DNA of 47,517 nt from Betaproteobacteria bacterium (GTDB lineage Bacteria; Pseudomonadota; Gammaproteobacteria; Burkholderiales; Burkholderiaceae_A). The stretch lies in NCBI GenBank assembly GCA_028139135.1, contig JAOINB010000008.1, positions 1-47,517 of the forward strand. The letters run 5' to 3'. The notes under the pieces are model-generated. The model was not told the DNA's origin. It saw nothing but the letters and a program-made list of their open reading frames with translations, and made no database searches. Made by a program: the position numbers and the translations under genes. Positions 1-47,517 of this stretch are shown in pieces (within the stretch, counting starts at the first letter, position 1; each line of letters opens with the position of its first letter).

Positions 1-3
1 TGA

Positions 4-306
4 TTAAATCCTTTTAGAGGTTTCGATCATTACTTTCGACATAACCCCCATAGCACGTTTTTCGAATTTCGATAACTCCTCTCTTACTTCGTTGCCACCT
101 GAATCGCGTTCAGCCCAGTTAGCATGTTCTCCCTCATCTTCGTACATTTTTTTTAGTATCGCTTGAGCCTGATGGTCTTCAGAAGGAAATACATTTAGGT
201 GTTTTTCGAGATGAGCCTGGACTTGACGCTCCGTTTCAGCTAGAAAAGATCTGGATTTCTTCTGCCCTTGTAGTTGGACAAAGACGCCTAAACTAAAACT
301 ACCCAA
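4..306 (-). pseudogene. coq7: C-terminal remnant of Coq7 (demethoxyubiquinone hydroxylase)
   Basis: The frame encodes about 80 residues that read like the C-terminal third of Coq7, the di-iron hydroxylase of ubiquinone synthesis: AETERQVQAHLEKHL, a second ferritin-like metal motif DEGEHA near residue 60, then a GG and the usual SKVMIETSKRI-like end. Full-length Coq7 is about 210 residues. The N-terminal half with the first iron ligands is absent, and the sequence upstream is priA. The only start in frame is a TTG at 306 without a good ribosome site, and the first 20 or so residues do not look like Coq7. I infer a remnant left by a deletion that also cut priA. An intact coq7 could exist elsewhere. 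Confidence 0.75.
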
Positions 307-2111
307 ATACCTTTATCAGAGTGAGTGAGATTTACTGTAGCAATATTTGTAAATGGCGGTAATTTCCATACTTTTCGTTCGGCTATTAGTTTTTCAGCAA
401 AGTTTTCATAATTTGCAATAGACAGATCTTTCAAAAAATCATTGTCAGGATTAAGAACCTCAGTTATAAAAACTGGTTCTTGGTACTTTGCGGACAGTTG
501 AGGATGACGTCCTGCCCGACCAGATACTTGAAGGAGAGATTGAAAAAGCCTTTCAGATGCTCTAAAATCCGGATGCTTTAAATAAGACTCAATTTCTAAA
601 GCAATGACCAATGTCACTTTTGTGAAATCGTGCCCTTTAGTTAGTATCTGAGTACCTATTATTATATCTACATCCCCATTCTCAATTTTTTCTAAGCAAT
701 CGTCAAATTCCTTCTTTTTTTTGATAAGTTGTTTGTCGATTCTGATAATGCGGGCGGCGGGAATAAGACGAGCAATTTTATACTCTAGCTGCTCTGTTCC
801 AATACCTAAGAGCCTTAATCGACTAGACCCGCAAATTTTGCAGAACTTGGCAGGAGGTTCGTTATAACCGCAAAAATGGCATAGGAGAGAACCGTCTTTT
901 TCTTTATGAAAAACTAGATTGACACTGCAATTTTTACACTTTGCGGACCAATTACATTCCTGGCAACTTTGGACGGGAGCCCAACCCTTTTTATTCAAAT
1001 ACAAAAGAGCTTGTTGACCTGCGTTTATATGGCGTTTCAAAATCTTCAAAGTATCTTCCGATATTCCATTTTCATAAGAATAAGGACTTTTTTGGTAAAT
1101 AATAAGCTTTGGCATTAACTGTCCAGAGGCTCGATTTTTTAAATTTAAATATGTATATTTTTTCCGTTTAGTTTGCACCCATGACTCTAAGCTTGGAGTG
1201 GCAGACCCTAAAATTATTTTTATGCCTAAATTGGTTGCTCGATAAACTGCAAGGTCTCTTGCTGAGTATCTGAAACCTTCGCTTTGTTTGAATGATGTAT
1301 CATGTTCTTCGTCCACTATTATCAACTGGAGATTTGTTAGAGGGAGAAAAATCGCCATCCTAGTACCTAATATAATATTTGTTTTCCCGGTAGAAACGTT
1401 CAACCAGGTTTTAGCTCTCGATAGGGGCGTCTGCGTACTGGTATAAATCTCTATGTCATGCGAAGGAAAATAATTTTCCAATAAAATCGTAAGGTTGGAT
1501 GTTAGCCCTATTTCTGGGACTAAATACAATATCTGAGATGTCGCAGATTCTTCTAATGTTTTTTTAATTGCCGAAAAGTACAATCTTGTTTTGCCTGAGC
1601 CTGTGACTCCGTGGAGAAGAATGGGTTTCGTCGAAGAAACGATAGACCTGTAGCATATGGACTGCTCTTCATTTAACTTCCAATCAACTTTGGTCTGTAT
1701 TTTTTTTTTACTTTTCTTACCAGCAAGTTTAGTTGGCTTCAAAAAATAATCTTTTTTTCTAATATAATTACTTTCTATATTTGTTACTGATTTTAATAAT
1801 TTAGGAAAGGAGTTGAAGGTAACCTTTCCTAAGGGGCGATGGTAGTATTTTGCAGCAAAAGATAGAAATTCGAGAAATTTCTCATCTACGGGAGGTAATG
1901 TATCGATGATAAATTCGATTGGTTTAACCTGTTTAACAGGTGAAGATTTTTTTAGACCGACAACGAGACCTAGATTTTTTTTGTTTTTTACTTTTACAAT
2001 GACCCAGTGACCGATAATTGCTATTTTTGCTGGATTGTTTGTATTTGCAGGGTTGTAAAAATAGTCTAATGTTTCTATGTTTGGTAGATCAATAGCAACC
2101 TGCACGATCAT
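288..2111 (-). CDS. priA: Primosomal replication restart helicase PriA, C-terminally truncated
   Basis: PriA is the 3'-to-5' helicase that restarts stalled replication forks. Visible are the N-terminal 3'-DNA-binding domain, Walker A GVTGSGKT (about residues 168-175), DEEH (267-270), the zinc-binding cysteines between about 384 and 440 (CQEC, CKNC, CHFC, CKIC), and a helicase C region with QVSGRAGR. The protein has 607 residues, against about 730 in most PriA. It stops shortly after the KLPPFTN motif, so the last 110-120 residues (C-terminal domain) are missing, exactly where the coq7 remnant begins. It starts 8 bp after hemE and was probably cotranscribed with it. The helicase core is complete. 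Whether the shortened protein works is unknown. Confidence 0.9.
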   Translation of the reverse strand: MIVQVAIDLPNIETLDYFYNPANTNNPAKIAIIGHWVIVKVKNKKNLGLVVGLKKSSPVKQVKPIEFIIDTLPPVDEKFLEFLSFAAKYYHRPLGKVTFNSFPKLLKSVTNIESNYIRKKDYFLKPTKLAGKKSKKKIQTKVDWKLNEEQSICYRSIVSSTKPILLHGVTGSGKTRLYFSAIKKTLEESATSQILYLVPEIGLTSNLTILLENYFPSHDIEIYTSTQTPLSRAKTWLNVSTGKTNIILGTRMAIFLPLTNLQLIIVDEEHDTSFKQSEGFRYSARDLAVYRATNLGIKIILGSATPSLESWVQTKRKKYTYLNLKNRASGQLMPKLIIYQKSPYSYENGISEDTLKILKRHINAGQQALLYLNKKGWAPVQSCQECNWSAKCKNCSVNLVFHKEKDGSLLCHFCGYNEPPAKFCKICGSSRLRLLGIGTEQLEYKIARLIPAARIIRIDKQLIKKKKEFDDCLEKIENGDVDIIIGTQILTKGHDFTKVTLVIALEIESYLKHPDFRASERLFQSLLQVSGRAGRHPQLSAKYQEPVFITEVLNPDNDFLKDLSIANYENFAEKLIAERKVWKLPPFTNIATVNLTHSDKGIWVVLV

Positions 2112-2119
2112 AAAATCAG

Positions 2120-3166
2120 TTAGTATTCTCTTATAGTGTCCACAAGAATCGCAACGTTCTCAGGAGATGTATGTTGAGAAATACCATGACCTAAATTGAA
2201 GATATATCCATTTTTTCGTTCTTCTTCAGTAAGACTATCGAGTAACTTTTTAACCTCTCTTCTAACAAAACTCCCATCGCCTAGTAAAACTGCAGGGTCA
2301 AGATTCCCCTGAACCGCACAATTTTTTCCAGCTACTTTTTTCGCGGATTTTAAATCAACTGTCCAATCAATACCAATTCCTGAGCAATTAAGTTGAACTA
2401 TTGATTCAAGCCATACACCCCCTCCTTTAACAAAAACAATTTTTGGGATGGTAGGAAAATTTTGATTTAGTCGCGTAATTATCTTTTCAAGATAGTTAAG
2501 GGAATATATTGGGAAATTAAGATATGAGAGTAGACCTCCCCATGAATCGAATAACATTATGGCATCTGCGCCTTGTTTTATTTGCATAGTGAGATAACAA
2601 ATAATGTTTTCTGTCAGCTTTTCTAAAAGCAGTATTAAAAGATCTGGGTGCGTATACAACCATTTTCTTACCTGGATAAAATCATCTTTCGAACCACCAC
2701 CCCCTAAAATATAACAGGCTAGTGTCCAGGGACTTCCTGCAAAACCTATAAGAGGAGTCTTTTTATTTAGGTTTGCTCTAATTAGTTTGACAGCTGACCC
2801 TACGTAATCTAGTTTTGTATCAATCTCTGTTTGAATTACACGGAGTAAATGATTCTTGTCACCAATAGGATTATTGAATTTCGGTCCATACCCTTCTACA
2901 AAGTCAAGTTCCATACCCATAGCATCTGGTATCGTTAAGATATCAGAGAATAAAATAGCGGCATCAAATCCGAAACGTTCTATAGGTTGTAAGGTTACCT
3001 CACAGGCTAATTCAGGGTTTTTGCACAAAGACATGAAGGAGCCCGCCTTAGACCTAGTTTTATTGTACTCTGGCAAATATCGTCCAGCTTGCCGCATAAG
3101 CCAAACTGGCACTTTATCAACAGTCTGTCCTTGCAGGGCTTCTAGAAAAAGACTGTTTGAGGTTAT
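2120..3166 (-). CDS. hemE: Uroporphyrinogen decarboxylase HemE, probable AUA start
   Basis: HemE decarboxylates uroporphyrinogen III to coproporphyrinogen III in haem synthesis. The substrate-binding signature PVWLMRQAGRYLPEY is intact, as are the LFSDILTIPDAMG region and the C-terminal NLGHGI motif. The first usual start codon in frame is a GTG at 3112, inside the conserved signature, which would lose about 18 residues. The frame stays open upstream and encodes family-like sequence (SLFLEALQGQTVDK). There AGGAG (3173-3177) lies 6 nt before an AUA at 3164-3166, just behind the atpC stop. I therefore set the start at that AUA, giving 348 residues, the usual size. The product is certain. The start codon is inferred. 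Confidence 0.9.
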   Translation of the reverse strand: MTSNSLFLEALQGQTVDKVPVWLMRQAGRYLPEYNKTRSKAGSFMSLCKNPELACEVTLQPIERFGFDAAILFSDILTIPDAMGMELDFVEGYGPKFNNPIGDKNHLLRVIQTEIDTKLDYVGSAVKLIRANLNKKTPLIGFAGSPWTLACYILGGGGSKDDFIQVRKWLYTHPDLLILLLEKLTENIICYLTMQIKQGADAIMLFDSWGGLLSYLNFPIYSLNYLEKIITRLNQNFPTIPKIVFVKGGGVWLESIVQLNCSGIGIDWTVDLKSAKKVAGKNCAVQGNLDPAVLLGDGSFVRREVKKLLDSLTEEERKNGYIFNLGHGISQHTSPENVAILVDTIREY

Positions 3167-3168
3167 GT

Positions 3169-5899
<2,731 letters not shown>

Positions 5900-5906
5900 A
5901 CTAGAC

Positions 5907-7454
5907 TTATTTTCCTATCAAATTTTTAAATTCCTTAATGCCATCCTCTAACGCAGATTCAGTTGCGTCATCAAGCTTTTGATTTTTTTGAATTGTTGCA
6001 AGTAAATTTGCTAACTTGTCATTATTTAAAAAATGATCATGCAAATCTTTTTCTACTTTCAAAATATTTACAACGTCTATATCATCAAAATAACCCTTAT
6101 TTACTGCAAAAAGTGACAATCCCATTCTTGCTATTGGAAGAGGAGAATATTGCTTTTGCTTCAATAATTCAGTCACCCTAGCACCTCTATCTAATTGTTT
6201 CCTCGTTGCTTCATCAAGATCAGAGGCAAATTGAGCAAAAGCTGCCAATTCTCTGTATTGTGCTAAATCCGTCCTAATTCCACCAGAAAGGCTCTTTATT
6301 AATTTAGTTTGGGCTGCGCCTCCAACTCTCGATACGGATATTCCCGCGTTGATAGCAGGACGAACCCCCGAGTTAAACAAACTAGTTTCGAGAAAAATTT
6401 GACCATCAGTTATTGATATTACGTTTGTCGGGACGAAGGCGGATACATCACCTGCTTGTGTTTCAATTATAGGGAGAGCCGTCAGTGATCCCGTTTTCCC
6501 TTTAATAGTGCCACTAGTAAACTTTTCTACATAATCCTCATTCACGCGCGCTGCCCGTTCTAGTAATCTTGAATGCAAGTAAAATACGTCTCCCGGGAAA
6601 GCTTCCCTACCAGGTGGCCTTCTTAGCAAGAGAGAAACCTGGCGATAAGCTACAGCCTGCTTTGATAAATCATCATATATGATTAATGCATCTTGACCCC
6701 TATCTCTGAAAAATTCGCCCATGGCGCATCCTGAGTAAGGAGATAAATATTGCATTGCAGCTGATTCAGAGGCTGCTGCCGCTACTATAATTGTGAACTC
6801 CATTGCTCCATTTTCTTCTAGGGCTCTTACAACATTTTTTATTGACGAGGCTTTTTGTCCAATGGCGACATATATACAAATTACATCCTCACCCTTTTGA
6901 TTAATTATCGTATCAATTGCTAAGGCTGTTTTTCCAGTTTGTCTATCACCAATTATTAGCTCCCTCTGACCCCTACCAATTGGCACCATAGAATCAATAG
7001 CCTTAAGTCCAGTTTGCAACGGCTGGGAAACTGATTTTCGCGCGATAACGCCTGGAGCAATCCTTTCAATTGGCCCGGTCTCTTTTGCTTTGACATCTCC
7101 CTTACCATCGATAGGTTGGCCGAGCGCATTTACTACTCTACCTATTAACTCAGCTCCAACTGGGACCTCTAATATCTTCCCAGTGCACTTAACGACGTCT
7201 CCTTCCGCTATCTGCTCATAGTCACCTAATATAACAGCACCTACCGCGTCTCTTTCCAGGTTTAAAGCTAACCCAAAGGTGTTGTTAGGAAACTCCAACA
7301 TTTCTCCCTGCATAACATCCGAAAGACCATGTATCTTGCATATTCCATCGGTGACTGTTACAACGGTGCCTTGATTTGTAGCCTGGGCTGCTAAGTTTGC
7401 GCCGCTAATCTTCTCTTTGATAATATCGCTAATTTCTGACGGATTGAGTTGCAT
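5907..7454 (-). CDS. atpA: ATP synthase F1 subunit alpha
   Basis: Alpha is the non-catalytic nucleotide-binding subunit of F1. The 515 residues contain the P-loop [11 protein letters not shown] (about 169-179), the [28 protein letters not shown] segment (conserved parts PPGREA and HSRLLERA), and the signature region [23 protein letters not shown] sits close before the ATG. Order and length match other proteobacteria. Confidence 0.98.
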
Positions 7455-7477
7455 TTACACTCCTAACAAATAAAACT

Positions 7478-8011
7478 TTAATTAACCAAAATAGAATTTT
7501 TTAAAACTTCAAGATTTCTTTTGATTGAACCATCGACTACGTAATCTCCGATAGTAATCTTTATGCCACCGATTAGAGTTTTGTCCACCATACAAGATAA
7601 AAAAATCTTCTTATTAAATTTGATTTCCAATCGTTCTTTTAATGAAGCTTTCTGATTTTCAAGCAATTCAAAAGCGGAAAGAATATTCGCTTCTAGTATT
7701 TTATTATGCTCATTTTCTAAACTATGGAATTGCTGAAAAATCTCCTCAAAAAAAATAATCCGGGAATTGTCAACTAAAAGCTCAAAAAAATTTTTTAAAC
7801 GCTGGTTGAAATTTTCCGGCAATATAGATACCACGAATTCTTTGACTTTGTCTTTAGACACGGCCGGGTTCGAAATGTACAAATTTAGATCTTTATCGCG
7901 AAGAGCTGTTGCAAGAAAATTTAATTCATCGTTGAAATTTTCACCTTCGTCAAGCGATAATTTAAATAGAGCCTCAGCATATGGTCTGGCGATTGTGGTT
8001 CCGTCACTCAT
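7478..8011 (-). CDS. atpH: ATP synthase F1 subunit delta
   Basis: Delta forms part of the outer stalk that joins F1 to subunit b. The 177-residue protein starts with the family motif TIARPYAEALF and ends with GGIKITIGDYVVDGSIKRNLEVL, equivalent to the conserved GG--I-IGD---D-S----L pattern. Sequence between the two is weakly conserved, as usual. It sits between atpF (2 bp gap) and atpA (23 bp). Confidence 0.95.
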   Translation of the reverse strand: MSDGTTIARPYAEALFKLSLDEGENFNDELNFLATALRDKDLNLYISNPAVSKDKVKEFVVSILPENFNQRLKNFFELLVDNSRIIFFEEIFQQFHSLENEHNKILEANILSAFELLENQKASLKERLEIKFNKKIFLSCMVDKTLIGGIKITIGDYVVDGSIKRNLEVLKNSILVN

Positions 8012-8013
8012 GA

Positions 8014-8484
8014 CTACAACTCAATTTCCAATCTCTTTAAAATGTCGTTATGCTTAGCCTGGTCTACTTCTTTTTTTAGAATTTCTTCTGCACCATGAAT
8101 GGCTAATAGAGAAACATCTTTCCGAAGTTCATTCCGTAATTTTAGAATCTCGGTTTCAGCCTCTTTCTTTGCCGCCTCAAGTATTGACGCTGCTTCTTTA
8201 CTGGCTTGCATCCTAGCCTGCTCGATTATCGCAGCCGCTTTTTTCTCAGATTCTTGAAGTCTACTCGTAATCTCTTGGTGAGCTTTCTTCAAATCATCCT
8301 GAATTTTTTTTTCCGCATTCTTGTATTCATTTTTTGTTTTGTCTGCATACTCGAGACCACTCGCAATTTTATTTGTCCGCTCATCTATGGCTCGTATTAT
8401 TGGCGGCCAGACAAACCTCATCGTAAACCAACCTAAAATAAAAAATACTACTAACTGCGCAAATAAAGTTGCATTTAGGTTCAT
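8014..8484 (-). CDS. atpF: ATP synthase F0 subunit b
   Basis: Subunit b is the peripheral stalk, anchored by one N-terminal membrane helix (about residues 5-27, [20 protein letters not shown]). A long charged helix rich in Lys, Glu and Ala follows (about 35-140) and would form the coiled-coil dimer. The protein has 156 residues, the standard size. It lies between atpE and atpH in the operon. Confidence 0.96.
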
Positions 8485-8499
8485 ATCTTTAACCTTTGG

Positions 8500-8763
<264 letters not shown>

Positions 8764-8773
8764 TTAGAAAATT

Positions 8774-9646
<873 letters not shown>

Positions 9647-9675
9647 TCAATTGACAAGCTAAATTGGGACTAATT

Positions 9676-10035
9676 TCAAGACTTTTTATAATTCGGAACG
9701 AAGATAAAAAAAATTGTTTTAACTGCTAAAATCAAACCTAAAATGAAGTACAGCCAGCTCATTTCAACAAACCGTAAGTGAATAAGATATGTGAGCGCCA
9801 AAATTAAGGCAACTTTAATGGCAGCCGCAAGTAAAATAAAAAACAAGAAGGTAACTGCGCCTAGAGACGCCTTAGAAAGTATTAAAAAATTTGTATTATA
9901 AAATAGTAATCCCGCTGAGTAACAAATTTGCCCAAGCAAAAGACTAAAAAATTGTGCAGATGAGGCAAAAATACCTACCATCAGACATATCAACAAATTC
10001 AGTGTTAATAGAATTTTTGTGTAAGCGTTAGCTAT
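9676..10035 (-). CDS. atpI: ATP synthase subunit I (AtpI), possible AUA start
   Basis: This small hydrophobic protein lies directly upstream of atpB, the place of AtpI, which assists assembly of the c ring. Four membrane segments can be seen. Sequence similarity to named AtpI is weak, so the name leans on position and topology. The first usual start in frame is a TTG at 9996, without a ribosome site. The frame is open further upstream (ANAYTKILLTLN), and GGGGG precedes an AUA at 10033-10035 by 4 nt, right after the parB stop. From the AUA the protein has 119 residues, from the TTG 106. I prefer the longer form because the first helix is then complete. Confidence 0.7.
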   Translation of the reverse strand: MANAYTKILLTLNLLICLMVGIFASSAQFFSLLLGQICYSAGLLFYNTNFLILSKASLGAVTFLFFILLAAAIKVALILALTYLIHLRFVEMSWLYFILGLILAVKTIFFIFVPNYKKS

Positions 10036-10043
10036 TTTTCCCC

Positions 10044-10919
10044 CTAATAATGTGAAATCCCAAATCTTTTTAAAAAGCTTTCTAGTTCGTCGGTGGAGTT
10101 AAACCTTATTCGAATTTCCCCCTTGTTTTGATCCCTACTCAGAATCTTCGTTTCGAGATTTAAGAAATTAGATAGTTTATTTTCTAGAAATGCAGCAGAT
10201 TGATTTTGAATATCTGCTTCGACTGGATTATTTGTGGGGGGATTCTTCTCCTTCAAAATTTCTTTAACCATTTTCTCTACCCAGCGTACAGAGTGTCCTT
10301 TTTCCTTAATGTGCGAAGACAATTTTAGTTGTTGGTGTACTGGTAATCCAAGCATTGCCCTAACATGACCCTGTTCCAGCTCACCTTTTTTTAATAAACT
10401 TTGGATTACATTAGGGGCTGTGAGAAGCCGTAATAAATTTGAAACCGCCGCCCTTGACTTGCCCAATAATTTAGCCGCATCGCTATGGGTCAAACGATGT
10501 TCTCTTATAAGCCTGGCAAGTCCTTCAGCTTCTTCGTAAGAGTTTAAATTTTCCCTTTGGAGATTTTCAATTAATGCCATAGCCATAGCTGTCTGATTAT
10601 CTACGTTTTTAATAACAACTGGGACGGTTTTCAGGCCAGCCATCTTAGAGGCTCTCCATCTTCGTTCTCCAGCAATTATTTCATATTTAACCTCAGTATT
10701 AATGTTGACCTCTCTCACCACTATAGGTTGTATGAGCCCTTGCACCTCTATAGAATCCGCCAATTCCCTTAAAGCGTCATCATCCATGGACTTCCTTGGC
10801 TGATAGGGTCCTACGGAAATATCGCTCAAATTTAAAGAACTCTTTACAGGAGAGGTTGTAACAGCGGGGCTGTCGCCCAGTAATTCAGTTAAGCCTCTGC
10901 CCAATCCTCTTTTTTTCAT
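10044..10919 (-). CDS. parB: Chromosome partitioning protein ParB
   Basis: ParB binds parS and spreads as a CTP-dependent clamp to guide chromosome segregation. The 291 residues show the N-terminal GLGRGLTELLG that ParA senses, the nucleotide-binding motifs (PYQPRK near 40 and GERRWRA near 89), the LIENLQRENLN segment, a helix-turn-helix (LTHSDAAKLLGKSRAAVSNLL, of which DAAKLLGKSRAAVSN is the core) and a C-terminal dimer domain. It follows parA by 21 bp and precedes atpI. A parS-like site lies 3.4 kb upstream near mnmG. Confidence 0.97.
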   Translation of the reverse strand: MKKRGLGRGLTELLGDSPAVTTSPVKSSLNLSDISVGPYQPRKSMDDDALRELADSIEVQGLIQPIVVREVNINTEVKYEIIAGERRWRASKMAGLKTVPVVIKNVDNQTAMAMALIENLQRENLNSYEEAEGLARLIREHRLTHSDAAKLLGKSRAAVSNLLRLLTAPNVIQSLLKKGELEQGHVRAMLGLPVHQQLKLSSHIKEKGHSVRWVEKMVKEILKEKNPPTNNPVEADIQNQSAAFLENKLSNFLNLETKILSRDQNKGEIRIRFNSTDELESFLKRFGISHY

Positions 10920-10940
10920 AATATTTGCCTCATAATTTAA

Positions 10941-11705
10941 TCAGGTCGAGAATCGGTTCAATAACTCCTTGCCAAACTCCTGATATGCCAGGTTACCTCT
11001 AGAGCTTTTATCGTAATGAGTAATAGGGAGTCCATGGCTAGGAGCTTCCGCGAGCCGCACATTTTTTGGAATTATAGTACTGAACACCTTGCTACCAAAG
11101 TGCTCCAAAAGCTGTGCGCTAACATCCTGAGAAAGAGTTACTCTGGGATCAAACATTACCCTCAAAAGCCCTATTGAGGAAAGATTAGAGTTCAGGTTGG
11201 AATGAACTAATTTTACAGAGTTGACAAGATCAGATAACCCTTCCAACGCAAAATACTCGCATTGCATAGGAATTAGAATCCCACTAGATGCACATAAGCC
11301 ATTAAGAGTCAAAAGAGACAATGAAGGGGGACAGTCGATAATTATATAATCATACTGGTACGCAAGCTTACTGATTTGATCTGACAAACGATACTCCCTA
11401 TCATTGGCATCCACTAAATCAAGTTCAGCTCCTATTAAATCTCTATTTGAAGGAAGGAGATCATAGCCAAATCTTGTTTTCTTTAAAACCGAATTAATCT
11501 CTTCAGTACCAATCAGCAACTCATAAATTGAATTTTCTAGTTTTTGTTTATTAATGCCACTTCCCATGGTTGCATTGGCCTGAGGATCTAAATCAACCAA
11601 TAACACTTTTCTTCCGGACCCAGAAAGGACGGCAGAAGTGTTTACAGCAGTAGTGGTTTTGCCCACCCCTCCTTTTTGATTCGCGACTGAAAGTATGTTT
11701 GTCAT
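10941..11705 (-). CDS. parA: Chromosome partitioning ATPase ParA
   Basis: ParA is the Walker-type ATPase partner of ParB. The deviant Walker A is QKGGVGKTTTAVN near the N-terminus, followed by LLVDLDPQANATMG and IIIDCPPSLSLLTLNGL. I chose the ATG at 11705 because family proteins start close to ILSVANQKGG. An in-frame TTG 9 nt upstream is less likely. The size of about 254 residues is typical. It lies between rsmG and parB. Confidence 0.97.
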   Translation of the reverse strand: MTNILSVANQKGGVGKTTTAVNTSAVLSGSGRKVLLVDLDPQANATMGSGINKQKLENSIYELLIGTEEINSVLKKTRFGYDLLPSNRDLIGAELDLVDANDREYRLSDQISKLAYQYDYIIIDCPPSLSLLTLNGLCASSGILIPMQCEYFALEGLSDLVNSVKLVHSNLNSNLSSIGLLRVMFDPRVTLSQDVSAQLLEHFGSKVFSTIIPKNVRLAEAPSHGLPITHYDKSSRGNLAYQEFGKELLNRFST

Positions 11706-11723
11706 GTAAAACAAGCTACAAAA

Positions 11724-12416
11724 TTAATTCTCAAATGCTTTTTTTAAGAGAAGCACTTTTTTATTAAGAAAATTCCTCTCATAGTTTCTATCTAAAATTT
11801 TCACTCTACTGCTTATATCCGACAATCTTATTATGCCTTTTTTTTCAAGAAACTGGTCAGATAACCCTTGAGATAGTTTGCGCGTTGTCATCAGAACCCA
11901 ATAAGTATGCGTTTTGGCAAATCGATGCGTGATATTTAAAAAGTTTTCAATATCCATAAAGGCCTTGCAAGTAATAATATTTAACCCAGTAAATGGAAAA
12001 CTTTCTTCAATCCTCTGGTTATGAACTTTTACTCGGCTAGACAGCTCCAGGGTTCCTATCAAACTATTCAAAAAGGCAAATTTTTTCTTACTTTTCTCAA
12101 CCAATTTCAAACTAATATTTTTCTTACAAATAGCCCAAACTATCCCAGGCGAGCCGTTACCAGAACCAACGTCGATTATTAAGGGCTCGTTAAGCCTGGA
12201 AAACTTGCATACGAAATCTATATGAAACAATACCAATGCGCTATCTAATACTAAACGGCTAACTAATTCTTCAGGTGCATGTGAACCAGAGAGATTATGC
12301 ACTCTACCCCATTTGACCAACTCCCTAATGTAATTACATAATTGCTCTAATGTCTCTGAATTTTCTTCAATTCCTAGCCTTTTGAGTTGTTCCTCAATGT
12401 AGTTGCGAAGTGACAA
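11724..12416 (-). CDS. rsmG: 16S rRNA m7G527 methyltransferase RsmG
   Basis: RsmG (GidB) methylates G527 of 16S rRNA with S-adenosylmethionine. Motifs seen are NLSGSHAPEELVSRLVLDSAL, the SAM-binding DVGSGNGSPGIVWAI, and LVEKSKKKFAFL. The usual LP after GSG-G-PG is partly replaced (GSGNGSPGIVWA). The length of 230 residues is normal. It sits 4 bp after mnmG, the classic mnmG-rsmG-parA-parB order. Confidence 0.94.
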   Translation of the reverse strand: MSLRNYIEEQLKRLGIEENSETLEQLCNYIRELVKWGRVHNLSGSHAPEELVSRLVLDSALVLFHIDFVCKFSRLNEPLIIDVGSGNGSPGIVWAICKKNISLKLVEKSKKKFAFLNSLIGTLELSSRVKVHNQRIEESFPFTGLNIITCKAFMDIENFLNITHRFAKTHTYWVLMTTRKLSQGLSDQFLEKKGIIRLSDISSRVKILDRNYERNFLNKKVLLLKKAFEN

Positions 12417-12420
12417 TATA

Positions 12421-14331
12421 TTATGCCGCTTTCGATCTTTCTAATTTTCTCAAATGTAAAACTACCAAAGATACTGCAGAAGGGGTCATCCCGGGTATTC
12501 TTGTCGCGTGGGACACAGTCGTTGGTTTGATTTGATTAAACTTCTCAAGTGCTTCGTTAGATAAACCAGGGACTAATCGATAGTCAAAATCCCTCGGAAT
12601 CGGTAAGTCTGCTAGATCGTTGAGCTTCAAAGATTCTCGCTGCTGTTTTGTTATGTAACCTGAATATTTTTCCTGGATTTCCACTTGCTGACTGACTCCA
12701 TCGTCAAAGCCTTTCAACTCATCTAAGTAATTGAACTCATTTAGAAATTTTAGTAACGGTTTTATTTTTATATTCGGTCGTTTTAATAAAGCTAATGCGG
12801 AAGTAACTTTGGTTATCCCACTATCAAAGGTGCGGTTAAAAGATACGGACAATGCTTGATCTGGTTTTAATAAAATACCGTCAAGTTTTTTTCGCAGTAC
12901 CTCCACTTTTAATGACTTATTTTTAATATCTTTAAATTGACTTTTTTTTATCAAACCTAAACCAAAAGCTAATTCGAATAAACGTAGATCTGCATTATCC
13001 TCTCGCAAAGATAATCTATTTTCAGCTCTACTAGTGAACATTCTGTAAGGCTCAGTTACACCTTGAGTAACCAAATCGTCAATCAATACACCTATATAAG
13101 TTAGGGAGCGATCAGCTGTAAAAAGTTCTTCAGACTTTGCTAATTTAGCCGCGTTTAAACCTGCCACTACACCCTGTGCTGCCGCTTCTTCATATCCTGT
13201 TGTTCCATTTATTTGTCCCGCAAAGAATAGGCCTCTAATTAATTTTGTTTCTAATGTTGGGAACAAGCATCTCGGGTCATAGTAATCATATTCTATAGCG
13301 TAACCAGCACGAATAATATGGGCTTGTTCCAATCCTTTGATTGAATGAACCATATCAACTTGACAATTAAACGGTAAACTAGTTGAAATACCGTTAGGAT
13401 AAAACTCGTATGTATTCAAACCCTCTGGCTCCAAAAATATTTGGTGAGAGTTTCTTTCTTCAAATCTGACGACTTTGTCTTCTATGGAGGGGCAATAACG
13501 GGGTCCAGATGATTTTATCGAGCCATTGTACATCGGTGACAAATGAATAGAATTCTTAATTATCCTGTGCGTTTCCAGGTTAGTGTGTGAGATCCAACAA
13601 GACAATTGTTTATTGGGTTTTCTGCTTCCTCTTTTCCCCCAAATTGAAAATTTACGATCAGAGGGGCTTTCGCCTGGTTGCTCAATTAAGGCTGAAAAAT
13701 CAATAGTTCTTCCGTCAAGCCGAGGCGGTGTACCTGTTTTCAATCGAGAACGCTCAAAACCATAAGAGTCAAGTTTTTGCGCTAATTTTGTGGAAGGTGA
13801 CTCACCTGCCCTTCCTCCTTCGACTGATTGTGAACCCACGAAAATTCTTCCATTTAAAAAAGTTCCCACAGTAATAACTACAGAGTTACTCTTGAAACTA
13901 ACCCCGCCGTTTGAAATTACCCCCCTTACAGCCCCTTCCTCAATTATCAGATCGGCTACACTGTCGCTATATAAATCTAAATACTTTTGGTTTTCTATAC
14001 TTTTTCTGATAGATTTTTTATATAAAGATCTGTCACACTGGACCCTAGTGGCAGAAACTGCCGGACCTTTTGAAGCATTAAGAAGCTTAAAATGGATTCC
14101 CGCAAAATCTGCAGCTCTACCCATTGCTCCACCCAAAGCATCTATTTCTTTTACCAAATGGCCCTTACCTACCCCTCCAATGGAAGGGTTACAAGACATT
14201 TGGCCTATTGTATCAATATTTTGGGTAATCAAAAGGGTTAGCTGGTTTAATCTAGCAGATGCGAGAGCAGCTTCAGTGCCAGCGTGTCCACCTCCAACAA
14301 CAATTACATCATAACTTTTATACTCAACCAT
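12421..14331 (-). CDS. mnmG: tRNA uridine-5-carboxymethylaminomethyl modification enzyme MnmG
   Basis: MnmG (GidA) works with MnmE to add the carboxymethylaminomethyl group at U34 of certain tRNAs, using FAD and methylene-tetrahydrofolate. The FAD fold [18 protein letters not shown] is at the N-terminus. Further signatures are [27 protein letters not shown] with [17 protein letters not shown], and [15 protein letters not shown] with the catalytic Cys. The FAD-binding C-half shows [21 protein letters not shown]. It has 636 residues, the standard size. The parS-like site lies immediately before its start. Confidence 0.98.
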
Positions 14332-14341
14332 TCTTTAGAAA

Positions 14342-14357
14342 AGTTTCACGTGAAACA
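14342..14357. promoter_or_regulatory. parS centromere site
   Basis: The 16-mer AGTTTCACGTGAAACA differs from the bacterial parS consensus TGTTTCACGTGAAACA at the first base only. It fills the gap between the gabD stop and the mnmG start, upstream of the mnmG-rsmG-parA-parB genes. ParB should nucleate here. I saw no second copy in the window. Confidence 0.92.
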
Positions 14358-15809
14358 TTATTTTATTGAAACGAATTTAGTCTCTAAAAATTCTTCTAGA
14401 CCATATCTGCCGCCCTCTCTCCCTATTCCTGACTCTTTAAACCCGCCAAATGGCGCAACGGAGTTTGAGAACGTTCCTGCGTTAACACATACGATACCAA
14501 AATCAAGTGAGTTAGTGTAATTTTTTATCGCCTGTCTGGACTCTGTAAATAAATACGATGCGAGACCATAGTTTGTCGCGTTGGATTGTTTAATAGCCTC
14601 CGAATCAGTTTCGAATTTATAAATTACGGCTAAAGGTCCAAATATCTCCTCATTAAAGGCTTTTACGTCGGTTTTAGCTGAGACAACCACTGTTGGCTCA
14701 AAAATCAAGCTTTCATTGCCTCTTTCTTTATGATGTAGAAACTTAGCTCCACTGTGCCTTAAATCTGAGATAAATTTTTCGTAACGAGTCGCCGCTTCGT
14801 GGTTTATAAGTGGTCCAATCTGAACACCAGCCTCAAATCCACAACCAGTTTTAATGGCCTTGACTTTGCTGAGAAAAATAGATACAAAATTGTCGAAAAT
14901 CGCAGTGTTAACAAATATCCTATTAGCGCATACACAGGTTTGGCCCGCATTCCGAAATTTACTTAGGATGAGTTCATCACTAGCTAACTCTACGTCAGCG
15001 TCTTCCCTTACTATGAAAGGTGCGTTGCCTCCCAATTCAAGAGAAAATTTTTGCAAAGTCCCAGCTCCTTGCAATACTAACTGCTTTCCTACTGCTGTTG
15101 AGCCTGTAAAAGATATCTTGCTAATTTTTTGATTTCCACATAATAGTTGTCCTATCTCAGGGACCTTGCTTCTTGGAACAACAACTGCGTCCAATATTTC
15201 ACGAATAAATCCAATCTCGCGAGCCAAAGAAATCATTGCTAAGGTGGTTAATGGAGTATCTTCGGCAGGTTTTGTTATGACACTGCACCCGGCAGCTAAA
15301 GCCGCGCTAGCTTTTCGCGCAAACATAGCTAATGGGAAATTCCATGGAGTAATAGTTGCGACAAGACCAATCGGTTGACGTTTCACGAAAAATTCTCTAT
15401 CAGAATACGGACTTTCAAGTAAATCGCCTTTGATACGTTTTCCTTCTTCTGAGTACCATTTTACAAAGGCAGCCCCATATTCGACTTCGGAAATAGCTTC
15501 TGCCAGTGGTTTACCCTGCTCTAGCACCATCAGATCCGCGAGATCGTTTTTCTTCTCTAAAATTTTTGAATGCCACTTTTCTAAAAGGTGACCATTGTTG
15601 ATTATCCACAAATCTCTTTCTTTTCTCCGATAATGGTCCATGCGATTAATTTTTTCCAATGCTGAAGAGACGGAGTCAGAGGGTAAGGTCGTGATTAAAC
15701 TATTGTCATAAGGATTAAAAACATCTAGATTGTCACATTCAGAATTAACGCTTTCATATTCATAAAAATCAAACTTGCTCAAAATGGATTTTGTATTAAA
15801 TTTTTGCAT
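14358..15809 (-). CDS. gabD: NAD(P)-dependent succinate-semialdehyde dehydrogenase, GabD-like
   Basis: This is an aldehyde dehydrogenase of 483 residues. It shows TPWNFPLAM, the cofactor-binding KPAEDTPLT and FTGSTAVGK, the general base Glu in LELGGNAPFIV (about residue 256), the catalytic Cys in NAGQTCVCANR (about 290) and EIFGPLAVIYKF. The CVC pattern and overall sequence are closest to succinate-semialdehyde dehydrogenases, which oxidise succinate semialdehyde to succinate. The exact substrate is inferred. It is divergent from pdxA across 90 bp and ends directly at parS. No gabT or transporter is nearby. Confidence 0.85.
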   Translation of the reverse strand: MQKFNTKSILSKFDFYEYESVNSECDNLDVFNPYDNSLITTLPSDSVSSALEKINRMDHYRRKERDLWIINNGHLLEKWHSKILEKKNDLADLMVLEQGKPLAEAISEVEYGAAFVKWYSEEGKRIKGDLLESPYSDREFFVKRQPIGLVATITPWNFPLAMFARKASAALAAGCSVITKPAEDTPLTTLAMISLAREIGFIREILDAVVVPRSKVPEIGQLLCGNQKISKISFTGSTAVGKQLVLQGAGTLQKFSLELGGNAPFIVREDADVELASDELILSKFRNAGQTCVCANRIFVNTAIFDNFVSIFLSKVKAIKTGCGFEAGVQIGPLINHEAATRYEKFISDLRHSGAKFLHHKERGNESLIFEPTVVVSAKTDVKAFNEEIFGPLAVIYKFETDSEAIKQSNATNYGLASYLFTESRQAIKNYTNSLDFGIVCVNAGTFSNSVAPFGGFKESGIGREGGRYGLEEFLETKFVSIK

Positions 15810-15899
15810 TGTTAGTTACAAATTTAGTAATGTTAAATAGAGTGTAAGTAGACCACAAAACTCGAGTAATATTTCAATTTTTAAAAAATATATCTTATT
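15810..15899. promoter_or_regulatory. Divergent upstream region of gabD and pdxA
   Basis: Ninety AT-rich bases separate the two divergent starts, so promoters for both should lie here. I found no convincing -35/-10 pair and no clear operator on either strand. The call rests on position only. Confidence 0.35.
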
Positions 15900-16853
15900 A
15901 TGTATAAACCAATAGGCATTACCATGGGGGACCCGGCTGGGATAGGTCCGGAATTAGTTTCAAAACTCTTGCTTACAGATCAAAAGAACGTCTTAATTTA
16001 CGCAAATTTTGAATGCCTAAAAAAATTTGCTCCTACCGTTAATCTCAACGACTCGAGACTAGTTAATGTAATTGGAGATTTCGATACACCTAATTTAGTA
16101 TCCGGTAAACCCAGCGCTGAGGGCGGCCATATTTCTTTGACAATTTTAAGAAGAGCCGTAGATGATTGTATTGATGCGAAGCTTTCTGCAATTATTACAG
16201 GCCCTATATCGAAGTTTTCATGGCACTTAGCAGGGCAAAACTGGCCAGGACATACTGAACTATTAGCCAATCTCGCAAACCCAAAAAATCCTCCAAAAGT
16301 CCGCATGTTGCTGTACAGCCAAAACTTAATGATAGTTTTGAATTCGGTGCATATTTCGCTAAAAGACGCTATTTTGAATCTAAATGAGTCTAATTTAATT
16401 GAAACTGTTCAAATAACTGACCGTTGGTATTCAAAAAACTTTGGCAAAAAAGCACAAATCATCTTAGCCGCATTGAACCCACATGCTGGTGAAAGTGGGA
16501 TTTTAGGATATGAAGAAATAGAGATACTTAAACCGGTTGTTTTGAAAGCGACAGAATGTGGAATAAGAATATCTGGGCCATATCCAGCTGATACAGTATT
16601 CTTTAAAAACAAAAATAATGACTCTATTGAGCCGGATAAAATTATAGTTGCTCTTTATCACGACCAAGGACTAATTCCTTTTAAATTAAACGGGCTAGAC
16701 GCAGGTATAAACACAACAATTGGGCTGCCATTTTTAAGAACAAGCGTTGACCATGGAACGGCTTTCGATATTGCGGGAAAAAATCTCGCGTCACTTGAAC
16801 CAATGTTAGTTGCCCTGTCAATGACAAAAAAGATTTTATCCAATAGGAGATGA
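15900..16853 (+). CDS. pdxA: 4-hydroxythreonine-4-phosphate dehydrogenase PdxA
   Basis: PdxA oxidises 4-phosphohydroxy-L-threonine in the DXP-dependent route to pyridoxal phosphate. The N-terminus GITMGDPAGIGPEL, the metal-ligand region GPISKFSWHLAG with GHTELLA, NPHAGESG, and ALYHDQGLIPFK are all present. The C-terminal RTSVDHGTAFDIAGK completes the signature. At 317 residues it is slightly short but complete. It is followed 3 bp later by an asparaginase-domain gene. In many betaproteobacteria pdxA is instead next to rsmA. Confidence 0.96.
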   Translation: MYKPIGITMGDPAGIGPELVSKLLLTDQKNVLIYANFECLKKFAPTVNLNDSRLVNVIGDFDTPNLVSGKPSAEGGHISLTILRRAVDDCIDAKLSAIITGPISKFSWHLAGQNWPGHTELLANLANPKNPPKVRMLLYSQNLMIVLNSVHISLKDAILNLNESNLIETVQITDRWYSKNFGKKAQIILAALNPHAGESGILGYEEIEILKPVVLKATECGIRISGPYPADTVFFKNKNNDSIEPDKIIVALYHDQGLIPFKLNGLDAGINTTIGLPFLRTSVDHGTAFDIAGKNLASLEPMLVALSMTKKILSNRR

Positions 16854-16856
16854 TTT

Positions 16857-17345
16857 ATGAACATAAAAGTTTTTACTTGCGGCGGGACTTTTGAAAAGGT
16901 TTACAACCCGATATCAGGGGAGTTGGGCTTCAAAGATTCCTGCGTACCAAAGATAATAAAACGTTCACGAATAACAGCAAAAGTGGATTTTGAAGAATTG
17001 TTTTTTAAAGACAGTTTAGATATGGACAATGAAGATAGATTGATGGTCGCACACAGAATTAAAACAGAACCAACCAAGAATATAGTTGTAATTCACGGTA
17101 CGGATACTATGATACAAACAGCTCAAACAATTAAAAAACACGCATCCCAAGACAAGGTGATTGTTATAACAGGTGCCATGCTACCTTTCTCAATAAAAGA
17201 GTCGGATGCTATGTTTAATTTTGGAGGCGCTTTTATCGCTACCCAAACCCTGGATCCAGGTATTTGGATTTCAATGAACGGGCACATTTTCAGGTCAGAT
17301 GACGTTGAAAAAAACAAAAGAAAAGGAATTTTCGAGAAGACTTAA
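16857..17345 (+). CDS. Single-domain L-asparaginase-like protein
   Basis: The 162 residues match only the N-terminal catalytic domain of type I/II asparaginases: CGGTFEKVY with the nucleophile-type Thr, DSLDM then DED-like DNEDR, HGTDTM with the Thr-Asp pair, and ITGAMLPFSIKESDAMFNFG. Classical asparaginases have about 330 residues and a second domain. A compact family of this length exists in proteobacteria, and its end here (NGHIFRSDDVEKNKRKGIFE) looks natural, so I do not regard it as truncated. It probably acts on an amide or related bond, but the substrate is unknown. It is coupled to pdxA (3 bp) and ends 7 bp from convergent mnmE. Confidence 0.8.
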   Translation: MNIKVFTCGGTFEKVYNPISGELGFKDSCVPKIIKRSRITAKVDFEELFFKDSLDMDNEDRLMVAHRIKTEPTKNIVVIHGTDTMIQTAQTIKKHASQDKVIVITGAMLPFSIKESDAMFNFGGAFIATQTLDPGIWISMNGHIFRSDDVEKNKRKGIFEKT

Positions 17346-17352
17346 TCAGGCA

Positions 17353-18747
17353 TTATTTACCGATACAAAATCGTGAAAAAATCTCTTCTAACACTACTTC
17401 ATTTGATATCTTACCTGTTATTTCCAGTAGAAGAGTTTGTGCGAGCCTGAGATCTTCCGCAGCTAGATCCAAAGAAAAAGATTTAGCGTTTTCAACACAA
17501 GTTTGCAACCGTAGTTCACACTCTATCAAATTATGGATACTTCTTTTTCTAAGAAAAATTATTTCTGTATCATTTTCTTTGCTATCCTTTAGCTGGAAAT
17601 GCTCAAGTAATACTTTGCGCAAATTTAAAATACCTTCCCCTGTTTTAGCAGAAACAGCGACTTTGTTTTCTATGAAATGTGCATTATTTTTCAAAATTTT
17701 GTTATCACAACTCAAATCCAATTTTGTAAAAACGAACAATACCTTATCTTCTGGAATTTTTACTGAATTAACCAGTCCTTTTGCTTCGAGTAAATTGTGT
17801 TCATTGAAATTGTTAATGTCAACACAGAACAAAACCAGGTCCGAATTTTTTGCTTGTGAGAGGGCTCTATTTATCCCCTCTGCCTCAATCTCGTTAGTAG
17901 TCTCTCTTATTCCAGCTGTGTCAAAAAAGTCAACTTGTAGGTTTCCCATGTTGATAGCTGATAAAATTATGTCTCTCGTGGTTCCAGCATCTTTGTGAAC
18001 GATTGAAACATTTCTGTCAGATAATCTATTCAACAATGTAGACTTGCCAGCATTTGCGTTACCTATGATGGTTATTGATAACTTATGCGACAAAGATTTT
18101 CCTTTTTGCGCAGATGCAATAGTACGCTTTAGCCAAATTTGTTTCTTTTCAATAGCTTTAACAAAATTTTTCATATCGAAGGACCCTGTTTCATCAGCTG
18201 AAAAATCCAAATGGGCTTCTAACTCGGCTCTTAATTTAATTATAAAATTTGCGAGAGAAATGATATCTTTCCCAAATCCTTCATTAATAATTCGGTTAAT
18301 TGCATTGACCTTTTCCTCAGATTCAGCATTGACTAAATCGGATATAGCTTCAGCCTCATGTAAACAAATCTTTCCATTTATATATGCCCTTTTTGAAAAC
18401 TCCCCTGGTTCAGCATACCGCACGATCTTACCTGGAAATGATTGTGAGATACAGGTATCCATTAAAATTTTTATCACACCTAAACCTCCATGAATTTGGA
18501 ATTCACACGAATCCTCACCAGTGAAAGATTTAGGCGCCTGAAAAAAAACAACAAGACCTTTATCAAAAACCCTATTGTTAGAACTTTTGAAGTTTGCAAG
18601 TGTAGAAACTCTATCCTTGGGTACAAATCCAACTATGTGCTTCAATATACGCTTAGTTGATGGACCAGAAACCCTAAATATTGCTAATGCGCTCGCAATT
18701 GGCGCTGAAGACAACGCAACAATCGTGTCATTATCCAGCGCGGACAT
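17353..18747 (-). CDS. mnmE: tRNA modification GTPase MnmE
   Basis: MnmE forms the complex with MnmG that modifies U34 of tRNAs. The N-terminal folate-binding domain begins IVALSSAPIASALAIFRVSG. A helical domain follows with the G domain inserted in it: P-loop GNANAGKSTLLN (about 226-237), the DAGTTRD switch, DTAGIRET (about 271), and FTKLD as the G4 motif. The protein ends with the functional FCIGK Cys. Its 464 residues are standard. It follows yidC on the minus strand and overlaps its end by a few bases. Confidence 0.98.
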   Translation of the reverse strand: MSALDNDTIVALSSAPIASALAIFRVSGPSTKRILKHIVGFVPKDRVSTLANFKSSNNRVFDKGLVVFFQAPKSFTGEDSCEFQIHGGLGVIKILMDTCISQSFPGKIVRYAEPGEFSKRAYINGKICLHEAEAISDLVNAESEEKVNAINRIINEGFGKDIISLANFIIKLRAELEAHLDFSADETGSFDMKNFVKAIEKKQIWLKRTIASAQKGKSLSHKLSITIIGNANAGKSTLLNRLSDRNVSIVHKDAGTTRDIILSAINMGNLQVDFFDTAGIRETTNEIEAEGINRALSQAKNSDLVLFCVDINNFNEHNLLEAKGLVNSVKIPEDKVLFVFTKLDLSCDNKILKNNAHFIENKVAVSAKTGEGILNLRKVLLEHFQLKDSKENDTEIIFLRKRSIHNLIECELRLQTCVENAKSFSLDLAAEDLRLAQTLLLEITGKISNEVVLEEIFSRFCIGK

Positions 18748-20392
18748 TTAATTTGCGCATTATCGACCACTGCTGCGCAATAGATACTAAGTTGTTCACC
18801 AGCCAATACAAAACGAGACCGGATGGGAAAAAAAAGAAGAAAATTGAGAAAACGATTGGCATAGCCATCATGATCTTCGCTTGTAAGGGATCAGGTGGCG
18901 CTGGATTGAGACGCATTTGAATGAACATTGTCACAGCCATAACTATGGGTAAAATAAAGTAAGGGTCTGGTTTCGATAAGTCAGTTATCCAAAAAATCCA
19001 CGGTGCATTCCTAATCTCAGCACTAGCAAGTAAAACCCAGTACAAAGCAATAAATACTGGAATTTGTATGAGAATCGGTAAACAACCTCCTAAAGGATTA
19101 ATCTTCTCCTTTTTGTATAAATCCATCATAGCGTTATTAAGCTGCATCTTGTTTTCTTTAAACTGCTCCCTTATTTTCATAATTTTTGGAGTTACTGCTT
19201 TCATCTTAGCCATCGACTTATAACTTGCCGCTGTTAGAGGGAAGAAAAGAAGTTTGATGATTATTGTTAGGCTTACGATAGCCCAACCCCAATTGCCAAC
19301 AAACTTGTGTAGTTTGTCGAGCAACCAGAAAATAGGTTTTGCGATTATAGTTAACATTCCATAATCAACCACTAAATCAAGTCCCCGCTCTAGTTTTTTC
19401 AAATCTTCCTGGTATTGCGGTCCTACGTAGAGTAGATTTGAGAATGTCTGCGTCTGACCTGGCTGAAGTGCGTTTGATAATTGTATAGCTCCAACAGAGT
19501 ATTTGTTATTTTTAAGCTTCCTTGTGTAAAATTCGCGTTCCAGTTTATTTTTGAATAACCACGCCCCGACATAGTAATGCTGAATTATTCCAAACCAACC
19601 ATTGTCAGATATTTGCACATGTTCTTGTTTTGATTCTTCAATGTCTGAAAAGGAAACCTTTTCAAATTTTCCATTTTCTGTGTATATGACCGGTCCAGTA
19701 TAAGTGTTGTAGAAACTACTTCCTCCCAGAGGCGGTTCAGAGTCTCTGGAAAGCTGCAAATACAAACCTGTCTTTACTTCTTCGGTTGCCATATTGACCA
19801 AGTCGTGAGTAACCTCTATGACGTAACTATCTGGTATTATCCGAAATGTTTTTGTTAACGCAACTCCATTTCTATTTGCAATCAAGCTAACGCTGTCAGA
19901 ACTTTTCATTTTGATTTCAAATGTCGTTAAATGATCAGGGAATTTTTCTTTCTTACTTCCTAGAGAAATAAGCCCCGATTCAGCCAGATACACCGATCGA
20001 TTGTTTTTTTCAAATAAGATTACTTTCCCGTCCGGGTATTCCTCTGACACCTGATCTTTTAATTCAGCAAACTCTAAAGTCCCACCAAAAGTATTTAAGA
20101 AGATCTTCAATTTTGAATTTTCTAATACCAATATTTCTGTAGTTTCTTTACCTTTTTCTTCTCCCTCATCTTTTTCAAATGGAGCTATCTTTTTTGCCTC
20201 TAACTTATTTACTGAAGGCAGATCAGAAGAATAATCGTTTTCTTTAAGACTTGGGGAGTCGGTTTGGTTAGGGTTAGTAGTACTACTTTCTGACAAAACT
20301 AATGGTTTTGTGTTGAAACTTATCCATTCATCCCACAATAATAATAAAGTGAAGGAAAATATAATCAGCAGGATAGTGGTTCTAAACTTCAC
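18731..20392 (-). CDS. yidC: Membrane protein insertase YidC
   Basis: YidC inserts proteins into the inner membrane alone or with Sec. It has an N-terminal membrane anchor (about 5-22), a low-complexity acidic/Ser/Lys linker (about 35-85), a large periplasmic beta domain, and a C-terminal five-helix core (from about 345) with the conserved Arg region SYKSMAKMKAVTPKI, GGCLPILIQIPVFIALYWVL and GLVLYWLVNN. At 553 residues it is a full gram-negative YidC. The start overlaps yidD by 11 bp, and the stop overlaps the mnmE start. Confidence 0.97.
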   Translation of the reverse strand: MKFRTTILLIIFSFTLLLLWDEWISFNTKPLVLSESSTTNPNQTDSPSLKENDYSSDLPSVNKLEAKKIAPFEKDEGEEKGKETTEILVLENSKLKIFLNTFGGTLEFAELKDQVSEEYPDGKVILFEKNNRSVYLAESGLISLGSKKEKFPDHLTTFEIKMKSSDSVSLIANRNGVALTKTFRIIPDSYVIEVTHDLVNMATEEVKTGLYLQLSRDSEPPLGGSSFYNTYTGPVIYTENGKFEKVSFSDIEESKQEHVQISDNGWFGIIQHYYVGAWLFKNKLEREFYTRKLKNNKYSVGAIQLSNALQPGQTQTFSNLLYVGPQYQEDLKKLERGLDLVVDYGMLTIIAKPIFWLLDKLHKFVGNWGWAIVSLTIIIKLLFFPLTAASYKSMAKMKAVTPKIMKIREQFKENKMQLNNAMMDLYKKEKINPLGGCLPILIQIPVFIALYWVLLASAEIRNAPWIFWITDLSKPDPYFILPIVMAVTMFIQMRLNPAPPDPLQAKIMMAMPIVFSIFFFFFPSGLVLYWLVNNLVSIAQQWSIMRKLNVRAG

Positions 20393-20636
20393 GATTTCTC
20401 TTTCTAGGCACCGGGTCTACTCTTTGCTTTGCTAAAACATTACACCTAATTAATCTGGATATTATTAACGCAAGACCTCGGATGGGCCCATGAACCTTTA
20501 CGGCTTCCTCTGCATAATCAGAACATGTAGGTAAAAATCTGCACCTAGGACCATAAAGGGAGGATATGCTAAGTTTGTAGCATTTTATAGTTATGCGAAA
20601 AAGATTGATTAGAAAGTTTTTCAGTATCACAAACAT
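20382..20636 (-). CDS. yidD: Membrane protein insertion efficiency factor YidD
   Basis: YidD is a small protein thought to help YidC-dependent insertion. The 84 residues contain the family signature YKLSISSLYGPRCRFLPTCS with its Cys pair, then DYAEEAVKVHGPIRGL and RLIRC. It lies 10 bp after rnpA and overlaps yidC, the conserved rpmH-rnpA-yidD-yidC order. Confidence 0.96.
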   Translation of the reverse strand: MFVILKNFLINLFRITIKCYKLSISSLYGPRCRFLPTCSDYAEEAVKVHGPIRGLALIISRLIRCNVLAKQRVDPVPRKRNREV

Positions 20637-20646
20637 TTATGCATTA

Positions 20647-20999
20647 TTAATCATTAACCAAATGCTTCAATTCAAGATATAAACTTTTTTTCGCACATCT
20701 AAAAGTATACCTGGGTAGTGTCCTAATAGATAACAATATGTGGGTGTATTTGAAATTTCTTCTAGCAAGCTCTCGTCCCCACCTCTTAATTAGGTTTCTA
20801 GTTGTACTTTTTTTCACTATCTTTTTTGGTAAAATAAAGCCGATATTTATAGGCGTATTTTCATGCCTATCGACGACGTCACCTTTTTCACTTTGAAAAT
20901 CTCGGGCATTAAAAAATAAAGTAAAATTTTTACTTTTTTTTTTGAGCGTTTTAATTTTGCAAAAACGTCCTCAGAAACAATAGCCTTAACCTCTCTCAA
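20647..20999 (-). CDS. rnpA: Ribonuclease P protein component RnpA, needs a -1 shift at an A10 run
   Basis: RnpA is the protein partner of the RNase P ribozyme that matures tRNA 5' ends. From about 20933 down to the stop at 20647-20649 the frame is a clear RnpA: FTLFFNARD, NIGFILPKK, then TTRNLIKRWGRELAR (the RNR-type motif). This frame has no usual start codon before a GTG just ahead of the RNR motif. Upstream, another frame begins with TTG at 20997-20999, preceded by AGGA, and reads REVKAIVSEDVFAKLKRSKKK, which fits the RnpA N-terminus. The two join through a run of ten A (plus-strand T at 20934-20943): an eleventh A, or a -1 slip, gives one 117-residue protein of normal size. It lies between rpmH and yidD. 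Confidence 0.85.
20934..20943 (-). repeat. A10 homopolymer inside rnpA (frame break)
   Basis: Ten A in the coding strand mark the exact point where the two rnpA frames meet. Such runs are prone to polymerase slippage and to sequencing indels. Confidence 0.85.
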
Positions 21000-21014
21000 T
21001 TTTCGTTCCTAAGC

Positions 21015-21149
21015 TTAAACGGACAACCTTTTCCGCCCTTTAGCCCTTCGAGCCCTAATAACTGCACGGCCACCTTTCGTTCTCATTCTGACCAGGAATC
21101 CATGGGTTCGCTTTCTTTTGGTAACCGAAGGTTGATAGGTTCTTTTCAT
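21015..21149 (-). CDS. rpmH: 50S ribosomal protein L34
   Basis: The 44-residue protein is a textbook L34: [22 protein letters not shown], then [20 protein letters not shown]34 belongs to the large ribosomal subunit. The ATG is at 21147-21149. It starts the rpmH-rnpA-yidD-yidC-mnmE group and is divergent from dnaA across 74 bp. It ends 15 bp before the rnpA TTG. Confidence 0.97.
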
Positions 21150-21223
21150 GGTACCCTGTACTATCCTATTCCAAATTTCTTTAAGATTAAATTATATACT
21201 AATTATAATAATCAAATTATCAA
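21150..21223. promoter_or_regulatory. Divergent rpmH/dnaA promoter region
   Basis: The 74 bp are very AT-rich. On the plus strand TTAAGA (21181-21186), 17 bp, then TATAAT (21204-21209) is a plausible dnaA promoter. It would place the transcript start only about 8 nt before the dnaA ATG, which itself has no Shine-Dalgarno. On the minus strand TATAAT (21191-21196) could serve rpmH, but with no good -35. No clear DnaA box is present. Confidence 0.45.
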
Positions 21224-22618
21224 ATGGATCAGATCGAACAAAAAAATTTTTGGGGTAAGTGTCTTCTCGGTATTAAAAAAAATTATACAATCCAGCAACT
21301 TAAAACCTGGATTGACCCAATATCTATAAAAGACTTACAAATCTCAAAAACTTCTATTAAGATCACTCTGTTAGCTCCTAATAAGTATAAACAACAATGG
21401 GCCTTAAACCACCTATCACCGATCCTTAAAAACTGGATTTCAACGACTTATTCAAAAACTGTTTTATTGACTATTGAGATTAAATCTCATCCGATAGCGC
21501 CAACCTCTAAGGAAAACACAAGACAATTCCCGATCAAAGATGTGGATAAGGCATCTGACAATAAAAATCACAACACCGAACCAAAGACTAGGATTCAAAA
21601 CCCTCACCTTAACCCTGATTGGACATTTGATAATTTTGTTCTTGGTAAAGCAAATCAGCTAGCAAGAGCAGCTGCGCAGCAAATCTGCGATAACCCTGGA
21701 CACGGTTATAACCCGTTCTTTTTGTACGGTGGTGTCGGTTTAGGCAAAACCCACCTCATACATGCTGTGGGTAACACGATTTTAGACAAAAAACCGACTG
21801 CTGGTGTGAAATACATTCACGCTGAATCCTACGTTAGCGATGTCGTAAGAGCTTACCAGACTAAGTCGTTTGAAGAATTTAAAAAACGTTACCATAGCCT
21901 CGATATTCTGCTAATCGATGATATTCAGTTTTTCGCCGGAAAGTCTCGTACTCAGGAAGAATTCTTCTACGCTTTCGAAGCACTTATTGCTGCAAAGAAA
22001 CAAATAATTATAACTTGCGATACTTACCCCACTGAAATAGGCGGTATAGATAATCGCCTAATTTCACGTTTCGGATCAGGATTGACAGTTGCCATAGAAC
22101 CACCTGAGCTAGAAATGCGAGTTGCTATATTGTTAAAGAAAGCAGAGAAAGAACATCTTCCTTTGCCAGAAGATGCAGCTTTCTTCATCGCAAAACATTT
22201 AAGATCAAATGTACGAGAACTTGAGGGTGCTCTACAAAAAATAGAGGCTTATTGTTCTTTTCATACAAAAACCCCGACACTAGAAGTTGTTCGCGATGCA
22301 TTGAAAGACCTTCTCTCTTTGCAAAAAACAGCGATTACCATAGAAATGATACAGAAAACAGTTGCTGAATTTTTTAAATTAAAACTCGCTGATATGTACA
22401 GTAAACGTAGGCCAGCTTCTATAGCTATCCCAAGACAAATTGCTATGTACTTGAGTAAAGAATTAACTCAAAAAAGTCTCCCCGAAATTGGATATGCGTT
22501 TGGCGGTAGAGATCATACTACCGTTTTACACGCAGTTAAGAAAATCCAAAATTCCAGACAATCAAATGCAACATTGAATCATAATTTGCATATTCTTGAA
22601 CAACAATTGAGAAATTGA
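21224..22618 (+). CDS. dnaA: Chromosomal replication initiator DnaA
   Basis: DnaA opens the origin and loads the helicase. Domain I begins [11 protein letters not shown] with the DnaB-contact WI motif (LKTWIDPIS). A charged, variable linker (about 85-125) follows. The AAA+ domain starts [19 protein letters not shown], with Walker [11 protein letters not shown] (about 168-177), Walker [11 protein letters not shown] (about 226-235) and sensor [10 protein letters not shown]. The C-terminal DNA-binding domain carries [11 protein letters not shown] (about 428-438). At 464 residues it is standard. It heads the dnaA-dnaN-gyrB run. Confidence 0.98.
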
Positions 22619-22787
22619 ACAAAGAAGGGATAAAATGGGTATAACCGCAAACAAATTCCTAATTATTAATTTTATTAACAATCAAAAGGCATTGGCCTTA
22701 ATAACTAACTCTTTTTTTTTTAATAGAAACAGTCATTTATGATAACAACACCAAAAAACTTTTCTTATTATTACTACTAATATATAT
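22619..22787. other. dnaA-dnaN intergenic region, candidate origin element
   Basis: The gap is strongly AT-rich. Near dnaA are two weak DnaA-box-like 9-mers on the minus strand (TTATCCCTT and TTATACCCA, about 22625-22645). At 22765-22779 the minus strand reads TAG TAG TAA TAA TAA, which resembles the DnaA-trio repeats of the unwinding element. A T10 run lies at about 22712-22721. No perfect DnaA box is seen. The role as origin is inferred from position, base composition and the nearby change of gene orientation. Confidence 0.35.
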
Positions 22788-23918
22788 ATGGACATTATTA
22801 AATTCAGTAAAAGTGAACTATCCATAGCACTTCAACCTATTCTTAGCGTAGTAGAGCGGAGGAATGCTCTACCAATTTTATTAAATGTACTTATAACATT
22901 TCGTAAAAATATTGTTTCATTTACAACTTCTGATATAGAAGTCCAAATAACTTCGACGCTCATAAAAGACAATCTCGAACTAGAAGATCTTGAGTTAACT
23001 GTTTCCGCGAGAAAACTTTTTGAAATCAGTAAATCCTTATCTGATCATAAAACTATCGTTTTATCCTTAATCAAAGATAAATTAGTAATACAACAAGAGC
23101 AGTCTAAATTCTCTTTACAAACATTGCCTGCGAAAGACTTCCCTTTACTTGATATTGGTAATAAAACTAATTTAAGTTTTTCTCTACAAAGTGACGAGAT
23201 GAAAACATTGTTAGATTCAGTATCCTTTTCAATGGCAATTCAGGATGTAAGGTACTATCTAAATGGCTTATTTTTGCAAGTAAACGGTAAAGAACTAATC
23301 GCTGTAACAACAGACGGGCATAGACTATGTTTCAATAAAATAACAATTCCGTCTCTGGATAACTCTACCGAATCCATGTCTTGTATCGTACCCAGAAAAG
23401 CGGTGATTGAGTTACAAAAAGTTCTTAGTACCACTAAAGATATTAAAGATAAAAATGTCGAAATTAGTATTCACTCAAATTACATCCAGCTCTGCTTGCC
23501 TGGAAAGAGGCTCATTTCTAAGCTTATAGAAGGCAATTATCCGGATTATCAAAAAGTAATTCCGAATGATAGTAAATATAAAGTTATGTTTAATAAGAAA
23601 GATTTTCTTGAAAAACTAACCAGGGTTTCAATACTAACATCGGATAAATATAGAGGAATACGAATTACCCTTGACGGGGAAACAGCAGTTTTACAATCAA
23701 CAAATTCTGATCAAGAAGAGGCTATAGAAAAGATTATTACTGAGGAAGGGAGCGGAGAATTAGATATAGGGTTCAATGTAACGTATTTAGTTGAAGTATT
23801 AAATAATATAAATGCGGATAAAGTAGGATTTTCCTTTAACGATTCGCAGTCTAGTGCGGTAATTACAAATCTTGAAGATAAAGAATTTAAATACATAGTT
23901 ATGCCGATGAGACTTTAA
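22788..23918 (+). CDS. dnaN: DNA polymerase III sliding clamp subunit beta
   Basis: The beta clamp tethers polymerase III to DNA. The 376-residue protein has the three-domain clamp pattern. Its start resembles the family (VVERRNALPILLNVLI), with VTTDGHRLCF in the middle, EGNYPDYQKVIP, and the C-terminal KYIVMPMRL that forms part of the partner-binding pocket. The ATG follows a TA repeat and has no Shine-Dalgarno. gyrB begins at the next base after the stop. Confidence 0.97.
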   Translation: MDIIKFSKSELSIALQPILSVVERRNALPILLNVLITFRKNIVSFTTSDIEVQITSTLIKDNLELEDLELTVSARKLFEISKSLSDHKTIVLSLIKDKLVIQQEQSKFSLQTLPAKDFPLLDIGNKTNLSFSLQSDEMKTLLDSVSFSMAIQDVRYYLNGLFLQVNGKELIAVTTDGHRLCFNKITIPSLDNSTESMSCIVPRKAVIELQKVLSTTKDIKDKNVEISIHSNYIQLCLPGKRLISKLIEGNYPDYQKVIPNDSKYKVMFNKKDFLEKLTRVSILTSDKYRGIRITLDGETAVLQSTNSDQEEAIEKIITEEGSGELDIGFNVTYLVEVLNNINADKVGFSFNDSQSSAVITNLEDKEFKYIVMPMRL

Positions 23919-28786
<4,868 letters not shown>

Positions 28787-28869
28787 AATGAAACAGGTTG
28801 AAATAAAGTGAAATTTTTTGCATCATATTACTCAACGCATACTTTTTGCAAGTTTTTTCTAAAATTAAT
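28787..28869. promoter_or_regulatory. Divergent topB/def upstream region
   Basis: The 83 bp lie between divergent starts. On the plus strand TTGCAT (28818-28823), 16 bp, TACTTT (28840-28845) is a possible promoter for the def operon. I saw no matching element for topB. Confidence 0.3.
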
Positions 28870-29385
28870 ATGTCATTACTTAAAATTCTGGAATTTCCTG
28901 ACCCAAAATTACGTCAACGAGCTAGTGAGGTCACTGTTTTTGACAACACATTAAAAACCACTTGTGAAGATATGCTTGAGACGATGTACAACGCCAAAGG
29001 AATTGGGTTAGCCGCAATTCAAGTGAACATTCTTAAAAGGATAATTGTAATAGACTTGTCTGAGAATAAAAATAATCCCTTAATCTTCATCAATCCTGAA
29101 ATTATCAAATTTAGTGACGACACAAAACAACATGGTGAAGGCTGTCTTTCGGTGCCAGGTATTTATGAAAATGTTACGAGGCCAAATTCCTTTATTGGTA
29201 AATTTTCTGACGTAGATGGAGACGACCACCAATTAGAAGCAGATGGACTGCTTTCAGTTTGTTTGCAACATGAAATAGACCATTTGAATGGCCGCGTTTT
29301 TGTTGACCACCTCTCAAGATTAAAGCAGGAAAAAATTATAAGAAAGTTGCAGAAAGAAAAAAGACGATCTTTAGCAGAAGCATAA
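28870..29385 (+). CDS. def: Peptide deformylase
   Basis: Def removes the formyl group from the N-terminal Met of new proteins. All three motifs are present: GIGLAAIQV (about 44-52), EGCLSVPG with the metal-binding Cys (about 90), and HEIDHLNG with the two His ligands (about 134). I take the ATG at 28870, since family members start SLLKILEFPD. An upstream in-frame TTG at 28846 would add eight residues that do not resemble the family. fmt follows after 3 bp, the usual pair. Confidence 0.97.
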   Translation: MSLLKILEFPDPKLRQRASEVTVFDNTLKTTCEDMLETMYNAKGIGLAAIQVNILKRIIVIDLSENKNNPLIFINPEIIKFSDDTKQHGEGCLSVPGIYENVTRPNSFIGKFSDVDGDDHQLEADGLLSVCLQHEIDHLNGRVFVDHLSRLKQEKIIRKLQKEKRRSLAEA

Positions 29386-29388
29386 ATT

Positions 29389-30351
29389 ATGAATATTGGC
29401 TTTGCTGGTTCAGATAATTTTTCTTTGAAGATTTTGTCAGGCCTCACGGAAATTATTGCAGATGGCAATATAAGCATATCTCTGGTGCTTACAATCCCAG
29501 CTAAAAATCAAGGGCGAGGAAGATTATTGATCGAAACTCCTATTTCCTTGTTTAGTAAAAAGAATAATTTTTTTATTGAATATATCGAGTTTGCTAAACC
29601 CGTGAATAATTCTTTAAAAGATAGAATTTCGAATTTGGATTATTTGATTGTTGCTTCTTTTGGATACATTTTAAATGAAACCATTCTGTCATTACCTAAG
29701 TATGGTTGCATTAATGTTCACCCTTCGCTTTTACCAAAATGGCGTGGCGCTGCACCCATTCAGAGAGCAATTGAAGCGGGAGACATTGTGACCGGAGTTT
29801 CAATCATGAAAATGGTCTGGAACTTAGATGCTGGGCCGGTATGGCGTATTGTTGAACAAGAAATCGACAAGAATGATACATATGTTGATTTGGAGGCAAA
29901 GCTTGCCATAGTTAGTTTGCAAATGTTGCAAAAGTTTTTAAAAACACCATATGACAAAATCACATACAACCCTCAAAATGAAAAAGAGGCAACTTATGCA
30001 AAAAAAATAACAGCAAGCGAGTTGGAAATTGATTGGACTCGGACCGCCTTGGAAATCGTCCGGAAAATTAACGCATTCTATCCGAAACCTTGCACGTATA
30101 CATATTTGAATAGCCAAAGATTGAAATTTGGCAAGGCAGAGGTTTTGGACCATCAAAAGTTTATGAGGAAAGCTCCAGGAACTTTACTTGTATCGAAAGA
30201 TAAAAAAAAAGCGTTTCTAGCAGTTCATTGTGGAAGTGGACTATTGAAAATTAATTTAATACAAAAGGAAAGTGGCAAATGGATTGATGCAAAATCATTT
30301 ATCAATGGGTTTAAATATTCGGGAGAACCAGTACTTGGAGGAAAAATATAA
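29389..30351 (+). CDS. fmt: Methionyl-tRNA formyltransferase
   Basis: Fmt formylates the initiator Met-tRNA using 10-formyl-tetrahydrofolate. The N-terminal domain has IGFAGSDNFSLKIL, the folate-binding INVHPSLLPKWRGAAPIQRAI (catalytic Asn/His near 106-108) and GVSIMKMVWNLDAGPV. The C-terminal OB-like domain begins near IDWTRTALEIVRKINAFYP. Its 320 residues are standard. It ends overlapping the htpX ATG by one base. Confidence 0.96.
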   Translation: MNIGFAGSDNFSLKILSGLTEIIADGNISISLVLTIPAKNQGRGRLLIETPISLFSKKNNFFIEYIEFAKPVNNSLKDRISNLDYLIVASFGYILNETILSLPKYGCINVHPSLLPKWRGAAPIQRAIEAGDIVTGVSIMKMVWNLDAGPVWRIVEQEIDKNDTYVDLEAKLAIVSLQMLQKFLKTPYDKITYNPQNEKEATYAKKITASELEIDWTRTALEIVRKINAFYPKPCTYTYLNSQRLKFGKAEVLDHQKFMRKAPGTLLVSKDKKKAFLAVHCGSGLLKINLIQKESGKWIDAKSFINGFKYSGEPVLGGKI

Positions 30352-31214
30352 TGGGTTACTTCAAAACGTTTTTTTTAATGACCTCAATTATATGTTTATT
30401 TGTTTTTACAGGATATTCGTTGGGAGGTGAAACTGGATTGGTGATAGCATTAATATTGGGAATCCTAAGCAACATATTTGCATATTGGTATTCGGATAAA
30501 GTTATTCTTTCAATGTACAAAGCTAAGTTGGTGAATCAAAATGATTCCCCAGAATTAATCAAAATAGTTTCGGAACTTACCACAAACGCAGGCATGCCTG
30601 TACCTGCTATTTATATAATCGAAGAAGATTCTCCGAACGCTTTTGCCACTGGCAGAAATCCTTCTAATGCGGCTATCGCTGTTACAAAAGGGCTTATTGA
30701 AAAGTTAACCCAAAATGAACTAAAAGGAGTTGTGGCTCATGAATTAGCTCATATATTAAACAGAGATATTTTAATTGCTACCGTTAGTGCGGTTTTTGCC
30801 GCGGCTATTTCATCTATAGCTTCTTTTGCACTGATTTTCGGAGGAAGAGGAGTTGATCGACCACTTAATCCTATCTTAGTAATTCTACTTGCGTTCGTTA
30901 CTCCGATTGCAGCCACAATAATTCAAATGGCTATTTCAAGATCAAGAGAGTATGAAGCCGACAGGATTGGTGCGATCATAACAAAAGACCCTGCTTCGCT
31001 CGCCTCCGCACTCAAGAAAATAGATGATATATCCAGAACTAAAAATTTTAATACTGTTCAACAACATCCAGAGACGGCTCAGATGATGATTATTTCTCCT
31101 TTAATCAAAAGAGGATTCAAAGAATTATTTTCTACTCATCCTTCAACTTCAGAGAGAGTAATCAGGTTGAACGAAATGGCAAACATTAGTAACACAATCG
31201 GTTATACAAAATGA
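30351..31214 (+). CDS. htpX: Membrane zinc metalloprotease HtpX
   Basis: HtpX is an inner-membrane protease that takes part in quality control of membrane proteins. There are two N-terminal membrane helices (about 7-25 and 30-50), the zinc motif HELAHILNRD (His near 130), two more helices (about 146-200), and the third ligand in SREYEADRIG. FSTHPSTSERVIRL near the end is typical. The 287 residues are normal. It overlaps fmt by 1 bp and rsmB by 4 bp, so the genes are coupled. Confidence 0.96.
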   Translation: MGYFKTFFLMTSIICLFVFTGYSLGGETGLVIALILGILSNIFAYWYSDKVILSMYKAKLVNQNDSPELIKIVSELTTNAGMPVPAIYIIEEDSPNAFATGRNPSNAAIAVTKGLIEKLTQNELKGVVAHELAHILNRDILIATVSAVFAAAISSIASFALIFGGRGVDRPLNPILVILLAFVTPIAATIIQMAISRSREYEADRIGAIITKDPASLASALKKIDDISRTKNFNTVQQHPETAQMMIISPLIKRGFKELFSTHPSTSERVIRLNEMANISNTIGYTK

Positions 31215-32524
31215 AGTACGGGCCTTTGTGGCAAGATATTTTTATATCCTCGAGAAATTTTCTGGAAATAGGACGCCGTTCTGTACTTACTTCCAGACAG
31301 AAGTATTTACGGTTTGTCGGCATAAGAAGATTAGCCTTAGCAAAATTTGTAGTACATAAATATGCGAAGACAAACCCGAATAATGAGATATTATACGTCG
31401 TGGCAATATCCATAGCCCTTTATGAGGAGCGAAGATATCCAGAATACACGTTGGTGAATCAAGCTGTAGAATGTCTGAAACATTCTTACAATAAAAAAAT
31501 AGTTGCCTTTGGAAATTTTATTTTGAGAAAGATTTTTGCGGATCCTGATCTATTTCAATATAAATTGAACTGGGAACAAATTAAATTTAACGCCCCATTG
31601 TGGTGGATAGATTACCTAAAAAGGCAGGTGGATGATATTCACCTTCAAAATGTTTTGATCGATTCATTATCGCAGCATCCGCCCTTGAATGTACGCTTAA
31701 ACAAGCCGCAATATATTAATCACTTATTGTCTGATTTAAGACAAATTAATCGAAAAATTGTAAAAGTATCCTCTTATGGCTTATCTGTGGTTCCTCCTTG
31801 CGACCTTACAAAAACACCCTCTTTTAAAAAGGGTTTGATAAGTATTCAAGATTTGAGTTCGCAAAGAATAATTGATCTTATTCAACCTAAACCTGATGAT
31901 AACCTCCTAGATATTTGTGCTGCGCCCGGCGGCAAAAGTCTTGCAATAGCCACTAATAGAAAGTGTCACTTGTTCTCCAATGACAAGTCAAAAATAAGAT
32001 TAAAAATGTTAGAAGAAGAAATTGTAAGGGTTAAAGAACACTTAGTTACTATCCCTGAAATAACAAACTTTAATCCCTTGGTTCCAAAACAACTTACTGC
32101 GCTATTAAATTTAGCAAAAGCTGGTTTTGATTATATAATTTTAGACGCTCCATGTTCCGGCTCGGGAATACAGCGTCGTCACCCTGAAATACCATGGACA
32201 AAGACCAGTAGGCAATTAGAGACATTGGTGACGGTCCAGTCAAAACTCTTAGATGCATGTTGGCAAATTTTAAAAAATGGAGGAATTTTAATTTACTGTA
32301 CTTGTTCTATTTTCTACAATGAAGGAGAAGGTCAGATAGTGAAGTTTTTGAATCGCCGAAAGAATATAAATAGAAAAAGTGCTCCGGGTTTGATTTATCC
32401 AACAATTGGTAAAGACTGTTTCCTAAAATACAATGTAGAAAATGAATTAGATAATGCAGAATTAAATTATATCGGAAATGATGGTTTTTTTTATGCGATG
32501 CTTGAGAAGCAAGGGAGCTCTTAA
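31211..32524 (+). CDS. rsmB: 16S rRNA m5C967 methyltransferase RsmB
   Basis: RsmB (Sun/Fmu) methylates C967 of 16S rRNA. The N-terminal NusB-like domain (about 1-140) is followed by a SAM-dependent methyltransferase with LLDICAAPGGKSLAIA, ILDAPCSGSGIQRRHPEIPW (Cys near 313), and the catalytic Cys in YCTCSIFYNEGEGQI (near 363). The length of 437 residues is normal. It starts inside the htpX stop (ATGA) and its end overlaps the beginning of the next reading frame. Confidence 0.95.
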   Translation: MKYGPLWQDIFISSRNFLEIGRRSVLTSRQKYLRFVGIRRLALAKFVVHKYAKTNPNNEILYVVAISIALYEERRYPEYTLVNQAVECLKHSYNKKIVAFGNFILRKIFADPDLFQYKLNWEQIKFNAPLWWIDYLKRQVDDIHLQNVLIDSLSQHPPLNVRLNKPQYINHLLSDLRQINRKIVKVSSYGLSVVPPCDLTKTPSFKKGLISIQDLSSQRIIDLIQPKPDDNLLDICAAPGGKSLAIATNRKCHLFSNDKSKIRLKMLEEEIVRVKEHLVTIPEITNFNPLVPKQLTALLNLAKAGFDYIILDAPCSGSGIQRRHPEIPWTKTSRQLETLVTVQSKLLDACWQILKNGGILIYCTCSIFYNEGEGQIVKFLNRRKNINRKSAPGLIYPTIGKDCFLKYNVENELDNAELNYIGNDGFFYAMLEKQGSS

Positions 32525-33092
32525 TTCGGTTATACTGCTACTGCCTGTTTTCTTGTTTGGTTTTTATTCTTGTTCCCCAACGTCTGATGGGAAAATTTCC
32601 AGGATTACAGCAGACAATGTCAGACTGGTTCCAGACTCAGCTAACTTAGCACTTACTGGAGACGTTTCTGTCGAGTTAGAAAAAACTTTAATAGAGGCTC
32701 TTAAAAAAGGTGTCCCATTGCAGTTCAACTCAAATTTTAGAATATTCAAATCCTCTTTTTTTAGCACTAAAAGCCTTTTTGAGAAGGAGCGCAGGGCTAT
32801 ATTGGAGTATCATGGTATAACGAGAAGATTTTCAGTCAATTTAGATGGACAACCTAGCTCAGTTTATTACGAAAGTCTAACGGAGGCTTTAGCGGCATGT
32901 TTAAGTATAAAAGATTGGGTCTTTTTTTCGAGAGAACTCCTTCCAGATAAAATGGACGGCATTTCGATACAAGTTAAGTTGATGCTTAATCACCAGGCTC
33001 TCCCTCGCCCAATTTCTATATTAGCGTCTTCAAATCAATCCTGGCAGTTATCCTCAGGATGGGTTGACGTATTTATAGAGGAACGTCTTTGA
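32478..33092 (+). CDS. DUF4390 family protein, exported
   Basis: No function is known for this family, which in betaproteobacteria lies between rsmB and ntrY, as here. A hydrophobic N-terminal segment ending FLFGFYSC looks like a signal peptide, and the Cys might be lipidated although the lipobox is poor. The rest (DVSVELEKTLIEALKKGVPLQF, SLTEALAACLSIKDW, WVDVFIEERL) fits the family. Several ATGs are possible. The one at 32493 gives a better signal peptide than 32478. The stop overlaps the ntrY TTG. Confidence 0.85.
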   Translation: MMVFFMRCLRSKGALNSVILLLPVFLFGFYSCSPTSDGKISRITADNVRLVPDSANLALTGDVSVELEKTLIEALKKGVPLQFNSNFRIFKSSFFSTKSLFEKERRAILEYHGITRRFSVNLDGQPSSVYYESLTEALAACLSIKDWVFFSRELLPDKMDGISIQVKLMLNHQALPRPISILASSNQSWQLSSGWVDVFIEERL

Positions 33093-35230
33093 GCTTTTTT
33101 CTCCGGATAACATTATTCCTCGTAGGGGCTATTTCTTTGGGGCTACTGCTTCTGCTCTCTCTGGCTTCAAGCAATGCTCCCAACATTGACATAAATTATA
33201 CATGGTTATTAAACGCCAATATTCTGCTGTCGATGTTAATGATTATTCTTACGGGTCTTTTAGTAAGAAGAGCATGGTTAAGGTATAAAAAAGGGGCTTT
33301 TGGTTCGAAGCTAATTATTCGGTTAGCATTTACTTTCGCAATTATTGCAATAGTTCCAGTCACGCTAGTATTTTTCGTGTCAAATCAGTTCCTAGCAAAA
33401 ACTATCAACACCTGGTTTTCACAAAGTGTCAACACTGCCTTAGACTCGGGCTATGGACTTGGTAGGGCTACGTTGGATGCTATAAAAACAGATGTAGTTT
33501 CCCAAACCAAACAAGTCGCAACTCAGATTGAAACTGGTTCCAGATTGGATCTTTTACAAATTTTGGAGATATTTGCCTCAAAAAATCAATCTGCTGAAAT
33601 CTCTGTTTTTTCCTCTGAAGGCGCCATACTAGCCGTTGAAGGGTCAACAAAAGAATTAGTTCCAGATGTCCCGTCAAGTGCTTTAATTAATCGTTTAAAG
33701 GCATCTGGAGCTCAGGTACAGATAGAGTCGCCAGTAAAAAAACAGGATGTTTTACAAGTCAGGGCTTTGGTTTTATCGGAATATTTGATTGATTGGGAGG
33801 ACGAATTAATTATTCAGTGGATTGAGCCAATTCCGGAGGTTTTAGTTAAAGATATCGAAGCGTTAAATAAAGGTTTCAACGATTATGAACAACTTTTATT
33901 AGGTAAAGAGGGAATTAGTAAAATGTATGGCGTTACCTTAGTTTTCACTTTGTTACTAGCAGTTTCAGGAGCTCTCATTGCTTCTGTTCTCTTAAGTGGT
34001 TGGCTTATTGGACCATTGCGTTCACTAGAAAAAGCGACTAGGGTGGTGGGTTTGGGTGATTTTCGACCCCTAAAAACTGACAAGTTAAACCATGAGTTAA
34101 ATGATCTTCTTTTGTCATTCAACGATATGATGACAAAATTGAGTGCTGCTCAAGCTGCAGCACTGGATAGTGAACGTCAACTAAAAACTTCGAGCCGTTT
34201 TTTCGAGCAAATTCTTGCCGGCTTAACAACCGGGGTTATGGTTTTTGATAAAGACTGGCATCTTGAGCAATTTAATAGTAGTGCTCAGAAAATACTGGGA
34301 TGCTCACTAGTAAATTATTTGGAATGCTCAATTGACAAAATCCCAATTATTTCAGAGAAAAAAATCAATTTTGGAGACTCTTTCAAACAAAATAATGAGC
34401 ATCAACAAAGGGTTGATGCTTTCAGGGAAGATGGCACTAAATTGAGCCTTATAATCACTGCATTTTTACTTCCAAATGTAGAATTTGACAACGATAACAG
34501 AATAATTTTAGTTTTCGATGACGTTTCCGTGCTTTTAGAGGCTCAAAAATCACAGGCATGGGCAGACATGGCTCGGGGTTTAGCTCACGAAATTAAAAAT
34601 CCGTTGACTCCTATAATTCTCTCCGCTGAACGTTTGAATAAACGGTTGTCGGGAAAATTAACCAACGACGAGGAGGTAATTTTAGAAAAATCAACTAAAA
34701 TGATAGTTGACCAGGCAGTTTCACTGAAGACTATGGTTAATGAATTTCAGCAATATGCACGGCTTCCAAAAGCTAGACCTGTGAGTATGGATCTTGACAA
34801 AGTACTCAGGGAATTTCTACAAATGTATTCTGGCGATAAACGCATAAAATATGAAAAAGAAAATTCAGACACATTATTTTTCAAATTTGACAAAGATCAA
34901 ATGCTTCAAGTCCTTCATAATCTATTGCAAAATGCCCAGGATGCGATTAATAATCAAGCAGCAGGTATAATCAAAATTAAGTCTTCTACAAGCACTCTTA
35001 AAAAAAAGGAGCAAATTATACTTTCCATTGAGGATAACGGACCTGGTATAAAGGAAGAGATCTTGTCTAAGGTTTTCGACCCCTATACCACTACAAAAGC
35101 AAAAGGGACAGGATTGGGCTTGCCAATAGTAAAAAAGATAATTCAGGAAAATAATGCAGTAATTACACTTAATAATAAAAACCAGAGTAATGGAGTGGTT
35201 GTTCAGTTGCTTTTTGATAGAATAGTGTAG
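33089..35230 (+). CDS. ntrY: Nitrogen regulation sensor histidine kinase NtrY
   Basis: NtrY is the membrane sensor kinase paired with NtrX. It has N-terminal membrane helices (about 5-25, 36-60, 75-98), an extracytoplasmic region, a further helix near 280-305, then HAMP (IGPLRSLEKATRVVGLGDF), a PAS-like domain (about 365-480), the HisKA box ARGLAHEIKNPLTP with phospho-accepting His near 499, and an HATPase domain (NLLQNAQDAI, IEDNGPGIKEEI, TTKAKGTGLGLPIVKKI). At 713 residues it is complete. It starts with TTG, overlapping the previous stop and preceded by GAGGAAC. Confidence 0.95.
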   Translation: MSFFLRITLFLVGAISLGLLLLLSLASSNAPNIDINYTWLLNANILLSMLMIILTGLLVRRAWLRYKKGAFGSKLIIRLAFTFAIIAIVPVTLVFFVSNQFLAKTINTWFSQSVNTALDSGYGLGRATLDAIKTDVVSQTKQVATQIETGSRLDLLQILEIFASKNQSAEISVFSSEGAILAVEGSTKELVPDVPSSALINRLKASGAQVQIESPVKKQDVLQVRALVLSEYLIDWEDELIIQWIEPIPEVLVKDIEALNKGFNDYEQLLLGKEGISKMYGVTLVFTLLLAVSGALIASVLLSGWLIGPLRSLEKATRVVGLGDFRPLKTDKLNHELNDLLLSFNDMMTKLSAAQAAALDSERQLKTSSRFFEQILAGLTTGVMVFDKDWHLEQFNSSAQKILGCSLVNYLECSIDKIPIISEKKINFGDSFKQNNEHQQRVDAFREDGTKLSLIITAFLLPNVEFDNDNRIILVFDDVSVLLEAQKSQAWADMARGLAHEIKNPLTPIILSAERLNKRLSGKLTNDEEVILEKSTKMIVDQAVSLKTMVNEFQQYARLPKARPVSMDLDKVLREFLQMYSGDKRIKYEKENSDTLFFKFDKDQMLQVLHNLLQNAQDAINNQAAGIIKIKSSTSTLKKKEQIILSIEDNGPGIKEEILSKVFDPYTTTKAKGTGLGLPIVKKIIQENNAVITLNNKNQSNGVVVQLLFDRIV

Positions 35231-35243
35231 AAAGTATAAATTT

Positions 35244-36005
35244 ATGGCAGAGATATTAATTGTTGATGACGAAATTGGCGTCAGAGAGCTTTTGACCGAG
35301 GTTCTTCAGGACGAAGGCCATACAGTGATATTAGCGGCAAATGGGGCGGAAGCCAGAGAGCAAAAAAAGAGACCTTCAATTGAAGTAATTTTATTAGACA
35401 TTTGGATGCCTGACACTGATGGAATTACTCTACTCAAAGAATGGGTGTCTGCAGGTTTTCAAGTTCCTGTAATTGTAATGTCTGGTCACGCGACAATAGA
35501 TACAGCAGTCGAGGCCACCAAGATGGGGGCATACGATTATCTTGAGAAACCGATTACTTTGTCTAAATTGACCAACACCATAAAGAATGCAACCGAAAGG
35601 GTACCTATCAGCTCTTTAATTAGCAGTCGAAATGAGCAAAATGCTTCGGGTGTTTATCAAAAGAATCTCGTTGTAACCGACAAACGATTTATTGCAAAAC
35701 ACGGCGGTCTGCAAAAACATCATATGCAGAAATTAGTCGTTACGGAAGATGAGCAAATAACAAAGGAATCCACTGCATTAGCTGAGGCGAAGAAAGAGCT
35801 ATCCATGATTAATCTGGACTCACCTTTGAGAGAAGCAAGAGACTCTTTTGAAAGAATTTACCTCAGTTACCAATTAGCAAAATTACAAGGTAGCATGACA
35901 AGGCTTGCTGAAAGATCCGGTTTGGAAAGAACTCATCTTTATAGAAAAATTCGACAGTTAGGGATGGAGCTCCAAAGGGGGGTCCTTAAAAAGAACAATC
36001 AATAA
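35244..36005 (+). CDS. ntrX: NtrX-like response regulator lacking the AAA+ domain
   Basis: The receiver domain (about 1-120) has the DD pair near residue 8, the phosphate-accepting Asp in LLDIWMPDTDG (near 52), the SGHAT switch and the EKPI Lys. The C-terminus (about 200-245) is a Fis-type helix-turn-helix: GSMTRLAERSGLERTHLYRKIRQLG. Between them lie about 75 residues without Walker motifs, so the sigma-54-activating AAA+ domain of classical NtrX (about 450 residues) is missing. It directly follows ntrY (13 bp) and is followed by trkA. Phosphorylation by NtrY is likely. Action without sigma-54 is inferred. Confidence 0.9.
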   Translation: MAEILIVDDEIGVRELLTEVLQDEGHTVILAANGAEAREQKKRPSIEVILLDIWMPDTDGITLLKEWVSAGFQVPVIVMSGHATIDTAVEATKMGAYDYLEKPITLSKLTNTIKNATERVPISSLISSRNEQNASGVYQKNLVVTDKRFIAKHGGLQKHHMQKLVVTEDEQITKESTALAEAKKELSMINLDSPLREARDSFERIYLSYQLAKLQGSMTRLAERSGLERTHLYRKIRQLGMELQRGVLKKNNQ

Positions 36006-37396
36006 TGAAAATTTTAATTCTGGGTGCCGGAAGGGTAGGCTCGAGTCTAGCGGAAATGCTGGTTAGTGATGACAAAAGTGACGTGACTGTGGTTGATACG
36101 CATACTGAAGCACTAGATAATTTGCAGGAACGATTTGATTTGCGAACTGTTGCTGGAACTGCTACCTCCATTGACGTTCTTATGGATGCCGGAATCGAGG
36201 ATGCTGATATGATGGTCGCTGTGACGGCTGAAGATGAGGTTAATTTAGTTGCTTGTAAGATAGCTTTCAAAGTCTTTAATGTCCCTCAACGAATTGCTAG
36301 GACTAGATCCACGCAATGGTTAAACAACAGCGAGCTATTATCAGAGGATGGGTTTGCAGTTGACAAAATAATTAGCCCAGAAACTTCTGTAACTGAGACT
36401 ATTAAGCGGCTAATTCAAATACCTGAGGCGCTGCAAGTTACTGAATTTGCAAATGGAACGGTTACCATGCTGACTGTGATAGCTCATCGTGGGGGTCTTT
36501 TGGTAAGCCATCCGATTAGTGACTTAAGGGATCATCTTCCAACAGTAGATTGCAGGATTGTCTCTGTTTATCGTAATGGAATAGCGTTGTTACCAGATGC
36601 TACCACTAGCATAGAGGTAGGGGATGAAGTGTTTGTTTTAGTCGCTACGGAAAATGTGTCTCAAGTTTTACGAGAATTACGTCAAATTGATCGTCCTGTA
36701 CGTAAGGTTATGATCGCCGGAGGTGGAAATGTTGGAGTGCGAGTGGCCCACTCAATTTCTGATTCAATGACGCTAAAAATAATCGACCACAATAAGGTTA
36801 GATGCGAAAAGATCTCAAATGTCTTAGGAAGTAAAGCCTTAGTTATTCATGGAGACGCAACAGATGAGGCACTTTTGACCGAAGAGAACGTGGCAGATAT
36901 TGATATGTTTGTAGCATTAACGAATGATGACGAAAATAACATTATGTCTGCTCTTTTGGCTAAGCGGCTGGGCGCTAAAAGGGTTATGTCTTTAATTAAT
37001 AGGAAAGCGTATGCAGAATTAGTTGAAGGAGGAAACATTGATATTACTATAACCCCCTCGCATGCAACTGTCGGGGAATTATTAAAATATATCAGAAGAG
37101 GTGATATAGAGGCTGTTCATAGTTTAAAGCGTGGAGCGGCTGAGGCATTAGAAATAATCGTCCACGGAGATAAGTCCACCTCGAAAGTTATTGGCCGAAT
37201 GGTTGAACAAATAAAAATGCCAAAAGGGTCATTTTTAGGAGCTATAGTTCGTGAAGTCAACGGAGAGACCATAGCGTTAATGGCGCATCATGATTTGATT
37301 ATTCATAACAATGACCATTTAATCGTCTTTGTTTCGAATCGTAAAATAATTTCTGACATAGAAAAAATGTTCACAGTGTCGGCTAGATTTTTCTGA
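36005..37396 (+). CDS. trkA: Trk potassium uptake regulator TrkA
   Basis: TrkA is the cytoplasmic NAD-binding subunit that gates the TrkH potassium channel. There are two RCK_N/RCK_C repeats: ILGAGRVGSSLAEML at the N-terminus and IAGGGNVGVRVAHSI near residue 238, each followed by a C-terminal RCK_C domain. At 463 residues it has the full double length. It overlaps ntrX by one base and precedes trkH by 13 bp. Confidence 0.96.
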   Translation: MKILILGAGRVGSSLAEMLVSDDKSDVTVVDTHTEALDNLQERFDLRTVAGTATSIDVLMDAGIEDADMMVAVTAEDEVNLVACKIAFKVFNVPQRIARTRSTQWLNNSELLSEDGFAVDKIISPETSVTETIKRLIQIPEALQVTEFANGTVTMLTVIAHRGGLLVSHPISDLRDHLPTVDCRIVSVYRNGIALLPDATTSIEVGDEVFVLVATENVSQVLRELRQIDRPVRKVMIAGGGNVGVRVAHSISDSMTLKIIDHNKVRCEKISNVLGSKALVIHGDATDEALLTEENVADIDMFVALTNDDENNIMSALLAKRLGAKRVMSLINRKAYAELVEGGNIDITITPSHATVGELLKYIRRGDIEAVHSLKRGAAEALEIIVHGDKSTSKVIGRMVEQIKMPKGSFLGAIVREVNGETIALMAHHDLIIHNNDHLIVFVSNRKIISDIEKMFTVSARFF

Positions 37397-37409
37397 TTAT
37401 TGGGCAACA

Positions 37410-38900
37410 GTGGTAATCTTTTCTCGACGCCTTAATGAAGTTTTCTCGATAGTTGGTTTAATTATCTCCTTCTTCTCCTTATTTCTTTTTTTCCCAGCGC
37501 TGATTGGTTATCTCTACTCAGAACCGATTTGGACCGATTTTATTTTATTAGGGATACTTTTTTTTGCTTTTGGCATGATAATTTTTACTTTATTCAAAAA
37601 AACAAAATCTTCCCTTCAAAGTTCTTCTGAATTACAACCTAAGGATGGTTTAGTATTGGTATTGCTGGTTTGGATTTTACTTTCAACGATTTCATCAACC
37701 CCGTTTTTAATGTTTGATGAAAACATGTCATTTGTTCGAGCTTTTTTTGAAGCTGTTTCAGGACTAACAACAACCGGCGCGACAATTTTTTCTGGGTTAG
37801 AACTCATGCCCAAAGCAATACTAATTTGGAGAGCCATACTGCAGTGGTTGGGAGGTATGGGAATTTTAGTCTTGACTATTGCCATATTACCCATGTTCGG
37901 CGTTGGAGGTATGCAGATCTTTAGAGCTGAGGCATCCGGTCCTATGAAAGATAAAAAATTTACACCAAGGATCGCGGAGACTGCAAAAGCTTTGTGGACA
38001 ATCTACGTTTTTTTAACGTTATTTTGCTGTATCGGTTATTGGGTAGCAGGAATGGAGTTATTTGATGCTTTAGCTCATGCATTCACTACGGTAAGTATAG
38101 GCGGTTTGTCAACTTATGATGAAAGTATTGGTGTTTTCAACAGCTTCAAAATTGAAGCTGTAGCGGTCTTTTTTATGTTGATTGCCGCAATGAATTTTAC
38201 TTTGCATTTCGCAGTATTAAGATCCTATTCCTTGAAAGCTTATTTGCAAAGTATAGAGACTAGATATTTCTTTTCTATCATCTTTATTTCTGTAACATTC
38301 ATATTTTTCGTGCTGTTAATAAATTTTTCGGATGAGAGTGGTCTGTTTACGATTGTTCGTTTCGCAATTTTCAATGTTGTTTCTATCGCCACGACAACTG
38401 GCTATGCTACTACTGATTACAATTTATGGCCTACGATAACTTTTTCGCTTATGTTGTTGCTTTCGTGTTTTACAACGTGCTCTGGTTCTACTGGGGGTGG
38501 TGTTAAACTCATTAGAGCTATTATTATGCTGAAGCAAGCCAGAAGAGAAATTTTAAGAACGGTTCATCCTCACGCAGTTATTCCCATTAAGGTTGGGAAT
38601 CAAACTGTTGCAAATCGGGTTATCCTTGCAGTTCTAGCTTTTATGTTTTTTTATCTACTTACATTAGTAACAGCATTTCTTCTTCTTACTTCTACCGGGT
38701 TGTCGGCCGGAGCATCCATATCAGCTGCTTTAGCATGCTTAAACAATCTCGGACCAGCTTTATTTGAACTTGGCCCATCTGCTAATTACGGAATTTTGAG
38801 CGACTCACAACTCTCCATATTATCAGTAGTTATGCTGTTAGGAAGATTAGAATTGTTGACAATTTTCGTATTCTTTTCTGTAGCATTTTGGAAAAGTTAA
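37410..38900 (+). CDS. trkH: Trk potassium transporter membrane subunit TrkH
   Basis: TrkH is the potassium-conducting membrane subunit. The 496 residues include about ten hydrophobic helices and the four pore-loop repeats, visible as SGLTTTGATIF, TVSIGGLSTYDES, SIATTTGYATTDYN and LGPALFELGPSANY. The intracellular GSTGGGVKLIRAIIM segment is conserved. GTG at 37410 is the best start seen, though no Shine-Dalgarno precedes it. Its TAA shares TTAA with the convergent metW stop. Confidence 0.95.
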   Translation: MVIFSRRLNEVFSIVGLIISFFSLFLFFPALIGYLYSEPIWTDFILLGILFFAFGMIIFTLFKKTKSSLQSSSELQPKDGLVLVLLVWILLSTISSTPFLMFDENMSFVRAFFEAVSGLTTTGATIFSGLELMPKAILIWRAILQWLGGMGILVLTIAILPMFGVGGMQIFRAEASGPMKDKKFTPRIAETAKALWTIYVFLTLFCCIGYWVAGMELFDALAHAFTTVSIGGLSTYDESIGVFNSFKIEAVAVFFMLIAAMNFTLHFAVLRSYSLKAYLQSIETRYFFSIIFISVTFIFFVLLINFSDESGLFTIVRFAIFNVVSIATTTGYATTDYNLWPTITFSLMLLLSCFTTCSGSTGGGVKLIRAIIMLKQARREILRTVHPHAVIPIKVGNQTVANRVILAVLAFMFFYLLTLVTAFLLLTSTGLSAGASISAALACLNNLGPALFELGPSANYGILSDSQLSILSVVMLLGRLELLTIFVFFSVAFWKS

Positions 38901-39499
38901 TTTGATTTACTAAATTGATAAATTGCGGTAGTGCACCTTAGAGAAGGCAGGAATAATATTTTTTTAATTGAGCTAGTCTTATACTCTTTTAAATAAAATG
39001 CTTTCATTCTTTTAAAGTTTAATTTATGAAGAAGATCCTCAAAATCTTTTATGGTTGCAAAGTGAAGGTTTGGAGTGTTGTACCATTGAAATGGCAGCCT
39101 GTCATTAACTGGCATTCTGCCCAGCAATAGATCTAGTACATGGGTCCAGTAGCCAAAATTTGGTATGCTTAAAATTACTGTATCGCCCAACTCACTTATT
39201 TGTTTTAACACAATTTCAGTTTTTAGTGTAGCCTGAAGTGCTTGAGAAAGAACAACCACATCAAACTTATTATTATCTAAAATAGACAGTCCTTCCTCGA
39301 TATCTGCTTGAATAACGTTTACCTTTTTTCCCAAGCACTGTAAAACTTTTTCGGACGATATTTCTACTCCATAACACTTGCATTCCTTTTCTATTTCAAG
39401 CCACTTAATAAGAGATCCATCTCCACACCCCAAATCTAGTACTCTAGATTGACGTGGTATTCTCTCGGCAATTACTTTTAGATCATCTCTCAGCATCAT
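38897..39499 (-). CDS. metW: Methionine biosynthesis protein MetW
   Basis: MetW is a SAM-methyltransferase-fold protein that pairs with MetX in homoserine acylation in many proteobacteria. The N-terminus has [17 protein letters not shown], then a core with [47 protein letters not shown] (key parts PNFGYW, GRMP and WYNTPN) and a short C-terminus. The 200 residues are standard. It overlaps metX by 4 bp, and its stop shares TTAA with trkH. Confidence 0.94.
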
Positions 39500-40611
39500 G
39501 GTAATCCCAACATATTACTGAAGAATACACGAATCAGCTCATGGTATTCAGGATCTTCCAACAGGAAGGAATCGTGTCCGTATTCAGATTTTATTTCAGA
39601 ATACGAAACTTGAACATTATTCTTCAGTAGAGCTGACACTAATTCCTTCGAATGACTAGGGGAAAATCTCCAGTCAGACGTGAATGAGACTAATAGAAAC
39701 TTTGCTTTAACCACTTCTAAGGCTTTAACTAAATCACCGTCCGCTTCAGCAGCTGGGTCAAAATAATCTAGAACCCTCGTAATAAGCAAATAAGAGTTAG
39801 CGTCGAATTTGTGGGAAAATTTTTCTCCTTGATATCTAAGGTAAGATTCAATTTGAAAATCTATATCATATGAAAAAGAATAATCCTTTTTTTCCTGCAG
39901 ATTTCTTCCGAATTTTTCTGTCATTCCATCTTGAGACAAATAAGTTATGTGAGCAAGCATACGCGCAATTGAAAGACCTATATTAGGAAAAGTATTCTCT
40001 GAGTAGTAATCACCTCCATGAAACGATTTGTCAGTGATTATTGCTCTTCTGGCGATTTCGTTAAATGCAATATTCTGTGCAGTAAGTCGTGCAGTCGAGG
40101 CTATGATAATCGCATTTTCCAATCGATCGGGAAAAGAGATACTCCACTGTAAAACCTGCATTCCTCCGAGGCTTCCACCAATTATTGCGACAAACTTTTT
40201 TATTCCAAGAAGGTCAGCAAATACAGCTTGTGAGTTCACCCAATCCTCTACAGTCAACAAGGGAAAGTTACTACCGTAAGGTTTGCCTGTTTTCGGATTA
40301 ATTGAAGCCGGCCCGGTTGATCCAAAACAAGAGCCAATATTGTTAACTCCAATAACGAAGAACGAATCTGTATTAATAGGCTTTCCAGATCCAATCATAT
40401 TATCCCACCAACCTAATTCCTTGGAACTTTTGCTAATCCCTGCAATATGATGCGATGCATTTAAGGCATGACAAACCAGAACGGCATTATCTGATTCCTT
40501 CGATAGAACTCCATGCGTTTCATATATCAAGTTATAAGATTCTAGAATTTCTCCACTTTTCAATTTAAGAGGCTCGTTAATTTTACAAATTTTGTTTTCT
40601 GTGTAAATCAT
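39496..40611 (-). CDS. metX: Homoserine O-acyltransferase MetX
   Basis: MetX acylates homoserine, the first committed step of methionine synthesis. It is an alpha/beta hydrolase with the nucleophile Ser in GGSLGGMQ (near 146), the [15 protein letters not shown] segment, a conserved Asp in [13 protein letters not shown] and the catalytic His in YGHDSFLLE near 350. Whether acetyl-CoA or succinyl-CoA is the donor cannot be settled from what I can see. The 371 residues are normal. It overlaps metW and lies 8 bp after ptsI. Confidence 0.95.
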
Positions 40612-40619
40612 TCGTGTAT

Positions 40620-42290
40620 TTATAATTCTATTTTTGAAATCGCCTCTTTCATTTTCAAAATGTCACTGACGTTAGCTGACACTTCTCTCAAACCCATTTT
40701 CAAAAATTTGCTTGTTTGTCTTATGTCGTTTGCTAATTCCCCACAAATCGACACAGGACATTGTTCTTTGATACAAGCTTTAATAACATTTTCAATTAAA
40801 AACTGTACAGCGGGATGACCCGGATTATAAAGGTGGGATACTCTATTATTTGTTCTATCTATTGCAAGTGTATACTGAATTAAGTCATTAGTTCCCAAAG
40901 AAGCAAAATCTATGTGTGGGATCAGAGATTCTATTGCTATTGCAGCTGATGGAACTTCTATCATAGCTCCGATAGGGGGTGTTATTAAATCAAAACAATA
41001 CTTTTTTGAAACATTTCTTAACGATTGATAAATAAGCTGCTTAGCTTTGATAACTTCCTCTTTTTCCGTAATAAGTGGAAGCATAATTTTTATATTGCCA
41101 AATTTAGATGCTCTTAAGATTGCATTTATTTGTACTTTAAAAAAATCTGGATTTTCCAGGCTAAATCTTATTCCCCTCTGCCCAAGAGCAGGATTAAAGT
41201 CTTTAGTGAATTTACTGGATAAACTAGAGAGCAACTTATCGGCTCCTAAGTCTAAAGTTCTTATCACAACAGGTAGAGGGTTAAGAACTTCAGCTACACG
41301 TTTGTATGCCTCAAATTGTTCATCTTCACTAAGAATCTTATTTTTTTCTAAAAAAAGAAATTCGGTTCTGAATAATCCTATACCTGACACTCCTATTTCA
41401 TTAGCTTTTATTGCCTCTACTGTGTTTTCGATGTTCGCCATTAGACTGATATCAACTCCATTTTTAGTTTGACAGGGAAGATTTACAAAAACTTTTAGTT
41501 CTCGTTTTTTTTGGACTCCTTTCTTAATTCTTTCCTCGTATTCTGCAAGAATATAATTATCAAACCCCGCCAACAAAACGCCAGACTCGCTATCTAGGAT
41601 CACCCTCTCACCATGTTCAACAAGTTGATTATGTTCTTGTAATCCTAGGATCGCTGGAATTTCAAGACTTTTAAAAAGTGTTGCTAGATGAGAAGTTGGG
41701 CTTCCCGATTCAATAGCGAAGCCTTTAATTCCATTTTGCATAAATTTAGGAATTTCGTTGATAGATATTTCATCAGACAAACAAATCCAACCTGTGCCAT
41801 CTTTTCCGGCTAATTTAGACCGCGGGCTTTTTGGTTTCTCAATTTGATCTAATAGAGTGAGCTTTTTTACAAGTTGACCAACAATTTGCTCAACATCAAT
41901 CTTTCTCTCTTGAAAATAAGGGTTAGATATTTTCGAAAACTGTTCTACAATGTAATCCAGCTGTCTTACTAGGGCACATTCTGCGTTGATCAATGACTCT
42001 GCAATTCTTTTTTCAGTTTCAACGACAAGTAGTGGATCATTAACGATAAGCCTATGACTGTCTAATAGGTTACCAAAGTCACCAGTTTTAGCATTTTTGA
42101 GAGAGGCTGATATTTCCTCAAATTCTTCATCGAGCATTTTTATAGCGCGTCTTAACCTATCAATCTCAGAAGTAATTTCGACTTCCGAAATTTCAGCATA
42201 CCTAAATTCTAAACCGGAAAAATACATATTCACCCACGCTTTACCAATGATTATATCTGTCCCAACCCCGTGACCCATCAAGGTAAACAT
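40620..42290 (-). CDS. ptsI: PTS enzyme I (phosphoenolpyruvate-protein phosphotransferase)
   Basis: Enzyme I takes the phosphate from phosphoenolpyruvate and passes it to HPr. The N-terminal HPr-binding part is followed by the phospho-His in [20 protein letters not shown] (near 197), the PEP-binding [12 protein letters not shown] (near 300), the [15 protein letters not shown] region and the catalytic Cys in [10 protein letters not shown] (near 515). At 556 residues it is close to full length. It follows ptsH by 2 bp. No sugar-specific IIB/IIC is in the window. Confidence 0.95.
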
Positions 42291-42292
42291 GA

Positions 42293-42565
42293 TTAAGACT
42301 CTTCTCCAAATTTGCTATCGAAAAGCTTTTCGATCTCCTCTATTGCTTCCTTTTCATCCTTCCCTGAGGCCTCTATGTATACAGATGTTCCGAAAGCAGC
42401 AGCTAACAGTGTGATTCCGAGCACACTTTTGGCATTAATTTTATTCCCTTTTCCGTTAGATATTGAAATATCACATTGAAAAGTCGTAGCTAAGTTTGAA
42501 AGTTTAGAGGCTGCTCTCAAGTGCAATCCTAACTTGTTTGTCAGCTTCAATTTCTTGTGTTCCAT
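42293..42565 (-). CDS. ptsH: PTS phosphocarrier protein HPr
   Basis: HPr carries phosphate from enzyme I to EIIA proteins. The active His lies in NKLGLHLRAASKL. Most relatives have GLHAR, so the residue after the His is Leu instead of Ala. The regulatory Ser region is present as NAKSVLGITLLAA, which suggests a possible HPr kinase target. At 90 residues it is normal. It sits between the EIIA gene (1 bp) and ptsI (2 bp). Confidence 0.93.
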   Translation of the reverse strand: MEHKKLKLTNKLGLHLRAASKLSNLATTFQCDISISNGKGNKINAKSVLGITLLAAAFGTSVYIEASGKDEKEAIEEIEKLFDSKFGEES

Positions 42566-42566
42566 T

Positions 42567-42962
42567 TTAATATATATTTAAAGATTGAATGCCTTTGTCT
42601 TTCGCCTCTAAAACTTTTTCAAGGAGCGAGTCGAGAGATAAATTTTTGTGATTAATGGCGCACACTAAAATTGGTAGGTTGACACCTGTAACACCTCTAT
42701 AAAAAATTTTCTTTTCCCTGAGCCAACTCAAAAGACCATTACACGGTGTTGCTCCTTTTAAATCAGAAAAGACAAAAATTTCTTGCGGCTTTCCACACTT
42801 GCACCAAGCTTTTTCTATGAGATTTTGTATTTGTGGAAGATTGTCATTGTGAGTTATTTCAATGTTTACAATCTCTTCTATTGATTTTCCAATAGAGAAC
42901 TCAACGCACTTCTGTAAAGACGATCCTAGAGGTTTATGACAGACTAAAAAAAAATATTTCAT
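42567..42962 (-). CDS. PTS EIIA component, mannose family
   Basis: The 131 residues match the EIIA-Man fold: active-site His in CHKPLGSSLQ (residue 9), IFVFSDLKGATPCNGL, and TGVNLPILVCAI. In betaproteobacteria a lone EIIA-Man lies with ptsH and ptsI and no permease, and it is thought to regulate rather than transport. The same arrangement is seen here between gshB (2 bp) and ptsH (1 bp). Confidence 0.9.
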   Translation of the reverse strand: MKYFFLVCHKPLGSSLQKCVEFSIGKSIEEIVNIEITHNDNLPQIQNLIEKAWCKCGKPQEIFVFSDLKGATPCNGLLSWLREKKIFYRGVTGVNLPILVCAINHKNLSLDSLLEKVLEAKDKGIQSLNIY

Positions 42963-42964
42963 TA

Positions 42965-43912
42965 TTATAGCTTCATGAGTTGCTCATAAAAAAAGGGTCC
43001 GAGATGTGAGCTCCTGTATTCAGCAATTTGCCGCATCCCAGTAGGACTTGTAATATTTATTTCCGTAATTTTTTTATCTATCATATCCAATCCTGCAAAA
43101 AAAATATCTTTTTTGATGCCCTCAGCAACTGTCTTTGCAATTTCAAGTTCTTCCTTACTTAACTTAACAACTGAAGCTGTTCCACCCCCTGCAAGATTTG
43201 CAATAATAGATTGTTTTTTGGGTTTTCTACAAAGGGCAAACCTTTCAACAATGCCATTAATAATAATTATTCGTTTATCTCCCCCCTTTATATTTGCAAG
43301 GAATTCCTGGCTTACAATTGTATCTTTTCCTTCGTTGGTGATAGAGTCAATTATTACATTTATATTATTATCCCCTATTTTTGTTAGAAATATTCCTCGT
43401 CCTCCCATAAGATTTAATGGCTTAAGCACTACTTGTTTTTTTGAATTTAAAAATTCGATAATTTCTTTTTTGTTCGATGATATGAGTGTTGCGGGGGTAT
43501 GCTTAGGGAACTTTAATGCATATAATTTTTCATTAAATTTTCTTAAGGACTCCGGTGAGTTAATGACTTTAATTCCTCTTTCTGTCACAAAATCCAAAAC
43601 ATTCATACCAAGCAAATATTGTTGGTTAAAAGGTGGGTCTGTTCGTACAATGATGGCTGAAAAAGATAAAAGACTAACTTTGACAAGTTTTTTTTTGCTG
43701 AACCACGTGTAGTTACTGGATGGGATTATATTATTCGCGTTGGCATAATAAAGTAATTTACCTGATGTATTTATTCCCAAATCTTCCAAAGTGCAGAACC
43801 ACACTTCATATTTTTCAACCCACGCTTGCTGGATCAAAAAAACAGTTGTATCCACTTTAGGAAGTAGTTTTTCTATTTCATTTGCAATAAATAAAATTTT
43901 CTTTTTTTTCAT
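42965..43912 (-). CDS. gshB: Glutathione synthetase
   Basis: GshB joins gamma-glutamylcysteine and glycine with ATP. The N-terminal domain has the substrate region (RTDPPFNQQYLLGMNVLD, with the RTDPPF core), and the ATP-grasp part shows VVLKPLNLMGGRGIF, GGDKRIIIINGIV and EINITSPTGMRQI. At 315 residues it is the gram-negative type. It overlaps the gshA end by 4 bp and is followed by the EIIA gene. Confidence 0.96.
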   Translation of the reverse strand: MKKKKILFIANEIEKLLPKVDTTVFLIQQAWVEKYEVWFCTLEDLGINTSGKLLYYANANNIIPSSNYTWFSKKKLVKVSLLSFSAIIVRTDPPFNQQYLLGMNVLDFVTERGIKVINSPESLRKFNEKLYALKFPKHTPATLISSNKKEIIEFLNSKKQVVLKPLNLMGGRGIFLTKIGDNNINVIIDSITNEGKDTIVSQEFLANIKGGDKRIIIINGIVERFALCRKPKKQSIIANLAGGGTASVVKLSKEELEIAKTVAEGIKKDIFFAGLDMIDKKITEINITSPTGMRQIAEYRSSHLGPFFYEQLMKL

Positions 43913-45201
43913 CTTTGCATCTCTTTGGCGGCAGCCAATGTTGCCAAACGAGCTATAACTCCATAAAAATATAAGCGATTTGTAATCGAATCAGGGTCAC
44001 TGGATGAGGCAGGGAGTTGACAGCTATCTTCAAATGCAATCGGAAAAAACTTCATTCCAGGCGTATTCAAATTTTCATCCAAGCCTTTTTCAGAATGTAT
44101 TCTGTAAAAACCACCAATAACATATTTATCCACCAAATATACTACTGGCTCTGCTACACTCTCGGCGTTATAATCGACTACGGTTTCAAATGAGTAAATA
44201 CCTTCTTGTATTAATACATCTTTTACAGTTATCCCTTCTTTGTTTTTCGACATTTTTTTGCGTTGTTTGTTATTTAACCGGTATATCTCGCTAGATTCCC
44301 TAATTGTCATTACACTCATTCCATATGTTCCTGAATTAGCTTTCATTACCACAAATGGTTTCTTTTTGATTCCGTATTCTACATATTTCTTCTTTATCTC
44401 ATTTAGCACTTCCTCAACATTTTTAACCAAACATTCCTCTCCTTTTTTTTCTTTAAAACTTACATCGGAGCATCTTCTATTAATGGGATTAATGAACCAA
44501 TCATCAAAATCAAAAATCTTTGAAAACTCTTGAGCTGTCTCTTTGTATAGTTTAAAGTGATTTGATTTTTTCCTTATTGCCCAGCTCGCATCGAGAGAGG
44601 GAACTAATGTTTGACTATCAGTCAAGTCCCGATATGCATCTGGAATTCCTGATGAGAAGTCATTATTAAATAATACTAAGTCTGGCTTTGTACCGTCTAC
44701 ATACAGTCCGGTCTTTTCAAAATACACTTTCTTGATTGGAACGGAAGTAGGCAGACCTTCAAGATTTTTGAAAACAAATTCTTTCAAATTACAAAGAGAA
44801 TCTTCGTGAGACCCTATTATGGCTTTAAGGCCAACATTACTTAATAGGGCATGTAAATGCCCAATGTGCTGGTGATAGTATAGGTTTCTTGTATGATTCT
44901 CAGGGATTATCAACACTGTTTCAGCATGAGGACAATGTCTTTCAACCGCGCTCATAAACGCTTGCACTGTGGAACGCCTGTCATCTTCTCCAATGTTGTT
45001 AAAACCTGCTGGAAATAGATTTGTATCAATGGGAGCAATTTTGAAGCAAGCGTTTCTCAGATCAACCGAGGAGTAGAATGGGGGTTTGTATTTTGCAAAC
45101 ATATCTCGAAACCAATGTTCAACAACAGATCTGTTAGAGATGATCTCCGTTTCAAAATCACGAAGTTTGCCACACAAGTTAGCTTTTAATTGAGGACCCA
45201 T
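43909..45201 (-). CDS. gshA: Glutamate-cysteine ligase (proteobacterial, T. ferrooxidans-type)
   Basis: This enzyme makes gamma-glutamylcysteine. The protein (430 residues) belongs to the GshA type found in beta- and some gammaproteobacteria, not the E. coli type. Recognisable segments are SVDLRNACFKIAPIDTNLFPAGFNN (core APIDTNLFPAGFNN), IPENHTRNLYYHQH, DLVLFNNDFSSGIP, VMKANSGTYGMSVM and GGFYRIHSEKGLDENLN. It overlaps gshB by 4 bp. A TATAAT sits only 3-9 nt before the ATG, so a leaderless transcript is conceivable. The amtB terminator lies just upstream. Confidence 0.93.
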   Translation of the reverse strand: MGPQLKANLCGKLRDFETEIISNRSVVEHWFRDMFAKYKPPFYSSVDLRNACFKIAPIDTNLFPAGFNNIGEDDRRSTVQAFMSAVERHCPHAETVLIIPENHTRNLYYHQHIGHLHALLSNVGLKAIIGSHEDSLCNLKEFVFKNLEGLPTSVPIKKVYFEKTGLYVDGTKPDLVLFNNDFSSGIPDAYRDLTDSQTLVPSLDASWAIRKKSNHFKLYKETAQEFSKIFDFDDWFINPINRRCSDVSFKEKKGEECLVKNVEEVLNEIKKKYVEYGIKKKPFVVMKANSGTYGMSVMTIRESSEIYRLNNKQRKKMSKNKEGITVKDVLIQEGIYSFETVVDYNAESVAEPVVYLVDKYVIGGFYRIHSEKGLDENLNTPGMKFFPIAFEDSCQLPASSSDPDSITNRLYFYGVIARLATLAAAKEMQR

Positions 45202-45217
45202 CTCATTATATTAATAT

Positions 45218-45252
45218 AAAAAAACCCCCCCTGACCAAATAGCCAGGGAGGG
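45218..45252 (-). terminator. Rho-independent terminator after amtB
   Basis: Read on the minus strand, CCCTCCCTG, a 10-nt loop, CAGGGGGGG, then seven T. One G-T pair aside, the 9-bp stem is complete. It ends the glnK-amtB transcript before gshA. Confidence 0.88.
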
Positions 45253-45259
45253 CATGGGC

Positions 45260-45281
45260 GGCGAGTTGGTAAACGCTCGCC
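45260..45281 (-). other. Hairpin in the amtB 3' untranslated region
   Basis: GGCGAG and CTCGCC form a 6-bp stem with a 10-nt loop between the amtB stop (45294) and the terminator. It could stabilise the transcript end. There is no T run of its own. Confidence 0.5.
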
Positions 45282-45293
45282 TGGAGAAATAAA

Positions 45294-46631
45294 TTAGCTA
45301 GTGTATGCTTTTTCGCTATGCGAGGTTACATCAAGACCTTCTCTTTCTTCGTCTTCACTAACCCTGATACCGACAAGTAAATCAGCTACCTTGAGTGCGA
45401 TAAATGCTACTACAGCAGATACAATAACAGTGATGATTACTGCCTCTAGTTGAATTGCTACCTGAGAAGCAATTGCAAAATCTTCGCCTCCAGTACCTCC
45501 TAACGATGGAGCGGTGAATACACCGGTTAATATAGCACCTAGTATTCCTCCGACCCCATGAATTCCGAAAACGTCAAGAGATTCATCGGCCCCGAGAAGA
45601 CTCTTTAGCCCTGTGCAAGCCCATAGGCACACAAAGCCGGCTATAGCACCTATGATAATTGCCCCCATAATTCCAACAGAACCGCAAGCTGGAGTGATTG
45701 CGACCAAGCCTGAAATCATACCTGAAGCTGCGCCTAGCATAGAAGGTTTCCCCTTAACAAAAGACTCACCCAACGTCCATGCTAAGATTGCAGCACAGGT
45801 TGCAAATAAAGTGTTAGCAAAAGGTAAAGTGGCACCAGAGGTGGCCTCCAGGTTAGAGCCGGCGTTGAATCCAAACCAACCTATCCAAAGAATCGCAGCA
45901 CCAATCAAAGTCATCGGCAATGAATGAGGCGGCATAGGCTCCTTTCCATAACCAATTCTCTTTCCAAGAACATATGCGGCTACCAAACCTGCAATTCCTG
46001 AGTTTATATGAACAACGGTACCGCCGGCAAAATCGAGCGCCCCTTTGTCCAACAGATATCCCCCTGGACCCCATACCATGTGGCAAATTGGCGCGTAGGA
46101 AAATGTAAACCAAATCACAGCAAAGATTAAAACACCTGCAAATTTCGCTCTTTCTGCCATTGACCCAACGATCAAAGCACATGTAAGGCCCGCAAATGTA
46201 GATTGAAAGGCAATGAAAATCGTCTCTGGAAGAACAATCCCGTCGGTAAATGTGCCGGCTGTGCTGTCAGCAGTTGTTCCAGCCAAAAACAGCTGAGAAA
46301 GTCCGCCAACGATCGGATTACCTTCAGTTAAAGCGAGAGAATATCCATAAATTGCCCATAGAACCACGATCAAAGTGAAAACAGTAGTTACCTGCATCAA
46401 CATGGACAGCATGTTTTTAGTACGAACTAAGCCGCCATAAAATAAAGCAAGACCTGGAACGGCCATAAATGTTACAAGTAATGTGGCTGTCATCATCCAT
46501 GCAATATCGCCCTTGAACATAGCTGGTTCAACTGGAACATCCTGTGCAAAAGCTGCACTCGAACACAGAACAGACAACGCAAGTACCTTGCTTAAACTTA
46601 GTTTGCGTAAAGTTTCAATAAAAAATTTCAT
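45294..46631 (-). CDS. amtB: Ammonium transporter AmtB
   Basis: AmtB conducts ammonium across the inner membrane. A signal peptide (about 1-29, ending SSAAFA) is followed by eleven hydrophobic helices. Conserved parts include MTATLLVTFMAVPGLALFYGGLVR (key: GLALFYGG), DFAGGTVVHINSGIAGL with the first pore His, and DVFGIHGVGGILGAILTGVF with the second. At 445 residues it is full length. It lies 28 bp after glnK, the standard pair, and is followed by a terminator. Confidence 0.97.
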   Translation of the reverse strand: MKFFIETLRKLSLSKVLALSVLCSSAAFAQDVPVEPAMFKGDIAWMMTATLLVTFMAVPGLALFYGGLVRTKNMLSMLMQVTTVFTLIVVLWAIYGYSLALTEGNPIVGGLSQLFLAGTTADSTAGTFTDGIVLPETIFIAFQSTFAGLTCALIVGSMAERAKFAGVLIFAVIWFTFSYAPICHMVWGPGGYLLDKGALDFAGGTVVHINSGIAGLVAAYVLGKRIGYGKEPMPPHSLPMTLIGAAILWIGWFGFNAGSNLEATSGATLPFANTLFATCAAILAWTLGESFVKGKPSMLGAASGMISGLVAITPACGSVGIMGAIIIGAIAGFVCLWACTGLKSLLGADESLDVFGIHGVGGILGAILTGVFTAPSLGGTGGEDFAIASQVAIQLEAVIITVIVSAVVAFIALKVADLLVGIRVSEDEEREGLDVTSHSEKAYTS

Positions 46632-46659
46632 AGTTAAAAACCTTTAAAAAATGTTACGT

Positions 46660-47010
<351 letters not shown>

Positions 47011-47018
47011 TTACCTAG

Positions 47019-47054
47019 ATTTCTAGAGAACTCGATTTGAAGTTCTCTAGAAAT
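47019..47054. repeat. Perfect 14-bp inverted repeat between porin gene and glnK
   Basis: ATTTCTAGAGAACT (47019-47032), 8-nt spacer, then its exact reverse complement AGTTCTCTAGAAAT (47041-47054). As RNA it makes a strong stem-loop 20 nt before the glnK ATG. No T run follows, so a simple terminator is unlikely. It may protect the porin mRNA 3' end, be a processing site, attenuate glnK, or act as a protein-binding operator. Confidence 0.9.
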
Positions 47055-47074
47055 TATTAATGTTCCCTAATTGA

Positions 47075-47517
47075 CTACATCGATTTAGAAAAAGATATCA
47101 CTGCGCCAGAAGAAAATGCTGGGCCGACTGCTCCGTCACCGCTATTGTCGATAAAGTCTATACCGACTGAATATCCATTGCCGACGTCCATGGCTAAGCT
47201 CACGCTGTAGTCTTCATAATCTGCTCCCGTTACACCTTCAATTGATGAGGAGCCTGCATGGGCTGAGAGTGTCATAGTATCGGATAATGGAAACTCAGCA
47301 TTTATTTGCATGTACGTTGTGCCGCTATCATCACCCACACCAAACCACTCGGTCGTAAAATAGTGATATCCTGCGCTGACTGCCCCGTAGGATCCGATTA
47401 CGTAGATTTCGTTAGAATTTATGTTTGGCGTTTGGCCAGTGTTATCCGGGTAATAATAATACAAATCACCGATATCAATACTTAACTCACCTACGTCGAA
47501 GGCATATCCTGCGTAAA
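47075..47517 (-). CDS. TorF-family putative porin (5' end outside the window)
   Basis: The open frame runs to the window edge, so the N-terminus with its signal peptide is cut off. The visible part (about 147 residues) has alternating beta strands rich in Gly, Tyr and Ser (FDVGELSIDIGDLYYYYP, YGAVSAGYHYFTTEW, SVGIDFIDNSG) and ends with hydrophobic VISFSKSM, typical of an outer-membrane barrel. Proteins of the TorF (TIGR02001) type precede glnK-amtB in many betaproteobacteria, which supports the name. Its substrate is unknown. A role in nitrogen uptake is suggested by the neighbours only. Confidence 0.8.
   Translation of the reverse strand, partial: YAGYAFDVGELSIDIGDLYYYYPDNTGQTPNINSNEIYVIGSYGAVSAGYHYFTTEWFGVGDDSGTTYMQINAEFPLSDTMTLSAHAGSSSIEGVTGADYEDYSVSLAMDVGNGYSVGIDFIDNSGDGAVGPAFSSGAVISFSKSM

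Follow-up and report, generated by a model that had tools for sequence, protein, structure and literature searches.

The window analysed here, a stretch of 47,517 nucleotides that constitutes contig C51 of the draft genome G000 (52 contigs, 1.49 Mb, 86% completeness, with some ambiguous bases and a GC content of ~38% over the 1.29 Mb read), contains the gene order rpmH-rnpA-yidD-yidC, divergent from dnaA. Here rnpA, which encodes the RNase P protein, is divided between two reading frames that join at a run of ten A, with the following features at and around it:

18731..20392, minus strand: yidC (NF002352)
20382..20636, minus strand: yidD, downstream neighbour of rnpA (TIGR00278)
20647..20999, minus strand: rnpA (RNase P protein), split over two frames, between rpmH and yidD; core and joined protein both above the PF00825 cut-off
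20647..20933, minus strand: RnpA core in the -1 frame, with the RNLIKRWGRE motif; no start codon precedes the conserved part in this frame
20934..20943, minus strand: A10 tract (T10 on the plus strand) at which the frame switches, the core lying in the -1 frame (from the sequence and relatives)
20944..20999, minus strand: N-terminal segment of rnpA in the TTG frame, consisting of LREVKAIVSEDVFAKLKR and the two bases that begin the following codon; the same frame is kept in G001 and G003
20997..20999, minus strand: TTG start codon of rnpA, aligned with a TTG in G001, G003 and G004
21007..21010, minus strand: Shine-Dalgarno-like AGGA, separated from the TTG by 7 nt (from reading the sequence)
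21015..21149, minus strand: rpmH (L34), upstream neighbour of rnpA (TIGR01030)
21224..22618, plus strand: dnaA (TIGR00362)

As a sequence-only reading of this DNA had claimed, rnpA is readable only through a -1 shift at the ten A, and the TTG, with its AGGA and a fitting N-terminus, lies in a different frame from the core. From the TTG, the gene opens LREVKAIVSEDVFAKLKRSKKK; past the A10 the TTG frame departs from that of RnpA and reaches a stop at 20847. The core reads SKNFTLFF...NIGFILPKKIVKKSTTRNLIKRWGRELARRN...LVND up to a stop at 20647, and its frame, closed upstream by a stop, offers no ATG, GTG or TTG ahead of the conserved part of RnpA, the first such codon occurring at 20817. The joined protein matches Pfam PF00825 with 36.2 bits (profile positions 6-88; cut-off 22.3) and the core alone with 32.4 bits; for the stricter model TIGR00188 the score is 27.6, under the cut-off of 38.35. 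RnpA is generally essential, and no second rnpA was found in G000, in which the RNase P RNA was detected.

Comparison with the sister genome G001 revealed coding conservation on each side of the tract. The N-terminal part carries 5 synonymous and 4 nonsynonymous codon changes in the TTG frame, as against 2/9 and 1/8 in the two wrong frames, small numbers that reflect its length of only 19 codons, and the core carries 21 synonymous and 25 nonsynonymous changes in its own frame, as against 8/42 and 9/40 in the wrong ones. Both parts are conserved as protein, each in a different frame, so that the two-frame coding is not due to chance. The earlier supposition that the gene probably works is supported.

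The rnpA tract within the genus

We extended the comparison to seven other members of the genus (G001-G007). Judged by DnaA, AG-913-B20 (G003; 89% identity) and AH-287-N17 (G004; 85%, its record labelled as a MAG), both uncultured beta proteobacterium isolates, are the closest named relatives, with other Burkholderiales ranking after both. From their naming, we take these two to be marine single-cell or marine draft genomes; a literature search found no paper on a named relative.

A poly(A) tract occupies the same rnpA site in five (G000, G001, G003, G004 and G007) of the six genus members whose rnpA could be read, no rnpA having been obtained from G005 or G006. It is in frame in 2/5, namely G001 (A11, intact ORF from the TTG) and G003 (TCG followed by A10, intact ORF), and out of frame in 3/5, in both directions: the core lies in the -1 frame in G000 and in G007 (A10, with an ATG-initiated N-terminus, MAKLGSLKTRKDFSQFLNCG), and in the +1 frame in G004 (A10). 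In G002 the gene is an intact ORF without a long tract, and among the listed members of other genera of the family no such tract is present. The look at related genomes that the sequence-only reading had proposed revealed a tract that is kept with a varying frame, and a break in G000 that is absent from its sister.

Further genes split at long A tracts

Scans for long open frames preceded by an A run but without a start covered 1.29 Mb in G000 and 1.09 Mb in G001. An initial pairwise survey of the two genomes had shown few breaks, because those common to both are invisible to it; they were uncovered by the start-codon scans. Four further genes, truB, rpiA, a histidine phosphatase and ybeY, are split at A10-A12, the first three in both G000 and G001, and the phosphatase in two more genomes (G004 and G006).

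In truB of G000, the N-terminal part reads up to GDKEGAV and an A10, beyond which a different frame gives IVKCGKPEIL, and the joined product matches TruB with 221 bits across the junction. Profile matches in G001 likewise place two TruB_N segments in different frames (C32 47659-47865 and 47841-48089), and truB is a single open frame of 306-319 aa in G002, G004, G005 and G007. In both sisters rpiA reads MPDL, then A11, then NAAYAA... in another frame, and the joined rpiA and ybeY products match their families. In G000 and G001 the phosphatase reads MKIVLIRHGQTDWN, A11 and then, after a change of frame, IQGH...; the gene is out of frame in the opposite direction at an A12 in G006 (L148), gives two overlapping matches in different frames at an A10 in G004, and is intact in G002, G005 and G007; joining its parts raises the His_Phos_1 score from 99.5 to 135.4 bits. 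Finally, ybeY is split at an A11 in G001 and lies in two frames in G004. In G000 (C13:19934-19944 and downstream) it may be decaying, since besides the same A11 it carries a deletion of ~50 nt relative to G001 and a T9 run.

Several candidates were set aside as ordinary starts beside A runs: a 536-aa ORF at G000 C45:49728, for which both genomes offer an ATG at the tract, the ORF at G000 C3:29622, which starts just downstream, and gene junctions such as G000 C17:15474. We left sdhE, with A11-A12 at its start, uncounted, as an in-frame start is available; the A11-A12 tract at the sdhB/sdhE overlap is kept in four genomes (G000 C45:55445-55456, G001 C12:36300-36310, L312 and L308), in-frame starts exist there, and its frame relative to the upstream ATG varies among species. 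A third-position conservation scan returned only neighbouring or overlapping genes, for example sdhB/sdhE.

Other irregularities lay apart from this class. A methionine aminopeptidase-like gene (named by eye; G000 C11:21491-21596) has a frameshift at AAAAAAGGG, away from long A runs, and is intact in G001 (268 aa); the frameshift in G000 is probably an assembly indel. Heptosyltransferase-like and MfnB-like genes (identified by eye; G000 C45 near 34984 and C36 near 3706) lack an ATG, GTG or TTG where the start is expected, the nearest candidate being ATT. A 19-base A/T run is present in both sisters (G000 C34:41046-41064 and G001 C1:145094-145112), outside ORFs of at least 70 aa.

Whether a tract is out of frame depends on its length. 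When the sense A tracts of conserved G000 genes are counted, none of 273 was found out of frame at A8-A9, zeros that come from the start-codon scan and pairwise comparison and are less certain than the positives, as against 5 of 16 at A10 or longer. The in-frame tracts number 200 at A8, 73 at A9, 9 at A10 and, after removal of the phosphatase, 2 at A11 or longer; two out-of-frame tracts are A10 (rnpA, truB) and three A11 (rpiA, phosphatase, ybeY). The p values for this dependence, which are post hoc and inherit the uncertainty of out-of-frame counts curated by hand from the scans, are 2.7e-7 with ybeY and 4.9e-6 without it in G000 (Fisher), and 3.6e-4 in G001 (3/20 out of frame at A10-A11 versus 0/247).

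Explanations for the out-of-frame tracts

We consider it probable that the rnpA A10 is a real out-of-frame slippery tract, bridged by RNA polymerase slippage such that full-length RnpA would be made from some of the mRNAs. RNA polymerase would slip on the A10 and produce mRNAs with more or fewer A, of which the fraction whose A number joins both frames would be translated from the TTG into the full-length protein. As slippage at 10 or more A would give mixed mRNAs regardless, selection on the exact length of the DNA tract may be weak, and the tract would for this reason drift in and out of frame among species, as would those of truB, rpiA, the histidine phosphatase and ybeY. Slippage on long A runs yields insertions and more rarely deletions, and becomes steeply more frequent as the tract lengthens (PMC5574713), and the presence of both shift directions among our cases fits such a process, with insertions and some deletions. 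Slippage fits all cases by one cause, and the recurrence of splits at long A runs makes the rescue suggested by the sequence-only reading the best explanation; it is from these genomic patterns that we infer slippage in the RNA, its frequency and the production of RnpA. Two published observations count against it: none of the slippage events detected in Buchnera restored a reading frame (PMC5574713), and low slippage may have evolved in organisms rich in A9 runs (PMC1088944). Pseudogene status is unlikely for genes such as these, with coding conserved on either side of the break.

One alternative, which that reading named in the form of an A lost in the assembly, is an error of assembly, amplification or sequencing, with a true rnpA tract that is in frame and an ordinary gene. 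One-base homopolymer errors are common, the draft has ambiguous bases and at least one frameshift that lies away from long A runs, and the rnpA tracts of G001 and G003 are in frame; loss of one isolated A in assembly is possible for the rnpA tract of G000, because its sister is in frame. It is a poor general explanation, however, as the same rnpA site is out of frame in three of the five tract-bearing genus members, two of them species other than that of the window, and four more genes are split, three of them in both sisters. Breaks common to separate assemblies, as those of truB, rpiA and the phosphatase are to two to four of them, cannot easily be explained by assembly error, and the remaining tracts of at least ten A in G000 are mostly in frame, so that tract errors are not rampant. 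We therefore regard error as an unlikely account of rnpA.

A less probable alternative is that the frames are joined by the ribosome on A-rich mRNA instead of by RNA polymerase slippage. Within TCA AAA AAA AAA the slippery heptamer A AAA AAA falls in phase with the zero frame, and a -1 shift is what most cases need (rnpA of G000 and G007, truB, rpiA and ybeY). These properties, an A-rich slippery sequence and a -1 direction, are shared with dnaX-type programmed -1 ribosomal frameshifting, but a search for a stimulatory structure near the rnpA tract found no special RNA structure, the RNA folding no better than shuffled sequences (z -0.46). Moreover, a +1 shift, the opposite direction, is needed by the phosphatase of G000 and G001 and by rnpA of G004, and splits were seen only at ten or more A, though shorter A-rich heptamers permit -1 shifts too. 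Recent replication slippage, in which the tract would be polymorphic or phase-variable in the population and the assembled cell or consensus would carry an off allele, is the least plausible account: tract length does vary by species, in or out of frame, but an off state of a generally essential gene should not last without rescue, and several species carry truB, rpiA and the phosphatase out of frame.

RNA polymerase slippage, our preferred reading, has precedents in insect symbionts, where poly(A) slippage rescue has been described (PMC5009743, a review; PMC3017870), with eight such genes in Blochmannia vafer, including dnaX, dnaG and pth (PMC3017870), and 12-50% corrected transcripts cited for symbiont genes (PMC5009743). 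Frameshifts in Buchnera and Blochmannia are likewise single frame changes within ~9-12 A, in conserved housekeeping genes that are intact apart from the break, and some are common to several species; here G000 and G001 have the breaks of truB, rpiA and the phosphatase in common, and rnpA keeps its tract with a varying frame. The rnpA break resembles them in lying exactly at an A/T run of at least ~9, with each part conserved in a frame of its own. The sequence-only reading drew the parallel with AT-rich endosymbionts; the organism here, with ~38% GC and a 1.49 Mb assembly at 86% completeness, belongs to an uncultured betaproteobacterial genus and need not be a symbiont. The genes concerned also differ, being rnpA, truB, rpiA, the histidine phosphatase and ybeY. 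Another bacterial gene broken at poly(A) and reported to be rescued by transcriptional frameshifting is tssM of Citrobacter rodentium (PMC4256274), a single secretion gene in one species, as compared with several housekeeping genes in one genus here. A text search of incomplete coverage on slippage in free-living bacteria returned single examples such as tssM and no genus-wide set, a weak sign of novelty. The kind of phenomenon is already known; the lineage is new and the mechanism is not.

If the slippage reading is correct, slippage-rescued frameshifts would not be restricted to insect symbionts, and annotation pipelines would label real genes in such lineages as pseudogenes or split genes. 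RnpA, TruB and YbeY all act in RNA maturation, so that a leaky supply of them would be of physiological interest. A further-reaching proposal, that a planktonic lineage not bound to a host relies on slippage for several housekeeping genes including that of the RNase P protein, and that the in-frame transcript fraction sets or tunes their level, is doubtful. The genus supplies natural in-frame and out-of-frame versions of one tract for comparison. Elsewhere in the window, priA (607-aa ORF, 2111-288 on the minus strand) carries an in-frame A10 at 1700-1709, after residue 134, which is likely also prone to slip, and a T10 lies between dnaA and dnaN at 22712-22721.
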